Assembly: GCA_938009235.1 (NCBI GenBank)
Contig: CALLIK010000002.1
Coordinates: 124,001-188,000, forward strand
Reading direction: 5' to 3'
DNA length: 64,000 bases
Origin: an uncultured Caulobacterales bacterium
GTDB lineage: Bacteria; Pseudomonadota; Alphaproteobacteria; Caulobacterales; Maricaulaceae
A program made the position numbers and the translations under genes. Below are positions 1-64,000 of this stretch, in pieces; position 1 is the stretch's first letter, and each line of letters starts with the position of its first letter. The notes under the pieces were generated by a model that did not search any database, was not told the origin of the DNA, and worked only from the letters and a program-made list of their open reading frames with translations.

Positions 1-95
1 GGGTCGTCAAGATAAAAAATGCGCTAGACGCCCCAGCATTCCACCTAATCTAGGTAAAAACCCTGCATTTAGTCAGGCGTAAGATGGCTTTTTCC

Positions 96-128
96 AATAA
101 AAAAGCGGCAGGGGTGCCACCCTGCCGC
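96..128 (-). terminator. Rho-independent terminator downstream of carB and the lipoprotein gene
   Basis: A perfect 9-bp stem (GCGGCAGGG / CCCTGCCGC) with a 6-nt loop is followed, on the minus strand, by TTTTTTATT. It sits about 50 nt past the stop of the minus-strand lipoprotein gene and probably ends that transcript. Nothing else was recognised in bases 1-95. Confidence 0.85.
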
Positions 129-179
129 TACAAGTCTTTGTCAATTCAAAGGAGACGAAAATCTAAAGACTTAAATAAT

Positions 180-659
180 TTACGGAATTTCGACACCCAA
201 TTCAAGGTCGTCATACGGTGGATAAATGACCTTTGCAGTCTTTCTGTCCAAGTTATATTTTACACGCGTTTTGACGCCACATCGAGACACACTTTCGCGG
301 TTAATTATTCGGGGGTTAAATATCCATTGTTCAACCGCAGAGGTTGATGGCATTTCAAAAACCTTTGATGTGCATTGCGCGGTCACATCAACTGTGCGGC
401 CCATCACGTTCACATTATATGCGACATCACAGGCCCCAGATTCTTTCCCAACCGCAGGATGGTAGGCATGAAGGCGAATAAGGGGTTGAGCATTGGGGTC
501 CAAAGCTAAACTTGCGGGACACTCCGCAGGCTTAGGCGCAGGTCTGGGCAGATATGACCGAGAGCTAACAGACGGTGCGGAGGCTTGATTTGAAGGTTGA
601 GACGCACATCCACTTAAGAACAAGATGCCGCTCACAATCCCAAAACATAGCCTCAACAC
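180..659 (-). CDS. Lipoprotein with a TonB C-terminal-like domain
   Basis: 159 residues. The N-terminus is a lipoprotein signal with lipobox LSGC, so the mature protein would be lipid-anchored in the periplasm. Residues ~50-145 (a DVAYNVNVMGRTVDV segment, then VEQWIFNPRI) resemble the C-terminal domain of TonB and its periplasmic relatives, which bind partners at the outer membrane. There is no TonB-type transmembrane anchor or proline-rich spacer, so it is not an ordinary TonB. It starts 6 bases after the carB stop on the same strand and is probably cotranscribed with carB. The domain assignment is by pattern recognition; the function is unknown. Confidence 0.7.
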   Translation of the reverse strand: MLRLCFGIVSGILFLSGCASQPSNQASAPSVSSRSYLPRPAPKPAECPASLALDPNAQPLIRLHAYHPAVGKESGACDVAYNVNVMGRTVDVTAQCTSKVFEMPSTSAVEQWIFNPRIINRESVSRCGVKTRVKYNLDRKTAKVIYPPYDDLELGVEIP

Positions 660-665
660 ATTGCC

Positions 666-3600
666 CTACCCCGCAGCGATGCTCTGTAGGCTCTCCACCT
701 CATAGTCACCTTTAGACAAAGCTTTGACCGCTTCGACTGTGGCTTTCGCAGCCGCAGCCGTTGTGAAATATGGAATTTTTTGCGTTAGGGCCGAGCGGCG
801 CAGAGACTTACTATCGTCTAACGCTTGCTTGCCACTGGTCGTGTTGAACACCATCGCGATTTGTCCATTTTTCATCTGATCGACGATATGCGGGCGGCCT
901 TCATGGACCTTGCGCACATATTCAACCTCGACGCCATGTTCACGCAGATGTTTGGTTGTTCCGCCTGTTGCAATAATTTCGAACCCAAGCTCGATCAACT
1001 CTTTCGCCATATCCACCATCGCTGGTTTGTGGTCTTCACGCACAGAGATGAAGACCTTACCCGAAGACGGCAATGTCACGCCGCCGCCCAATTGACTTTT
1101 CGCGAAGGCCATGCCGAAATCTTCGGCCAGACCCATGACTTCACCTGTAGAGCGCATTTCAGGCCCGAGGACCGTGTCCACACCCGGGAATCGCGCGAAT
1201 GGGAAGACCGCTTCTTTAACCGCGATATATTTCTGTGGGCGTAGCGTCAGGTCAAATTCAGAGAGCTTCATGCCCGCCATAACTTTGGCCGCGATATTCG
1301 CAACGGGTAAGCCAATCGCTTTCGCTACGAACGGTACAGTCCGTGACGCGCGTGGGTTCACCTCAATGAGGTACACAACATCGTCTTTGACCGCGAATTG
1401 CGTATTCATGAAGCCAACAACGCCGAGTTCAAGCGCAAGGACTGTCGCCTGACGGCCTAGCTCTGCGATAATTTTATCGGACAATGTGTAAGGCGGAAGG
1501 GAGCACGCCGAGTCGCCAGAATGAACACCCGCTTCTTCGATATGTTCCATAACGCCCGCGACGAAAACATTTTCGCCATCACAGATAACGTCAACATCAA
1601 CTTCGATTGCGTCGCGTAAATATTGGTCAATCAAGAGCGGTGACTTGCCAGAGACTTTGACAGCCTCATTGATGTAGCGTTTCAATTCCGCATCCGAGTC
1701 CACGATTTCCATACCGCGTCCACCGAGGACGTTGGACGGACGTAGAACGAGTGGATAGCCAACAACATCAGCGCCAGCTTGCGCCTCTTTCGCATTACGC
1801 GCGATCGCATTATTAGGCTGCTTCAGGCCAAGCATTTCGACGAGTGCCTTGAAACGTTCGCGATCTTCTGCGCGGTCGAGCGCATCGCGCTTCGTGCCAA
1901 GCAGTGGAATACCATTAGCTTCCAACGCTTCCGCCAATTTAAGCGGAGTTTGTCCACCAAATTGAACAATAACGCCTAGCAACTCGCCAGACTTCATTTC
2001 GCCTTGGATCAACTCAAGAACATCTTCTTCTGTCAGAGGTTCGAAATAAAGACGGTCTGATGTGTCATAATCGGTCGAGACTGTTTCAGGGTTACAATTG
2101 ACCATGATGGATTCGATATCCATTTCAGCCATCGCATAGGCAGCATGACAGCAACAATAATCAAACTCGATACCTTGACCGATACGGTTTGGACCGCCGC
2201 CAAGAATAACGACTTTTTTACGATCTGACACGCGGGCTTCATTTTGGACGGTTCCGTCAAAACTTGGCGTCTCATAGGTCGAATACATATATGGAGTCTT
2301 AGCCGCGAATTCCGCCGCGCAGGTATCAACGCGTTTATAGACAGGACGAACGCCTGCTTTGTGGCGAGCTTCACGAACAGCGTGCTCAGTGTGACCTGTC
2401 AATTGACCGATGCGAATATCAGAGAAGCCTTCGCCTTTTATTGCGCGCCATGTGTCTGTGTCTTTCGGCAAACCTGTTTCAGTCAACCAGTTTTCAGCTT
2501 TAATGATGGCTTCGATCTGGCGGAGGAACCACGGATCAAATTTCGTGTATGTCTGGACTTTCTCAACAGAGAACCCAGCGCGGAACGCTTGCGCGATCAC
2601 AAGGATACGGTCTGGCGCTTGAATGGTCAGGCGGGATTTCAGAGCGGAGTTAATCTCTTCTGGATCCTCAAGGCCCAAATCAATCGGGTCCAATCCCACC
2701 AAGTCAGTTTCGAGCGAGCGCAGGGCTTTTTGCAAAGACTCCGCGAATGTACGGCCAATCGCCATAGCTTCACCCACAGAGCGCATGGCCGTTGTTAGAA
2801 CAGCTTCGCTGCCTGGAAATTTCTCAAAAGCAAAGCGAGGAATTTTCGTGACGACATAATCAATAGTCGGCTCAAATGCAGCGGGTGTCGCGCCCGTGAT
2901 GTCATTATCTAATTCATCCAATGTATATCCAACCGCGAGCTTCGCTGCGATTTTCGCAATCGGGAAACCTGTCGCTTTGGACGCCAACGCTGATGAGCGC
3001 GACACACGCGGGTTCATCTCAATGACGACCATACGGCCATCTTCTGGATTCACACCGAATTGTACGTTCGAGCCGCCAGTTTCCACGCCAATTTCACGTA
3101 GCACCGCAATCGACGCATCGCGCATGATTTGGTATTCTTTATCCGTCAGCGTCAGCGCTGGCGCGACAGTGATACTATCGCCTGTATGCACGCCCATTGG
3201 ATCGATGTTTTCAATAGCGCAGATGATGATGCAATTATCCGCTTTGTCGCGGACAACTTCCATTTCGTATTCTTTCCACCCGATGAGGCTTTCATCGACA
3301 AGCACTTCACTTGTAGGAGACGCGACCAAACCAGAGCGTACAATTTCTTCGAATTCTTCAAGATTATACGCGACGCCGCCGCCAGTGCCGCCCATCGTAA
3401 AGGCAGGACGAATGATAGCTGGCAATCCTGTTTCAGGCAGTTTGCGCACAGCTTCCGCGACGCCTTCAGCGATATTTGGTTTTCCGTCAGGTCCCTTTGG
3501 CGCGCTGATCATACTTGCGCGTGGGTTTTCGAGGCCAATTTTTGTCATTGCCGCGGCGAAACGTTCGCGCGATTCAGCTTTGTCGATGACGTCCGCTTTC

Positions 3601-3953
3601 GCGCCAATCATCTCAACGCCGTATTTCTTCAACACGCCCATGTCTTCCAGCGCCAAGGCTGTATTCAAAGCCGTCTGTCCGCCCATTGTCGGCAGCAATG
3701 CGTCAGGCTTTTCAATCGCAATGATTTTCTCGACAATCTCTGGCGTGATCGGTTCGACGTATGTCGCATCCGCCATGCCTGGATCTGTCATGATCGTCGC
3801 AGGATTGGAGTTCACCAAAATGACGCGATACCCTTCATCGCGCAGCGCTTTACAGGCTTGAACGCCAGAATAGTCAAACTCGCAAGCTTGGCCAATAATG
3901 ATAGGTCCAGCCCCGATAATGAGAATGGAAGAAATGTCGGTACGTTTAGGCAT
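666..3953 (-). CDS. carB: Carbamoyl-phosphate synthase large subunit
   Basis: 1095 residues, the usual length. It makes carbamoyl phosphate from bicarbonate, ATP and ammonia delivered by CarA, feeding arginine and pyrimidine synthesis in the cytosol. The N-terminal half starts with [13 protein letters not shown] and the second half repeats the fold from [21 protein letters not shown] (~residue 575), each half carrying an ATP-grasp domain with a PRxSRxxA/T motif (NPRVSRSSA and NPRASRTVP). The C-terminal MGS-like regulatory domain contains [12 protein letters not shown]. carA lies on the same strand but 3.4 kb upstream, with four opposite-strand genes in between, so the usual carAB operon is split here. 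Confidence 0.98.
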
Positions 3954-4167
3954 GATATCTCTATGATTTTAAAGCGCCAAAAGACGCGCGGAAAAGCAAA
4001 TTGTCTCGTCATAATGAAGTGACGACTTAGGTGCAAGCACCATGCCTGTCCTAATGTGAAAAACTGCGACCCTTTTGACCTCTATACTCTTAATATCATC
4101 TTTATGGCTTTCGGGTTGGCGTGACGCAGGCAACGCGCTAGTCTGATACCGCTTTAGGAGGCAAAGA

Positions 4168-5097
4168 ATGGTATATCGCAGACAATATAACACAGGCCAA
4201 CCTGTTCGGCGCAGCGTTCAGGGCATGGCGCAGCTTGGCGGTGGCCGTGGTATGCGTCGGCGCGGCGGGTTTCGCTGGCAGATCATGCTCTTATTCGCGA
4301 TTGGCGCAGGCATCTATTACATGATGAATCAAGAAACCGTGCCTTTAACAGGACGCAAACAACTCCGTACAATGGCGCCGCAACAAGAAATACAACTCGG
4401 CCTACAATCCTACCAACAAATCCTCAGCGACTCGGCTGTTGTGTCAGATAATGAACCTGTCGTGCAGGCTGTTCGTAAAATCGGAGACCGCCTAGCGCGT
4501 ACAGCCGATCAAATGCTGATTGAAGAAACAGGTGAGCCCTCAGGGTTTGAATGGGCCGTGAATGTCATTGATAGCGACCAAGCCAACGCCTTTGCACTCC
4601 CCGGTGGATATTCCGCCATTTATACAGGCCTGATCCCGATTGCTAAAAATGAAGATGGTATTGCTGTCATCATGGGACATGAAATCGGACATGCCCTCGC
4701 GCATCACGGCGCAGAACGTATGGCACAACAAAATATGAAACGCATTGTCGGCGCAGGTGTTTCGCTCGGCGCAGGCGGCATGGATTACGGCGCGCAACGG
4801 GCTGTCATGGGCGTTTTTGGCGGCATTAGCCAATATGGCTTCGCGTTGCCATTTTCTCGAAAGCATGAATCTGAAGCCGATTACATTGGCCTGATTTTGG
4901 TCGCACGCGCCTGTTATGATCCGCGCGAAGCGCCTGCTCTCTGGGAGCGTATGGGCGAAAATGGCGGCGCAACACCACCAGAATTTCAATCCACCCATCC
5001 TAGCCCAGAAACCCGCGTCACAGATTTCCAAAATTGGATGCCAGAGGCGATTGAAATCTACAATCAAAACTGCCCAACCAAAATTTCGATGAGATAA
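4168..5097 (+). CDS. M48 family zinc metalloprotease
   Basis: 309 residues. A membrane segment at ~35-52 (IMLLFAIGAGIYYMM) is followed by an M48 peptidase domain with the zinc motif HEIGHALAHH (~residues 170-179) and the downstream Glu ligand in HESEADYIG. The family degrades or folds envelope proteins (LoiP/BepA type). No TPR tail follows the protease domain, so it is closer to the short LoiP-like form than to BepA. The basic N-terminus precedes a single anchor, so the catalytic domain is probably periplasmic. Start chosen at ATG 4168 behind a strong AGGAGG. The next gene follows after 5 bases and is likely cotranscribed. Confidence 0.9.
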   Translation: MVYRRQYNTGQPVRRSVQGMAQLGGGRGMRRRGGFRWQIMLLFAIGAGIYYMMNQETVPLTGRKQLRTMAPQQEIQLGLQSYQQILSDSAVVSDNEPVVQAVRKIGDRLARTADQMLIEETGEPSGFEWAVNVIDSDQANAFALPGGYSAIYTGLIPIAKNEDGIAVIMGHEIGHALAHHGAERMAQQNMKRIVGAGVSLGAGGMDYGAQRAVMGVFGGISQYGFALPFSRKHESEADYIGLILVARACYDPREAPALWERMGENGGATPPEFQSTHPSPETRVTDFQNWMPEAIEIYNQNCPTKISMR

Positions 5098-5102
5098 AAT
5101 TT

Positions 5103-5894
5103 ATGACGCGCGACGTTAAAACAAGCGTGATAGGCCTAACATGGCTGAGGGGGGCTTTGATGGCCCTCTCCGTAGTCGGTATGTTAATTTTCTCATTCAT
5201 AATGGCGAGCACTTTTGCAGACAGAGTCGTGCTTGAGAAAGCCGCGATCTTCGCTATTCAAAGCAAGGTCCAAACCGAAGTTAAGACAAAATACCCAGGT
5301 CTAGAGGCTGAAGGGTTTCTGCAAAGTGCCGACGCTCTGCGTGATAAATTCGACAGTAAAGGAACCGCCATTCGGAAAGCTCTAGAGATGAAAATGGATG
5401 TGGCGGTCGCGACTGCAATTTCTCGCTACTGTGGATGTAAAACAGTATCGCCCAAGAGACAGAATATGATCACAGGTTTATTTAAGAGTCAGAATGCCCA
5501 AGCCGTGGCAATTTCAAAAAAACTTGAGGGTTTTATTAAGGGGAAATACGACGCCACGATTTCGGGGCTTGTGCGAGATCTTCGTATTTTTTCTGGTGTA
5601 AATATTTTCGCCTTCCTACTTATCCTTATTCTAGCATGGGTCCGTCCCAATGCGAGATTACATTTATTGTTGCCTGCAGGCTTACTTCTCATCTCAACCG
5701 TCTTAACGATATGCCTTTATGTCTTTGGGCAAAATTGGTTTTACACCTTGATGCTTGGAAGCTTTTGGGGGTTTTCATATCTGGTATATATGGGAATAGT
5801 TTTAGCCTTGACGGTAGACATTACACTCAATCACGGACGTATCACGAGAAGCATTCTCAATGCTGTCTCGAATATACCCATCGTTCCGTGCTGA
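5103..5894 (+). CDS. Hypothetical membrane protein with four predicted TM segments
   Basis: 263 residues; no family recognised. Hydrophobic segments appear at ~15-37, 155-173, 180-200 and 210-235. Between the first and second lies a ~110-residue soluble region rich in Lys/Ala with a CGC motif (SRYCGCKTVSPK). It starts 5 bases after the M48 protease stop, suggesting translational coupling and possibly a shared envelope role (inference). The C-terminus overlaps the upstream extension of the following reductase ORF but not its chosen start. Confidence 0.65.
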   Translation: MTRDVKTSVIGLTWLRGALMALSVVGMLIFSFIMASTFADRVVLEKAAIFAIQSKVQTEVKTKYPGLEAEGFLQSADALRDKFDSKGTAIRKALEMKMDVAVATAISRYCGCKTVSPKRQNMITGLFKSQNAQAVAISKKLEGFIKGKYDATISGLVRDLRIFSGVNIFAFLLILILAWVRPNARLHLLLPAGLLLISTVLTICLYVFGQNWFYTLMLGSFWGFSYLVYMGIVLALTVDITLNHGRITRSILNAVSNIPIVPC

Positions 5895-5910
5895 CACTTG
5901 GGAGATTAAG

Positions 5911-6936
5911 ATGACCGACACAGTTCTCGTTACCGGTGTTTCCGGCTTTATCGCCAGCCATGTTGCTGCAAGGCTTTTGGGTGAAGGCTATGCTGTGCGC
6001 GGGACGGTGCGTAATAAATCCAAAGGCGAACGCGTTGTTGCAGCCCTCACTGCCAATGGCGTGGACACGTCAAACCTAGAGCTTATCGAAGCTGATCTCA
6101 GTAAAGATGTGGGGTGGAAGTCCGCGGTCAAAGATTGCCGTTATGTCCAACATATCGCGTCACCCTTTCCCTTAGACCCGCCCTCTGATCGCGAAGCCCT
6201 TGTTCCCGCCGCCCGCGCAGGCGCGATGCGCGTGATCGAGCAAGCCATTGGCGCAGGTGCCGAACGGGTTGTTATGACCTCGTCCATCGTTTCCATGATC
6301 GGTCAAGCCGGACGCGGTGATCACATGTTGATCAAAGAAGACGATTGGTCCGATCCTGATTGGCGTCCCCTGACGGCCTACCCAGTCTCTAAAACCCGCG
6401 CAGAACGCGCCGTCTGGGATTATGTAGACTCTCAAAATGTCAAAAATAAGCTGACAACTATTTGCCCAGGCCTCGTCTTTGGACCCGATACATATAATAA
6501 TTCAGGCGCGTCATTGGCGATTATAAAAGCCCTCTTCTCGGGCAGAATACCCGTGATGCCGCGTATCGCCTATCCGATTGTAGATGTTCGCGATTGCGCC
6601 TCATTGCACGTCAAAGCGATGACAAAACCCAACGCAGGTGGACGCCGCTTGATGGCGGCCTCCAACACGCTCTGGATGTCAGAGATTGCTGCGATTTTAC
6701 GGAATGAATACCCAAAGACGAAACTCCCGACACGTGAGCTCCCTGATGTGCTTGTAAAATTCGCGAGTCTTTTTGACCCCTCCGTGAATAGCATCAAACC
6801 TGATCTAGGGACATTCCACGAAGCCGATGCAGGCTATGTAACCGCGATGACAGGCGTCATCCCTCGCCCCGCGAAAGAAGCGGTGTTGAGCGCGGCGGAG
6901 AGTTTGATCAAGGCTGGACGGATTCAAATCTCTTAG
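5911..6936 (+). CDS. NAD(P)-dependent epimerase/reductase, dihydroflavonol-4-reductase-like
   Basis: 341 residues from ATG 5911, chosen over the 5860 start because GGAG lies 8 bases upstream and the Rossmann motif then begins near the N-terminus (VLVTGVSGFIASHVAARLL). It is an extended short-chain dehydrogenase. The catalytic residues are visible as Ser in VVMTSSIVSM and the YxxxK motif in AYPVSKTRAE. The substrate cannot be read from the sequence; family members reduce aldehydes or ketones in the cytosol. The gene follows the 5103-5894 membrane protein on the same strand. Confidence 0.88.
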   Translation: MTDTVLVTGVSGFIASHVAARLLGEGYAVRGTVRNKSKGERVVAALTANGVDTSNLELIEADLSKDVGWKSAVKDCRYVQHIASPFPLDPPSDREALVPAARAGAMRVIEQAIGAGAERVVMTSSIVSMIGQAGRGDHMLIKEDDWSDPDWRPLTAYPVSKTRAERAVWDYVDSQNVKNKLTTICPGLVFGPDTYNNSGASLAIIKALFSGRIPVMPRIAYPIVDVRDCASLHVKAMTKPNAGGRRLMAASNTLWMSEIAAILRNEYPKTKLPTRELPDVLVKFASLFDPSVNSIKPDLGTFHEADAGYVTAMTGVIPRPAKEAVLSAAESLIKAGRIQIS

Positions 6937-6965
6937 GAGATGAAACGCGCTTAAAGGTTTCTCAG

Positions 6966-7328
6966 ATGCGCAACTTTATGGACCGCCATTTATCTAAAGT
7001 CGTTTACGTCATTCGACTGATAACACGTTATACGATGATATATTTAGGATCCATTTCAGCCCACCCGAGAACCGTTGTCCTTCTTTTGGCGTTGAGCTTG
7101 ATTTTGGTCGCGTGGTCAATGAATGCGCCAACGACGCTATTGAAACCTAAGTCATATAAAACAGAAGACTTTAGAACAGGTGATGTCATCGCGGCTAAAG
7201 CCTTGCATGAACGTATCGATTGGCCCTTAGCCAAGACGACCTTCAAACATCTTGGCCTTGGGATTGCCATGGCCATTGGGTTTTATGGATTGGGCTTATT
7301 GTTCTTCCAAAACGGTTTCCCGTTCTAA
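6966..7328 (+). CDS. Hypothetical small membrane protein
   Basis: 120 residues with two clear hydrophobic segments, at ~38-53 ([15 protein letters not shown]) and ~96-115 ([19 protein letters not shown]), separated by a charged loop. No family recognised. It lies 29 bases after the reductase gene on the same strand and its stop overlaps the carA stop by 4 bases in convergent orientation. An ATG at codon 5 is an alternative start. Confidence 0.6.
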
Positions 7329-8497
7329 ACAACCGCCTCTGCGAACCGATCAAAGAGATAGAAACTATCTTGCGGGCCAGGGCTGGCTTCTGGATGATGT
7401 TGCACAGAAAAGACGGGTTTACCCTTCAGGCGAATACCGCAATTTGTTCCGTCAAACAGACTGACATGTGTTTCTTCAACCGTGTTCGGCAAGCTATCGC
7501 TATCCACGGCAAAGCCATGGTTCATCGACACGATTTCAACTTTATCAGTCGTATGATCTTTAACGGGATGGTTCGCGCCGTGATGACCTTGATCCATTTT
7601 GACGGTCTTCGCGCCCAGCGCCAGAGCCAACATTTGATGACCTAAGCAAATACCAAGCATAGGTAAGTCCGCTTCGATCAGCGCCTTAATGGTTGGGATT
7701 GCGTATTTGCCTGTGGCTTCTGGATCGCCAGGACCGTTGGACAAAACAATGCCGTCAGGTTTGAGCGCCAAGATATCTTCTGCAGGTGTCGTCGCGGGCA
7801 CGACTGTTACGGCCAGACCAGAGCTGACAAGGTTCCGCATGATATTCCGCTTCACGCCATAATCGATAAGGACAACGCGCTTCGCATTTTCAACATCGCT
7901 ATAGCCGCCTGGAAGCTCCCAGCGGGCCTGCGTCCAATCGAATTTTTCCTGTGAGCCGACATTTTGCGCCAAATCCGCGCCGACCAATCCTGCCCACTCA
8001 GCCGCTTGTTTCGTGAGTGCGTCTATGTCGAATGTCCCGTCAGGCGCATGTGCGATCACGCCATTTGGCATACCATTCTCGCGAATGAAGGCCGTCAATG
8101 CACGTGTATCTACACCCGACAAGCCAATAATTTTACGGTCTGCGAGCCAATCACCAAGCTCGGCATCAGAGCGCCAATTTGAGGCTGGCGTCACGGCGGC
8201 TTTGAAAATCGCGCCAACAGCAGCCGTTTGCGCGCGCGCGCTACTGGCTTCTTCATCTTCGACTGTTGTGCCTGTGTTTCCCACATGCGGGAAGGTGAAA
8301 CAGACGATCTGCGACGCATAAGACGGGTCGGTCAGGATTTCCTGATAGCCTGTCATGGCCGTATTGAAGCAGACTTCACCCACGGCCGACCCAATATGGC
8401 CGATGCCCGCTCCGTAAAACACTTGCCCATTCGCAAGAACGAGCGCTGCGGTAGGCGTCTGAGTCGGCTGATAATCCGTCATGGTATAACAATCCAT
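7325..8497 (-). CDS. carA: Carbamoyl-phosphate synthase small subunit (glutaminase)
   Basis: 390 residues. It hydrolyses glutamine and channels ammonia to CarB. The N-terminal domain is followed by a class I glutamine amidotransferase domain with the nucleophile Cys in GICLGHQML and the His/Glu pair in HHPEASPGP. The N-terminus [11 protein letters not shown] offers two starts; ATG 8482 (MTDYQP) is the alternative and neither has a good ribosome site. Its partner carB is on the same strand but 3.4 kb downstream, after four plus-strand genes. Confidence 0.96.
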
Positions 8498-8742
8498 CTA
8501 TCGGGCGCGCCATTTTTGGCGAACCATGTGTCTTTGGGCAAACTCTACGAGCTTTTATAGCCCCTATCATATTAGGCAAGTCCGCAATCGCAAGAATTAC
8601 GCCAACAGCTCAAGTTATGTGCAAAATTTACGTCATACTTAATATCGACTTGAGACTTGGCAAGCCTGCCTGAAAAGTTTATGGAACGTCTCTTGAGAAC
8701 ACGGGTGTGGGGCTGCCCTAGGGAAAATTTTGGTTAACCGTC

Positions 8743-9216
8743 ATGACGGACTCAGCTGAATTACGAACACGTATAACTGCCGCCATTAAAGCTGCGATGA
8801 AAGACAAGGATAAACTCCGCGTCTCCACGTTACGGCTCGTTATGGCCGCTGTGAAAGACCGCGACATCGCGGCGCGCGCGGAAGATCGCTGCGACGGCAT
8901 CAATACCGAAGAAATTCTGTCTCTACTCGTTAAAATGCTCAAGCAGCGCAACGAAAGCGCGAAGACGTATGAAGACAATGGCCGCCCAGAGCTGGCTGAA
9001 CGTGAACGCGAAGAAATCGAAATCATCCGTGAATTCATGCCCACACCTCTGTCTGACGACGAAATGAAGACCATCATCTCAGGTCTAATCACTGACTCTG
9101 GCGCGACATGCCTCAAGGACATGGGCAAGATCATGGGCAAGTTGAAATCTGGATATGCAGGCCGTGTCGACATGGGCAAAGCGGGCGCCGTTGTAAAAGA
9201 GCACCTCTGTAGCTAG
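8743..9216 (+). CDS. GatB/YqeY domain-containing protein
   Basis: 157 residues covering one YqeY domain (LRTRITAAIKAAMKDKDKLRVSTLRLVMAAVKDRDI..., ending GRVDMGKAGAVVKEHL). The domain is shared with the C-terminal tail of GatB, where it contacts tRNA; the stand-alone protein is thought to have tRNA-related function but is poorly defined. It is divergent from carA, with a 245-base gap that should hold both promoters. Full family length. Confidence 0.92.
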   Translation: MTDSAELRTRITAAIKAAMKDKDKLRVSTLRLVMAAVKDRDIAARAEDRCDGINTEEILSLLVKMLKQRNESAKTYEDNGRPELAEREREEIEIIREFMPTPLSDDEMKTIISGLITDSGATCLKDMGKIMGKLKSGYAGRVDMGKAGAVVKEHLCS

Positions 9217-9229
9217 CTGATTTTGCATC

Positions 9230-9260
9230 TTATAACTTAAGCTTAAAGCCTAAGTTATAA
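9230..9260. terminator. Candidate bidirectional AT-rich terminator
   Basis: An inverted repeat (TTATAACTTA / TAAGTTATAA, 10 bp, 11-nt loop) sits between the convergent yqeY-like and aminotransferase genes and overlaps the aminotransferase stop codon. It is AT-rich and lacks a long T tract, so termination is inferred from position and symmetry only. Confidence 0.4.
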
Positions 9261-10419
9261 ATGTCCCGAGACGGTCCAAGGCCGCATCCAAATCTTCCAT
9301 CGCAGCCGCATAACTGATCCGTATATGACCTTGCGCATAAAATGCGCTGCCAGGCACTGTAGCAACACCTGTTTCTTCCAACAGCCTTAAAGCAAAGTCA
9401 GTGTCATCTTCTGTCACCGCAGATATATCTGCGAAGGCATAAAACGCACCAGGCGGGGTGAGACAGCTAACGCCCTCCAGAGCATTCAACCGCGACACGA
9501 CCCTATCGCGGCGGGCCGCGTAGGTGCTGCGCCATTCAGTCAAAAAGTCCTGTGGCCCGTTCAACGCAGCAACCGCTGCCCATTGACTAATACTCGCAGG
9601 GTTAGATGTTGTCTGGCCCATATATTTACGCATAGCGGAGATAAGCCACTCTGGACCGCCCGCATAGCCAATCCGCCATCCCGTCATGGCATAGCCCTTT
9701 GATACGCCATTCATGGTGAGGATGCGCGCGGCAAGATCGGGGGCAACCTGCGCCATCGTCGCGAAGGTGAAGTCATCATAAATAAGATGTTCATAGATAT
9801 CATCACACAGCACCATCACATGCGGATGCTCGCGTAGAACTTCGGCCAAATCCTTCAATTCAGCCGCCGTGTAGGCTGCGCCCGTCGGGTTGGACGGGGA
9901 GTTCAACATAAGCCATTTCGTGCGCGGCGTGATTGCAGCTTCCAGAGCCTCAGCCGTTAGCTTAAATTTTGTCGCTACACTGCACCGCACCACGATAGGT
10001 GTCCCGCCGCAGAGCCGCACCATATCAGGATAACTCACCCAACACGGCGCAGGAACAATGACCTCGTCTCCCAGCCCAACCGTCACGGCCAGCGCATTAA
10101 ATAGAACTGGCTTCCCGCCCGGCGAGACATTGATTTGAGACGGCGTAAACGTCAACCCATTGTCACGATCAAATTTCGAAATTATGGCGGACTTGAGCTC
10201 AGCTATCCCATCAACAGCCGTATAGCGCGTCGCCCCTGCCTCCATTGCAGCAGCGGCGGCTTGGCAAATATGCTCTGGCGTATCGAAGTCAGGCTCTCCC
10301 GCAGACAAAGAAATAACGTCTTGTCCTGCGGCGCGCATATCACGCGCAGTTTGCGTGATGACCATCGTGGCCGACGCCCCAATTTGTGTAATTCGATTTG
10401 AAAGCCTTGCGTCTGTCAT
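9250..10419 (-). CDS. PLP-dependent aminotransferase, aspartate aminotransferase-like (class I)
   Basis: 389 residues, the normal length for fold type I class I/II aminotransferases. Motifs are SAGEPDFDTP near the N-terminus, NSPSNPTGAAYT, and the PLP lysine in NGVSKGYAMTGWRIGYAGGP (~residue 237). The enzyme probably interconverts aspartate and oxaloacetate using glutamate/2-oxoglutarate in the cytosol; prephenate or other substrates cannot be excluded from sequence alone. It is divergent from the EamA transporter gene. Confidence 0.93.
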   Translation of the reverse strand: MTDARLSNRITQIGASATMVITQTARDMRAAGQDVISLSAGEPDFDTPEHICQAAAAAMEAGATRYTAVDGIAELKSAIISKFDRDNGLTFTPSQINVSPGGKPVLFNALAVTVGLGDEVIVPAPCWVSYPDMVRLCGGTPIVVRCSVATKFKLTAEALEAAITPRTKWLMLNSPSNPTGAAYTAAELKDLAEVLREHPHVMVLCDDIYEHLIYDDFTFATMAQVAPDLAARILTMNGVSKGYAMTGWRIGYAGGPEWLISAMRKYMGQTTSNPASISQWAAVAALNGPQDFLTEWRSTYAARRDRVVSRLNALEGVSCLTPPGAFYAFADISAVTEDDTDFALRLLEETGVATVPGSAFYAQGHIRISYAAAMEDLDAALDRLGTFIT

Positions 10420-10465
10420 AAGACAGGCATAGGCGCGGCAGTGTCTTTAGGAAAGCCTGTAAGTT

Positions 10466-11374
10466 ATGCCTCTTCGCGAATTTTCTGTGTTGATGATGAT
10501 CTGCACCATTTGGGGGCTGCATTTCGTCGTGATGAAATTCACGATTTTCCAAATGGGTATTCCTCCGCTTTTCTATGCCGCGCTGCGTGTGTCATTATTG
10601 GCTATTATCCTGCTTCCCTTTTTACGTTGGCATAAAGGGCAAATGCGAGCTGTCCTACTGGGCGGCGTCGGCTTTGGCGCATTAAATTACGCTTTCATGT
10701 TTCCCGCCATGCAGCTGACGACAGCCAGTGCCGCCGCTGTCGCCATTGAGCTTTACATGCCTTTCTCCATCATCCTCTCTGTCTTAATTTTGGGGGAAAA
10801 AATCGGACCTTGGCGGACGGCTGGCGCGGCATTAGCTTTCGTTGGTGTTGTTCTCATTGGGCTCGGTGCGCCTGCGGAAACCGCAGGCAAAGGCTTTGCT
10901 CTTGGTATCGGTTTGATGGCGTGCAGCGCGATGGCAGAAGCCGTTGGCGCAATCGCTGTGAAGTCGGTTAAAAGCGTTACCTCCATTCAACTCCTCGGGT
11001 GGTTCGGCTTAGTTGGCTCTGTTGTTCTATGGCCCCTGAGCCTGCTTTTGGAAGACAATCAAATGCGCGCGTTTGGGCCCGAGACCCGCGTCAATTTTGG
11101 ATTGGCGTTGATGTATTCGGTGCTGCTCGTCAGCCTTGTCGCGCATGGATCATATTATTGGCTACTACAACGCTTACCCATCCACACAGTCGCGCCTTCA
11201 GGGTTAATGACGACCTTAATCGGCGTTATTGGGGGTGTGATAATTTTAGGCGAAACGCCGACACCTATTATTTGGCTAGGCGCTTTCGTCACGGTTGTAG
11301 GCATTAGCATCATTCTTTGGCGCAACCGCCGAGAGGCCAATAAGGGACGTCAAAAAGACGCTAAGCGCACGTAA
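10466..11374 (+). CDS. EamA/DMT family transporter
   Basis: 302 residues with about ten hydrophobic segments in two EamA repeats: the first ends around VFVGVVLIGLG-type residues at ~130, the second around FVTVVGISIILW at ~280. The drug/metabolite superfamily exports amino acids or metabolites; the substrate cannot be assigned. ATG 10466 places the first membrane helix (MMICTIWGLHFVVMKF) at the normal position. A LexA box begins 7 bases after its stop and belongs to the next, very short gene. Confidence 0.9.
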   Translation: MPLREFSVLMMICTIWGLHFVVMKFTIFQMGIPPLFYAALRVSLLAIILLPFLRWHKGQMRAVLLGGVGFGALNYAFMFPAMQLTTASAAAVAIELYMPFSIILSVLILGEKIGPWRTAGAALAFVGVVLIGLGAPAETAGKGFALGIGLMACSAMAEAVGAIAVKSVKSVTSIQLLGWFGLVGSVVLWPLSLLLEDNQMRAFGPETRVNFGLALMYSVLLVSLVAHGSYYWLLQRLPIHTVAPSGLMTTLIGVIGGVIILGETPTPIIWLGAFVTVVGISIILWRNRREANKGRQKDAKRT

Positions 11375-11381
11375 AAGTATT

Positions 11382-11396
11382 GTTCAGCAAAAGTTC
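11382..11396 (+). promoter_or_regulatory. LexA (SOS) box GTTC-N7-GTTC
   Basis: The sequence GTTC AGCAAAA GTTC is an exact match to the direct-repeat LexA operator established for alphaproteobacteria. It lies 7 bases after the EamA stop and 64 bases before a 28-codon membrane micro-ORF, in an intergenic stretch, so it is correctly placed to repress that micro-ORF. An 8-base exact match can occur by chance, so binding is inferred. Confidence 0.65.
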
Positions 11397-11460
11397 ATAG
11401 AACAGCCACTATCTCGTCATTATTGTGGGCTTATATAGCTTCATCAGAAAGATATATAAA

Positions 11461-11547
11461 ATGACACAAAATTTGAAATTTGAAAAAATGGTTCTAATCA
11501 GCTCCGTGCTGATCACCCTGTTTCTCTTCATTGCACAGGGATTTTGA
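11461..11547 (+). CDS. 28-residue single-TM peptide, candidate SOS division inhibitor (SidA-like)
   Basis: Too short for the ORF track. The reading frame encodes 28 residues: a polar N-terminus (MTQNLKFEKM), one membrane helix (VLISSVLITLFLFIA) and a two-residue QGF tail. A LexA box lies 64 bases upstream. In Caulobacter the SOS-induced inhibitor SidA is a 29-residue, single-pass inner-membrane peptide that blocks the divisome through FtsW/FtsN. Size, topology and regulation match; I cannot verify sequence homology. The ribosome site is weak (AAAGA about 11 bases upstream). If not SidA-like, it is another small membrane protein, or chance. Confidence 0.55.
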   Translation: MTQNLKFEKMVLISSVLITLFLFIAQGF

Positions 11548-11684
11548 ACCTACACTTTGGTTCCACGGCTTAAAGCCATCCCCAGTCTGACTGAAATTTA
11601 AGCCTATTCTATACCTACGCCGCCTTGGCCCTGCCGCCGAACCGTCCTAAGCTTTTCCCTTAACGTCGAAAAGAGCGGCCAAAC

Positions 11685-13316
11685 TTGCACCCTACAGGAC
11701 CCAGAAACGCGAGTTTTTCGCCTTATCATGATGATGATCGTCTCTCCGACTTTTTGGATGACGATGCTCTACGGGTAACGAGTAATGCTGCCGTCGTATT
11801 CGCAATCCATGTCGGGATCATTTTTGCAATGTCGGGCAATTTTATTGTCCCTGACCTAAAACCTCCGCCGCCGCCCAAAGCTGTCACTGTAGAAATCATA
11901 ACATATGACCCGACACCTGAGCCTGAGCCTGAGCCTGAGCCAGTTGTTGTTGAGATCAAACCTACAGCGCCGCCACCTGCCGCCGTGCCAGCCCCTCGTC
12001 CGCAGCCTGAGCCGCAACCCATAGTTGAGCCTAAACCAACACCGCCGCCCCCGCCGCCTATTGTAGAGCCAGAACCTGAACCTGTGTTTACGCCACCACC
12101 ACCACCGCCAGAAATTCTATTTCAGCCAGAACCAGAACCGCTCGACCCCGTCGTGCCAGTGCCTCCCCCAGAGCCTATACCCTTGCCTGAACCTCTGCCT
12201 GAACCGGAGGCTCAGCCTATCATCGAATTTTTTGAGCCAATTCCAGAACCGCAGCCGATCCCGGAACCCATCATAGAATTTTATGAACCTTTACCCGAAC
12301 CTATAATTGAACCCGACCTGATTCCAGAGCCGATCATTGAGTTTTACGACCCCATCGTAGAACCAGAGCTAGACCTAGAGCCGCTTACTGTGCTGCCCGA
12401 ACTTCCGCCAACATCAGGCGTGATTGAGGCTGACCCTTTACCTGAAATTATAGAGCCAGAGCTTTTACCGCCCGAAATCATTATCGAGTTCGAACCCATT
12501 GTTGTGCTTGAACCTACCATTTTACCAGAGCCTGAACCGATTACGCCAGAGCCCAAAGCTGAGCCTGAAGTCATTCCGCTCGCACCGACGGTATTGGCCT
12601 CACCAGAAGCGCCAGAATCACGTGAAGAAGAAATCCGCGCCGTTCCACAAGAGCAAAGCGACCCATTCCTAGATCTTTTGAAGAAAGACATTGATTCGAC
12701 TCTTGATGACCCGATTGTCACGCCTCCGCGCGGCGGCGGCAATCAAGGTGCTGTCAACCTAGGTGGAACTCAGCCGCCGAGCGGTGGAACGCGAATAGGA
12801 CGTACAAACCCCGGGGCAGGAGGCTGGTCATTAGGGCCGCAAACCACGGGGCCTAGCGAAGCCTATAAAGGCATCAATCTAGACATTCGCTGCCGTGAAG
12901 AAGGCCGTACGCATGAGGATTGTCCGCAATATGTTCCAAAAAATAGAGGCCGCAGCACTGATGGTAGCGAGAGTTTTGAAGGCATGGCAGGTACAGGCAG
13001 CGATCGAGGCGACGGAATTTCTAGCTCGAGAACACTCCCATCACGTAGCAGCCTTGGACTTCCGATTGGAGACAACTCAATCAATAGCGGCGGCCCATCC
13101 ACAAGTGCAATGGATTTCCAAGACCAAAATTTCGACCGTGAATTTGTCAATAAAACACTCAACTTAGGCCCTAAGCCGAAAGGCCTCTTAGATGTTTTGG
13201 GCCCTAATGACGCGCCCCCGCCCGTCAATGACTGGACCTTAAACAACACACCTGCTGAAACGGAAGAGACAAATGATGACTCTCGGGATTGGGTTTTAGA
13301 TAAATTACCTGAGTAA
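11685..13316 (+). CDS. Proline/glutamate-rich TonB-like inner-membrane protein
   Basis: 543 residues from TTG 11685; a stop codon lies eight codons upstream in frame, and the next in-frame ATG would cut into the membrane helix. Residues 1-33 are cytosolic and acidic, ~34-55 form one membrane helix ([17 protein letters not shown]), and ~60-310 are a Pro/Glu spacer built on PEP units and a recurring PIIEFxxPxPEP block. The remainder is Gly/Ser-rich with a conserved-looking [18 protein letters not shown] segment. This is TonB topology with an unusually long spacer, but I see no standard TonB C-terminal domain at the end. It could be a TonB/TolA-like energy or scaffold protein spanning the periplasm. 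Confidence 0.75.
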
Positions 13317-13356
13317 CATCCCTCTCATCTTGAGGAATATAATCCAAAGGATAGGT

Positions 13357-13878
13357 TTAATTTAGCGGTGCAGTCATCTGTGCTAGCCCTGCAAGTGAAC
13401 GATTAAGAGCCGCCTGAGTCGCAGCCGTCTGCTTGAAAGGCCCAACACGCCCGATATAAGGAAAGCCGCTTAAATCGCGTTGCGCCTCAATCAAAAAGCT
13501 TGTCGTATCGCCTGTCTCGCGTAAGGCCAACGTGACTTGCTGTACGCCCAACGGGCCTTTGGTGTGAACAAGGACGAATTCACCTGGCGTAGATTGCACA
13601 ATTTCAAGCGACCCGAAGGCCTTACCTGATTTCCACGATGCCGTCTGGCCTGTACCATCAGTCGAGCCGCCAAAGACCCACTCGCTTTCAGGGCCTCCAA
13701 TGCCAGACCATTCAGAATAGGACCGTAAGTCAGCAACCACTTCATACACTGTATCGCGGTCAGTCTCTAACGTCACCACAGCGTCAACAACATGAGTGGA
13801 CGGCATAAAAAACCCTGCGACGCAAAGCGCCACAAACGCCAGTAAAATAAGACCAATAATGCGTAAGAGCCATTTCAT
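13357..13878 (-). CDS. SRPBCC (polyketide cyclase-like) family protein with membrane anchor
   Basis: 173 residues. A single N-terminal hydrophobic segment (residues 3-24, LLRIIGLILLAFVALCVAGFF) is followed by a START/SRPBCC-like domain (VVTLETDRDTVYEVVADLRSYSEWSGIGGPES...). The fold binds hydrophobic ligands; the ligand is unknown. The gene is convergent with the proline-rich gene and divergent from the glutamate synthase-like gene. Confidence 0.75.
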   Translation of the reverse strand: MKWLLRIIGLILLAFVALCVAGFFMPSTHVVDAVVTLETDRDTVYEVVADLRSYSEWSGIGGPESEWVFGGSTDGTGQTASWKSGKAFGSLEIVQSTPGEFVLVHTKGPLGVQQVTLALRETGDTTSFLIEAQRDLSGFPYIGRVGPFKQTAATQAALNRSLAGLAQMTAPLN

Positions 13879-13974
13879 ACGGCAACTTTAACCTTCAACC
13901 TCTGTAGAAGCCATTAAAAACGGATTGCAGGCACCGCCCTCCCGCTTCATAGACTCACGAGGAGGAGACGACCC

Positions 13975-15510
13975 ATGCCATATACCCTAATTTTTGCCGA
14001 GAGCGATCCGACAATGATGGCGGAATTTGGAGGACTAGCCATGTCAGGCTTAAACCTCTTAGGCTCATTGTTCCTCTTCATCGTCGGACTGCTTATGGCC
14101 ACAGCAATTGTCATGTTTATCGTCGATATCACTCAGACTCGCTCTGCGGTACGCCGAAACTATCCAGTCATCGGACGGTTTCGAACTTTATTTTCACATA
14201 TGGGCGAGTTCTTTCGGCAATATTTCTTTGCGATGGATCGCGAAGAGATGCCTTTCAACAGAGCCGAGCGCGACTGGATCAGTCATGTCTGTGAAGACGG
14301 CAGCGGCGTTGTCCCATTTGGATCTACTAAAAACTTAACACCCGGGACGCCTGTTTTTGCAAACGGTCTCTTTCCTGCTCTTGATGATGACGAACGGCCA
14401 GTGCCTGATTTCATTATTGGGCCAAATACGCGTAACCCGTACAAGCCTGGGTCTTTGTTTAATATCTCCGCCATGAGTTACGGCAGCCTGTCCAAACCCG
14501 CTATTCAAGCCTTGTCCCACGGCGCAGCTTTATCAAATTGTTTCCTCAACACTGGCGAAGGCGGTGTGTCTCCGTATCACCTCGAAGGCGGATGCGACAT
14601 TGTCTACCAACTCGGAACCGCAAAATTTGGTGCGCGCAATTCGGATTCAACGCTGAATGAGGATAAACTACGTAAGCTTTGCGAAAACCCCTTCATCAAA
14701 ATGGTAGAGATCAAACTCTCCCAAGGTGCAAAGCCCGGCAAAGGCGGCATTCTTCCCGGCAAGAAAGTCACAGCGGAAATCGCGGCCATTCGCGGGATTG
14801 AAGAAGGCCAATCCGCGCTCTCGCCGAACCGTCATATTGACGCGAGTAATGTCGAAGAATTACTCGACCTCATTCACCGCGTCCGCGAAGCCTCAGGAAG
14901 GCCAACTGGAATCAAATTGTGCATTGGGCAAGTTGGCCCCGTTATCGACTTATTGAAAGCCATCAAAGCACGCGGCAATGCTTCGGCTCCAGATTATATT
15001 GCAGTTGACGGCGGAGACGGCGGAACAGGCGCAGCGCCCTTACCTCTTATTGATAATACGGGTCTCACAGTTCGCGAAAGTCTTCCGTTGATAGATGATC
15101 TACTACGCGAGTATGGCTTGCGAGAGAACGTCAAAATTATTGCTTCGGGAAAATTAGTGACATCAGCCGATGTGGCCTGGGCCTTCTGTGCCGGGGCTGA
15201 CATGGTCAATAATGCGCGCGGTTTCATGTTCGCACTAGGCTGTATTCAGGCGCTTAAATGCGACAAAAACACATGCCCAACTGGGATCACAACACATAAT
15301 CCTCGCCTACAACGTGGATTGAACCCTGCCAACAAAGCTGTTCGCGTCCATAATTACATCAAGAATATCATCAAGGAAGTTGAGATCATCGCCCATGCGT
15401 GCGGCGTTGACGAACCTCGCCAGATGCAACGCGAACACTTGCTGATTGTTCAAGCATCAGGCCGCTCAACGCCCTTTGATCAAGTCTGGGATAAATCTAG
15501 TTATACGTAG
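13975..15510 (+). CDS. FMN-binding glutamate synthase-like protein
   Basis: 511 residues, start ATG 13975 behind GAGGAGGAG. A membrane segment at ~18-47 precedes a GltB-like alpha/beta barrel: FMN-binding and substrate motifs include SHGAALSNCFLNTGEGG, KLSQGAKPGKGG and AVDGGDGGTGAAPLP, and a cysteine cluster typical of the 3Fe-4S site appears in LKCDKNTCPTGI. It lacks the amidotransferase domain of full GltB, so it may use ammonia or a partner, or have another oxidoreductase role. The membrane anchor is typical of this short subfamily as I know it. The TAG stop overlaps the start of an (AG)n tract. Confidence 0.88.
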   Translation: MPYTLIFAESDPTMMAEFGGLAMSGLNLLGSLFLFIVGLLMATAIVMFIVDITQTRSAVRRNYPVIGRFRTLFSHMGEFFRQYFFAMDREEMPFNRAERDWISHVCEDGSGVVPFGSTKNLTPGTPVFANGLFPALDDDERPVPDFIIGPNTRNPYKPGSLFNISAMSYGSLSKPAIQALSHGAALSNCFLNTGEGGVSPYHLEGGCDIVYQLGTAKFGARNSDSTLNEDKLRKLCENPFIKMVEIKLSQGAKPGKGGILPGKKVTAEIAAIRGIEEGQSALSPNRHIDASNVEELLDLIHRVREASGRPTGIKLCIGQVGPVIDLLKAIKARGNASAPDYIAVDGGDGGTGAAPLPLIDNTGLTVRESLPLIDDLLREYGLRENVKIIASGKLVTSADVAWAFCAGADMVNNARGFMFALGCIQALKCDKNTCPTGITTHNPRLQRGLNPANKAVRVHNYIKNIIKEVEIIAHACGVDEPRQMQREHLLIVQASGRSTPFDQVWDKSSYT

Positions 15511-15530
15511 AGAGAGAGAGAGAGAGAGAG
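15509..15530 (+). repeat. (AG)11 dinucleotide tract
   Basis: Twenty-two bases of uninterrupted AG repeat begin inside the stop codon of the glutamate synthase-like gene and end 4 bases before a TTG and 16 bases before an ATG start of the next ORF. The purine repeat resembles a tandem Shine-Dalgarno. Length change by slippage would alter the spacing to the TTG start without affecting the upstream protein. Confidence 0.9.
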
Positions 15531-15546
15531 AACTTTGATCGTCGAT

Positions 15547-15951
15547 ATGATATCCAAAATTTGCGTCACCACTTGCACATGCGCATTCTTATTGGCGGCC
15601 TGCAATAGTCCAGAGACGCATATGTATGTCACTTACGACACGCTATCAGAGGCAATAGAAGATAGAGCAATAGCACGAGGGTGGATTCCAAATTGGACGC
15701 CTCAAGCTGCCATCAATATTCATGAAGTTCACAATCTCGATACAAGTTCACGGGCTATTAGTTTTACTTTTCCCAATGCAAACGCTTTAATCCAAACGTT
15801 AAATTGTCAAGACGTTCAAAAGCCTCTGAAACCAGCCAAAAAAACGGACTTATTCCCGCAAATGATTCATCTGAACGCGGGAGTTAAAAATTGTGATGAC
15901 CTATTTGTTTTTGTCGAAAATTCAGAACACGTCCATATTTGGGCGAACTAA
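15547..15951 (+). CDS. Small hypothetical lipoprotein
   Basis: 134 residues from ATG 15547, or 138 from TTG 15535, which lies closer to the AG tract. The N-terminus is a lipoprotein signal with lipobox LLAAC. The mature part (NSPETHMYVTYDTLSEAIEDRAIARGWIPNW...) has two further Cys and no family I recognise. The gene lies directly behind the (AG)11 tract, the only visible ribosome-binding-like sequence. It is convergent with lptB. Confidence 0.65.
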   Translation: MISKICVTTCTCAFLLAACNSPETHMYVTYDTLSEAIEDRAIARGWIPNWTPQAAINIHEVHNLDTSSRAISFTFPNANALIQTLNCQDVQKPLKPAKKTDLFPQMIHLNAGVKNCDDLFVFVENSEHVHIWAN

Positions 15952-15969
15952 TTAAACTAAGGATTTATC

Positions 15970-15987
15970 CGATGCGTAAACGCATCG
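15970..15987. terminator. Short hairpin between convergent genes
   Basis: A perfect 7-bp stem (CGATGCG-TAAA-CGCATCG) lies between the small lipoprotein and lptB. There is no T tract on either side, so it may be a terminator of weak type or only a transcript-end structure. Confidence 0.3.
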
Positions 15988-16025
15988 ACGCAGCGGTAAA
16001 TCTATCTCTTAGATCGGTTTTCACC

Positions 16026-16793
16026 TTAAGCGTATTTGTCACCGAGATAGACGCGGCGCACATCAGGGTTCGCTCGAATTTCATCTGGCGTGCCTTCAAA
16101 CAAAGCTTCGCCTTGGAACAAGATCGACGCGCGATCGACGATATCCAAAGTTTCACGGACCCGATGATCTGTGATCAAAATCCCGATACCACGTTTCTTG
16201 AGATAGAGAACCAGCTCAGAAATATCCGCAATCGCAATCGGGTCAATCCCAGTGAATGGTTCATCCAATAGAATAAAGCTCGGACGAGACGCGAGCGCAC
16301 GTGCAATCTCAACACGGCGGCGTTCACCGCCAGAAAGGGCGAGTGCTGGCGACTTGCGGATATGACCAATATTCAGCTCATCCAATAATGCTGAAACAGT
16401 ATCATCCCATTTAGAGCGATCTTTTTCAGTGAGCTGCACAACAGCTTTGATATTCTCTTCAACGGTAAGCCCGCGAAAAATAGATTGTTCTTGCGGGAGA
16501 TAACCAACACCGAGACGCGCACGTTGGTACATTGGTAATTTTGTGATGTCCTGCCCATCAAGTGAAATCGAGCCGCGATCCGCTTCGATCAAACCCATGA
16601 TCATATAAAAGCTCGTTGTTTTACCCGCGCCATTAGGCCCCATGAGCGCCACAACTTCGCCGCGTTGGACAGTCAATGTGATATCTTTAACGACAACACG
16701 GCCCCGATAAGCTTTGCCAATATTATTAGCGGCCAAGCCCGTAGCAGGTGGCGTGATTATTTTTGATTTAATGCGTGGATCAGCTTCGGCCAT
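16026..16793 (-). CDS. lptB: LPS export ABC transporter ATP-binding protein
   Basis: 255 residues from ATG 16793. It is the ATPase of the LptB2FGC complex that extracts LPS from the inner membrane. Motifs: Walker A GPNGAGKTTSFYMI, Q-loop LPQEQSIFRGL, signature LSGGERRRVEIARAL, Walker B FILLDEPFTGIDP, switch His in ITDHRVRET. The start was chosen because ATG 16793 overlaps the lptA stop as TAATG, implying coupled translation; the longer ORF reads into lptA. The rpoN gene often found after lptB in proteobacteria is not present here. Confidence 0.96.
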   Translation of the reverse strand: MAEADPRIKSKIITPPATGLAANNIGKAYRGRVVVKDITLTVQRGEVVALMGPNGAGKTTSFYMIMGLIEADRGSISLDGQDITKLPMYQRARLGVGYLPQEQSIFRGLTVEENIKAVVQLTEKDRSKWDDTVSALLDELNIGHIRKSPALALSGGERRRVEIARALASRPSFILLDEPFTGIDPIAIADISELVLYLKKRGIGILITDHRVRETLDIVDRASILFQGEALFEGTPDEIRANPDVRRVYLGDKYA

Positions 16794-17320
16794 TAATTTG
16801 TGCCTTGTGCTGTATCTGTGGAGCGGATCAAAATCGCAACGCGGCGGCCCTTGCCGCACTTTCGACCCTTACAATCGCCGCCAACTTTCGCGGCGCGTGT
16901 TGTTAGATTATAGTCCAATTTTTCACCTGTCACGACACTATCGTCTTGAAGCAACACAACATCGCCCGTCACCACAAAGCTATCCGTGGCGCGCGTGTAA
17001 ACGCCCTTGTCACCGCGAACTTCTTGCTCTGGCGTTATATAATAGAAGTTTCCTGTCGCGACCATGCGGTTAAAACCATCCGTTGAGACCAATCCACCGC
17101 CATTTCCATCTGTGTATATTTGGACTTTATCTGCCAATAGACGCACATCGCCTTGGCGAATATCTACTTGGCCCAATAATGTAATCAGACCGTTAGTTGA
17201 GACAGTGTCATCAGCGCCCAAGAATGTGTCTGCTGACGAATCCATAGAAAACTGGGCAAAAGCTGTAGTTGGTGCAAGCCCAATAAAACTAATGGCCATC
17301 AAGGTTAGAAAATTACGCAT
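16793..17320 (-). CDS. lptA: LptA/OstA-like periplasmic LPS transport protein
   Basis: 175 residues from ATG 17320, preceded by AGGA and starting with a clean signal peptide (MRNFLTLMAISFIGLAPTTAFA). The rest is an OstA/LptA beta-jellyroll repeat (LLGQVDIRQGDVRLLADKVQIY ... VVTGDVVLLQDDSVVTGEKLDYNL) that forms the periplasmic bridge carrying LPS. It ends with two CxGRxCGKG-like cysteines (GGDCKGRKCGKGRR), a motif also seen at the end of the upstream LptC (GNCLGRDC), suggesting the two domains are duplicates. It is translationally coupled to lptB and starts 12 bases after the lptC stop. Confidence 0.88.
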   Translation of the reverse strand: MRNFLTLMAISFIGLAPTTAFAQFSMDSSADTFLGADDTVSTNGLITLLGQVDIRQGDVRLLADKVQIYTDGNGGGLVSTDGFNRMVATGNFYYITPEQEVRGDKGVYTRATDSFVVTGDVVLLQDDSVVTGEKLDYNLTTRAAKVGGDCKGRKCGKGRRVAILIRSTDTAQGTN

Positions 17321-17331
17321 TACATCACGTC

Positions 17332-18471
17332 CTACTTGCCTGAGCCAGGAATACGAATTTCGGTTCGTCCATTTGAAGCGCAATCGCGTCCCAAACAGTT
17401 TCCTAAGAAACGTATCGTACCTGTCTTTGTATTATATGTCATCTTTTGTGCTTCAACGCGTTTACCATCAGGTTGAACGACAATTACATCGCCTGTCACA
17501 GTCATAAGGCTTTTGTCGCGCTCATAAACGCCTTTACGTCCACGAATATCATTATCTGCCGTTACATAATGGAAATCACCTTGGGCATCGATCCGTTGAA
17601 TCGCGCCAAGTTTTACACTTCCAGTCTCTTCGCCGCCTTCGTTCACGCGAAAAATATCCATCTTGTCAGATGTAATAACTGCGCCCTCTTGGGCCACTCT
17701 TACGTCCCCGCGTAGGTCCGTGTGACGGCCTTTATAAATACCAAGATCCGACGTCACATCGATAGGTCCCGAGCCACCAAAGCCAAAACTATCCTCTGCA
17801 TCCATTGCGCCTGCACTGCGCGTCAACTTTGCAACCAAACCGTCTTTAAAAATAAATGTGCTATAGTCGTCTTTAATTTCATATCTCTGGCCGCTGACCT
17901 GACCAAAATCGCCTGTGCAATAAATAGGTTCATTGCCTGTAATTCGTTTTTCAACGTTGAAAATACGGGCATGGGTCGTGTCACATTTATTGCCGTCATC
18001 TGTTTCCAAATTGACGTCTTTATTCAAATCTAAAATCTTTTCTACATCGTTATAAGCGCCATCTTTAGCGATAACGGAACTGTTTTCCACACCTTCACTT
18101 CGCATAAATTCCAACACAGGACTGTCGAGTAAAACAGTATTGAGGTTTTTCATGCGGCGAATGGCTGTATCCGCTGTCAGGTTGAAAGGCAGACCATCAC
18201 CCGTACGACCAGAATAGCGAGGATTGGTCATCTTTACGCTTTCTGATGGGTCATTTTCGAAACTAGGGCCGCCTCGATCCGAAAAAAACTGCAAGATTAA
18301 AAAGGTCACGAGAACACAAGATATCGCGATCAACACATACCGCATCAATTTAATACGACGGGTATGCGAACGAGCTGCCTCAAGCGTCAGTGTACGTTTA
18401 GGCTCCCAAAGGCCGAGGCCTTCAGAAACGCTCCGATCAGGCGCGGATGATATGTTAGCCGTAGCGTTCAT
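17332..18471 (-). CDS. lptC: LptC-like protein with an extra C-terminal LptA-like domain
   Basis: 379 residues, nearly twice the usual LptC length (~190-220). Residues 1-42 are cytosolic, ~43-64 form the membrane anchor (YVLIAISCVLVTFLILQFF), and ~75-210 match LptC (MTNPRYSGRTGDGLPFNLTADTAIRR). From ~235 to 365 a second OstA-like unit follows (DLRGDVRVAQEGAVITSDKMDIF ... VTGDVIVVQPDGKRVEAQKMTYN), ending GNCLGRDC like the separate LptA. I read it as an LptC-LptA fusion sitting beside a stand-alone LptA. It is the first gene of the lptC-lptA-lptB operon. Confidence 0.82.
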   Translation of the reverse strand: MNATANISSAPDRSVSEGLGLWEPKRTLTLEAARSHTRRIKLMRYVLIAISCVLVTFLILQFFSDRGGPSFENDPSESVKMTNPRYSGRTGDGLPFNLTADTAIRRMKNLNTVLLDSPVLEFMRSEGVENSSVIAKDGAYNDVEKILDLNKDVNLETDDGNKCDTTHARIFNVEKRITGNEPIYCTGDFGQVSGQRYEIKDDYSTFIFKDGLVAKLTRSAGAMDAEDSFGFGGSGPIDVTSDLGIYKGRHTDLRGDVRVAQEGAVITSDKMDIFRVNEGGEETGSVKLGAIQRIDAQGDFHYVTADNDIRGRKGVYERDKSLMTVTGDVIVVQPDGKRVEAQKMTYNTKTGTIRFLGNCLGRDCASNGRTEIRIPGSGK

Positions 18472-18558
18472 TATAGACGAGCTATAGCGTTCCGCACGCT
18501 AAGGCGCGATAGGTAAATAGCTGGAATGAAGTATTCGTAATGCACGCGCATTTCGTCA

Positions 18559-19188
18559 TTAATCGGCACGTCGCATACGATGTGAGAAGATATCCACATC
18601 TGCCCAGCCCTGTAAATCCAGTTTTGCACGCGTCGTCAGAAATTCGAAACAGCCTTGTGCGATATCCCAACGCGATTCACGCATCAGGCGCGCAGATAGA
18701 ATTGTTTTGAGTTGATGCAAATACAGAACATCTGACGCCGCATAATTAAGCTGCGCGACCGTCAACTCATCTGCTGCCCAATCAGACGATTGCTGCTGCT
18801 TAGAGAGATCAACATTGATCAATTCTTTGGTCAGATCTTTTAACCCGTGACGATCTGTATAGGTCCGCACAAGACCAGAGGCGATTTTCGTACAGAACAC
18901 AGGCGCGGTTACGACCTCTAGGTCACGCAGCATCATAGCGACATCAAAACGCGCGAAGTGAAAAATCTTTACAACATCAGGGTCAGCCATCAACTTTTTC
19001 AAGTTTGGCGCATCATAACTGCTGCGGTCCATCTGCACGATATGAGCATCACCATCACCTGCGGATAGCTGCACAAGGCAGAGCTTATCACGCACCATAG
19101 ACAGGCCTTGCGTTTCCGTATCAACGGCCACGGACTTTCCAAAGTCTATTCCATCTGGGAGATCATGTTTGTGCAGGTGAACAGTCAT
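18559..19188 (-). CDS. RNase D-like 3'-5' exonuclease (catalytic domain only)
   Basis: 209 residues. DEDDy exonuclease motifs are present: VAVDTETQGL (motif I), KIFHFARFDVAML-like motif II and LNYAASDVLYL (motif III with YxxxD). Full RNase D (about 370 residues) also has HRDC domains, absent here, so this is the short form common in alphaproteobacteria. It likely trims stable RNA 3' ends. It lies 87 bases upstream of lptC on the same strand, a neighbourhood seen in other alphaproteobacteria. Confidence 0.9.
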   Translation of the reverse strand: MTVHLHKHDLPDGIDFGKSVAVDTETQGLSMVRDKLCLVQLSAGDGDAHIVQMDRSSYDAPNLKKLMADPDVVKIFHFARFDVAMMLRDLEVVTAPVFCTKIASGLVRTYTDRHGLKDLTKELINVDLSKQQQSSDWAADELTVAQLNYAASDVLYLHQLKTILSARLMRESRWDIAQGCFEFLTTRAKLDLQGWADVDIFSHRMRRAD

Positions 19189-19332
19189 AGCTTGGTCTTT
19201 CGTAACTCTGACCGCCTGTAGGCGGGACAGCGCAAGGTTTCAAGTTTTGAAGGTTTCAGTGTTGCTGGCCATTATCACTGTCCTGCCAGAATTTCGGCGA
19301 CCTCATGATATAAACCCTGCTAGGGCTTCACT

Positions 19333-20388
19333 ATGGACCTCTTGACGCCCCCTCACCCTGAAACAGATGCAGACTGCTACCTCATCTTCCGCGACAAGGA
19401 TTTGGCGTATGATGGGCATTTATTTGTTGGGGTCAGTTCAACAGGCATATTTTGCCGCCCAGGATGCCCCGCAAAAATGCCTAAGCCTGAGAACTGTAGC
19501 TTTTACCAAACTGCGGAACAGGCGATTTCCGCAGGCCACCGTGCCTGCAAACGATGCCACCCAGCGGGCGGTGATACAGCCTTGATCAAACACCTCATCA
19601 GTTTGGTTGAAGACGAACCAGAGATGAAATTCACGCAAGCCAGTTTGACGCAACGAGGAATTGACCCGTCAACGGCGCGGCGGCATTTTCTCAATCGATT
19701 TGGGATGAGTTTCACAGACTATGCCCGCGCACGCCGATTGGGACGCGCGGCGCGTACGTTAGCTAAAGGTGGCTCTGTGCTTGAGGCGCAATTGGACGCT
19801 GGATTTGAAAGTGCCTCAGGGTTTCGAACAGCTTACGCCAAGACTTTCGGAAGCGCCCCCGTCAAAGGACACGCAACGCCTTTGTCTATCGATTGGATAG
19901 AGACGCCAATGGGACGTATGATTACGATTTCTGATGAGACTGCGCTATATTTGCTAGAGTTTACCAACCGAAAAAATATGCGGCGACAATTCGACCGTTT
20001 ACGTAAAATACAAGGCCGCGCTGTTTTACCGGGCCGCACAGATATAACAGTTCAAATTGAATCTGAACTCTCCCGTTATTTCGCGGGCGAACTTACGCAT
20101 TTCAAAACACCACTCGCCACATCAGGCACAGAGTTTCAACGTCAAACGTGGGACGCGTTGCAAACCATTCCACACGGAGAAACACGGTCCTATGCGCAAC
20201 TGGCCGAGATGATCGGAAAACCAGCCGCCGTTCGGGCCGTTGCCTCTGCCAATGCCAATAATGGATTAGCTCTCATTATTCCCTGCCACCGCGTCATCGC
20301 AAAAAATGGCGGACTTGGCGGGTATGCTGGCGGGTTGAAACGCAAGCAAGAGTTACTGGATTTAGAGGCCCGCGCCCCAAAAAATTAA
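19333..20388 (+). CDS. ada: Bifunctional Ada: methyl-phosphotriester sensor, AraC-type regulator and O6-methylguanine-DNA methyltransferase
   Basis: 351 residues with all three Ada parts. Residues ~10-80 form the zinc-binding sensor with four Cys (IFCRPGCPAK ... CKRC); ~85-170 the AraC-type HTH (IDPSTARRHFLNRFGMSFTDYARARRLGRAART); ~185-345 the methyltransferase with active site IIPCHRVIAKNGGLGGYAGG. The protein repairs alkylated DNA and, once methylated at the N-terminal Cys, activates its own regulon. The stop overlaps the gspM stop by 4 bases in convergent orientation. Confidence 0.96.
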   Translation: MDLLTPPHPETDADCYLIFRDKDLAYDGHLFVGVSSTGIFCRPGCPAKMPKPENCSFYQTAEQAISAGHRACKRCHPAGGDTALIKHLISLVEDEPEMKFTQASLTQRGIDPSTARRHFLNRFGMSFTDYARARRLGRAARTLAKGGSVLEAQLDAGFESASGFRTAYAKTFGSAPVKGHATPLSIDWIETPMGRMITISDETALYLLEFTNRKNMRRQFDRLRKIQGRAVLPGRTDITVQIESELSRYFAGELTHFKTPLATSGTEFQRQTWDALQTIPHGETRSYAQLAEMIGKPAAVRAVASANANNGLALIIPCHRVIAKNGGLGGYAGGLKRKQELLDLEARAPKN

Positions 20389-20834
20389 TTGGGCGTAAGC
20401 GTGAACTGTGCGTTCAAATTTCCGTTTTGCCCTGTACTGATCAAGGCACTGTTTACGTCAACACGATAGCCCGTAATGATGTCATTCATTACACCATAAA
20501 ACGCAGTCGTCGTAACATCCTCAATCCAAATCGTCAGGCCTTCATTGTCTTGCGGTTCCATCCGCGAAAGGTCGACACCACGTTTACGCGCCACATCAAT
20601 CAGAGCGCCGCGCGTAAACTCTTCGCGGTCTCCACTGACTGAGCCTACATTTAATTTCGGCGCAGCTCGAAGCCAAAGCTCACGATCTGTTTGCGCCGCT
20701 TGAAGTTCGGCTTGACCGCTTGGCTTGCTCTCTCGCGTAACAGCGAACCAGACCAGAAAAAGAACAAGCATCGCCGCCATGACCATCAGCAGAACACGCT
20801 CTCGCGGTTCGCGAGATTGGAACCACGTTATCAT
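20385..20834 (-). CDS. gspM: Type II secretion system protein GspM
   Basis: 149 residues, last gene of the gsp operon here. A single N-terminal membrane helix (ERVLLMVMAAMLVLFLVWFAV, ~12-32) with a short cytosolic WFQSREPRE lead and a periplasmic ferredoxin-like domain fits GspM, an inner-membrane platform protein that binds GspL. Identification rests on position plus topology, as GspM sequences are weakly conserved. The ATGA overlap with gspL indicates coupled translation. Confidence 0.85.
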   Translation of the reverse strand: MITWFQSREPRERVLLMVMAAMLVLFLVWFAVTRESKPSGQAELQAAQTDRELWLRAAPKLNVGSVSGDREEFTRGALIDVARKRGVDLSRMEPQDNEGLTIWIEDVTTTAFYGVMNDIITGYRVDVNSALISTGQNGNLNAQFTLTPN

Positions 20835-21913
20835 GATGCTTCTCCTATGCTCAATGTGGCTTCACCAACAAAAGCCCCCTCTTGTTCGCGAACACCGCCC
20901 GTTGTCAAAACACCGCCGGCCTTCGAGATCGCAGCCTCCACCTGAGCCGCCGCGCCAAAACTTGGATAAATCAGGCGCAGGCGTAACACCTTGTCAGCCG
21001 CATTATATCGCAGTTGATCCACGCGCATATCCTCAAAGCCAGAGAGGCCTGAGAAAAGAATCGAAGAGAGATCTAAAAATCCTGTCGGTGTAGTCGGGCC
21101 CGCTTTCAAAGATTGCGCCGCTTTGCGTCCTGGGTTGGAAGGCGCACGATTACCCGTTGCCGCTAAATACTCAGCAGCGGTCTGCGCCCGTAAATCTTTA
21201 GCTTGCGCGCCCGCCGCTCGGGCTTGAACGCCCCCCCAAACAAATAACGCAAGTGCCGCCGTCGCAGCAAGTGCCCCGAAACGAATCAATGGAACGCGCG
21301 GCACATTAATATTTGAGCGCGCACGATAATCTCCTTGCAACAGATTTAATCCGCGACCTGCAAACAGGCCCTCAGCGAATAGAGCCGCAAGTTTCCCATC
21401 ACTGACGCGGCCCAAAGTTTCATCCGTCCAATCCAAATCTAACGCTGCCCGTGAGGGCTCAACCGCGCGATCAATAACGTGGAGGGCTTTGTCACCCGAT
21501 AGTAGATCATAATCCGCATAAACCGCCTTAGGGCGCAACCCGCCCAAAGTTTCCAACAAGCGGTCCATGACATCTTGGTCCACAATCGCGAGATGCGGTG
21601 GCTGACTGTCAGAGAGTGCAAAGTGCAAATCTTCGGCATTATTTGCAATATCGTCCTCGCGTGCAAAACGCGCCATTTTCAATTGTTGTGCACGGCCCGC
21701 TTTCGGCAGGTCAGTTTCATAAATCCGTACCCATTGACCTGGCAAAATAATCGTAAGGTCTGTGACCTCTAAATCAGGTAATTGCGTAGATGGGACACGG
21801 CGTGTTTCATAGCCGAGCCCCGCTCCCTGGCCAGTCTCTTGCCCTGACGCTGTCGCGACAATCGCTTCGCCGCCATCAAGGCTTGGCAAAATAAGTAATG
21901 TCGATGCCGCCAT
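20831..21913 (-). CDS. gspL: Type II secretion system protein GspL
   Basis: 360 residues. A cytosolic actin-like N-terminal domain (TDLTIILPGQWVRIYETDLPKAGRAQQLKMARFAREDDIA) that recruits the GspE ATPase is followed by one membrane helix (~225-242, LAATAALALFVWGGV) and a periplasmic ferredoxin-like domain. The start ATG overlaps the gspK stop as TAATG. Length and layout are normal for GspL. Confidence 0.9.
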   Translation of the reverse strand: MAASTLLILPSLDGGEAIVATASGQETGQGAGLGYETRRVPSTQLPDLEVTDLTIILPGQWVRIYETDLPKAGRAQQLKMARFAREDDIANNAEDLHFALSDSQPPHLAIVDQDVMDRLLETLGGLRPKAVYADYDLLSGDKALHVIDRAVEPSRAALDLDWTDETLGRVSDGKLAALFAEGLFAGRGLNLLQGDYRARSNINVPRVPLIRFGALAATAALALFVWGGVQARAAGAQAKDLRAQTAAEYLAATGNRAPSNPGRKAAQSLKAGPTTPTGFLDLSSILFSGLSGFEDMRVDQLRYNAADKVLRLRLIYPSFGAAAQVEAAISKAGGVLTTGGVREQEGAFVGEATLSIGEAS

Positions 21914-22986
21914 TAGCGTGCGTCCACTTCAGTTTCAGATTTAGTTTCAGTTTTGGTTTTGATCTCAGGCCGGAATGACTCTTGCCCCCACCCGCGATAT
22001 GTCAGGCGCAGGGCACCCGTGTCCACCCCATCATACCGATATGTTCGCGCACGTTCAGCAAGCCCTACTTGTGTTGTGACTTCGACAAAAATGGCTGAGA
22101 CCTCTATGCTCACTCTATCGAGGTTCAAGTCTTCAACGGTTATTTCAGTCTTCTTCGTCTCCAAACCAGACGCCGAATATCCTGTCAAAGGCGGACGGTC
22201 ACGTATTAACATTTCAGCAGCAGGAACGGCATCCTCACCAGATGAAGACCCTGAAATCGCAACCGCAAGAACGGCTAGTCTTTCAGGCTGCAAACTATTC
22301 ACATTCACACTCATCGCCGTCGTATCACCATTTTCGTCTTGAGTACTTGGAGGTCCCGTACAGACGAAAGGTTGGAAAAGCTCCCAAAGGTCTTCGTCCA
22401 TGCCGTTCAAGGCGCGCATTTCATCAGGGCTTCGTAGGGCCGTGTCCGCGGTGCGATACGGAGGCTTGCGGCGCAAGTAATTTCCATCTTCCGCGCCGCC
22501 AGGTGTAAGTTGTTGATCTGGGTCCTGCCAATCCACGAGAGCGCTCGATAATGCGACAGCTTGGTTTTGCGGTACGCCAAGCAGTTTCGCTAGTTCCGTA
22601 AACTCCAACATAGCCTGACCATTTTGCTCGCCTGTTTCAAACAGGACGGAATTTAAATTGAAGCAATGACTCGCATCTTTAAGCGTCAGTGTAATCGCGC
22701 CGCCAGGCGTTGGTAAAACTAAAGGCGCATTCGCTTGCAGGAGGGCTGATTTCGCAGCGGGTTCCATCTCTAGGAAATCCGTCTCTAAATAGGCCGTGAT
22801 AAAATCCTCAGCCCCGCGCGCCTGCCAATCAACTTGCGCATAGGCTTGAACATTAATCGTACGCCGAACGGCCAGACGAATATCATCCATTAAAGCCACA
22901 GTCATTGCCGCCATAACCGTCATGATCAACAAAGTTGTCAGAAGGATTGTTCCTTTTTCGGATTGAGATTTGGATGTCTGGCTCAT
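21913..22986 (-). CDS. gspK: Type II secretion system minor pseudopilin GspK
   Basis: 357 residues. The N-terminus EKGTILLTTLLIMTVMAAMTVALMDDIRLAVRR is a prepilin-like hydrophobic helix after a Gly, as in GspK, which lacks the usual Glu5. The long globular part with DWQDPDQQLTPGGAED and a helical domain fits GspK, the pseudopilus tip initiator with GspI and GspJ. It follows gspJ with a 4-base overlap. Confidence 0.92.
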   Translation of the reverse strand: MSQTSKSQSEKGTILLTTLLIMTVMAAMTVALMDDIRLAVRRTINVQAYAQVDWQARGAEDFITAYLETDFLEMEPAAKSALLQANAPLVLPTPGGAITLTLKDASHCFNLNSVLFETGEQNGQAMLEFTELAKLLGVPQNQAVALSSALVDWQDPDQQLTPGGAEDGNYLRRKPPYRTADTALRSPDEMRALNGMDEDLWELFQPFVCTGPPSTQDENGDTTAMSVNVNSLQPERLAVLAVAISGSSSGEDAVPAAEMLIRDRPPLTGYSASGLETKKTEITVEDLNLDRVSIEVSAIFVEVTTQVGLAERARTYRYDGVDTGALRLTYRGWGQESFRPEIKTKTETKSETEVDAR

Positions 22987-23633
22987 AAGCCCAACTCGAA
23001 CAAATGAGTTGTCTCACGCCCGCGTAGGTCTGTGATTAGGACCTCTAAAGCAGCAACCTCTGTCTCAGAATAATCACTCCCATCATTAGGCACGGTCCAA
23101 TTATCCAGCCGAACATCCACACTCAAAACCCGAGATACATGATAAATCTGCACATCGCGAATGTTGTCGACAATAACGCGACTTCTCCATAAGCCTAATT
23201 CAGACGGGTTTTCATGCGGCAGGCTTTCGCGGATGAATTGTCCATCGCGGAACATATATCGCACGCGCTCAGCTTGGCCTCGCTTCGCACCCGCAGGATT
23301 AGATCGACCTAACCGCGTGAAGGTCAACAGCGCCTCGCCATCAGTTGTGACAAGTGTACGTTCTGCTCCGCCAAAGCCATCCCGCGCAGGCCGTAAATCT
23401 ATAGCGGACATATCAGCGCGTAAAATAGATCGAAATGCTGCCACATCTGATAGCTCTGTTGAGGCTTCGTCTAGGCGGTCTTTGGCCGCAAAAGTCTGGA
23501 ACATCGCGCCCATCGTGCCTGCGCTAATGAGAGAGAAAATAAACAGGGAAATCAAGACTTCAACCAATGTGAAGCCACATTGGTTAGGGTATGGGTGATT
23601 GGAATTTTTCTTAATGGGCTTTGTTATCTTCAT
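22983..23633 (-). CDS. gspJ: Type II secretion system minor pseudopilin GspJ
   Basis: 216 residues from ATG 23633, chosen because it overlaps the gspI stop as ATGA; the ORF track start is four codons longer. The prepilin peptidase site is visible (CGFTLVEVLISLFIFSL). GspJ forms the pseudopilus tip with GspI and GspK. No prepilin peptidase gene (gspO) is in the window, so processing depends on one elsewhere. Confidence 0.9.
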   Translation of the reverse strand: MKITKPIKKNSNHPYPNQCGFTLVEVLISLFIFSLISAGTMGAMFQTFAAKDRLDEASTELSDVAAFRSILRADMSAIDLRPARDGFGGAERTLVTTDGEALLTFTRLGRSNPAGAKRGQAERVRYMFRDGQFIRESLPHENPSELGLWRSRVIVDNIRDVQIYHVSRVLSVDVRLDNWTVPNDGSDYSETEVAALEVLITDLRGRETTHLFELGL

Positions 23634-23974
23634 CGCGATAACCACGCACGGCGCGTTACAAAGAGGGCCTCATCTTGTGAGACACTTACCTCTAATTCAA
23701 ACAATCCATCTTGGGCCGTTTTTGACGTCTCTACGCGCCAATCATATTTCTGTCCGCCCGCAGATTCTTGGCCTGAGCGCATGCCGATTTTTGGTGTTAA
23801 CATACGAGTACGAATGAGCTGATTATCGGCCACAACACTAGCGTAGGTTTTATTCGTTAGGCGTTGCGTATGCGACACTGACTGTGCACCAGCGCCAGAT
23901 AACCCAACAATCGCGAGAGAGAAAATCAGAAGCGCCGCCATGACTTCGACGAGTGTAAAGCCCGCGTCCTTCAT
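23630..23974 (-). CDS. gspI: Type II secretion system minor pseudopilin GspI
   Basis: 114 residues, a normal GspI length. It has the class III signal (DAGFTLVEVMAALLIFSLAIVGL) and a short globular domain with YDWRVETSKTAQDGLFELEVSVS. Coupled to gspH by an ATGA overlap. Confidence 0.9.
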   Translation of the reverse strand: MKDAGFTLVEVMAALLIFSLAIVGLSGAGAQSVSHTQRLTNKTYASVVADNQLIRTRMLTPKIGMRSGQESAGGQKYDWRVETSKTAQDGLFELEVSVSQDEALFVTRRAWLSR

Positions 23975-24474
23975 GGTTGAAGCTCAACATTTATTTTTCC
24001 GCGCATATCAGGTGACACAAGGAAGTTTTGATCACGCCCTGATAATGAGATCGTAAAAGGCGTCACATTTCCAGTGGCATCCAGATGGATCAAAGGCACA
24101 AGCTCTTTTGTGGATGAGGCACGTGCCTTAAGGTCAATTTCTTGTCCTTCAATATCTAGTCTGACGCTCAGAATATCAAGAAAATCACGACTCGTTTCGG
24201 AAATCCACTCCCCCTCATATCGGAAAAATTCAACGCCGCTGGCATTTAATTCAACGCCGCGGACCTTTCCGTCAATGACGCTTTCACGCGCGGCAAGGTT
24301 CAAGGTTGCCGCAAGTGTTCTCACTTCGACTTGCATCGGTGACGGCGGCTTTGGCAGGTTCAAAACAACCAAGCCCGCGGTCAGCCCCAACAAGGCCAAG
24401 ACACACAAAACCTCGACAAGCGTAAAGCCTGCCTCTTTGAGTGTCTTAAATTTATTGCGTAGAGCTATTGCCAA
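23971..24474 (-). CDS. gspH: Type II secretion system pseudopilin GspH
   Basis: 167 residues. Prepilin signal EAGFTLVEVLCVLALLGLTAGLVVL followed by a beta-rich domain. The start is TTG 24474 inside the last codons of gspG; no ATG lies between it and the processing site, so the unusual start is the only one that fits. GspH links the pseudopilus tip to GspG. Confidence 0.88.
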   Translation of the reverse strand: MAIALRNKFKTLKEAGFTLVEVLCVLALLGLTAGLVVLNLPKPPSPMQVEVRTLAATLNLAARESVIDGKVRGVELNASGVEFFRYEGEWISETSRDFLDILSVRLDIEGQEIDLKARASSTKELVPLIHLDATGNVTPFTISLSGRDQNFLVSPDMRGKINVELQP

Positions 24475-24902
24475 TTCCCGATATCCGCATTTTGCTCTTC
24501 TCCGCCCGGTTCGCCATCTGCGCCAAGGGAGTAAATATCAATCTGTGAATTTTCACCTGGATTGCGATACTCATATGGATTGCCCCAAGGATCGAGTGAC
24601 ATACGTTTGATATACCCCCCCTTACGGAAGGCGGCTTCATTCGCGCCTGCAGGTGCCGCTGTCAGCGCTTCAAGTCCCTGCTGTTCAGTTGGATATTGGT
24701 TCATATCAAGATAGAACATTTCCAACGCTGTCTCGATGTTGGCAATATCGCCTTTGGCTTTCTGGAGTTGAGCTTTGCCTTGAGCCGGCAAAACATTCAG
24801 CACGACGAACGTTGTCAGCAAGCCAATAATAACAAGCGTCACCATAACTTCGACAAGCGTAAAGCCATCTTCATTTTTTTTCATTTTCATTTTCATAGTC
24901 AT
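24465..24902 (-). CDS. gspG: Type II secretion system major pseudopilin GspG
   Basis: 145 residues. It has the processing site DGFTLVEVMVTLVIIGLL and the strongly conserved body with LDMNQYPTEQQGLEAL, DPWGNPYEYRNPGE and YSLGADGEPGGE, including the acidic residues used for calcium binding. It polymerises to form the pseudopilus. An adenine-rich K/M stretch (MTMKMKMKKNE) forms the leader. Confidence 0.97.
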   Translation of the reverse strand: MTMKMKMKKNEDGFTLVEVMVTLVIIGLLTTFVVLNVLPAQGKAQLQKAKGDIANIETALEMFYLDMNQYPTEQQGLEALTAAPAGANEAAFRKGGYIKRMSLDPWGNPYEYRNPGENSQIDIYSLGADGEPGGEEQNADIGNWQ

Positions 24903-24911
24903 ATCGCCTTT

Positions 24912-26138
24912 TTAATACGCCAGCGTGTTAAGTTGTAAGATCGGAAGGAAGATAGCCGCGACGACCAATAGAACAACGCCCGCCAACAGTATGATAATTG
25001 CAGGTTCTAAAAGTGTTAGGAAGACTGTGGTTTGCGCATTAAATTCATCTTCCAAGTAGTCTGCGGACTTTGCAAACATTTTGCCCATATCGCCTGACGC
25101 TTCGCCGCCCATCACCATTTGTGTCACGAGCGGCGGAAAAACGCCTGTCTCTTTGAGGGCAGCTGACATGGGCGCGCCAGACCGAACGCGTTCAACTGCG
25201 CCCGTCATGGCATCGCGCATGACAACATTCCGAAGCGTATGCTGCGCCGTTTCCATCGCCGCTAATGCAGGCGTGCCTGCGCTCACCAAACCTGCCATTG
25301 TGCGCGAAAAACGCGCTGCATTGACGTCGCGATGCAAACGACCTGTCATCGGAACACGCAGTTTAAAGCCATCCCAACGTCGCCGCGTGAACGGGTTTTT
25401 TAGGGCGAATCTCGCGCCCACAAACAATGCAATAATCGCAATAAAAAGGAATAGACCATAAGCTTGTAGAAACTCGGACAACCAAATCGTGGCACGGGTC
25501 AGGGGCGGTAAGTCCTGACCGAACGTTTCGAATTGTTCGACCACTTTCGGGACAACGAAAATCATCAACACAACAATGACAATTAAAGCCACCGCCGACA
25601 AAACCATCGGATAGGCCGTCGCCCCTGCGATTTTACGGCGGATCGCCTGAGCGGCTTCGAGGTCATCTGCGAGGCGCAAGAGAACCGCAGGTAATTGCCC
25701 CGACGTTTCGCCCGACGCGACCATTGCCGTATAGAGATCAGAGAAAGCCTGCGGCTGACTGCGCATCGCTTGCGAGAGCGTCGCACCTTCGGTGACTTGA
25801 GATCGGATAGAGAGTAGCACGCCCTTCATGGCTGATTTTTCGAACTGTAACGCCGTGACGCGCAAAGCATCTTCAATCGGAGTCGCCGCATCTATCAAAA
25901 TCGCGAGTTGCCGTGTGGCGCGGGTCAGCTCTTTATGTTTGATTTTCCCCGAGCCGAATTTATTCGACGCTGAAATTTCGCCAGCTTTGACGCCTTTTTT
26001 TCGTGAACGGCTCAGATCAAGTGGCGTAAGCGCCCGCCCACGTAAAACATCACGGGCTTCGCGGGCACTCGCTGCCATGAGCGTTCCAGAGCGTTTAACG
26101 CCGCCCGCGTCAATCGCGTTATAATCGAAAGCGTCCAA
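24912..26138 (-). CDS. gspF: Type II secretion system inner-membrane platform protein GspF
   Basis: 408 residues, the usual length. Two homologous cytosolic helical domains (LTRATRQLAILIDAATPIEDAL... and FSRTMAGLVSAGTPALAAMETAQ) alternate with membrane segments at ~175-200, ~225-245 and ~380-403. GspF couples the GspE ATPase to pseudopilus assembly. It starts 3 bases after the gspE stop. Confidence 0.96.
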   Translation of the reverse strand: MDAFDYNAIDAGGVKRSGTLMAASAREARDVLRGRALTPLDLSRSRKKGVKAGEISASNKFGSGKIKHKELTRATRQLAILIDAATPIEDALRVTALQFEKSAMKGVLLSIRSQVTEGATLSQAMRSQPQAFSDLYTAMVASGETSGQLPAVLLRLADDLEAAQAIRRKIAGATAYPMVLSAVALIVIVVLMIFVVPKVVEQFETFGQDLPPLTRATIWLSEFLQAYGLFLFIAIIALFVGARFALKNPFTRRRWDGFKLRVPMTGRLHRDVNAARFSRTMAGLVSAGTPALAAMETAQHTLRNVVMRDAMTGAVERVRSGAPMSAALKETGVFPPLVTQMVMGGEASGDMGKMFAKSADYLEDEFNAQTTVFLTLLEPAIIILLAGVVLLVVAAIFLPILQLNTLAY

Positions 26139-26141
26139 GGT

Positions 26142-27647
26142 TTAAATTGCCTCTGCAGAATGCGCCGAGCAGACACGGAGGACTTCTTCAGAACTGGTCT
26201 CGCCCGCCAAAATAGCGTCAGCACCGCTTTGCAAAAGCGTCTTTCTAGATTTGAACGCATAAGCGGCCATGTCAGTTTCTGACGCACCATCATGAATCAT
26301 CTGGCGAAGCGTGTCATCATTGATGACCATTTCGTACAGGCCTACTCGTTTTTGATATCCAATATTCTGGCACTGCATACATCCGGTTGGTTTATGGAAT
26401 GTTGCGCCAAATTTGACGCCAAGCTCTGTGCATTCCGACGCCGTTGGTTCATATGGAGTTTTACAATGATCACACAATCTTCGAACCAAACGTTGCGCCA
26501 CGAGCGCCGTCACAGTTGAGGATAGCAAAAACGGCTCGACGCCCATATCCCGCAGACGCGCAATCGCAGCCACGGCAGAATTTGTATGTACTGTCGAGAG
26601 AACCAAATGACCCGTCAGCGCGGCTTGGACGGCAATCTCGGCTGTCTCTGGGTCACGGATTTCGCCGACCATCACAACGTCAGGGTCTTGACGCAAAATA
26701 GCCCGAAGGCCCGCCGCAAAGCTCATCCCAACTTTATCGTTCACTTGAGTTTGCCCAATTCCGTCAAGCGCATATTCAACAGGGTCTTCAACCGTCAACA
26801 CATTACGTGTGCCGTCATTCAAACGAGAGAGCGCCCCATAAAGCGTCGTTGTCTTACCTGAGCCCGTTGGACCTGTGACAAGAATAATACCATTCGGACG
26901 CGCTAACATCGCTTGGAAGTCCGTCAACATTTCGGCGTCCATACCCAACTCGGATAGGCCAATGCCTTGGCTATCTTTTTCCAAAATCCGCATCACTAGA
27001 CGCTCGCCGTGACGCGCGGGCAATGTCGAGACCCGCACATCAATTTGGCGCTCGCCAAGATTAAAGGAGAAACGTCCATCCTGCGGGACACGTTTATTGG
27101 CAATATCCAAACGCGCCATAACTTTCACGCGGCTGACCAGTACAGATGCGAGCCGCGCGGGCAGCGATAATTTTTCCGTCAATGATCCATCAATGCGGAA
27201 CCGCACAGATAGGCGTTCCTCATATGGCTCAACGTGAATGTCTGAGGCGCGGGAGCGAATGGCTTCCTGCAAGATGCCATTGATCAAGCGGATAACAGGT
27301 GCATCATCTGCATCGTCCAAAAGGTCAGACGTTTTCGGCAAACCCGACGCAAGTTGGGATAAGTCCTCTGGGTCGCCAATGGCCGCGTCGGCGGAACTGT
27401 TCAAATCAGATTGCGCATAAGTTTTCGAAATCAAATTGGAAAATGCTGTTGCATCCATAGCCTCGGGACGAATGGGCCGACCAAACACGCGGCGGGCTTC
27501 AAGTAACGCCTCGCGCGCAACACCGGGGCGATGCGCTAAAACGGGAATGCCCTCATCCCCTTCGGTCACGACGATGCCATGAAGGCGCGCGAAGGCGTAA
27601 GACAATGGCGGCGCAGATGACGCAATGACAAGTGTTTCAGTTTCCAT
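26142..27647 (-). CDS. gspE: Type II secretion system ATPase GspE
   Basis: 501 residues from ATG 27647 (METETLVIAS); the ORF track extends 18 codons further without support. Motifs: Walker A GPTGSGKTTTLYGAL, Asp box EDPVEYALDGIGQTQV, Walker B RAILRQDPDVVMVGEIRD, His box TGHLVLSTVHTNSA, and a zinc-binding four-Cys insert (CDHCKTPYEP ... CMQC). It powers pseudopilus extension. It is the first gene of gspEFGHIJKLM here; gspC and gspD are not upstream, where an ABC transporter gene runs the other way. Confidence 0.96.
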   Translation of the reverse strand: METETLVIASSAPPLSYAFARLHGIVVTEGDEGIPVLAHRPGVAREALLEARRVFGRPIRPEAMDATAFSNLISKTYAQSDLNSSADAAIGDPEDLSQLASGLPKTSDLLDDADDAPVIRLINGILQEAIRSRASDIHVEPYEERLSVRFRIDGSLTEKLSLPARLASVLVSRVKVMARLDIANKRVPQDGRFSFNLGERQIDVRVSTLPARHGERLVMRILEKDSQGIGLSELGMDAEMLTDFQAMLARPNGIILVTGPTGSGKTTTLYGALSRLNDGTRNVLTVEDPVEYALDGIGQTQVNDKVGMSFAAGLRAILRQDPDVVMVGEIRDPETAEIAVQAALTGHLVLSTVHTNSAVAAIARLRDMGVEPFLLSSTVTALVAQRLVRRLCDHCKTPYEPTASECTELGVKFGATFHKPTGCMQCQNIGYQKRVGLYEMVINDDTLRQMIHDGASETDMAAYAFKSRKTLLQSGADAILAGETSSEEVLRVCSAHSAEAI

Positions 27648-27843
27648 GTTAGCATAGCCTAGCGCGTTGACTGCGCGCTGGGAAGCCGCTGCGCATGACA
27701 AATCAGAGACATTAAGTCTCTTTCTGTGTTTTAATCACCCAAGGCTTACTTTATCGTTAATCGATATTAATTGTTGTTTTGCGATATGGAGCATGCTTAG
27801 ACAGAAGCCACACTACACATCCATTTGTGTTCGGGGGAATGCC

Positions 27844-28758
27844 ATGTTGTCGATTAAAAATATCTCTAAGAGTTTTGGGAACGTTCACGCGCTCAAAGAT
27901 ATCTCGCTTGATCTAAAGCCAGGTCTGTTCGGATTACTGGGCCCAAACGGTGCGGGTAAATCCACACTCATGCGAACATTGGCAACGCTACAAAATGCGG
28001 ACACTGGTTCCATCACGCTTAATGGCGTTGATATCCAAGCCAATCCAAACGCTATGCGATCTACCCTCGGCTATTTGCCTCAAGATTTCGGCGTCTACCC
28101 CCGCATGAGCGCGAAAGCCTTATTGGATCATATCGCTATCTTGAAAGGCGTCGAGCCGAAAAAAGAACGCGAGGCGCAAATTTTGTCTCTGTTAAAAAAT
28201 GTCAATTTATTGAAACATAGTTCTGCGAATGTCTCGACCTATTCTGGCGGCATGCGTCAACGCTTTGGCGTGGCTCAAGCCATGTTGGGTGACCCAAAAG
28301 TCCTCATCGTTGATGAGCCAACAGCGGGTCTTGATCCGTTTGAGCGTCAACGCTTCCTCGACCTTCTCTCCGAAGCGGGCGAAGACAAAGTCATCATTCT
28401 CTCAACTCATATTGTAGAAGATGTTCGCGATCTCTGTTCTGACATGGCGATCATGGGCGCAGGTCAATTGATTGCGCGCGGCGCACCCGAAAACTTTATC
28501 AAGACAATTGATGGACGCGTCTGGCGCAATGTCATGGATAAAGCCGAAGCCGAAAAGTTCGTAAATGTTGCAGGCTTTCTCAACAAACGTCAAAAGCGCG
28601 GCCAAACTGAAGTCTCCATGCTCGGCCTAGATTTCAACGACACCCCTCCAGCACCAGGCTTCACTAAAGTTGAGGTCAATCTTGAAGATGCCTATTTTGC
28701 CTTCCTGAATGGCCATGTGAAACAGTCCGCATTGGGAGGCACCATGTATGTTGCGTAA
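27844..28758 (+). CDS. ABC transporter ATP-binding protein (partner of the permease/M1 peptidase)
   Basis: 304 residues from ATG 27844, behind GGGGGA; the longer ORF from 27667 reads through intergenic DNA. Motifs: Walker A LLGPNGAGKSTLM, Q-loop YLPQDFGVYPRM, signature YSGGMRQRFGVAQA, Walker B VLIVDEPTAGLDP, switch STHIVEDV. The gene overlaps the next by 11 bases, so the two almost certainly form one transporter. This family pairs an ABC-2-type permease with an M1 peptidase; the substrate is not known. Confidence 0.93.
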   Translation: MLSIKNISKSFGNVHALKDISLDLKPGLFGLLGPNGAGKSTLMRTLATLQNADTGSITLNGVDIQANPNAMRSTLGYLPQDFGVYPRMSAKALLDHIAILKGVEPKKEREAQILSLLKNVNLLKHSSANVSTYSGGMRQRFGVAQAMLGDPKVLIVDEPTAGLDPFERQRFLDLLSEAGEDKVIILSTHIVEDVRDLCSDMAIMGAGQLIARGAPENFIKTIDGRVWRNVMDKAEAEKFVNVAGFLNKRQKRGQTEVSMLGLDFNDTPPAPGFTKVEVNLEDAYFAFLNGHVKQSALGGTMYVA

Positions 28759-31700
28759 GCTCCTAAAATTCGAACTCGCCTTTCAAATTAAATCTGTTGG
28801 GTTTTGGCTCAGCGTTCTCGTGATGCTCGGACTTGGATTACTTTTCACTACAGATTCTGGGAGCATTTCAGCGAGTGGTGGCGCCAAGGTTAAAATGAAC
28901 GGCGCACTACCAATTGCCCTGACGCTGTCTGGCCTTTCCCTGGCTTGTATATTTTTCGGCGCGGTTTTTGTCGTAAATAGCGTGCTGCGGGATGACACAT
29001 TCAAATCTGTTGAAGTCATTCATGCAACACCCGTCAAAACCTCGGATATGCTTATATCGCGCATGTTAGCGGCATGGTTAGCTGTGACGCTGTGCCTGTC
29101 CGCAGCCGCCATCTCAATGATGGCTGGCAAATTCATGCCTTGGGCAGACCCCGAAGTCTTCGGCCCTATTAACGTTCTGAATTACCTACAGCCTCTGGTC
29201 CTCTTTATAGCGGTCAACGCACTCTTCATCACAGCCATTTTCACAACGATTGCAGTTATGACCCGCGACAAAGCGATGGTCTATGTTAGCGCAGTTGGCC
29301 TGCTGATCCTCTATTTTGCAGCAACCGCATTAGGCGGTGACAATGCTCCCGATTGGTACGGCCCTATGGTTGACCCGTTTGGAACATCTGCCTTAGCAGA
29401 AGCGACACAGTTCTGGCCTGCCGCAGAGCAGAACACGCGCTTTGCGCCTATCACTGGTTACATCGGTTTAAACCGCCTGATTTGGGGTGGCTTCGGGTTG
29501 GGGCTATTTGCTTTATCTTTCATCAAATCGAAGCGAGGCATTGTTAAACGCCGCGTGCGCAAAAATAAATTCGCAGATGCCGTCGAAACAAAAGACATCG
29601 AACTCTATCCTATCACACCAAAATTGGGTTTCTCGCATGACTTCAAAAACTTTGGCTTGCGCCTGAAACACGAATATCTTCGCACCATCAAGTCGACGCC
29701 CTTCGTGATCATGATGGGCATTTTCATCGCGCTGTTCGGGCTTGTCCTATGGGCCAGTCAAGTGGCGATCCCAGACCCGGTCATCCCAACATCGAGCTTT
29801 ATAGTTCAGCTTGTTCTGAACTCACTCGCGATTCCCGTTCTGATCGTGATGGTCTTTTTTGGCGGTGATATAATTTGGCGCGAAAAAACGGTGGGTATCA
29901 ATGAAATTTTAGATGCGACGCCAGTCAGTAACTCAAGCTTACTTGGGGCTAAATGGGGTGCGCTCACGCTCGTGCTTTTCACAATGATTCTAGTTGGGAT
30001 TATATTTGGAATGACGGCGCAAGCCATCATGAGCGGCGGGGAGGTCGCCGTAAACCCAATGATTTATTTCAAAACAGGCCTTCTGGCTTTTGGAGTCAGT
30101 TTCACCCTACAAGCTTTCCTCGTCATGTTCATTCAGAACTTCATGCCAAACCGCATCGTTGGCATGTTGGGCGCAGCCATGATCATCATTGGCTTCACAT
30201 TCTTCATAGGTAAACTACCAATTTTCCATCCGTTGATGGATTATGGCAGCGTTAGCCCAGGCAGTCTGTCAGAAATGTCTGGCTACGCTGACTTATCACG
30301 TTTCAAAGCCTTTGGCCTGTATTGGGGCGCGCTAGCTTTGACGCTCGCAGTCGCTTCAATCTGGCTCTACCCCCGCGGCCTGCAAACTAGCATCTTCGCA
30401 CGGTCTCGCCGCATCCGGAGTGCCATCACGCTGCCAACGACCACGCTCGCAGTCCTTGGACTGGCGGGCTTCATCAGCATGGGCGTGTCCATTCAAGGTG
30501 CCTATGAAGACGGCGAATACCGCAACAAGACCCAACGCGAGAAGCGCTCTGTTGCCTATGAAAACCTCGTCAAACCTCACGAAAACGACCCGCAACCCAA
30601 TGTCACGGCTGTGAAGGCCGACGTTCAATTCTATCCAGACAATCGCGATGCGCTTGCATCAGGGACGCTCACGTTGGTGAACCCACATGACACAGCTTTG
30701 ACCCAGTTTTTCCTGCGCCCTGCCGTGGCTCATGAGGAAGACATCCGTAAATTAGATGTCATTGGCGCGACACGCGTCACCGAAGGCGAATTGGCCGAAG
30801 GTCTGGAAGACTACAGCACTCAAATTTTCAAATTCGATACGCCGCTTGCGCCTGGCGCAACCACAACAGTGGAATTTGAAACCTATTTTCATGCACCAAA
30901 ATTAGGAGACGGCGGCGTTGTTGTCGACAGTGGCACATTTGTAGATAATGGACGCGTTATACCAGGAATAGGTATTGCGAGAAATTACATGCAAAACCCT
31001 GACACGCGCCGTAAATATGATCTTCCCGAAGCCGAACATCTCCCTGTGCGCACAAATAAGGACGCGCGTGGAAGAAACTTCTTTGACCCGCATTCTCACT
31101 ATATCGACTTTGAGGCGACCGTCTGTACGGACCTTGACCAGATCGGTATTGCGCCGGGTGAGCTGCTTCGGACCTATGAAACGGACGGGCGCTCTTGCCG
31201 TGATTATAAAGCCGTTCGCCCTATCGCGAACTTCTACAGCTTCCTGTCTGGCGATTATGTCGTCGCCACAGATGAGTGGACCGCGCCAGATGGCACAGTC
31301 ATTCCGCTCGAGATTTTCTACTATGCTGCGCATGATTATAATGTGCCGCTGATGATGGAAGCGATGAAGGATAGCTTCAAGACGTTCACACGTGAATTTG
31401 GCCCTTACCAATATTCGCAACTGCGGATCGTCGAATTTCCCTACCGGAGCTTCGCTCAGTCCTTTGCGGGCACAGTGCCCTTCTCCGAGAATATCGGCTT
31501 TATGCGCGACCCTGGTGATCCAGAGGATAATAAGAGTGTCGATCTGGCGACCTATGTGACCATGCATGAAATTGGGCATCAATGGTTTGGGCATCAAATC
31601 TTTCCCGCCATGACAGTCGGCTTTAACGTCCTCTCAGAAGGTCTCACAGAGAACGCCGCCATGACAGCTTATGAGGAAGAACTCGGCTGGCAGAAAGCGC

Positions 31701-32434
31701 GCCGTCTTTTAGAGCAACGCGCCATTCAATCTTATCTGATGTCTCGGACACGTGATAAGGATGACGAGCCACCGCTCGCCAAAGCCGAAGGCCAAAGTTA
31801 TCTGGATTACAACAAAGCCAGCTGGGTATTTTGGGGCCTCAAGCAATATATGGGCGAGGCCATAATGCAGGACGCGATCCAACACTTCGTTGTGGATTAC
31901 GGTCTCAAAGGCGCGCCATATCCGACAACCCTAGAGTTGACGGACTATCTCCGCGAGGCCGCAGGTCCAGACTATGATCAGTTGATCACAGATTACTGGG
32001 ATCGCATCACCTTCTGGGACCTTGGCTTCGCGCCAGGCACAGAGCCAGAGATCACGCCAAATGCCGACGGCGGATATGACGTCACTGTTCAGATCAAAGT
32101 CGACAAATTGATCGCCTCTGAAGAAGACGGCAAGGAAACTTCCGTCGCAGAGATGGACAACGAAGGTCTGAACGAATGGATCGAAATTGGCCTCTACACG
32201 ACTGACCCCGAGGAGACATTCGGCGATGAGTGGGACGCATTAGAACGCGTGCGCGTCACCGATGAAAACTCCAGTGCCATTGAAGGCGACGATGAAACTG
32301 CGCGAACATATTCCGTCACGATTACGGTCGACAAAGCCCCTGCTTACGTCCTCATTGATCCACGGCGTTTGTTGATCGAACGCAATGTTGGCGATAATGT
32401 TCAGAAAATTGATGGCTCGCGCGCTGAGAAATAG
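28748..32434 (+). CDS. ABC permease fused to M1 family aminopeptidase
   Basis: 1228 residues. The N-terminal ~590 residues contain about twelve hydrophobic segments in two ABC-2-like blocks separated by a basic cytosolic loop (~255-300). A periplasmic M1 peptidase follows, with the exopeptidase motif PFSENIGF, zinc motif HEIGHQWFGHQ and the third ligand in LSEGLTEN, 19 residues on (one more than the classical M1 spacing, as I recall for this fused subfamily). The peptidase would face the periplasm, perhaps trimming peptides that are then transported. Start ATG 28748 overlaps the ATPase gene by 11 bases. Confidence 0.92.
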   Translation: MLRKLLKFELAFQIKSVGFWLSVLVMLGLGLLFTTDSGSISASGGAKVKMNGALPIALTLSGLSLACIFFGAVFVVNSVLRDDTFKSVEVIHATPVKTSDMLISRMLAAWLAVTLCLSAAAISMMAGKFMPWADPEVFGPINVLNYLQPLVLFIAVNALFITAIFTTIAVMTRDKAMVYVSAVGLLILYFAATALGGDNAPDWYGPMVDPFGTSALAEATQFWPAAEQNTRFAPITGYIGLNRLIWGGFGLGLFALSFIKSKRGIVKRRVRKNKFADAVETKDIELYPITPKLGFSHDFKNFGLRLKHEYLRTIKSTPFVIMMGIFIALFGLVLWASQVAIPDPVIPTSSFIVQLVLNSLAIPVLIVMVFFGGDIIWREKTVGINEILDATPVSNSSLLGAKWGALTLVLFTMILVGIIFGMTAQAIMSGGEVAVNPMIYFKTGLLAFGVSFTLQAFLVMFIQNFMPNRIVGMLGAAMIIIGFTFFIGKLPIFHPLMDYGSVSPGSLSEMSGYADLSRFKAFGLYWGALALTLAVASIWLYPRGLQTSIFARSRRIRSAITLPTTTLAVLGLAGFISMGVSIQGAYEDGEYRNKTQREKRSVAYENLVKPHENDPQPNVTAVKADVQFYPDNRDALASGTLTLVNPHDTALTQFFLRPAVAHEEDIRKLDVIGATRVTEGELAEGLEDYSTQIFKFDTPLAPGATTTVEFETYFHAPKLGDGGVVVDSGTFVDNGRVIPGIGIARNYMQNPDTRRKYDLPEAEHLPVRTNKDARGRNFFDPHSHYIDFEATVCTDLDQIGIAPGELLRTYETDGRSCRDYKAVRPIANFYSFLSGDYVVATDEWTAPDGTVIPLEIFYYAAHDYNVPLMMEAMKDSFKTFTREFGPYQYSQLRIVEFPYRSFAQSFAGTVPFSENIGFMRDPGDPEDNKSVDLATYVTMHEIGHQWFGHQIFPAMTVGFNVLSEGLTENAAMTAYEEELGWQKARRLLEQRAIQSYLMSRTRDKDDEPPLAKAEGQSYLDYNKASWVFWGLKQYMGEAIMQDAIQHFVVDYGLKGAPYPTTLELTDYLREAAGPDYDQLITDYWDRITFWDLGFAPGTEPEITPNADGGYDVTVQIKVDKLIASEEDGKETSVAEMDNEGLNEWIEIGLYTTDPEETFGDEWDALERVRVTDENSSAIEGDDETARTYSVTITVDKAPAYVLIDPRRLLIERNVGDNVQKIDGSRAEK

Positions 32435-32461
32435 GCACCTACATTCATCTTAAACCCTTCG

Positions 32462-32495
32462 CAGCCGCTTCATTTGGAGCGGCTGTTTTCGTTTT
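32462..32495 (+). terminator. Rho-independent terminator after the ABC/M1 operon
   Basis: A perfect 8-bp stem (CAGCCGCT / AGCGGCTG) with an 8-nt loop is followed by TTTTCGTTTT on the plus strand, 28 bases after the stop. Confidence 0.85.
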
Positions 32496-32609
32496 AATCC
32501 CTTGTTTCCCCTCACTCTCTAATAGCTCTTTCCCTGACTCCTGCGGCTTGCCCAGTTGCGCCTGCCCTGATAAGGCCCGCGCGACGTCACGATGCGAAGG
32601 AGCCGACCC

Positions 32610-33173
32610 ATGAAAATGAACGGCAATGAGATCAAACCCGGCAATATCATTAAGCACCAAGATACGCTCTGGGTGGCTGTGAAATGTAATGCTGTGAAAC
32701 CCGGTAAAGGCGGCGCCTTTAATCAGGTCGAACTGAAGAACCTGCTCGATGGGCGTAAGCTCAATGAGCGCTTCCGCTCCGCTGAAACGGTTGAACGCAT
32801 CCGCCTCGATCAGAAGACACACACATATCTTTACCCTGAAGGCGAAATGCTCGTCTTTATGAACGCTGAGAATTATGAGCAGATTTATCTGCAAGCCGAA
32901 TTTGTCGGCGAGCAAGCCCAATATCTCACTGACGGCATGGAAGTCGAAGTCGAATTTTACGAAGAACGCGCGATCACCGTTGCCCTTCCAGAACAAGTCA
33001 TTCTCGAAGTTGCAGAAACAGAGCCTGTTGTTAAAGGCCAAACCTCTGCGAACTCGTTTAAGCCTGCGACACTCAACAACGGCGCACGAACAAATGTGCC
33101 GCCTTTCGTCAACGTCGGCGAGCGTTTGGTCATCAATACGAATGATGGCTCTTACGTGAAACGCGCAGACTGA
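32610..33173 (+). CDS. efp: Elongation factor P
   Basis: 187 residues from ATG 32610, preceded by GAAGGAG; the 32592 start in the ORF track is upstream of this site. EF-P relieves ribosome stalling at polyproline. The modified-lysine loop is visible in [14 protein letters not shown], and the C-terminal OB domains end in [11 protein letters not shown]. The proline-rich protein at 11.7 kb would be an obvious client. No epmA/epmB gene is visible nearby. Confidence 0.96.
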
Positions 33174-33283
33174 ATCTAAGTCCACTAAGCTTTAGACGAC
33201 CGAACCAATATCTGGGTATTTTACCCACCCCCTGATTGCGTCGACCTAGTCTTCACGATCATATTTAAGACGCGAGAAACGCC

Positions 33284-34108
33284 ATGAGCGGAATGTCAGT
33301 CATCATGACCCTAATGCAAGAAGCGGCGCGTAAAACGTCCCGCAACTTGCTGCGCGATTTCAACGAAGTTGAGCATCTACAAATCGCCCGCAAAGGCCCT
33401 GTTGATTTCGTCAACCGCGCCCACCTCAAAGCGGAACGTACGCTGGTTGAAATGCTCTCCGAAAGCCGCCCTGGTTATGGCTTCCTCCTCGAAGAAGGCG
33501 GCGAGATTGAAAACTCTGACAAGACTCATCGCTTCATCATTTCGCCGCTCCAAGGCAAAGTGAACTATTCTCACGGCATTCCGCACTTCGCGATTTCTAT
33601 CGCGCTGGAACGCCAGATTGACGACACGCCGCGCGAAGTCGTTGCCGCAATGGTTTACAATCCCATCACGGACGAAATGTTCATGGCCGAAAAAGGCAAA
33701 GGCGCCTTTGTCAATGACGGCACACGCGGCGGCGCAGATCGCCGTCTTCGTCCTGCCAACCGCGACATTTTCCAAGAGAGCCTCTTTGCGACAAGTACGC
33801 CATTCATTGGGCGCACAGGTCATACGCGCTTCCTCAAAGAATTACATAAAGTCATGGGCTCCAGTTATGGCGTGCGCACAATGGGCGCAGCTAGTCTTGA
33901 TCTTTGCGCGACGGCTGCGGGCCGTTTCGACGGATATTGGGAACGCGATCTCGGCGTCTGGGACATCGCCGCAGGTCTCCTAATCGCGCAAGAAGCCGGC
34001 TGTGTTGTCGAGAGCCTCTCGGGCGCAGACGAACTTGCCTATACAGGCGATCCACTCGTGACGAACGAAGTCTTGCTTCCGATGTTGAAAGAACGCTTGG
34101 CAGTTTAG
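33284..34108 (+). CDS. Inositol monophosphatase (SuhB) family protein with a degenerate metal site
   Basis: 274 residues, family length and fold. Family enzymes use Glu in EExG, the two Asp of DPLDGTTN and Asp of WDxAAG to bind catalytic magnesium. Here the Glu (LLEEGGEIE) and the last Asp (VWDIAAGLL) remain, but the central motif reads IISPLQGKVNY: both Asp are replaced (Ser, Gln) and the Thr by Lys. The protein may therefore be inactive as a phosphatase. In E. coli SuhB has a second, non-enzymatic role in rRNA antitermination, which could keep such a protein useful (inference). A 54-base copy of its 3' end recurs at 35027-35080. Confidence 0.85.
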   Translation: MSGMSVIMTLMQEAARKTSRNLLRDFNEVEHLQIARKGPVDFVNRAHLKAERTLVEMLSESRPGYGFLLEEGGEIENSDKTHRFIISPLQGKVNYSHGIPHFAISIALERQIDDTPREVVAAMVYNPITDEMFMAEKGKGAFVNDGTRGGADRRLRPANRDIFQESLFATSTPFIGRTGHTRFLKELHKVMGSSYGVRTMGAASLDLCATAAGRFDGYWERDLGVWDIAAGLLIAQEAGCVVESLSGADELAYTGDPLVTNEVLLPMLKERLAV

Positions 34109-34111
34109 GTT
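34058..34111 (+). repeat. suhB 3'-end repeat, copy A (inside the gene)
   Basis: The last 54 bases around the suhB stop codon match 35027-35080 at 48 of 54 positions. Copy A encodes VTNEVLLPMLKERLAV and the TAG stop. Confidence 0.9.
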
Positions 34112-34880
34112 ACGGCAGAGGCTTAAAGCCTTTGGCTTGTTCCCGACCTTCATTCATCTTTGTGCTTTGTAAGACACGTTCTTCACCTTCAAGTTCGCTC
34201 AGATAATCTGCATTCCATTTATCCAACCCTTGCTTGGATACGATGATGTCCTCTACGCCAAACACAACGGCCTCGCTAGATTTACAGGCGGGACAGATCG
34301 CAAGATCATCTTCCTCTTCATTCCAGTCTGTCACATTTTGGGTGGAGTACACAGTCGCACATCTAAAGCACCCTGCATTATTAGCCTCCTCAAGAAGTTC
34401 TTTGTATGCAGGCACATAAAACATCTCTGGGCTTGATGTTTTTAAATCACTTCGAAGTATTTCCAGCAACTTTTTCTTATATCCGAGCTGCTTGGGTATC
34501 CGTAAATTAACTGTCCCGTAGTCCACACCAAAGCTGTATTCACCTTCCCCATATGCCGTAATACGATTACGTTGCACCTGTACCCATTTCAATTTCATTG
34601 TCCGATATTCCAGAACAGTTTCAGTCCACCGCACCCGTGCGGTGAGACTAAGAATTAAGCAAAACAACGCAATCAGTCCCAAAATACACGAAATGACAAT
34701 TGCTGGAATGGACGTTCTGGATTGCCCACACGCGTTTAATGAAGGATTATGTGCCCATAATGCAGCACAAACAGCGACCACACCTAAGGTGAGATAAATT
34801 ACAATATATAACCACTGCGGTCCGCTTTCATAATCCCAACGGGTTGTTTGCGGTGCAGGTGTATCTGAGTCATTTTTCAT
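34110..34880 (-). CDS. Hypothetical membrane protein with C-terminal zinc-ribbon-like CxxC pair (paralogue 1)
   Basis: 256 residues from ATG 34880 (a GTG three codons upstream is possible). Two membrane segments at ~25-45 and ~60-80 are followed by a beta-rich region and a CFRC ... CPAC pair (~170-210) that could bind zinc. The order of TM hairpin, beta region, CxxC...CPxC and a final KxGLxxxxxxY stretch is shared with the neighbour at 35066, so the two are paralogues despite low identity. No known family recognised. The stop lies 1 base past the suhB stop in convergent orientation. Confidence 0.65.
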   Translation of the reverse strand: MKNDSDTPAPQTTRWDYESGPQWLYIVIYLTLGVVAVCAALWAHNPSLNACGQSRTSIPAIVISCILGLIALFCLILSLTARVRWTETVLEYRTMKLKWVQVQRNRITAYGEGEYSFGVDYGTVNLRIPKQLGYKKKLLEILRSDLKTSSPEMFYVPAYKELLEEANNAGCFRCATVYSTQNVTDWNEEEDDLAICPACKSSEAVVFGVEDIIVSKQGLDKWNADYLSELEGEERVLQSTKMNEGREQAKGFKPLP

Positions 34881-34973
34881 TCCCCACACCTAAGTAAATT
34901 ACTTTAAATTCCATTCAAAAAACTTGCTTAAGGGCAAACTAACTTAAGGGTTGTAACACCCCTAACTTACACT

Positions 34974-35033
34974 CACCCAAGCGCCTCCTTCTATCGCCCC
35001 CCGTTGAAACTTTTGTTTCAACATGGGTGACGA
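34974..35033. repeat. Upstream repeat of the paralogue cassette, copy 1, with hairpin
   Basis: About 60 bases (CACCCAAGCG ... ATGGGTGACGA) recur with small changes at 35834-35891, upstream of the second paralogue. A perfect hairpin GTTGAAAC-TTTT-GTTTCAAC lies at 35003-35022. On the minus strand the repeat contains an AGGAG-type ribosome site, so it looks like the duplicated 5' region of the gene. Confidence 0.85.
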
Positions 35034-35080
35034 ATGAAGTCTTGCTACCGGTGTTGAAAGAACGCTTAGCGGTGTAGGTT
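35027..35080 (+). repeat. suhB 3'-end repeat, copy B (detached)
   Basis: Fifty-four bases that still read VTNEVLLPVLKERLAV and TAG in the plus frame, 969 bases away from the real suhB end. Five of the six differences from copy A leave the protein sequence unchanged. No suhB sequence precedes it. It overlaps the end of the second paralogue gene. Confidence 0.9.
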
Positions 35081-35836
35081 TTCCAAGCGGGTATGGCTGG
35101 CAACATAATCCTCTGAGGTGAATGTTGCCTTCATATGTTTATCGAACGCAACGAGGCCAGACTTAGTCATAGCAACCTCTGAATCAGTCGCACTCAATAC
35201 AGATGGGCTTCTACAATTAGGGCAAGTTGGGAATTTCAATACAACTTTTTTAAACAACGTTTTGCGTCTTTCTTCTTCCACCCACGACTTAATATCTAAC
35301 TTTCGGTGTATGCGGTGGCATCTAGAACACCCATAATTTTTTACGTCATTCATTTCGTCATGGTGCTCTACTTTATACCCGAAGTATGGAATACGCTGCC
35401 GAGCTTCACGTTTTAAAATCCCAATCAACGGTTTATAACGCCACGCAGCCTCAATCACATAATGATCGCTGGTAAAATTTAGTAACATCCCACCATCGTC
35501 TTCAAAATGCGCCCAGTTGAATTGCTCAAGCGTGTAGCATTTCCATTTTAAATTCCATCTTCTGATACAAATTCCGTCGTGATTAAATTTAATCTGCTCA
35601 TGCCAAATAGTCATAGTACTAGTGACTGCAAAGTAACCTATGCCGAGTAACAACCAACTCCAACCAGAATGCAGAATCAGAACGATCATCAAAACCATCC
35701 AAAACAATGCCGAAAACAAGGCATGATAATCCAACCCTGAGTTAAATGATTTATTGTTGTTTTCGCTTTTTCTCATTTCATCATACTGACGATGCGACCT
35801 TAACTTACGCCTAAAAATTTGATAGTTTACATGCAC
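35066..35836 (-). CDS. Hypothetical membrane protein with zinc-ribbon-like CxxC pair (paralogue 2)
   Basis: 256 residues from GTG 35836, with AGGAGAAGA 11 bases upstream; ATG 35776 is an alternative. It has a TM hairpin at ~40-75 (LFSALFWMVLMIVLIL, LLLGIGYFAVTS), a beta-rich middle with FNHDGICIRRW, and a CSRC ... CPNC pair (~165-210) followed by TKSGLVAFDKHM. The layout mirrors the 34110 gene, and the two upstream regions are repeats, so this is a tandem duplicate that has diverged strongly. AT-rich compared with suhB. Function unknown. Confidence 0.65.
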   Translation of the reverse strand: MHVNYQIFRRKLRSHRQYDEMRKSENNNKSFNSGLDYHALFSALFWMVLMIVLILHSGWSWLLLGIGYFAVTSTMTIWHEQIKFNHDGICIRRWNLKWKCYTLEQFNWAHFEDDGGMLLNFTSDHYVIEAAWRYKPLIGILKREARQRIPYFGYKVEHHDEMNDVKNYGCSRCHRIHRKLDIKSWVEEERRKTLFKKVVLKFPTCPNCRSPSVLSATDSEVAMTKSGLVAFDKHMKATFTSEDYVASHTRLENLHR

Positions 35837-35891
35837 CCAAGCGTCTTCTCCTATCGCCCCCGTTGAAACTTTTGTTCAACATGGGTGACGA
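35834..35891. repeat. Upstream repeat of the paralogue cassette, copy 2
   Basis: Near-copy of 34974-35033, with two short deletions and a damaged hairpin (GTTGAAAC ... GTTCAAC). It ends with the same GGGTGACGA, which is also the first part of the suhB 3' repeat, then diverges. Confidence 0.85.
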
Positions 35892-36335
35892 CTAAATTAA
35901 GCAGGACAGCCCGCGTGGTTGATACTCGCGACGGAGTACCGAAAGAATAGTTTTGTTTTACGCAGGTATCATTGAACTGGCTTGTAAATCCAATTCACCA
36001 CGCGGCGACGGTTTTTGACGAAGCGGCCCATCTGTCCCTACAGTTTGGCCATTAGACCTAGTTCGTGCAATTTTTGGAAACAAAAAATGCACCTGTCGGC
36101 TCTCACTCCAAAAGGTCCGGTACAAACTCAGCTCTCACACCAAGTCACTCAACCCCACCGCCTCTCGAACCAGATAGAGAGCGCTACCCTGTCCCTGTCC
36201 GAAAGAACGAGATCACTATGCCACAGTTTTTGAAGGCGTGGACGCATCTCGCTTAATTTGTTGCAAGGGATTGAAAACAAAGGGGTCTGAGTTTTCTAAA
36301 ACGTGGACCATTATTCTAATTTCAAAATAACATCC
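35892..36335. other. Gene-poor stretch, possible decayed DNA
   Basis: No convincing protein gene. The 60-72 codon plus-strand ORFs lack ribosome sites and good composition. On the minus strand there is a 20-codon frame (MGRFVKNRRR...) that I cannot support. The stretch holds the long-stem element at 35911-36005; the rest shows nothing I recognise. Confidence 0.5.
35911..36005. other. Candidate structured element closed by a 9-bp stem
   Basis: CCGCGTGGT (35911-35919) pairs perfectly with ACCACGCGG (35997-36005), and directly inside TGATAC pairs with GTATCA (35920-35925 / 35966-35971). The ~95-base unit could be a small RNA, a folded repeat, or the end of a lost mobile element. It does not match a tRNA, 6S, tmRNA or RNase P RNA that I can recognise. 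Confidence 0.35.
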
Positions 36336-36339
36336 GTTC

Positions 36340-36441
36340 ATCCCAGCCCTGAGCTGGGATCCAGTGAGCCTATGGACACATATTCACGAGTGCTCTGGAC
36401 CCCAGCTCAAGTCGTTTGGTAAACCAAACAACAGGCTGGGG
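36340..36441. repeat. REP-like palindromic repeat cluster
   Basis: Three nested or adjacent inverted repeats: ATCCCAGC-CCTGA-GCTGGGAT (36340-36360), CCCCAGC ... GCTGGGG (36400-36406 / 36435-36441), and within it GTTTGGT-AA-ACCAAAC (36414-36429). The GCTGGGATCCAG wording resembles intergenic palindromes common in alphaproteobacterial genomes. It lies in a gene-free stretch; no second copy is in the window. Confidence 0.65.
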
Positions 36442-36529
36442 TGAGCGGAAAGGCGATGTGTATTTAGAGTGAGGACTTCAGACGTGGAACATTAACCCAT
36501 GCTGTTGAAGTTACAAAACTTAAAAACTC

Positions 36530-36871
36530 TCAGAGTTGAGTGCTGTTAAGAAAGATACAAGCCTCTTCCGAAGCCAACACCTTGGAAATATCTTCTTTGT
36601 TTAAGTTAGCTTTTATACGCATCCACTCAACGAGACCGTAAAACCCTATATGTTCATCGCTAAATGACAGCACTTTGGGGCCAACGTTAAATTCAACATA
36701 ATGGCCTGATACCCCATGTTCTTTTGATGAAATCAATTTCGGGTTTTTTATATCTGGCCACGAAAAAGTAAAATGGTCGCCATAATAATCCACATCAATA
36801 ACATCTACGGACACTTTGACCGTGACAGAAAGTCGAAACAGGTTCCAAAACCATGATCGAATATTCAACAT
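36530..36871 (-). CDS. Hypothetical protein
   Basis: 113 residues. ATG 36871 has AGGA 9 bases upstream, and composition is protein-like (FTFSWPDIKNPKLISSKEHGVSGHYVEFNVG). No membrane helix, signal or known family seen. It is AT-rich like its neighbours in this islet. Confidence 0.5.
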   Translation of the reverse strand: MLNIRSWFWNLFRLSVTVKVSVDVIDVDYYGDHFTFSWPDIKNPKLISSKEHGVSGHYVEFNVGPKVLSFSDEHIGFYGLVEWMRIKANLNKEDISKVLASEEACIFLNSTQL

Positions 36872-36964
36872 TTACATCCTACTTTGCCTTGCTTTCCATC
36901 ATTTAGGTAAGGAACGAAAAGCTTAAATTAGTTTATGCTCTTAACGTTACAAAACTGAACACCG

Positions 36965-37363
36965 TTAAGAAGACGGCTTCCTTTTCACGTAACACTCAGT
37001 ATGCATTGTTTCATTGTAATAGCACAAACTAAGCCTCCCCCATATTATTTCAAATAACGCAGGCCAATCACTGGAGATGGTCTCAGATGGAAATTGGAAA
37101 TTCACTAAATCATATCGAATTTCATCGTCCTCCGGAAAATAATCCACCCAGACCCGAGTGTTTATAGTAATTATTTCCCCATCTATTTTCGTCTTTTGGG
37201 TATAGGTCCCATCGCGCGAGATAATGAGGATATGATCGACACCATCGACAACAAGCGAATACTCACCATAAATCGAGTTCTTATCGATTTTAGCCATGCA
37301 TGCATTTAGCGCAAAAGCTACAAATATGGAGGCCAATATATACTTGAATATAGTGTTCATCAT
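36965..37363 (-). CDS. Small hypothetical lipoprotein
   Basis: 132 residues from ATG 37363 (ATG 37360 equally possible), with GAAGG upstream; the ORF track start is 25 codons further out and unsupported. Signal peptide with lipobox-like ALNAC. The mature protein (IYGEYSLVVDGVDHILIISRDGTYTQKTKIDGEI) looks beta-rich. Family unknown. A strong terminator lies upstream, so it has its own promoter. Confidence 0.6.
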   Translation of the reverse strand: MMNTIFKYILASIFVAFALNACMAKIDKNSIYGEYSLVVDGVDHILIISRDGTYTQKTKIDGEIITINTRVWVDYFPEDDEIRYDLVNFQFPSETISSDWPALFEIIWGRLSLCYYNETMHTECYVKRKPSS

Positions 37364-37442
37364 TTCAAAGCCTTCGCCGAAACCATTACTTATCGCAAGA
37401 GTGTTTTGCTTCAGGTTTGTCCCTCCCCAAAAAACCACCCAT

Positions 37443-37471
37443 AAAAAAAGCCCCGATCCAAAGATCGAGGC
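37443..37471 (-). terminator. Rho-independent terminator of tRNA-Asp
   Basis: On the minus strand, GCCTCGATC-TTTG-GATCGGGGC (9 bp with one G-T pair) is followed by TTTTTTTATG, about 35 bases past the tRNA-Asp 3' end. Confidence 0.85.
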
Positions 37472-37506
37472 GTTTTAAATCTTAATACCATTTCCTAAAA
37501 GGAAAA

Positions 37507-37583
37507 TGGCGCGAGTGACGGGACTCGAACCCGCGGCCTCTGGCGTGACAGGCCAGCGCTCTAACCAACTGAGCTACACCCGC
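37507..37583 (-). tRNA. tRNA-Asp (anticodon GTC)
   Basis: 77 nt including an encoded CCA. The minus strand reads GCGGGTGTAGCTCAG...; the acceptor stem GCGGGTG pairs with CACTCGC, allowing a G-T pair. The anticodon stem-loop is CTGGC-CTGTCAC-GCCAG with GTC, and the T-arm has GGGTTCGAGTCCC. The discriminator base is G, as expected for Asp. Confidence 0.97.
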
Positions 37584-37597
37584 TAAGATGTGAGGGG

Positions 37598-37626
37598 CTA
37601 TTAGCCACGGGGTTTCGTTTGGTCAA
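37598..37626 (-). promoter_or_regulatory. Sigma-70-type promoter of tRNA-Asp
   Basis: On the minus strand, TTGACC and TAATAG are separated by 17 bases, with the tRNA 5' end 15 bases after the -10 element. Close to consensus and ideally placed. Confidence 0.7.
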
Positions 37627-37655
37627 CGCGGAAATGCCTGTTTTTGCAGATTTAT

Positions 37656-38009
37656 TCAGCCAGAGCTCAACTTGTCCCTCACAGACCTCGGAAGGTTCGG
37701 TAAAACCGTGTTATATGAGGCCTCTAGACGTGCCAAAACGTCATCTTCGTCCAGTTTATCTAGGAATAAGACCATCCAATCCCCGCGCGGCAGATGGGAA
37801 TGGGCCTCTGCAACGCCAACTTCGAACAACATTGCGCGAATCTCTGGGTCTGGAGCCTTCACCGTGAGTCGATTTGCGGCAGGACGAAGAATCGCAAACA
37901 TCTTAAATTGGGTCTGCGTGCCCACTTTGAACACATGCGCACCGCCCCATTGCTCTGTCATATATGTAGATGGCAGAGACAGTGCCATTTTTGTGATATT
38001 TTCATCCAT
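37656..38009 (-). CDS. MmcQ/YjbR family protein
   Basis: 117 residues from ATG 38009 (MDENITKMAL); the longer ORF adds an unlikely hydrophobic lead. The pattern SLPSTYMTEQWGGAHVFKVG ... KMFAILR ... LTVKAPDPEIRAML ... GDWMVLFLD matches the YjbR/MmcQ fold, a small DNA-binding-like domain of unclear function. It lies between two tRNA genes. Confidence 0.82.
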   Translation of the reverse strand: MDENITKMALSLPSTYMTEQWGGAHVFKVGTQTQFKMFAILRPAANRLTVKAPDPEIRAMLFEVGVAEAHSHLPRGDWMVLFLDKLDEDDVLARLEASYNTVLPNLPRSVRDKLSSG

Positions 38010-38026
38010 GAAATCACATACAGCAA

Positions 38027-38054
38027 TTGCATGTGTGATCAAAAGCAGTATAAG
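38027..38054 (+). promoter_or_regulatory. Candidate promoter of tRNA-Val
   Basis: TTGCAT and TATAAG are separated by 16 bases and end 23 bases before the tRNA 5' end. The match is moderate; placement is good. Confidence 0.45.
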
Positions 38055-38077
38055 CCCCACTTCGCATGAAATGCGTG

Positions 38078-38153
38078 GGGCGGTTAGCTCAGCTGGTAGA
38101 GCATCTCGTTTACACCGAGAGGGTCAGCGGTTCGAACCCGTTACCGCCCACCA
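38078..38153 (+). tRNA. tRNA-Val (anticodon TAC)
   Basis: 76 nt including encoded CCA. GGGCGGT pairs with ACCGCCC; the anticodon arm TCTCG-TTTACAC-CGAGA carries TAC; the T-loop is GGTTCGAACCC. All arms are intact. Confidence 0.97.
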
Positions 38154-38312
38154 TTCATTTCACTCGCGGCCTCCCCTGATCTTGAAGACAATTTCCAGAC
38201 AGGGTCGATCGCCGTTTGCGCGCCCCCCTTTATATATAGAGTCCTAGCTGCGTGAATTGTCTGAGTTGAATATATGGGCTGAAGTGTCTCCACTGCGTTT
38301 TCCAGATGTTTT

Positions 38313-38327
38313 TGCGAATTAGTCGCA
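38313..38327 (+). promoter_or_regulatory. Fur-family-like operator upstream of the TonB-dependent receptor
   Basis: TGCGAAT-T-AGTCGCA is a 7-1-7 palindrome with one mismatch. A second site TGCAACT-C-ATTCTCA follows at 38337-38351, with one half matching the Fur half-site ATTCTCA. Both lie 50-90 bases ahead of the small ORF and receptor gene. Receptors of this kind are usually iron-repressed; binding here is inferred from symmetry and position. Confidence 0.4.
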
Positions 38328-38401
38328 TTTAGTTCTTGCAACTCATTCTCAATCTCTCTAATCGAAACTCGTAATTAAGACTTATTCGCAAGAGGGCTTC
38401 C

Positions 38402-38587
38402 ATGATCGTTCAAACACAAGCTTCAATCCTCACGGGCCTAATGGCGGCAGATTGCCACCATAGCCAAAGTGAGTTTTTTGATGCTGTGCAAGATGCCTTG
38501 ATCATGGCCCGCGAAACCGCCGCCATCCCTACCCCACACAGTTCAGTCAGCAATGACCGCACAACACTGCCCCACCAGAATAGATAG
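38402..38587 (+). CDS. Small hypothetical protein ahead of the receptor
   Basis: 61 residues starting at ATG 38402 with GAGGG 6 bases upstream. The stop lies 7 bases before the receptor start. No membrane helix or known family (SILTGLMAADCHHSQSEFFDAVQDAL). The good ribosome site and tight spacing suggest a cotranscribed small protein or a coupled leader that tunes receptor translation. Confidence 0.5.
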   Translation: MIVQTQASILTGLMAADCHHSQSEFFDAVQDALIMARETAAIPTPHSSVSNDRTTLPHQNR

Positions 38588-38594
38588 AAGACAC

Positions 38595-40709
38595 ATGTCC
38601 CACAAAACCCTCTGTAGCGCCGCCGTATTACTTATTGCGCTTGCCCCGTCCGCTTATGCTCAAGACGTCTCTAAGCAAGAGATGGAAGAAGACGTGATCA
38701 TCGCAACAGGCCAATATTTGTCCATCGACAAGGTCAATGCCGTGAAGACGCCAACCCCGATCATCAATGTCCCGCAAAGCCTCTCCATCGTGGACCGTAT
38801 TCAGATCGAAGATCAGGCGTTCACAAATATCGCAGACATCACGCGCTACACGCCGGGCCTGACGAACTCACAGGGTGAAGGGCATCGCGACGCTATTATT
38901 ATTCGCGGACAGCAAACGACGGCTGATTTCTTCCAAGACGGCGTGCGTGATGATGTTCAATATTTCCGCCCGCTTTATAACCTAGAGCAAGTCGAAATTC
39001 TGCGCGGCTCTAACGCCCTCCTCTTTGGGCGCGGCGGCACAGGCGGCATCGTCAACCGAGTCACAAAGAAGGCGGTTATCGGAGAAACATTCACCGACCT
39101 CAGCGCGTCTGTCGACACATTCGGCGCCTATGTCGGGTCATTTGATACGAATTCTGACGTCTCTGATACAGCAGGCGTCCGCGTGAACGGCTTTTACGAA
39201 GAGCTAAACAATCACCGTGATTTCTTTGACGGAACACGGTTTGGTTTTAACCCAACAGCGAAGTTAGAGCTCTCCCCGCAAACCACTCTCGATTTATCCT
39301 ATGAATATCTGGATGATGATCGCGTTGTGGATCGCGGCGTCCCGTCCCGCGATTTCAGCGGCGGAGCAGATGTGCCGCTCAAGGATTTCGACAACACCTT
39401 CTTCGGCTCACCTGATGAGAACTTCACGACGCTGAAAGCCCACATCCTACGCGGTACGGTCAATCATGAGTTTAGCGATGCATTGCGCGGGAACTTTAGC
39501 GCGCAATATGCAGATTACGACAAAGGCTATCAAAACCTCTTTGCCAGCGAAGAAGTTGAAGTTGGCGCGGACGGCACATTCGATCAGGTCGAATTAGATG
39601 GCTACCGCGACCTAACCGACCGCCAGAACCTGTTCCTTCAAGGGAACCTCGTCGGAGAGTTCCAGACAGGATCAATTGGGCATACAATTTTAGTCGGCGC
39701 GGAATATGGTCAACAAGACACAGAGAACGCGCGGTTTGATAATGTCTTTGCCGTGAATGGGATCGACCAGCTGTCCATCCCCTTTACAGACCCACTCGAC
39801 ATTCCAGCCTTTGACTTCACCAGCCTATCCAGAGACCGCGCCTCTGAAGTGACAACGCTCTCCGTTTATGCGCAGAACCAAATCGATCTGACGGATCAGT
39901 TTAAACTCATCCTTGGCGGCCGTTATGACAGCTTCGATATTGAAGTTGATGACCTCGTCGCGGGCACAGAGTTCAGCCGTAAAGACGAGGAATTCACCCC
40001 TCGCCTCGGCGCAATTTACAAACCTGCGGAAAATGTCTCTATCTACGCCAGCTATAGCGAGACATTCCTGCCGCGCTCAGGCGATCAATTCCTGACACTG
40101 AACCTGACAAATAGTCAAACAGCTCCACAAGGGTTTGAGAACCGTGAAATTGGCCTGAAGTGGAATATCCGTCCAAACCTTAGCTTCACGACATCAGTGT
40201 TTGAAATCGAACGCGATGACTTTCTCACCCAAGATACGGAGGGCGATCAAGACAACCAAGTCAATGTCGAAGGCTCAAACACCAAAGGCTTTGAACTACA
40301 ACTCCAAGGCAATTTAACAGAAAATTGGTCGTTCAATACGGGCTATACTTATCTTGATGGTGAAGTCACATTTGAGGCCAATGAAGATTTAGACGGCAAT
40401 GACACACGCCAAACACCAGAGAGCAGCTTCTCTCTCTGGAGCCAATATGACCTGACCGACAAATTCGGCTTTGGCGGCGGGTTAACCCATCAAGGTAGCT
40501 TCTTTGTCCGCGAAGATAACAGTGTCAAAGTCCCAGCCTACACCCGCGTCGATCTCGCTGCGCATTATGACGTGTCAGAAGACCTTAAACTACAGGTGAA
40601 CATCGAAAACCTCTTGGACGTAGATTACTTCCCCGACGCCCACAGCAATGACAACATCTCGACAGGCAAGCCGCTAAATGCGCGCTTCACCGTCCGCAAA
40701 GGGTTCTAA
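38595..40709 (+). CDS. TonB-dependent siderophore receptor
   Basis: 704 residues from ATG 38595, which gives a clean signal peptide (MSHKTLCSAAVLLIALAPSAYA). A plug domain (IINVPQSLSIVDRIQIEDQAFTNIADITRYTPG ... VEILRGSNALLFGRGGTGGIVNRVTKKA) is followed by a 22-strand barrel ending in PLNARFTVRKGF, with a terminal aromatic residue. The plug wording is that of catecholate/hydroxamate siderophore receptors (FiuA/FhuA class). It imports ferric siderophore across the outer membrane with TonB energy. The ORF track start adds 14 unsupported codons. Confidence 0.93.
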   Translation: MSHKTLCSAAVLLIALAPSAYAQDVSKQEMEEDVIIATGQYLSIDKVNAVKTPTPIINVPQSLSIVDRIQIEDQAFTNIADITRYTPGLTNSQGEGHRDAIIIRGQQTTADFFQDGVRDDVQYFRPLYNLEQVEILRGSNALLFGRGGTGGIVNRVTKKAVIGETFTDLSASVDTFGAYVGSFDTNSDVSDTAGVRVNGFYEELNNHRDFFDGTRFGFNPTAKLELSPQTTLDLSYEYLDDDRVVDRGVPSRDFSGGADVPLKDFDNTFFGSPDENFTTLKAHILRGTVNHEFSDALRGNFSAQYADYDKGYQNLFASEEVEVGADGTFDQVELDGYRDLTDRQNLFLQGNLVGEFQTGSIGHTILVGAEYGQQDTENARFDNVFAVNGIDQLSIPFTDPLDIPAFDFTSLSRDRASEVTTLSVYAQNQIDLTDQFKLILGGRYDSFDIEVDDLVAGTEFSRKDEEFTPRLGAIYKPAENVSIYASYSETFLPRSGDQFLTLNLTNSQTAPQGFENREIGLKWNIRPNLSFTTSVFEIERDDFLTQDTEGDQDNQVNVEGSNTKGFELQLQGNLTENWSFNTGYTYLDGEVTFEANEDLDGNDTRQTPESSFSLWSQYDLTDKFGFGGGLTHQGSFFVREDNSVKVPAYTRVDLAAHYDVSEDLKLQVNIENLLDVDYFPDAHSNDNISTGKPLNARFTVRKGF

Positions 40710-40736
40710 GCTAATCCCACCAGATAAGCTTGAGGA

Positions 40737-40770
40737 AAGCCGTCCCGGGATGCCAGCGGGGCGGCTTTTT
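40737..40770 (+). terminator. Rho-independent terminator after the receptor gene
   Basis: AAGCCGTCCCG and CGGGGCGGCTT form an 11-bp stem with one G-T pair and a 9-nt loop, followed by TTT, 28 bases after the stop. Confidence 0.88.
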
Positions 40771-40773
40771 CAT

Positions 40774-41067
40774 TTACAAATCAGGTAACGTTTCAGCAGA
40801 AAGACTGTAGAAGCAGACGTTAGGCGAGAGACTTAGAACGCCCAAAGTAAGCCACTCGATTTGGTTTAAGCTTTGGTGAATTGGGTCTATTGTCATTGCC
40901 AATGGTAGCCAAGCCAAGCTATTGATAGAACAATCATCATCGGCAATAAAGCGTAGATGCCGAGAAATACACTCCAGTGCAAAAGACCCCAAAATAGATT
41001 CTTGATTTTGTCTATAGTGAGCCTGAGCATATATGCAGGTTAGATAGTTTTCGTTAAATTGCTGCAA
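40774..41067 (-). CDS. Doubtful hypothetical ORF
   Basis: 97 codons from a TTG, no ribosome site seen. Composition is acceptable (IEWLTLGVLSLSPNVCFYSLSAE) but no family is recognised. The rest of the 400-base gap between the receptor terminator and lon holds only a short direct repeat. It may be a remnant. Confidence 0.25.
   Translation of the reverse strand: MQQFNENYLTCIYAQAHYRQNQESILGSFALECISRHLRFIADDDCSINSLAWLPLAMTIDPIHQSLNQIEWLTLGVLSLSPNVCFYSLSAETLPDL
40839..40853 (+). repeat. 15-base direct repeat, copy 1 (second at 41096-41110)
   Basis: CGCCCAAAGTAAGCC occurs twice, 257 bases apart, with similar flanks (CTTAGAA / CTTAAAAT before, CACTCGA / GCTGGA after). It suggests a small local duplication. 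Confidence 0.6.
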
Positions 41068-41171
41068 ATGCCCACTGTCTTGAGCGGCTTAAAATCGCCC
41101 AAAGTAAGCCGCTGGAATCATCATCTCGAACGACCGATATTTGCGAGAAATTTACCTGCCCAAATAGACGC

Positions 41172-43574
41172 TTAATGCGCCGCAGAGCCGCCTTCTGGCA
41201 TTTGCGCGGGCGGCGTGCCCATCATGAGGCCTGCGAATTGGGCTTCATCTTGGCTCGTCCATTTCACCGGTTTAATTTTCTGGGTCAGCGCATGTTTGAG
41301 GACTTCGCTGACATGGGTGACAGGAATGATCTCTAGCGCAGCTTTGACGTTGTCCGGAATATCCGCGAGATCTTTTTCATTCTCAATCGGGATCAAGACT
41401 GTCTTCACGCCACCGCGTAGCGCCGCGAGGAGTTTCTCTTTCAATCCGCCGATTGCCGTAACGCGGCCACGCAATGTGACCTCGCCCGTCATCGCAATAT
41501 CATTGCGAACTGGAATTTGCGTCAGCACAGACACAATCGCCGTGACCATGCCGATACCCGCACTCGGGCCATCCTTCGGCGTCGCGCCATCAGGAACGTG
41601 AACGTGAATATCGTTGGAGCGGAACTTCTTCGGTGAAATACCCAGCTCTGGCGCTTTGGCCTGAACATAGGAATTAGCCGCCGAGATCGACTCTTTCATC
41701 ACGTTCTTCAGATTACCTGTGACGGTCATCTTGCCTTTACCGGGCATTGCGAGCGCTTCGATGGTCAGGATGTCGCCGCCAACGGATGTCCACGCCAAGC
41801 CTGTGACGACACCGATTTGGTCTTCGGTATCGGTCTTGCCATAGCGGAATTTCTTGACGCCTAGCAGGTCATCCAAATGCGTCGCCGTGACGTCGATTTT
41901 CGTGACTTCTTTTGTCACGATTTTCGTCAGCACTTTACGTGCGAGGGATGCGATTTCGCGTTTCAATCCACGGACGCCCGCCTCGCGAGTGTAATAGCGA
42001 ATGATGTCGCGAACGGCATCTTCGGACAGCGTGAACTCTTTGGCTTTCAGGCCATGTTCCTTCGTCTGCTCTGGGATCAAGTGACGCTTGGCGATTTCAA
42101 CCTTCTCGTCCTCTGTATATCCAGGGATACGGATGATCTCCATACGGTCCAGAAGCGGTTGCGCCATATCGAGGCTGTTCGCCGTCGTGATGAACATGAC
42201 GTCGGACAGGTCGTAATCTACGTCCAGATAATGATCGTTGAATGTGTCGTTCTGTTCGGGGTCGAGAACCTCAAGCAGCGCCGCAGCGGGGTCACCGCGA
42301 TGGTCTTGTCCCATCTTATCTATCTCATCAAAGAGGAAGAGCGGGTTGTTAAACTTCGCTTTTTTCATCGACTGAATGACACGGCCCGGCATGGAGCCAA
42401 TGTAGGTGCGGCGATGACCACGGATTTCGCTCTCATCACGCACGCCGCCAAGTGACACGCGTACAAATTCACGGCCCGTTGCGCGAGCGACAGATTTACC
42501 GAGTGACGTTTTACCCACGCCCGGAGGTCCGACGAGGCAAAGGATTGGGCCTTTGACTTTTTTCGTACGGGTCTGAACCGCGAGAAATTCGATAATCCGT
42601 TCTTTGACTTTATCGAGGCCATAATGGTCGGCATCTAATATCTCTTGCGCTTTGGCGAGATCGCGCTGAACGCGTTTCTTCTTGCCCCACGGCACAGAGA
42701 GCATCCAGTCGATGTAGTTACGCGACACGTTTGCTTCGGCGCTCATTGGAGACATTTTCTTGAGACGCGAGAGTTCCTTGTCGACCTTTTCCTTGGCCTC
42801 AACGGTCAGCTTCGTCTCTTCGACTTTCGCGCGTAGCTCCTCCATCTCATCGGGTTCGTCCCCGCCAAGTTCGGTCTGGATCGCCTTCATCTGCTCATTG
42901 AGATAATATTCGCGCTGGGTCTTCTCCATCTGGCGCTTTACGCGGCCACGGATTTTCTTCTCGACTTTGAGAAGCGACGCTTCGCCATCCAGCAATTCGA
43001 GGATTTGCGCAAGACGGTCACCGACTTCGGTGGATTCCAGCAAGGATTGCTTACGCGCAATATCTGCGCCCAAATGCACAGAGACAATATCGGAGAGCTT
43101 TGAGGCATCGGTCGTTTCCATCACGGAGGTAATGACTTCATCCGCGACTTTTTTGTTCAATTTACCGTAGGATTCGAATCCATCACGCACTTGCGTGGCC
43201 ATTGCGCTGACATGGTCTTTATCGGCCTGCTCGCTATCGGTGATACGAACGTCACCTTCTAAAAACTCACCCACCTTGAGGCCAGAGACAGCTGCGCGGT
43301 CTTCACCCTCGACAAGTACTCGAACGGTGCCGTCAGGTAATTTCAGAAGCTGTAGGATTTTCGCAATACAACCACGCTCAAACAGATCATCCGCAGTCGG
43401 GTCATCCGTTGCCGAGTCCTTTTGCGTGAGAAGCAGGATGCGTTTTTCCGCCTGCATGACCTCTTCAAGCGCTGCAATAGATTTTTCACGCCCAACAAAG
43501 AGCGGAACGACCATATGCGGGAAAACCACGATATCGCGAAGGGGTAAGACTGGTAGGCGTTGAATGTCGCTCAT
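41172..43574 (-). CDS. lon: ATP-dependent protease Lon
   Basis: 800 residues, the normal LonA length. N-terminal substrate domain (LPVLPLRDIVVFPHMVVPLFVGREKSI), AAA+ domain with Walker A GPPGVGKTSLGKS and Walker B FLFDEIDKMG, and protease domain with catalytic Ser in KDGPSAGIGM and Lys in the GGLKEKLLAALRGGVKTV stretch. Degrades misfolded and regulatory proteins in the cytosol. It follows clpX, separated by a strong terminator, so it is probably transcribed on its own. Confidence 0.98.
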   Translation of the reverse strand: MSDIQRLPVLPLRDIVVFPHMVVPLFVGREKSIAALEEVMQAEKRILLLTQKDSATDDPTADDLFERGCIAKILQLLKLPDGTVRVLVEGEDRAAVSGLKVGEFLEGDVRITDSEQADKDHVSAMATQVRDGFESYGKLNKKVADEVITSVMETTDASKLSDIVSVHLGADIARKQSLLESTEVGDRLAQILELLDGEASLLKVEKKIRGRVKRQMEKTQREYYLNEQMKAIQTELGGDEPDEMEELRAKVEETKLTVEAKEKVDKELSRLKKMSPMSAEANVSRNYIDWMLSVPWGKKKRVQRDLAKAQEILDADHYGLDKVKERIIEFLAVQTRTKKVKGPILCLVGPPGVGKTSLGKSVARATGREFVRVSLGGVRDESEIRGHRRTYIGSMPGRVIQSMKKAKFNNPLFLFDEIDKMGQDHRGDPAAALLEVLDPEQNDTFNDHYLDVDYDLSDVMFITTANSLDMAQPLLDRMEIIRIPGYTEDEKVEIAKRHLIPEQTKEHGLKAKEFTLSEDAVRDIIRYYTREAGVRGLKREIASLARKVLTKIVTKEVTKIDVTATHLDDLLGVKKFRYGKTDTEDQIGVVTGLAWTSVGGDILTIEALAMPGKGKMTVTGNLKNVMKESISAANSYVQAKAPELGISPKKFRSNDIHVHVPDGATPKDGPSAGIGMVTAIVSVLTQIPVRNDIAMTGEVTLRGRVTAIGGLKEKLLAALRGGVKTVLIPIENEKDLADIPDNVKAALEIIPVTHVSEVLKHALTQKIKPVKWTSQDEAQFAGLMMGTPPAQMPEGGSAAH

Positions 43575-43700
43575 ATTATCACTTAATCCTATTCGCTATC
43601 CACATGTCTAGCCAGACCTATGTGGGTTAGATGAACGTAGTCGGCAAGGTCCAAGCGTAAATTTCAATGCCGTGAAATACAGCAAAAGCCCTCATCAAAC

Positions 43701-43728
43701 GAAAACGGGAGCCCCCTGAGGCTCCCGT
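43701..43728 (-). terminator. Rho-independent terminator after clpX
   Basis: ACGGGAGCC and GGCTCCCGT form a perfect 9-bp stem with a 6-nt loop, followed by TTTTCG on the minus strand, between the clpX stop and the lon start. Confidence 0.85.
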
Positions 43729-43755
43729 ATCAATTCTTTGGCCAAAACCTAGATC

Positions 43756-45024
43756 TTAGGCAGACTTGTCAGCTTTTTTCTTAGAGGATTTTTTTGCATG
43801 AACCAAAAGCGGCTCTGCGTTGCCCTCTACGACTTTAGCATTAATCACGACTTCTTCGACGCCTTCATAGGTCGGCAGATCGAACATAGAGTCGAGCAAG
43901 ATGGCTTCCATGATGGAGCGCAATCCACGCGCACCCGTTTTACGGGTCAAAGCGCGCTTGGCTATGGCTTTAAGTGCATCTTCTGTGAACGTCAGTTTGA
44001 CATTTTCCATCTCGAAGAGTGTTTGATACTGTTTCACGAGCGCATTACGCGGCTTCGTTAGGATGATGATCAAGGCTTCCTCGTCCAGATCCGTCAGTGT
44101 CGCGATGACAGGCAAACGACCCACAAATTCAGGGATAAGTCCAAATTTCGTCAAATCTTCTGGCTCAACACCTTGAAGGATGTCTCCAACGCCGCGCTTA
44201 TCAACTTCTTTGACGGACCCGCCAAAGCCGATGGAGCTGTCATCACCGCGACCCGCAATCACTTTATCGAGGCCAGCGAATGCGCCGCCCACAACGAAGA
44301 GGATATTGGTTGTATCAACCTGCAAGAATTCTTGCTGCGGATGCTTACGGCCACCTTGCGGCGGTACAGAGGCAACAGTGCCTTCCATAATCTTGAGAAG
44401 AGCTTGCTGTACGCCCTCACCCGATACATCACGCGTGATTGATGGGTTATCAGACTTACGTGAAATCTTATCGACCTCATCGATGTAAACGATACCGCGT
44501 TGGGCGCGTTCAACATTATAGTCAGCTGACTGTAGCAATTTCAGAATGATGTTCTCGACATCTTCGCCGACATAACCAGCTTCGGTCAATGTCGTTGCGT
44601 CAGCCATCGTGAACGGAACATCCAAAATGCGCGCCAAAGTCTGCGCGAGCAATGTCTTACCACAGCCTGTTGGGCCGACGAGCAAGATGTTGGATTTAGC
44701 CAGTTCGACATCTGGATTAGACGCGGCGTGGTTCAGACGCTTGTAATGGTTATGGACAGCAACGGACAACACGCGTTTGGCGTATTTTTGACCGATGACG
44801 TAATCATCTAGTGTCTGTGTAATTTCTTGAGGTGTTGGAACACCTTCTTGTGTCTTCGCGAGAGAGCCTTTGCCCTCTTCCTTGATGATATCCATGCAAA
44901 GTTCTACGCATTCATCACAGATGAAGACTGTCGGGCCCGCAATCAGTTTGCGGACTTCGTGCTGAGACTTCCCACAAAAGGAGCAGTAGAGCGTATTCTT
45001 GCTGTCAGTCGTATTCTTGCTCAT
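43756..45024 (-). CDS. clpX: ClpXP ATP-dependent unfoldase ClpX
   Basis: 422 residues. N-terminal zinc-binding domain ([13 protein letters not shown] ... [10 protein letters not shown]), AAA+ module with Walker [15 protein letters not shown], Walker [14 protein letters not shown], sensor [12 protein letters not shown]. It unfolds substrates and feeds ClpP. It lies 179 bases downstream of clpP on the same strand, the standard order. Confidence 0.98.
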
Positions 45025-45203
45025 CGTCTAACTTCCATTCCACCGGTTCCAACTTACAAATCACTGCAAGAAAAGTGCCGATTACGTCCCGTTTGCGCCC
45101 TATTATCTGCGAGGCATTGAATCACCATCGCAGATAAACCTTAAGTTCAGACTTACACAGCGAAATAAGTGCTGTGAAAGCCTGCGTTACAGTGAATCGC
45201 AGC

Positions 45204-45821
45204 CTAACCCTCGCCGCGCTTCGAGTAGACATGGTCTACAATACCGAAATCTTTGGTTTCTTGCGCTGTCATGAAATGATCGCGGTCGAGTGTTTTCTCG
45301 ATAACAGAGTATTTGTTGCCCGTGTGTTTCACGTAGATTTCGTTCAAACGCTTTTTCATCGCTTGGATGTCGTCGGCGTGGCGCTGAATGTCAGATGCCT
45401 GGCCGCGGAAACCGCCTGATGGTTGATGAACCATGATACGCGCATTTGGCAGAGCCACGCGCATGTCAGCTTCGCCAGCTGCGAGAAGCAATGAGCCCAT
45501 TGAACAGGCTTGACCGATACACACAGTCGACACTGGGCATTTAATATATTGCATCGTGTCATAAATCGCCATGCCAGCCGTCACAACGCCACCAGGGGAG
45601 TTGATATACATGCTAATTTCTTTCTTCGGGTTTTCTGACTCTAGGAACAAAAGTTGTGATGTAATCAAGGCAGCCATGTTGTCTTCGACAACACCCGTGA
45701 GGAAGATGATACGGTCTTTGAGAAGACGCGAGAAAATATCAAACGCGCGTTCACCGCGTGATGTTTGCTCAACAACCATCGGGACAAGGCCCATAAGTCT
45801 TTCTTGGTGATCGTGCATCAT
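45204..45821 (-). CDS. clpP: ATP-dependent Clp protease proteolytic subunit
   Basis: 205 residues from ATG 45821, chosen because AAGGA lies 7 bases upstream; the ORF track start adds 25 unsupported codons. Catalytic Ser in [14 protein letters not shown], His in [15 protein letters not shown], Asp in [12 protein letters not shown]-terminal processing region reads [23 protein letters not shown]. It forms the tetradecamer used by ClpX. The usual upstream neighbour tig lies 6.5 kb away here. Confidence 0.97.
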
Positions 45822-46095
45822 ATCAATATCCTTAAAGTCTAATCGGCAGTCTGCCGCAAGCAAATCAGTTGAGTACATATTGCCCCGCCGAGCCACTCTT
45901 TCAAGAGCATAGGCAAGGGAATCTTAGGTTAGGGTAAATTCCAGTCCTTTCGAATCAAATTATGACAGCTAAATGGGACTTGGATAAAAATATCATAGTC
46001 CACCTTCAGATGAGCTTACCACAACCAAAACCTCATACCTCATTCACGTTAGGTACTTTATCGTGTGAGTGATTATAACGCTTGGAGATTACGTT

Positions 46096-46641
46096 ATGGC
46101 TTTACGATATGTTTTAAGCGCGCTTGCAGCCTTAATCTTACACGCCCCTAGCGTGTCTGCACTGAGCTGTGCCCAACCTGACCTCATGCAGGCGATGGAA
46201 ACAGTAAAAGTCAGTCACAAGACCTATTACGTCTTAGTGGGTACATTTAAGCCTGATCCGTCAGCGCCGAGATCAAAACCTAATCCACCCCCAAAAATGA
46301 CCACTGGTGTATGGCCACCGCGCTCATCTGCGCCTGCGCCAATGCAAGTTCTATTTGAAGGCTATTCATTGACACAAGACCGCCGCAGTGATGTGTATTT
46401 GTCGGAGTTCCCGATCACGGTGAGAACAAGCTGCATAGGCTCTTGGTGTAGCTCGCCTCCGTCATTTGGAGATCAAAAAATCGCCTTCGTTCAGGTCAAC
46501 CCAGGTCAACCTCACATGCTTCGCATCGCGCCATGCAGTGATAAGATTTTTCAAGTCCGCCCTCAAGAAGACCCAATAAGGCGCTTGAGGTCATGCTTTG
46601 ATAAGCCTTGCATCGAAGACTGGAAACCCCCGCGCCATTAG
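46096..46641 (+). CDS. Hypothetical secreted protein
   Basis: 181 residues from ATG 46096 with GGAG 7 bases upstream. Signal peptide ALRYVLSALAALILHAPSVSA, then a mature part with seven Cys and a proline-rich stretch (PDPSAPRSKPNPPPKMTTGVWPPRSSAPAP). Family unknown; cysteines suggest disulfides in the periplasm or outside. Confidence 0.6.
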   Translation: MALRYVLSALAALILHAPSVSALSCAQPDLMQAMETVKVSHKTYYVLVGTFKPDPSAPRSKPNPPPKMTTGVWPPRSSAPAPMQVLFEGYSLTQDRRSDVYLSEFPITVRTSCIGSWCSSPPSFGDQKIAFVQVNPGQPHMLRIAPCSDKIFQVRPQEDPIRRLRSCFDKPCIEDWKPPRH

Positions 46642-46677
46642 TGTGCAGACACTGGCGAAACATAGCCGTTGTATAGT

Positions 46678-48405
46678 TTACTCTTTCCCTACGGGATAGA
46701 ACCCAATGGTATGACTGACCTTAGGGTCACCATAATAGCCGTAATCATTATACCACGACATGATGACGCGATTATCAGCTAGCACGAGTGTGTGCAGCCT
46801 TTCATAGCTCTCCGCTTGCGCACCAGTTGCGATCACAAACTCATTCGAAACAACTTCAAAAGTCTCATCCACGACAAGGGCACGAATTTCCGTTTCGCCA
46901 GAAGTTTCATCTGTCCACGTCACCAGAACCTCATTCGTGTTCAACGCCGTAAGAGTGAAAAAATACTGACCTGAAAGTGTCTCATTATCAAAGGCCTGCA
47001 GAATGGACGGTAAGACCGCCTCATCAGAGGCAAAACTTCCGTTAGGACGAACGATACGGCCCCGAATTTCAGCTGTCTCTGCACCTACCGCATTATGCAT
47101 CCACGCCACGAAAATATTCCCATCCGTCATCGTAACCGCCACAGGATTGAGTTGATCGCCGTCCGTTTCCACATTTACAATCTCGGTCATTCCTAACGAC
47201 GCTCCGTCTTTATCGGCGCGAAGCATATTGATGTCGTAACCCGTAGTTTCAGTATTCTGAGACCATGCGACTAAGACATTATCGTCGGTATAGCTCGAAA
47301 CGGCCAAGTAACTTTTTTTACTTATTGAGCCATGCGAGGGAAACTCGCCAAGCGTATGGACCGTCGTTTGCCCCACTGGGTCAACAACATAGGCCTTCAT
47401 GACGATGTTCACATCCTCGGCCTCTGGGTTCAGAGTGGACAATTCCGAAAATACAGTCAGCAATTCATTGTCACCAACAGCCGTAATGTCTCCGCCGAGC
47501 CATTTTTGATAGTCTTCAGCTGGGTCGATAAAACTATCACCGAATCCAAAGACTTCACCCTCAACGGCTCCGCGGTGAAAATTATACCCAACCGTAAATG
47601 CTGGGTTGGCCTCTAATACGCCTGTAAGATTATAAAGCGTGTCACCGCTTTGGAAGGTCGCAAAAGGAATGCCCCATAGAAATCTAAAATTTCCATCCTC
47701 ATCATATCCGTAACCAGCCTCTTCACCGCCTATGAAAACGCCGTCAACTTGTGTTCCAACGGGGTCTCCCTCGGCCGAAAAAATTTGCGAGGAGATAGGC
47801 ATATTATGTCCAAGACCATCCGCGGTCCAATGCACTGTATAACCGCCATTCTCTGCGCGCGTCAGACCGATGATCTTCACAAGCGGTTTATTCCCCTCGA
47901 AAAGACTCGGATCGCCAACAGTCACTGTCGGATTTGTGGGTCCGCCCGTTCCAAATTCGGTGGCCTTCGACGCCACAGCCGCAACCTTCAAAGTTTCAAT
48001 ATCCAGAGAGACAGTGGACACGCGTGTAAATGCCCCGTCTGATACGGACACCTCAAAGGACGCGGTTTGGTCATTGTCCAAAAGCGGCGCAGTTAAGCCT
48101 AATTTCGCCTGAGTGGGAGACACGATTTCCATTGCAGGTCCAGAAATTTGACTCCAACTATAGGTCAGGGCGTCACCGTCTGAATCACTGGACCCAGACG
48201 CATCCAACTCAAACGGTTGACCTTCCGCAACGATGCTAAGCTTCGAAACCCTAACAACAGGCGCTTGATTGACTGCGACTTGTGGCGTTGCCGAGCCAGA
48301 AGAACTGCCTCCACCACAGGCCGTACACATCAGAAGACCAAATGAATACGCGGCAAGTTTCGCGTTGCGGTTCATAAAAATTTTCTGTGATGTGGTTTTA
48401 AACAT
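46678..48405 (-). CDS. Lipoprotein with a PKD/REJ-like domain
   Basis: 575 residues from ATG 48405, or 565 from ATG 48375, both giving a lipoprotein signal ending LMCTACGGGSSSG. Residues ~45-140 form a PKD-like beta domain (APVVRVSKLSIVAEGQPFELDASGSSDSDGDALTYSWSQISGP). The remaining ~430 residues show repeated beta-strand patterns (EVLVTWTDETSGETEIRALVVDE, NVLVAWSQNTETTGYDINMLRADKDG, NIFVAWMHNAVGAETAEIRGRIV) like a beta-propeller. It is probably a surface or outer-membrane-attached binding protein. Target unknown. Confidence 0.7.
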   Translation of the reverse strand: MFKTTSQKIFMNRNAKLAAYSFGLLMCTACGGGSSSGSATPQVAVNQAPVVRVSKLSIVAEGQPFELDASGSSDSDGDALTYSWSQISGPAMEIVSPTQAKLGLTAPLLDNDQTASFEVSVSDGAFTRVSTVSLDIETLKVAAVASKATEFGTGGPTNPTVTVGDPSLFEGNKPLVKIIGLTRAENGGYTVHWTADGLGHNMPISSQIFSAEGDPVGTQVDGVFIGGEEAGYGYDEDGNFRFLWGIPFATFQSGDTLYNLTGVLEANPAFTVGYNFHRGAVEGEVFGFGDSFIDPAEDYQKWLGGDITAVGDNELLTVFSELSTLNPEAEDVNIVMKAYVVDPVGQTTVHTLGEFPSHGSISKKSYLAVSSYTDDNVLVAWSQNTETTGYDINMLRADKDGASLGMTEIVNVETDGDQLNPVAVTMTDGNIFVAWMHNAVGAETAEIRGRIVRPNGSFASDEAVLPSILQAFDNETLSGQYFFTLTALNTNEVLVTWTDETSGETEIRALVVDETFEVVSNEFVIATGAQAESYERLHTLVLADNRVIMSWYNDYGYYGDPKVSHTIGFYPVGKE

Positions 48406-48775
48406 ATCAGCTTATCTTTGCTCCAAATTAAGATTGCTTTCAATTTTTAAACATGCACAAGTTGAAAAACCATGTCAAGATTTGCACCCTGCGGCAGGCT
48501 CGGAGTTATCCTACATTCAGAATGTGAGATGTTTATTCGCTCGTAAACATTAAAGCATTCATCGAGTTAAGATACGCCATGAATGTCGAAAACCAGCAAA
48601 TATTCACCTGTATCGACGTTGGGAAAGTCGACGTTAATCCGGTGAAGAAACGCATATCAGGACAGGCACGAGTGTCTCGCGCGCGATGGCCGCGCGGATA
48701 GAATTTGTAGGAAATTAGACAATTGGAAAAATGTTTCAATATTAGAGACGACACAAGATCTGCTCAGGAGAAAAA
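48406..48775. other. Intergenic region with two adjacent palindromes
   Basis: No convincing gene. ACATTC-A-GAATGT (48513-48525) and ATGTTTA ... TAAACAT (48529-48535 / 48544-48550) lie side by side, about 110-145 bases upstream of the minus-strand lipoprotein gene and on the promoter side of it. They could be operators for that gene. Confidence 0.4.
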
Positions 48776-48829
48776 ATGAAGATTTTGAAAATAAATCCAC
48801 GTCCAAAGCCTACGCAGATACGTAAGTAA
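48776..48829 (+). CDS. 17-residue micro-ORF ahead of an FHA-like gene
   Basis: Too short for the ORF track. ATG 48776 has a strong AGGAG five bases upstream and encodes a basic peptide (MKILKINPRPKPTQIRK). Its stop lies 7 bases before the next start, which has no good ribosome site of its own. This fits a leader peptide or translation-coupling ORF; it could also be an old start of the next gene broken by a small change. Confidence 0.45.
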   Translation: MKILKINPRPKPTQIRK

Positions 48830-48836
48830 AACTGTT

Positions 48837-49205
48837 ATGATATTTAAACGCAAAAAATCTCCGCAAAGCTCCTCCGCTCAGCGCGCAAACACATCTCGCG
48901 ACTACGCCAGAGTCACCCATCGTGAATGGGCGAAGGCGGTTGAAATAGACCTCGACTCTGACGGTCATGATCGACTCGAAATCGGAAGCTCGCCCGACTG
49001 TTGGCTAACTCTGCCCGACCCTGATTTACCGGACGTCGTTGGAGTCATCCACTTCGAGTCAAATCAAATTATGCTGCGAGACCTACAGCGAGGCGATTTC
49101 GCGCGCGCCTCTGAAATTGACCTTCAAACCATTCCCGCCCGGCAGGTCGATAGAAGTCCGTTCACTATTGGTGATTACCGCATACAGATAATCCATCAAC
49201 AATAG
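48837..49205 (+). CDS. FHA-like domain protein (weak match)
   Basis: 122 residues. Residues ~45-120 (RLEIGSSPDCWLTLPDPDLPDVVGVIHFESNQIMLRDLQ ... FTIGDYRIQII) follow the strand pattern of a forkhead-associated domain, with IGSSPDC in place of IGR and no SxxH. If FHA, phosphothreonine binding may be lost. Basic N-terminus, no signal. It follows the 17-codon micro-ORF. Confidence 0.5.
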   Translation: MIFKRKKSPQSSSAQRANTSRDYARVTHREWAKAVEIDLDSDGHDRLEIGSSPDCWLTLPDPDLPDVVGVIHFESNQIMLRDLQRGDFARASEIDLQTIPARQVDRSPFTIGDYRIQIIHQQ

Positions 49206-49223
49206 ACGTGGCTGTGTCAGTAA

Positions 49224-49379
49224 ACCGCTGTCTTGGATACTCAGGCTGAAATGCGGGTGATGGAATTGCGCCGCGTGAATAAAGACCGTCGCCTAGTGGA
49301 GCTGTAGCACATTAACGAGCTGCGAACAGATGGAGACCTAGGCGACATGCGCTTCCCCGAAGATGGTTGGCGGAATTAG
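49224..49379 (+). pseudogene. Remnant of an unidentified coding sequence
   Basis: One frame reads TAVLDTQAEMRVMELRRVNKDRR..., a TAG stop, then HINELRTDGDLGDMRFPEDGWRN and a stop. The charged, protein-like composition on both sides of an internal stop suggests the decayed end of a gene with no start or ribosome site. Parent family not recognised. Confidence 0.35.
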
Positions 49380-49414
49380 GAGTGATGGGTTTCGTTGGAC
49401 TGGATAAAAGTGAT

Positions 49415-50260
49415 TTATTTACAGATTTTCCGCTTTCTTGAACGCCATATACAGTACTGATCTAACATCATCATCATAACAAAAAAGAACATCAAAAAGG
49501 ACATCAACGTCCATAAAAAGCTAATCATAATTGATTTCTTCTGTAGGATATAGAAAAAAGAAAAACCCATCGCAAGCGATGAAAGAAGACCAATATACCA
49601 TATTTGATCACGGCGCTTTACACTTCTGATGACGCTCTCTTCTTCGTCCGTCAGTAAAAGTACGCCCCGTTGGTTAGATTCTTTAACAATTGTATTTTTA
49701 CCTCGGTGGTCGAGGGCCACACGATCACCAACATTGGCCACGCCGAAATCGAAAATATCGATGTTCATTTGCTTTGAGTGGACTATCTTCGATACAGTCT
49801 CAATTTCTGGCTCCCAATTTTTTAGATATTCATCTAGCAGGCCAAAGTGATTTTTGGGTCCATATGAAGTAAGGAAGACCCGAAGATCATCAAAAAAGTC
49901 CGCTGGAGATTTTGCCAGCACGGTGACTTCAGAGGGGTCATGACAGACAAATAATACGAGGCTATCCATCTTGGAAACATCCATCCAGATGGCAAAATTC
50001 CCACGACCATCTTGACCAATAGTAATAGAGTTTTTAAACATCCAATCTGGCGAGAACTTACGGGCTTTCTTATTTGGTGCAATATTGAACGCTTCCGTAA
50101 TATGGCAGTTCTTGGCACTCACAATCAGGTCTTCATGAGCCTCAAGTTTTTTGAGATACTCAATATCCGCCAACTCTACATTAAGATGATCATTGTTATT
50201 TTTAGCATTTAATGCCTTTGCGAAGGCGTCCCAACTTTGTTGAAATTCTGATTTCTTCAT
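49415..50260 (-). CDS. SUKH (SMI1/KNR4)-like protein with C-terminal membrane hairpin
   Basis: 281 residues; ATG 50260 has a strong GGGAGG 7 bases upstream. Residues ~20-135 (SITIGQDGRGNFAIWMDVSKMDSLVLFVCHD ... SPADFFDDLRVFLTSYG) resemble the SUKH fold, found in many toxin immunity proteins. Residues ~165-215 form a small beta region (VGDRVALDHRGKNTIVKESNQRGVLLLTDEEESVIRS), and two membrane helices lie at ~223-240 and ~246-268, the last with a run of Phe and Met. No toxin gene is adjacent. AT-rich. The SUKH call is by pattern only. Confidence 0.55.
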   Translation of the reverse strand: MKKSEFQQSWDAFAKALNAKNNNDHLNVELADIEYLKKLEAHEDLIVSAKNCHITEAFNIAPNKKARKFSPDWMFKNSITIGQDGRGNFAIWMDVSKMDSLVLFVCHDPSEVTVLAKSPADFFDDLRVFLTSYGPKNHFGLLDEYLKNWEPEIETVSKIVHSKQMNIDIFDFGVANVGDRVALDHRGKNTIVKESNQRGVLLLTDEEESVIRSVKRRDQIWYIGLLSSLAMGFSFFYILQKKSIMISFLWTLMSFLMFFFVMMMMLDQYCIWRSRKRKICK

Positions 50261-50425
50261 TTTTAGCCTCCCTTTATTCTGCGCTAAATATAACGCTAAA
50301 TTCCTGTGGAAGTTTTAACGTTGAACTTTACAAGTAACATACTGGCCATTCTCCAATACGCCCTTTGATCGCCTTTATTAAGACCGCTAGTCGTTCTACA
50401 ACCTCAAATCTGATGAGAAACACCC

Positions 50426-51610
50426 ATGACCACCCTAGGAACAGCCCTCACCCCTAACGCCACCAAAGTTATGATGTGCGGGTGTGGGGAGTTGGGCAAA
50501 GAGGTTGTCATCGAGCTGCAACGCTTGGGGGTCGAAGTCATCGCCGTGGACCGCTATGCCAATGCGCCTGCCATGCAGGTCGCGCATAGATCCTATGTCA
50601 TCAATATGCTGGACGGCGCGGCGTTACGCAAAATTGCAGAAGACGAAAAACCCGATTTGATTGTCCCCGAGATCGAGGCCATCGCGACGGAGACTTTGCT
50701 CGCCCTCGAATCCGAAGGCTTCACCATTGTTCCCACCGCGCGGGCCACGCAGCTCACTATGAACCGCGAGGGCATAAGACGGCTCGCAGCCGAAGAGTTG
50801 AGCCTGACCACCTCCCCCTACCGCTTTGCCGATAGCGAGGCCGAATGCCGCGCCGCCATGGCAACGATTGGCCTGCCCTGCGTCGTGAAGCCTGTCATGT
50901 CCTCTTCGGGCAAGGGACAGAGCACAGCCCACACAGAGGCTGACATCGCGGACGTCTGGAACTATTCACAAACGGGTGGCCGCACAGGGAAATCGCGGAT
51001 CATTGTCGAAGGCTTCGTTGATTTTGATTATGAAATCACGCTGCTCACCATTCGTCACAAAGGCGGCACCTCATTTTGCGCGCCCATTGGTCATCGTCAG
51101 GAGGACGGCGATTATCAAGAAAGCTGGCAGCCTCACCCTATGACCAAAGCGGCCCTCAGCGCGGCGGAAGATATGGCCTGCACCGTCACAGACGCGCTGG
51201 GCGGATACGGGTTGTTCGGCGTCGAGCTCTTCGTCAAAGGCGATGAGGTTATCTTTTCTGAGGTTTCCCCCCGCCCGCATGATACGGGCTTGGTGACGCT
51301 TATCTCGCAAGACCTGTCCGAATTCGCGCTGCACGCCCGCGCGATTTTGGGCCTACCTATTCCAGCGATACGTCAATTTGGCCCTACCGCCTCTGCCGTG
51401 ATTTTAGGCGATGGCGTCTCCTCCAATATTAGCTTTGAGAATGTGGGCGCAGCCTTGGCTGAACCCGACACGCAAATTCGGTTGTTTGGGAAGCCTGAGA
51501 TTGATGGATCTCGGCGATTGGGTGTTGTGGTGGCGCGCGGCGAGAGTTTGGAACAGGCAAGAGAGAAAGCGATGCGCGGTGCGAATGCGGTGGTAGTTGA
51601 GTATGGTTAG
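50426..51610 (+). CDS. purT: Formate-dependent phosphoribosylglycinamide formyltransferase
   Basis: 394 residues, normal length. ATP-grasp enzyme of purine synthesis that makes formyl-GAR from formate and ATP. Motifs: N-terminal [33 protein letters not shown]-grasp core [36 protein letters not shown]. It is a single purine gene in this region and more GC-rich than its left-hand neighbours. The stop overlaps the next gene's stop in convergent orientation. Confidence 0.97.
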
Positions 51611-52167
51611 GGGGCAGAGGTCAATACGATTTCCTCATAAATCCTTTCGCGCACATAAATTGTTTGCAGTGCAAGTGGAGCCAACACTGTCTCTGCCAGG
51701 CTCACATCATCCTTTTCAACCGAAATCAGAACATGGCCATCGGTCGTGACGAAATTCTCTGCATTTGTGTCAGCCCAATTACCAGAAAATCCATAAGGGT
51801 GCACAAAGCTGTAAGACTCTATACCGACCTCTCGAAGAGCTGCATCTGCGAGGCGTTGCTCTCGTTCAAAATCTGCCACGCTGAACGGCGTCTCTATAGC
51901 CACCATAAGTCGCGTGCCTAAAACTTGGAGCTTTGGATCCTCAGTACAGACTGAGAGTTTTTTTGCGGCATCACCTTTGAAATAAGATCGAACTTCAACA
52001 AATGGAGACCGAATATAAACGAGCCCCGCATATCCTGGCTGTCTCCTTACACATTCATACGGAAATGTGCTCAGGGCGGCGGATTCTTCTGATGTTCTAC
52101 GGGGCGACTCGGGAGCGCTCGCGCAGCCCGTTAGGATGAGTCCAAAGATAAGAAATCTGTAAAACAT
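51607..52167 (-). CDS. Hypothetical lipoprotein
   Basis: 186 residues from ATG 52167, giving a lipoprotein signal with lipobox LTGC ([19 protein letters not shown]); the ORF track start adds 16 codons without signal character. The mature part is mixed alpha/beta with two Cys. Family unknown. Confidence 0.65.
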
Positions 52168-52237
52168 AGAAACAGGGCTATCGTAAAAATTGCAATGCCG
52201 CAAATCATCACTCAAGCGTTCTTCAATCCTAACTCAC

Positions 52238-52269
52238 AAAAAAGCCCGACCACATTGCTGTGACCGAGC
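52238..52269 (-). terminator. Rho-independent terminator downstream of tig
   Basis: On the minus strand GCTCGGTCACA-GCAA-TGTGGTCGGGC forms an 11-bp stem with G-T pairs, followed by TTTTTT, about 100 bases past the tig stop. Confidence 0.8.
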
Positions 52270-52369
52270 GGTGTTCTTAAATCTGCTATCGCAGCTGAGC
52301 ATTTAGGGGCTCAGAAATTGCACGAAAGGTGTGCATTTTCTGAGGCAAAACATAATGAAGCGAATTGCT

Positions 52370-53710
52370 CTAAATCATGCCGTCTTCTTCAAACAACGTG
52401 TCTTTATCGACCTTCTTATCCGTCATCTTGGCCTTCTCAACGATTAGGTCGACGACCTTCTCTTCATAGATAGGCGCGCGGAGTTGAGCGATGGCTTGCG
52501 GGTTCTTTTGGTAGAACTCGATAACTTGCTGCTCTTGTCCCGGATACTGACGGGCTTCTGCGACCATAGCCTGCTGAAGCTCTTCGTTCGTGATTTGGAT
52601 TTCGTGTTTTTGGCCCATTTCAGCCAAAACAAGACCAAGGCGCACGCGGCGACCAGCAATCTTACGGTAGTCTTTTTCAAGAGCCTTATCCGTTTTCTTA
52701 GCGTCGTCTTCGTCAAGGTTGCCAGCTTCTTTTTCAGCCTGAACCTGAGACCAGATGTTTGTGAACTCAGCTTCAACCATTCCAGGCGGAAGGTCGAATG
52801 TGTGTTTCTTGTCTAGCTCATCAAGGATCGCGCGCTTCAAGCGAAGACGGGACTGAGTTTCTAGCTCACCTTCATATTGCTCTTTAACGGCAGTTGTCAG
52901 CGCTTCAGCGGACTCAAGACCAAACTTCTTAGCGAAGTCATCGTCGATTTTCGCTTCTGTCGCGCCTTGTACTTCAACAACCTTCGTTGCGAAGACAGCG
53001 TCTTTACCCGCCAAGTCAGCAGACTGGTACGGTTCAGGGAATGTGACTTTAACGTCAAGTTCGTCGCCAGCTTTTACGCCGATCAATTGATCTTCGAAAC
53101 CAGGGATGAATGTGCCAGAGCCAAGAACGAGCTGATGTCCGTCCATTGCGCCACCTTCAAAAGGAACGCCATCAACAGTACCTACGAAATCAATCAGGAC
53201 GGCATCATCCTTCTTGGCTTTCGCAGTTTTCGCTTTTTTCTTGTAGGACTTCTGTGAAGAGGCCAGCTCTTTCAAACGCTCATCAAGGTCTTTTTGATCA
53301 GCTTCGTGAACCAAACGCGTGAACTTCAATTTTTCAGGATCAACAGGCTCGAATTCAGGGATTGATTCGACAACCATTTGATACTCAAGATCGGCTTTGC
53401 CGTTGACGACCTCTTCGCCATTTGCGCGAAGGTCGATTTTAGGCTGGCCCGCTGGACGAAGTTTGTTGTCATTGATGGCTTTTTGCGAGCTCTCATTGAC
53501 GACTTCCTGAACGAGGTCATTCATCATGGATGTACCGAACATCTTACGGATGTGGGCTTCAGGCACTTTACCAGGACGGAAGCCTTTTAATGAGACTTGC
53601 GGCTGCATTTCTTTGATTTTTGCCGTTAGCTTTTTAGCTAAGTCCTCTTTCGGGACCGTAATGGCGAAAGTCTTTGATAGGCCTTCGGCCGAGAGCTCTT
53701 TGATCTGCAT
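52370..53710 (-). CDS. tig: Trigger factor
   Basis: 446 residues. Ribosome-binding signature in the N-terminal domain (QVSLKGFRPGKVPEAHIRKMFG), FKBP-type PPIase domain (~155-245, DFVGTVDGVPFEGGAMDGHQLVLGSGTFIPGFEDQLIG), and C-terminal chaperone arms. It is the first chaperone to meet nascent chains. In many bacteria tig-clpP-clpX-lon are contiguous; here 6.5 kb of other genes intervenes. Confidence 0.97.
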   Translation of the reverse strand: MQIKELSAEGLSKTFAITVPKEDLAKKLTAKIKEMQPQVSLKGFRPGKVPEAHIRKMFGTSMMNDLVQEVVNESSQKAINDNKLRPAGQPKIDLRANGEEVVNGKADLEYQMVVESIPEFEPVDPEKLKFTRLVHEADQKDLDERLKELASSQKSYKKKAKTAKAKKDDAVLIDFVGTVDGVPFEGGAMDGHQLVLGSGTFIPGFEDQLIGVKAGDELDVKVTFPEPYQSADLAGKDAVFATKVVEVQGATEAKIDDDFAKKFGLESAEALTTAVKEQYEGELETQSRLRLKRAILDELDKKHTFDLPPGMVEAEFTNIWSQVQAEKEAGNLDEDDAKKTDKALEKDYRKIAGRRVRLGLVLAEMGQKHEIQITNEELQQAMVAEARQYPGQEQQVIEFYQKNPQAIAQLRAPIYEEKVVDLIVEKAKMTDKKVDKDTLFEEDGMI

Positions 53711-53773
53711 GATGATTTCACCAAGGTTGGGCAGACGCGTTAGCCCCTGCCGAGGGTTTTCAAAATTTCGCGC

Positions 53774-53802
53774 CTTATGTCATGACCTTTCACGTATCGC
53801 AA
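53774..53802 (-). promoter_or_regulatory. Candidate tig promoter
   Basis: On the minus strand, TTGCGA and CATAAG are separated by 17 bases, 64 bases upstream of the tig start. The -35 and -10 are moderate matches. Confidence 0.35.
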
Positions 53803-53960
53803 CGCCTTAGGCGAGGCTTATTTCAGTCGATCGTATCTATTTTATGGCTAACGTCATGAGAGGGTGACGATTTGCCCCTCTGTGGGTGTTCTCGCAGCGC
53901 ACCCTTCTCGTTTTGAGCGTATGTTGACCTTTGCGCAGCCTTGTGGTCGAACACCACATT

Positions 53961-54503
53961 ATGGACCCTTCTTGGTATTTATACGCGGGAATTTTTATCG
54001 GCCCATTTGTGCAGGAAGACACAGCCGTCATCGCGGCGGCTACCCTCAGCGTCTCAGACCCACAACATTTCCCGAGTGTGTTTTTGGTGATTCTCTTTGG
54101 TTTGTTTGTCTCGGATATTTGGAAATATTGGATCGGTTATTCCGCGCACGCCTCTGCGAGAGCGCGGCGTTGGGCGGATAAAGAACGTGTAATGGCCCTG
54201 TCAGAGCGCGTGGAGCGGCATGCCCTAACGACATTATTGGCCGCGCGTTTTTTGCCAATGGCGCGCATTCCGACCTATATAGCTTGTGGGTACTTCAAGA
54301 TGAACTACGCGAAGTTTTGCGTGATCATTTTCATCACCGCCCTGCTCTACACTGTCATCATCTTCGGAATTATTCATTTACTAGGCGACGTTTTGAGAGG
54401 CCGTATTGAGATCATGCTAGGTTTTATTGCAGTCATAATGATCGCCTTATTAACGATCATATTTTCGCTCAAACGAAAGCGTGCCAACCAACCAATGGAT
54501 TAG
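53961..54503 (+). CDS. DedA family membrane protein
   Basis: 180 residues from ATG 53961 (MDPSWYLYAGIFIGPFVQEDTAVI); the ORF track begins 10 codons earlier at a TTG. DedA features: the reentrant-like PFVQEDTAVIAAATL, the GYSAHASARARRW region, and conserved arginine in LLAARFLPMARIPTYIACGYFKM. DedA proteins act as lipid (undecaprenyl phosphate or phospholipid) flippases or transporters in the inner membrane. Convergent with the Mla-type operon. Confidence 0.85.
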   Translation: MDPSWYLYAGIFIGPFVQEDTAVIAAATLSVSDPQHFPSVFLVILFGLFVSDIWKYWIGYSAHASARARRWADKERVMALSERVERHALTTLLAARFLPMARIPTYIACGYFKMNYAKFCVIIFITALLYTVIIFGIIHLLGDVLRGRIEIMLGFIAVIMIALLTIIFSLKRKRANQPMD

Positions 54504-55117
54504 CTACCCGTGCGGCCACGTTCTGTTTCCAACCAATTCACAATATCAACCATCGCGGCTTGGTTGGCAGTCTCCATCGCATTGATGATCGACGACACTT
54601 TAATCGAATCAGCGCGACGGGTCTCTCGTACAATGTGAGTTCCCAAGAGTTTGCGGTCATCAGAGCTCGCATAGGTGACGCTATACTGCACGACTGCAAG
54701 GGGTGCTGAACCAGATCCATTATCAAAATTAGCTTCAAAATTTTTGATCGTTAAATGCACGCGAGTTTCCGACTTCGCGCCAGAAGACGGAGCCAACCCA
54801 ATGAATTGAGCAGACCCTGAGAGCGCATCAATAATGGCCCCTTGGATCATGACAGGTGTCGCTTCAGACCAACTCGCATTCGCAACGGCGGACATTTTCT
54901 GCCCATCCATTGTCACGACAATATCACTCGTATTGAATATGCGAGTCGACGATGGTCGGCTCACACGGATGATTTCTGCGTTCGCAGAGGCTTTTACAGG
55001 GTCAACATTTGTGCTGAGACGATAGACGGAAGGCGCTAATTTTGGGCTCGGCAACAGAGACAGGCAGCCAGATAGTCCGACTGACACGCCAAGAATAACA
55101 AGGGATCGATATATCAT
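54500..55117 (-). CDS. ABC-type transport auxiliary lipoprotein (PqiC/MlaD-operon type)
   Basis: 205 residues. Lipobox LSGC then LSLLPSPKLAPSVYRLSTN and a beta-sandwich with ADIIVTMDGQKMSAVANASWSEATPVMIQGAIIDALSGS-type residues fits the DUF330-like lipoprotein found with MCE transporters. It likely sits in the outer membrane and receives lipid from MlaD. ATGA overlap with the mlaD-like gene. Confidence 0.85.
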   Translation of the reverse strand: MIYRSLVILGVSVGLSGCLSLLPSPKLAPSVYRLSTNVDPVKASANAEIIRVSRPSSTRIFNTSDIVVTMDGQKMSAVANASWSEATPVMIQGAIIDALSGSAQFIGLAPSSGAKSETRVHLTIKNFEANFDNGSGSAPLAVVQYSVTYASSDDRKLLGTHIVRETRRADSIKVSSIINAMETANQAAMVDIVNWLETERGRTGS

Positions 55118-56094
55118 TGCGGTAAAACCACTTCTTCACGCTCAGTGCCGACGATGAATTGCGCTGGATTTTGCTCCAAACTATCAGCAACACGCCCCAA
55201 TGTTGAGACAAGATGTTGAAGCGCGTCAACCGTGTCCTGCAAATCGGTCAGTCCTGAATTTGATAACAGATTAACGGCCTCTGTCGCTTCAAGGAGCATC
55301 GAATCAATACTGTCCGCTGTGCCGTCAAAACTGGCCGCTGTCGTATCGACAGTTTTCAAGGCGCTATCAGCCTGCACTAACAAAGTTCGCAGGTCTTCAG
55401 TTATGATGGTGTCAAGACTAGTCGATACGCCTTGGAAGGACGTCGCCGTGTCAGCAATCGCATCAGCAGCGGACCTAAAGCTATCCATCATGTCATTGAG
55501 TTTCGAAGCATCCAGTTCGGATACATCGAGAGATGAGGTAATAACCTCCACATTCTTAAGTATGCTGCTGAAGGTCGTAATGTTGTCTTCAGACAGGAGT
55601 AAATTCGCGCGGGTTAAAGCCATTTGTGCGGCGACAACAACATCACCGCCGCCGGTCAAAAGTTCGTCAACCGAGCTCTCAGCGCCAATAATACGCTTCT
55701 TTCCACGCCCTGGCATATCCGCCATGAGTGGCGCGTTGGTGTCTAAACCTGGCGTAATTTCAATATAATTCATGCCCGTGAGGCCAAGTGGCGTGAGCTG
55801 CGCAGTCGAATTCACATCAATTGGGGTGCGTTCAGAGACTTGAATGTCGGCCAAAACTAGATTTGGGTCTTCGCGGTCATAGGAAAGGCTCGTCACCTCA
55901 CCGACACCTAGGCCGTTAAAGCGAACTTCGGAACCTTGGCTCAAGCCTCGTACGCCGCCTTCAAAGGCCACTTCATAAACATCATATGTCTCATTGAACT
56001 TCGCGCCTGTCTGCCAGAATGCGAATCCGATTATGGCCGTAACCGCAGCTATAACGAATAAGCCGATCAATGCGTAATTTGCTTTGTTTTCCAC
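55114..56094 (-). CDS. mlaD: MlaD/MCE family lipid-binding protein
   Basis: 326 residues, longer than E. coli MlaD (~180). Membrane anchor ~8-28 (ALIGLFVIAAVTAIIGFAFW), MCE domain ~40-120 (VAFEGGVRGLSQGSEVRFNGLGVGEVTSL ... LTPLGLTGMNYIEITPG), then a long helical, Thr/Ser/Asp-rich tail. MCE rings form the periplasmic lipid channel. The tail may extend a needle toward the outer membrane, as in PqiB/YebT-like proteins. It follows the ATPase gene by 2 bases. Confidence 0.9.
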   Translation of the reverse strand: MENKANYALIGLFVIAAVTAIIGFAFWQTGAKFNETYDVYEVAFEGGVRGLSQGSEVRFNGLGVGEVTSLSYDREDPNLVLADIQVSERTPIDVNSTAQLTPLGLTGMNYIEITPGLDTNAPLMADMPGRGKKRIIGAESSVDELLTGGGDVVVAAQMALTRANLLLSEDNITTFSSILKNVEVITSSLDVSELDASKLNDMMDSFRSAADAIADTATSFQGVSTSLDTIITEDLRTLLVQADSALKTVDTTAASFDGTADSIDSMLLEATEAVNLLSNSGLTDLQDTVDALQHLVSTLGRVADSLEQNPAQFIVGTEREEVVLPQ

Positions 56095-56096
56095 GT

Positions 56097-56924
56097 TTAT
56101 CCCTTCCGCTCGATTTCAGACTTTTGTTCATTGTTTTCGATAGCCCGCGTTGCCGCACGCGATCGAGGACCGCCGAAATACTCACGGACCCACGGATGGT
56201 TATACTGACTTACAGCCTGCAGGCTATCGGCTATGGGGATATGTTTATCAACCAATACTGCGATCCGATCACAGATCAGGTACAGACTATCTAAGTCATG
56301 GGTGACCATCAAAACGGTTAAGTCCATCGCCTCGCGTAAACCTAAGATAAGTTCATCAAAAGCATTCGCGCCAACAGGATCAAGGCCCGCTGTCGGCTCG
56401 TCTAAGAAAAGCAGTTTAGGGTCCAGCGCCAAAGCCCGCGCCAAGCCTGCCCGCTTCTTCATCCCGCCTGAGAGGTCCGACGGGTACAAGACTGCACTTT
56501 CCGGCGGCAACCCAACCATATGAATTTTCATATCCGCCAGTTCGCGCATCAAGCCTGAGGAAATATCCGTATGCTCGCGCATAGGAGCCATGATATTTTC
56601 ACGAACCGTCATAGACGAAAATAATGCGCCGCCTTGGAACAAAACGCCCATTTTATTGTTAATCACCATGCGCGCTTGAGTGGTCAGATCATTTCGGTTT
56701 TGACCGAAATATTCGACATGTCCGCCCTCAGGCTCTTTCAATCCCAACATCGTATTCATCAAAACAGATTTGCCAGTGCCAGACCCACCAACCAAACCGA
56801 CAATCTCGCCTTGATTAACAGTGAAATTCAAATTCTCATGAATCACATTTGGGCCAAACTGCGTCCGAATTCCCACAGCGCGCATTGGCGGCGCAGACAG
56901 ATCAATTATAGGGTCAGAGGCCAT
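56097..56924 (-). CDS. mlaF: Lipid ABC transporter ATP-binding protein (MlaF)
   Basis: 275 residues from ATG 56924, chosen because it has GGAG upstream and lies just past the mlaE stop. Walker A GLVGGSGTGKSVLMNTM, Q-loop LFQGGALFSSMTV, signature DLSGGMKKRAGLARAL, Walker B LLFLDEPTAGLDPV, His switch VTHDLDSL. It powers phospholipid movement with MlaE and MlaD. Confidence 0.93.
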   Translation of the reverse strand: MASDPIIDLSAPPMRAVGIRTQFGPNVIHENLNFTVNQGEIVGLVGGSGTGKSVLMNTMLGLKEPEGGHVEYFGQNRNDLTTQARMVINNKMGVLFQGGALFSSMTVRENIMAPMREHTDISSGLMRELADMKIHMVGLPPESAVLYPSDLSGGMKKRAGLARALALDPKLLFLDEPTAGLDPVGANAFDELILGLREAMDLTVLMVTHDLDSLYLICDRIAVLVDKHIPIADSLQAVSQYNHPWVREYFGGPRSRAATRAIENNEQKSEIERKG

Positions 56925-56928
56925 CGTT

Positions 56929-58068
56929 CTAAACTCCCATTTGGAAGAAGAGAATTGCGAATATTGCATTTACAATAATCACAGCAAAAATAGCCTGAAC
57001 AACAGAGGTTGTGGTGCGTTGCCCCAAGCTTTCAACACTGCCCGTAACCGCAAGTCCCTGACGGCACCCGATAATTGCAATGATCAATCCAAACACAGGC
57101 GTTTTGACTAAGCCCACCCAAAGATTTTCAATTCCGACAGCCGTGTTCAAACGATTCAAAAACAGAATAGGCGTAATATCCGCCGTCACCCACGCCACGA
57201 TCAATCCGCCGAGTAAGCCGCTCATCATTGCCAAGAATGTCAATATTGGCATCACAACAACGCACGCAATTGCACGCGGTACAACGAGAACTTCGAATGT
57301 ATCAAGCCCCATAACTTTCATAGCATCAATTTCTTGGCGCATTTTCATAGCGCCCAGCGAGGCCGTAAAGGCAGAATCAGATCTCCCCGCGAGCAAAATC
57401 GCGGTGATAATCACGGCGAGCTCTCTCAGAACGGCGAACCCTACAAGGTCGACCATAAAGACGCTAGCGCCGAAACTCGCCAAGAGGTTAGCCCCCATAT
57501 AGGCAATGACCGCGCCAATAAAAAACGACAACACCATTACGATTGGAACCGCATCCAACCCAACACTCTCAATCAAATTAATGATAGCCCGCCAACGCAA
57601 ACGTTTAGGTTGCGCGATAACCTTAGCCATAACGACAAAAAGTTGACCTAAAAAAGCAAGTGTTTCTACAGTTTCATTCCAGATACGAACCGACGCTTCA
57701 CCTACCTTAGCAAATGCATCATACCACTGTCGTCGAGGTTCAGGCTCATGTCCCAAAACAGAAGATGTCGCGACGTTCATTAGCGTTTTATGACCATTCG
57801 AGCCTGTGCAAACATCCCAACTCTCCGCTGGAGTCATGCCGTATCGTATGGCGCGCGCAAGTAGATAAGCCCCTGCAGTATCCAGTTCTTTTATCTCAGT
57901 CATATCAAAGTCGACGTGACGATAGCTCAGAGCCGCGACATCCTTAGATAAACGCCCTTCAAGATCTGCAGCTTGGGCAATCGTCCAATTGCCATTCGGA
58001 TGAACCACGAGAACATCCTCGCGCATCTCCAGCTTATAATCTGAGGTGGTTGCCAACATGTGCGGCAA
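56929..58068 (-). CDS. mlaE: MlaE permease fused to an N-terminal STAS (MlaB-like) domain
   Basis: 379 residues. Residues ~10-105 form a STAS domain (DVLVVHPNGNWTIAQAADLEGRLSKD ... DFDMTEIKELDTAGAYLLARA), the role played by separate MlaB in E. coli. The MlaE permease follows with ~5 membrane helices and LRWRAIINLIESVGLDAVPIVMVLSFFIGAVIAYMG and KMRQEIDAMKVMGLDTFEVLVVPR. No mlaC is in the operon. Confidence 0.93.
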   Translation of the reverse strand: MPHMLATTSDYKLEMREDVLVVHPNGNWTIAQAADLEGRLSKDVAALSYRHVDFDMTEIKELDTAGAYLLARAIRYGMTPAESWDVCTGSNGHKTLMNVATSSVLGHEPEPRRQWYDAFAKVGEASVRIWNETVETLAFLGQLFVVMAKVIAQPKRLRWRAIINLIESVGLDAVPIVMVLSFFIGAVIAYMGANLLASFGASVFMVDLVGFAVLRELAVIITAILLAGRSDSAFTASLGAMKMRQEIDAMKVMGLDTFEVLVVPRAIACVVVMPILTFLAMMSGLLGGLIVAWVTADITPILFLNRLNTAVGIENLWVGLVKTPVFGLIIAIIGCRQGLAVTGSVESLGQRTTTSVVQAIFAVIIVNAIFAILFFQMGV

Positions 58069-58137
58069 AGTGCAAAGCTAGGCTCTCTGGGTCAATAGCC
58101 TATTGCCTCATAAACTGTTTAGACTGCGATTTTTATC

Positions 58138-59112
58138 ATGTTCACAGCGTTTGATATTGAAGCTAAAAATTACCCAACCAAAGACGCATTCATAATTTCG
58201 CGCAGTTCAGTGACGTCCGTTTCCGTTGTTCAGATCACATTGCAAAAAGACGGTCATACGGGACGCGGCGAATGCAGGCCCTACCCTCGCTACAATCAAA
58301 CCGTAGAGAGTGTTACAACCGAGTTAGAAAACGTGCGAGATTTTGTTGAAGCTAGCGATTTTGATCAAGCCCTTAAAGGCTTGTCCAGCGGCGCGGCTCG
58401 TAATGCACTGGTGTCAGCTTGGGTCGATTTAAGGGCTAAGCAAGAACATACCTCTGCAGCTGATATACTGCAGGTGAAACAGCCTGTCATTCGAGAGACA
58501 GCGTTCACACTCTCATGGGGGTCCGTGAAAGACATGACGGAAGCCGCCATAGCCGCGTCCATCTACCCATGGCTAAAAATCAAAATTGGCGCAAATGGCT
58601 TACCACAAATTCTAGCTCTCGCAGCCGCGAGACCAGATGCGCGCCTGATCATTGACGCAAATGAAGCCCTTACAAAATCCGAATTGCCAACCTTTCTCTC
58701 CGCACTTTCAGGGCTGAATATTGCCCTGATCGAACAACCTTTACCCGCAGGCCATAGCGAAGACTTACCTGAGACAAACCTCATTATATGTGCAGATGAA
58801 GGGCTACATTCTATTGCGGACCTCAAACGACTCTGGGCGCAAGGCTATCGGTCGGTCAATGTTAAGCTAGACAAATGCGGCGGACCGTTGGCGGCGCGGG
58901 ACTTAATCATGGAGGCGAAGTCCATAGGGTTCAGCGTAATGGCGGGATGTATGGTCGGCAGCTCACTTGCCATGGCACCAATGTTAATGCTCGAAAGCCT
59001 GTGCGATATTATAGATTTGGATGGTCCGCTATTGCTCGCGGAAGATATAGAGAATGGCCTGCAATATGATGGCGCGAACGTATTCCCGCCTAGCCGAAGT
59101 CTTTGGGGTTAG
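58138..59112 (+). CDS. Dipeptide epimerase (L-Ala-D/L-Glu epimerase type)
   Basis: 324 residues, enolase superfamily. Catalytic Lys in WLKIKIG, metal ligands in IIDANEAL, LIEQPLP and ICADEG, second Lys in VNVKLDKCGG, and the GCMVGSSLAMAP loop characteristic of the family. It probably epimerises L-Ala-D-Glu released from murein peptides so that peptidases can recycle it. No clear ribosome site ahead of ATG 58138. Divergent from mlaE. Confidence 0.9.
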   Translation: MFTAFDIEAKNYPTKDAFIISRSSVTSVSVVQITLQKDGHTGRGECRPYPRYNQTVESVTTELENVRDFVEASDFDQALKGLSSGAARNALVSAWVDLRAKQEHTSAADILQVKQPVIRETAFTLSWGSVKDMTEAAIAASIYPWLKIKIGANGLPQILALAAARPDARLIIDANEALTKSELPTFLSALSGLNIALIEQPLPAGHSEDLPETNLIICADEGLHSIADLKRLWAQGYRSVNVKLDKCGGPLAARDLIMEAKSIGFSVMAGCMVGSSLAMAPMLMLESLCDIIDLDGPLLLAEDIENGLQYDGANVFPPSRSLWG

Positions 59113-59138
59113 CCGTTGGAGGCCAAGAGCTCTGGAAG

Positions 59139-59744
59139 TTAGGAGGCTTCCCGGCGACGAGCTGCCAATTCAGCGGCGGCGGCCTGCCTTACACGGTAGC
59201 CAAACTTATCGGTCACGGCAGTAAGTCTTGCGATTTTAGTATTTAAGGCACGAATTTCAGTTTTGTCGCGGCCTAGAACTTTCTCAAATTCAGATGCTGC
59301 CTCACGAGATGAAAGTAAAGCCATCTCAAGACTCTCCAATTCGTCACGCAACGAGTTTTGCACGTCAGACATTTCAAAATAGACTTCAGCTGCATTGGAC
59401 GTGCGTTGAATATGTTGGGCCGCGTAAGTAATATCAGCCAAGACAACCGAATGGTATGGCTTTGTATCCGCATAGCTCGCGTCTAATGGTGACAGCTCGT
59501 GAACTTCAAAGCCGTTTAACAAAATAGAGGCCGCGGATTGTTCATTCTTTTGCGAGGCCTTCACGACAAAGCCTTTTTGCTGAAACGCGACGTAAAGCTT
59601 ATCAGCAGAGCGCTGGACTACATTCGCTTCTGCTGGCGCCACGGCTCTAGCTGATACGGATTGACTCATTTCCGTCATATCGACGGTCGCACAACCACTG
59701 ACGAGTAAACCTACCGTCGTTATCATAGCAATGCGAAGTCGCAT
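59139..59744 (-). CDS. Hypothetical lipoprotein with C-terminal helix
   Basis: 201 residues. Lipobox VSGC at the N-terminus; residues ~115-200 (SDVQNSLRDELESLEMALLSSREAASEFEKVLGRDKTEIRALNTKIARL) form a long amphipathic helix likely to coil. Family unknown; an envelope structural role is possible. Confidence 0.65.
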   Translation of the reverse strand: MRLRIAMITTVGLLVSGCATVDMTEMSQSVSARAVAPAEANVVQRSADKLYVAFQQKGFVVKASQKNEQSAASILLNGFEVHELSPLDASYADTKPYHSVVLADITYAAQHIQRTSNAAEVYFEMSDVQNSLRDELESLEMALLSSREAASEFEKVLGRDKTEIRALNTKIARLTAVTDKFGYRVRQAAAAELAARRREAS

Positions 59745-59918
59745 ATTTATCGTTCCCTACAAGGCGCAAGGATTTACAATCCCACACTTCAGACTTTCGA
59801 GCGACCTACACTGGTCTTATTGAATAAAGGCTGAATGCCTATGTAATAACACTAAGCGTGGTTGCAGGCGATTCAAGCGCCCAAGACCACACATTAGGTT
59901 ACATTCGCGCAAGATAAC

Positions 59919-61292
59919 TTAGGCGAAGAGAGGTGCAATCCATCGGCTCCACGTACCCAAGATGAGGACAAGCCCCATAAATACTGGCGCGACGAAGCGA
60001 ACAAAGAACAGAATGAAACGCCCCAAAGACTCCCCTGACCCTGCCATTTCTTCGGCAAGGATAACCTTATTCAAGCGCCATCCTGTGAACAATACGATGA
60101 TGAGGGCTGAAAGAGGTGCGAGAATTGGTCCAGCTAAACCTGTATCGATGAAGTCAAAGAAAGCTGGAATATAAAGAGACAGAAGCCCAAACGCCATTAT
60201 CGCTGCGCCCGTAATCCAAGCTGCTTTTTTCTTTGTCCATTTCATTTTCTCGGCCACAAATGCGACCGATGGTTCAAGAAGAGACACTGAGGACGTAATC
60301 GCCGCAAAGAAAGCCAAGAAAAAGAACGCCGCACCGACAATCATACCGCCAGGTGCATTGGATAAAGCCGTTGGAATAGTCGTAAAGAAAATACCTGCAC
60401 CCGCTTCAAAGTCCAAATTATTGGCGAAAACAACAGGGAAAATCGCAAGGCCAGCAACAATCGCCACACAAGTATCAACCAAAGATACCGTCACAGCCGA
60501 CTTTGGGATGGACACGTCTTTTGGCAGATAAGAGCCATATGTGATCATGATCGCATTACCGATACCGATTGAGAAACAAGCTTGCCCCAATGCAGATTGT
60601 GCCACCTGAAAATTGATTTTACTAAAGTCAGGTGTGAACATGAAGGCAAATGCGTCAGACGTACCGCCGCTACCCATTGAAGAAATCATTGAGTAGGCAG
60701 CGAGAGAGATAAGTAACAAAAAGAAGATCGGCATGAGCAAACGTGCCGCGAGTTCAATACCTTTATTGACCCCTCGAGCCACCAACCATGATGTCACAAG
60801 TCCAAAGAATAAAAACCAAGGTAAAACCTGTGTCGTTGGATTATCCAACATTATTCCAAATTGTTGTGAGACCTCAGCGGCAGGCATGCCATTAAACGTA
60901 CCGAACACAAACTTTGGGATATAAGCCAGAACCCACGCAGCGACCACGCAGTAAAAACTAACAATCAAGAATGACGCAAGCATACCGAACCAGGCGCCCG
61001 AACTCCACACCTTGGAGACACCAGACCGAACCGCCAAATCATCGTTAGACCCAACAGCAGAGGCCGCATTACCCGCGCGTCCAATGATATACTCACTCAT
61101 GAGAACGGGGATGCCAACAAAGACAATACAGGCGATATAGACGATCAAAAAGGCTGCGCCGCCATTTGTCCCTAATTCAGCCGAAAAACGCCAGAGATTA
61201 CCAAGGCCTACTGAACTCCCCACGGCTGCCATGATGAAGGCAAATCGTGAGGACCATTGTGCCGTACCGCGTTCAACAGGAATGCTTGCCAT
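59919..61292 (-). CDS. Sodium-dependent transporter, NSS family
   Basis: 457 residues with about 11-12 membrane helices. The NSS signature is at helix 1 (SSRFAFIMAAVGSSVGLGNLWRFSAELGTNGGAAFLIVY), and the sodium/substrate unwound region of helix 6 lies near QSALGQACFSIGIGNAIMITYGSYL. The family imports amino acids or related solutes with sodium, which fits a marine organism. Substrate not assignable. Confidence 0.93.
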   Translation of the reverse strand: MASIPVERGTAQWSSRFAFIMAAVGSSVGLGNLWRFSAELGTNGGAAFLIVYIACIVFVGIPVLMSEYIIGRAGNAASAVGSNDDLAVRSGVSKVWSSGAWFGMLASFLIVSFYCVVAAWVLAYIPKFVFGTFNGMPAAEVSQQFGIMLDNPTTQVLPWFLFFGLVTSWLVARGVNKGIELAARLLMPIFFLLLISLAAYSMISSMGSGGTSDAFAFMFTPDFSKINFQVAQSALGQACFSIGIGNAIMITYGSYLPKDVSIPKSAVTVSLVDTCVAIVAGLAIFPVVFANNLDFEAGAGIFFTTIPTALSNAPGGMIVGAAFFFLAFFAAITSSVSLLEPSVAFVAEKMKWTKKKAAWITGAAIMAFGLLSLYIPAFFDFIDTGLAGPILAPLSALIIVLFTGWRLNKVILAEEMAGSGESLGRFILFFVRFVAPVFMGLVLILGTWSRWIAPLFA

Positions 61293-61433
61293 TATGATAA
61301 CCCCTAAAACTCATCTGCGCTCCATGACGCCTATACTTTGCCCTTAAAGGGAATCTAAGACGGGTCAAGATGATGTGACGTAAAGGGCCTCCATAATAAC
61401 GATATCTTAGGTTGTGTGTGGGAAATATAATAC

Positions 61434-62273
61434 ATGACCCAAGCCCCCTCAACACCTAAACTCAAGATACTTCTTGCTGATGATAATGATGCGAACCGCC
61501 TCATTGCGAGGACAATTTTAGAACGAGCGGGTCACAACGTCACGACAGCGCAGAATGGGTCCCACGCCCTAAGCCTTGCAAAATTAGCCTCTTTTGATCT
61601 GATTATCCTTGATATTATGATGCCTGTTATGGACGGCATGCGAGCCCTACGACAACTTCGTCGGGACAAGTCTTCCAATAGCGACGTTCCGATTTTTGCC
61701 TTAACGGCGTATTGCAGCGCAGAAGACAAGCAGAGGTACTTTCTAGCCGGATTTGATTCCGTCCTTTCCAAGCCATTGCGAACAGGGGACCTTGAGAACG
61801 CTTATATTCGACACAAGGATAAACGTGTTTCACCTTTGTTAGACACAGTTGATGTTCGCACAAGCGCTAACGTGCCACTTTTAGATTATGAAATGATCGA
61901 ACAATTATCTGAGGCTGGAAGCGCAGAGCGCCTGTCTGATATTCAAAAACGGTTTTGGGATTCTGTCCAAATCAAATGTGAAATAATAAAGGACTCTTTG
62001 CCAGAGGCCCTACGTGGTGATGGACATTTCCTCTCACAATTCAGGCGAGCAGTACATGCCGTTAAAGGCGCCGGTGGTGCAATCGGCCTTGCCCGTGTCT
62101 CGCACATCGGCAGAGAACTACAAAATGCCCCACCAGAAGATATAGCGCCGTTAATGATTGCCTTCGCGGATGCCTTAAGCCAAAGCCGCCCAGAACTAAC
62201 CGCAGCGTTAAATGGGGATATCGACTTAGTTCGATCTCGGGAGCTCAACACTTCGGTGCAGATGAGCGGATAG
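61434..62273 (+). CDS. Response regulator with C-terminal Hpt domain
   Basis: 279 residues. Receiver domain ~10-125 with acidic pocket LLADDND, phosphoacceptor Asp in LIILDIMMPVMDG, LTAYC and SKPL. A second helical domain (~165-255) has the Hpt motif HAVKGAGGAIGLARVSHIGRELQ, whose His is the phosphotransfer site. REC-Hpt proteins relay phosphate from hybrid kinases to another regulator. No kinase gene is adjacent, so it is an orphan. The stop overlaps rodA in convergent orientation. Confidence 0.9.
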   Translation: MTQAPSTPKLKILLADDNDANRLIARTILERAGHNVTTAQNGSHALSLAKLASFDLIILDIMMPVMDGMRALRQLRRDKSSNSDVPIFALTAYCSAEDKQRYFLAGFDSVLSKPLRTGDLENAYIRHKDKRVSPLLDTVDVRTSANVPLLDYEMIEQLSEAGSAERLSDIQKRFWDSVQIKCEIIKDSLPEALRGDGHFLSQFRRAVHAVKGAGGAIGLARVSHIGRELQNAPPEDIAPLMIAFADALSQSRPELTAALNGDIDLVRSRELNTSVQMSG

Positions 62274-63380
62274 GATCAAACCGAAACCTCCCATAACGGC
62301 CAAGATAACCGTGCCGCCATATGAAATAAGCGGCAAAGGTACGCCCACAACTGGAGCTAACCCCATGACCATTCCGAGATTGATAAAAATATATAGCGAA
62401 AACGTTGTCGTTAACCCCATGATCATCAGCTTTGAGAACATCTCTTTACATTGAAGGGATATCCAGATGCAGACCCCTATTACAGCCATATAAATGCTCA
62501 ATGTCAGTAATCCGCCGATGAGTCCAAACTCCTCACCAATAACCGTAAAGATAAAGTCTGTACGGTTCTCTGGCACATATTCGCCTTGGCGTTGCGTACC
62601 TTTCATAAACCCTTTGCCATTCACACCCCCACTCCCCAGTGCGATTTTAGACTGAGTAATGTGATAACTGGCGCCAGAAGGGTCCCGTGATGAATCGAGA
62701 AACGTCATAATTCTTTCTTGCTGGTACGGCTTCAACCCAAACTTAAAAAACATTGAAATAGCAACGACAGCAAACACGCTAGCCAAACCAATAATCCGCC
62801 ATGAAACCCCAGCTAAGAATATAATCGCCACCCCTGTCGCCACCAAAAGCAACGTCGTGCCAAGATCTGGCTGTTGAAAAACCAAAACCATGGGGAAAAC
62901 CATGAGTAAAATAGCCCCCATCAACCCCCAAACATTACTGATCCGCCAGTCAGATAAGTCATGATAATATCGAGCTAAGGCCAATACGATGGCAGGTTTC
63001 ATGATTTCTGACGGTTGCAGCCTAGCAATCCCTAAGTCTAGCCACCGCTTTGAACCATTCACCTCTATGCCTGCCAATTCCACGCCTATCAAAAGAGCCA
63101 GACCAATGATGTAAGTTGGGTAAGCCAACCGATACCAAACACGAATATTGATCATCGCGACACCCAGCATAATAAATGCCCCAAACGCAATTCGCGTGAG
63201 ATGCTGAAACGCCCCGCGTTGCCAGACCCCATCTGTCGCAGCAAAAATCATGGCGACACCCACAAGACCAACCGTACATACGAGCGTCAGCAGCAGCCAA
63301 TTAACCTCGAATAATTTAGACGTTAGGCTTCCCGAGGATATAGACTGGGCACCTCTAAAAGACGTGATTTGAGGCTTCAC
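62226..63380 (-). CDS. rodA: Rod shape-determining SEDS glycosyltransferase RodA
   Basis: 384 residues from GTG 63380, which overlaps the stop of the upstream gene as GTGA. About ten membrane helices with SEDS signatures (KRWLDLGIARLQPSEIMKPA, VFQQPDLGTTLLLVATG, ENRTDFIFTVIGEEFGLIG, VGVPLPLISYGGT). It polymerises lipid II for side-wall growth with PBP2. The 3' end overlaps the REC-Hpt gene by 48 bases on the other strand. Confidence 0.95.
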   Translation of the reverse strand: MKPQITSFRGAQSISSGSLTSKLFEVNWLLLTLVCTVGLVGVAMIFAATDGVWQRGAFQHLTRIAFGAFIMLGVAMINIRVWYRLAYPTYIIGLALLIGVELAGIEVNGSKRWLDLGIARLQPSEIMKPAIVLALARYYHDLSDWRISNVWGLMGAILLMVFPMVLVFQQPDLGTTLLLVATGVAIIFLAGVSWRIIGLASVFAVVAISMFFKFGLKPYQQERIMTFLDSSRDPSGASYHITQSKIALGSGGVNGKGFMKGTQRQGEYVPENRTDFIFTVIGEEFGLIGGLLTLSIYMAVIGVCIWISLQCKEMFSKLMIMGLTTTFSLYIFINLGMVMGLAPVVGVPLPLISYGGTVILAVMGGFGLILSAHLHRSVELPRSN

Positions 63381-64000
63381 GGTTTAAACTCTCTAGCCTT
63401 AACATCAGCAGATGACCCAGCACTGTCTCGGCGTAAAGCCTCTCCAAGAACCGCTCGCGTAATATTTGCCGCACGTTTTGCGCCCGAGCCGCCATGTTCA
63501 ACAATTGTACCGACGGCAAACCTAGGTCGATCAAACGGGGCGTAACCAACAAAAATAGAATGATCCCGCAATTTCCAAGGTAACTTGGAGTTTTTTCGAA
63601 TGCCCGTGGCACGTTCTGAGGTACTAATCCCGCGCACTTGCCCGGTTCCTGTTTTTCCAGCCATTTTAATTTCATCGAGCCCAATACCTGCGGCAAACGG
63701 CTTGTTCCTATAAGCAGTTCCCCCAGGCTCTGATGTAACGGCCCACATGGCATCGCGTACAAAGGCAAGATGACTAGGATCAAAATCGAGTGGCTCGAAT
63801 GTCTGCATGTCTGGCCCAATGACTAACTGAGGCACAACGGCCTCCTGCATATTAGCTATCCTTGCCGTCATCACCGCAAGCTGTAAGGGCGTCGCCAGCA
63901 CAAAGCCTTGGCCGATTGATGCATTAAGCGTGTCTCCCATCCGCCAACCAGTTCCCAGACGTTGTTTCTTCCAATCTTGAGTAGGGACAATTCCAGAAAT
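63377..64000 (-). CDS. mrdA: Penicillin-binding protein 2 (3' part, cut by window end)
   Basis: The last ~207 codons; the frame is open to the window edge. The C-terminal transpeptidase motif KTGTGQ is present, with VGYAPFDRPRFAVGTIVEHGG after it. The start reads ISGIVPTQDWKKQRLGTGWRMGDTLNASIGQG. PBP2 crosslinks the strands made by RodA; the GTGA overlap supports coupled translation. Confidence 0.93.
   Translation of the reverse strand: MSGIVPTQDWKKQRLGTGWRMGDTLNASIGQGFVLATPLQLAVMTARIANMQEAVVPQLVIGPDMQTFEPLDFDPSHLAFVRDAMWAVTSEPGGTAYRNKPFAAGIGLDEIKMAGKTGTGQVRGISTSERATGIRKNSKLPWKLRDHSIFVGYAPFDRPRFAVGTIVEHGGSGAKRAANITRAVLGEALRRDSAGSSADVKAREFKP

Follow-up and report, generated by a model that had tools for sequence, protein, structure and literature searches.

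A new single-helix membrane micropeptide of the Litorimonas group, with a conserved array of 11-bp repeats and probable regulation by ChvI

The 64,000-nucleotide stretch of an uncultured Caulobacterales genome analysed here (the window) contains a very short open frame between a transporter gene and a gene for a TonB-like protein, closely preceded by an exact GTTC-N7-GTTC motif (Table 1). This arrangement raises the question of whether the frame is a gene at all and, if so, what controls it and what its product might do. The original prediction had read the motif as a LexA box and the frame as a possible SOS division inhibitor analogous to SidA of Caulobacter, a LexA-induced inner-membrane protein of 29 residues that interacts with FtsW (PMC4211646). 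The host belongs to genus g1 of this analysis, a Litorimonas-group member of Caulobacterales.

Table 1. Coordinates of the features discussed, as positions in the window.
Feature	Position	Strand	Basis or remark
EamA-family (DMT) transporter gene, constant upstream neighbour	10466..11374	+	Pfam PF00892, E 6.9e-29; synteny
GTTC-N7-GTTC 'LexA box' GTTCAGCAAAAGTTC	11382..11396	+	spans array units 1 and 2
Direct-repeat array TTCAGCAAAAG TTCATAGAACA GCCACTATCTC GTCATTATTGT	11383..11426	+	predicted OmpR-family operator, ChvI type favoured
-10-like TATATA, presumed peptide promoter	11432..11437	+	putative; read from sequence
28-residue single-helix membrane micropeptide gene	11461..11547, stop included	+	frame kept in nine congeners, one copy each; purifying selection
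TonB-like protein gene, constant downstream neighbour	11685..13316	+	ORF start assigned mechanically; the real one may lie elsewhere

The open frame itself proved to be as described in the original prediction, with 28 codons, a polar head and a single membrane helix. It translates to MTQNLKFEKMVLISSVLITLFLFIAQGF (28 codons, then stop), in which residues 1-9 make up the polar head and residues 10-26 the lone hydrophobic segment (mean Kyte-Doolittle value 2.39). When 137 family genomes were searched, the peptide was recovered from nine other members of the genus, at one copy per genome and always between the EamA transporter gene and the TonB-like gene. Identity to the window peptide was 39-68% among these relatives, and residues M1, T2, F7, E8, L12 and F21 were invariant in their alignment (A1). 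Across the 10 congeneric sequences, pN was lower than pS in 45 of 45 pairs (mean pS 0.74, mean pN 0.23), pN/pS against the window copy ranged from 0.19 to 0.54, and third codon positions varied at 27 of the 28 codons, compared with 12 of 28 for second positions. Because of this conservation among congeners, the pN/pS values and the contrast between third and second positions, the frame, in contrast to the box, lies well outside chance expectation; it is a real small gene under purifying selection. A 28-residue membrane peptide gene of this kind is probably overlooked by gene finders. In an order-wide search, matches to the A1 profile of at least 59 bits were restricted to the genus, and all other matches, outside the congeners, were at chance level. 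No Pfam or NCBIfam model matched the peptide, Rfam likewise returned nothing, and a consensus scan detected no terminator, nor did it show a standard sigma-70 promoter upstream of the peptide.

Tracing the EamA gene through other genera revealed more diverged single-helix peptides at the same position in Hellea, Robiginitomaculum and Algimonas. The Hellea counterpart reads MRYYKFEKNVLVLTFFLTALTALAASL, those of Robiginitomaculum have 59-61 residues with a VEK/YEK motif ahead of the helix, and the Algimonas peptide includes TFERSVFWTSIALAALVLVTA. Their position, helix and FEK-like motif point to homology across genera, strongly for Hellea and more weakly for Robiginitomaculum and Algimonas. In genera g5 and g3, the TonB-like gene follows closely after the EamA stop, and no peptide was found between the two.

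The GTTC-N7-GTTC motif is likewise present between the genes as had been predicted, and it is the sole exact match in the window. Shuffled sequences contain 2.24 such matches on average, so the box alone is not above chance; the probability of a match inside this intergenic gap of roughly 86 bp is about 0.002. Over the whole genome the motif occurs 87 times and its reversed control 91 times. The expected conservation in relatives was borne out for the frame in nine congeners and failed for the box, which 9 of 9 lack up to 250 bp from the peptide, also when one mismatch is tolerated, whereas the lexA loci of the genus keep their own box in 13 of 14 cases. The absence from congeners set against this lexA control, together with the lack of a genome-wide excess, led us to reject the box as a LexA operator, and the proposed LexA control is not supported. 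The GTTC...GTTC is a look-alike, made of the first two units of a conserved array that fits a different regulator class.

An SOS-induced inhibitor of the SidA type would be repressed by LexA through the box and, after DNA damage, would bind FtsW or FtsN and block septation. The exact box 64 bp ahead of the ATG in the window would be consistent with this, as would the length of 28 residues against 29 and the one membrane helix shared with SidA of Caulobacter crescentus, a member of the same order (PMC4211646). However, the box is lost among the congeners, shows no excess in the genome, coincides with two array units and carries a spacer, AGCAAAA, unlike the TA...T form seen at the lexA boxes, and we regard this explanation as very improbable. 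The likeness to SidA is one of size and predicted topology only, and membership in the SidA/SOS group is not supported.

Direct repeats with a period of about 11 bp are a signature of OmpR/PhoB-family regulators. The array upstream of the peptide consists of 44 bp in four 11-bp units of the form [G/T/A][T/C]C-N8, and it is common to ten species of the Litorimonas group, gap-free and colinear (in L. cladophorae, GTCACAGAGAG TTCATAAGACT GTCATTTTCTC GCCATTGTTAG). When scored with a matrix built from the nine congener arrays, the window being left out, the window array reached 28.3 bits and ranked first among 127,914 positions, with a runner-up of 5.9. In most congeners, the final EamA codons run into units 1 and 2, whose conservation there could be partly coding; in the window and in one congener (L010) the two units are clear of that gene, and the phase is still kept. 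The -10-like sequence (GATAAG/TATATA) follows the array after 4-6 nt, with GATAAG or GATATA in relatives replacing TATATA at an equal distance, a spacing that would be expected for an activator site taking the place of a -35 element. The same array architecture was also found in Hellea, Robiginitomaculum and Algimonas. In two diverged congeners, L053 (G048) and L054 (G051), a single-helix small frame is in place and no clear array precedes it; regulation there may have been lost or changed.

The best candidate for the activator is ChvI of the ChvG-ChvI envelope-stress pathway. In the distant genera the peptide and array persist while the letters shift to GCC-N8-(A/G)CC-N8-GCC: the pattern in Hellea is exactly or nearly GCC-N8-ACC-N8-GCC-N8-GCC, and in Robiginitomaculum it is A(C/T)C-N8-GCC-N8-GCC. 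Repeats of the GCC-N8-GCC type are clear in Hellea, Robiginitomaculum and Algimonas, similar to those before chvI; in the group to which the window belongs, drift has turned them into TTC/GTC units. The consensus of Sinorhizobium ChvI, as quoted in PMC9731502, is N-GCC-N8-GCC. Points against ChvI are the two diverged congeners with no clear array and the different motif assigned to Caulobacter ChvI, TTGC-N3-GCAA.

The gene hprK was looked for in 17 family genomes as a marker for the chvGI operon; 16 of them gave no match, and chvI was therefore located by its OmpR-type DNA-binding domain instead. A chvI-like gene was found in 28 of 30 genomes searched; in the host genome it is L222 (G000:C13), with a kinase-like gene after it, and we take its product to be ChvI-like from its VDDDENILTSVS start. 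Its promoter carries the units GTCACAGCATT GCCTTATTCTG GTCATGCCCGC GTCTAACTGCC. Units of the G[TC]C-N8-G[TC]C form are broadly conserved before chvI among the relatives read, and none occur upstream of two other response regulators (four loci). The phased G[TC]C-N8 repeats at chvI promoters suggest autoregulation of chvI. Under a matrix of chvI-promoter units, the peptide arrays gave empirical p-values of at most 5.6e-4 in all groups tested, most of them at most 1.6e-5, which serve only as guides because the array phase and matrix units were picked by eye and the species are related. From this likeness between arrays, transcription of the peptide under ChvI is predicted as the probable case, with appreciable room for doubt.

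The regulator first favoured was PhoB, which would act on the array and induce a Pho-regulon micropeptide upon phosphate starvation. The pst promoters of the genus carry phased TGTCA units, a phoB-like gene is present in the host genome (L219), tandem 11-bp units stand immediately ahead of a -10-like sequence as in the Pho regulon, and the PhoB unit matrix fits the window array better than the ChvI matrix does (p 7.8e-6 vs 5.2e-4, again as guides), which leaves room for a different regulator or a shared site. However, Pho-box likeness does not extend across the clade: the window's group fits, but the Hellea arrays, made of GCC/ACC units, do not fit the PhoB matrix (p 0.03-0.12, with the same reservation), even though Hellea pst promoters keep their TGTCA units. 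The PhoB sites at the pst promoters of the genus are TGTCACAAAAC repeats, a form kept in Hellea and Robiginitomaculum, and the peptide arrays lack the A-rich spacers of Pho boxes. PhoB was demoted because of the Hellea misfit; it stands second to ChvI among the candidates and is unlikely to be the regulator. The phosphate operon L097 (G000:C7:405000-410500) has a porin-like gene first and tandem Pho boxes (TGTCACAAAAC units) ahead of it, a layout repeated in several congeners. Control by a different member of the OmpR family, such as CenR or an unnamed regulator, would be consistent with the eight OmpR-type DNA-binding domains (Pfam) in the host genome and with the TCA-N8-TCA repeats of the Litorimonas arrays, which on the opposite strand read as the CenR motif TGA-N8-TGA (PMC9275681), at the same 11-bp period. 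The TCA repeats are nevertheless missing from the Hellea arrays, and there are no such repeats before two other response-regulator genes, and we consider this possibility more doubtful still than PhoB.

The constant downstream neighbour offers a different explanation for the peptide. The TonB-like protein combines a single helix at its N-terminus with a long region rich in Pro and Glu, had no Pfam or NCBIfam match, and keeps a conserved FSPYHDxD N-terminus downstream of the peptide. Since the peptide directly precedes this gene in every genome that has the peptide, it might be a leader peptide, or a by-product of the promoter region, with no membrane function of its own. However, its amino-acid sequence is under purifying selection, genera g5 and g3 carry the TonB-like gene without it, and neither an Rfam match nor a terminator-like site was found. 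Furthermore, the TonB-like gene has promoter-like sequence of its own after the peptide (CTTGGC at 11624 and TAAGCT at 11648, conserved in relatives), which implies that the peptide is probably not merely its leader; we judge the leader explanation to be quite improbable. At 11587-11602, after the peptide and ahead of the TonB-like gene, lies a conserved CTGACTGAAATTTAAG. A genus lacking the peptide (L123) keeps a related CTGTCGGAAATTTAAT, and CTGACTGAAATTTAAG is therefore likely an operator of the TonB-like gene.

Our preferred reading, to which we assign a probability of about 0.6, is that an OmpR-family regulator bound to the array, with ChvI the best candidate, switches on a membrane-tuning micropeptide. 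We infer that the response regulator would most likely bind the array of four 11-bp repeats immediately before the -10 region and, as an activator rather than a repressor, turn transcription on. The gene would then yield an inner-membrane micropeptide of 28 residues. Its short polar head, bearing the FEK motif, is predicted to lie in the cytoplasm, and its one helix would probably dock on a larger inner-membrane protein and tune it. Candidate targets are the sensor kinase, in a feedback role, a machine of the envelope or of cell division, and the TonB-like protein encoded next to the peptide.

Stress-induced single-helix peptides, MgrB and the like, tune larger membrane proteins, and by analogy with them the peptide probably does the same. 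The resemblance to MgrB-like micropeptides lies in the very short length, the one helix and the apparent control by a stress response regulator; we regard the peptide as probably a stress-linked membrane micropeptide. Another likeness is with DidA of Caulobacter crescentus, from the same order, which is also a small membrane protein with a single helix and is not controlled by LexA. What is reported for DidA, induction by DNA damage via DriD and binding to FtsN (PMC4211646), sets it apart. In the boldest reading, the peptide would be induced by envelope stress independently of LexA and would stop or adjust septal or envelope synthesis through helix-to-helix binding; we hold this specific role to be improbable.

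The micropeptide is new, and the similarity of its array to those at chvI promoters indicates that it is probably ChvI-regulated. It adds a family of small membrane proteins without a Pfam or NCBIfam model, carrying a conserved regulatory array. The locus also serves as a warning that OmpR-family arrays can mimic the alphaproteobacterial LexA box, since GTTC-N7-GTTC shares their 11-bp period. Since members of the family are present in Litorimonas cladophorae KCTC 23968, Hellea balneolensis DSM 19091, Robiginitomaculum antarcticum DSM 21748 and Algimonas arctica KCTC 32513, all of them named strains, it is open to testing. If the role in septal or envelope synthesis were true, the peptide would represent a further division checkpoint of Caulobacterales, wired to ChvGI and not to DNA damage.
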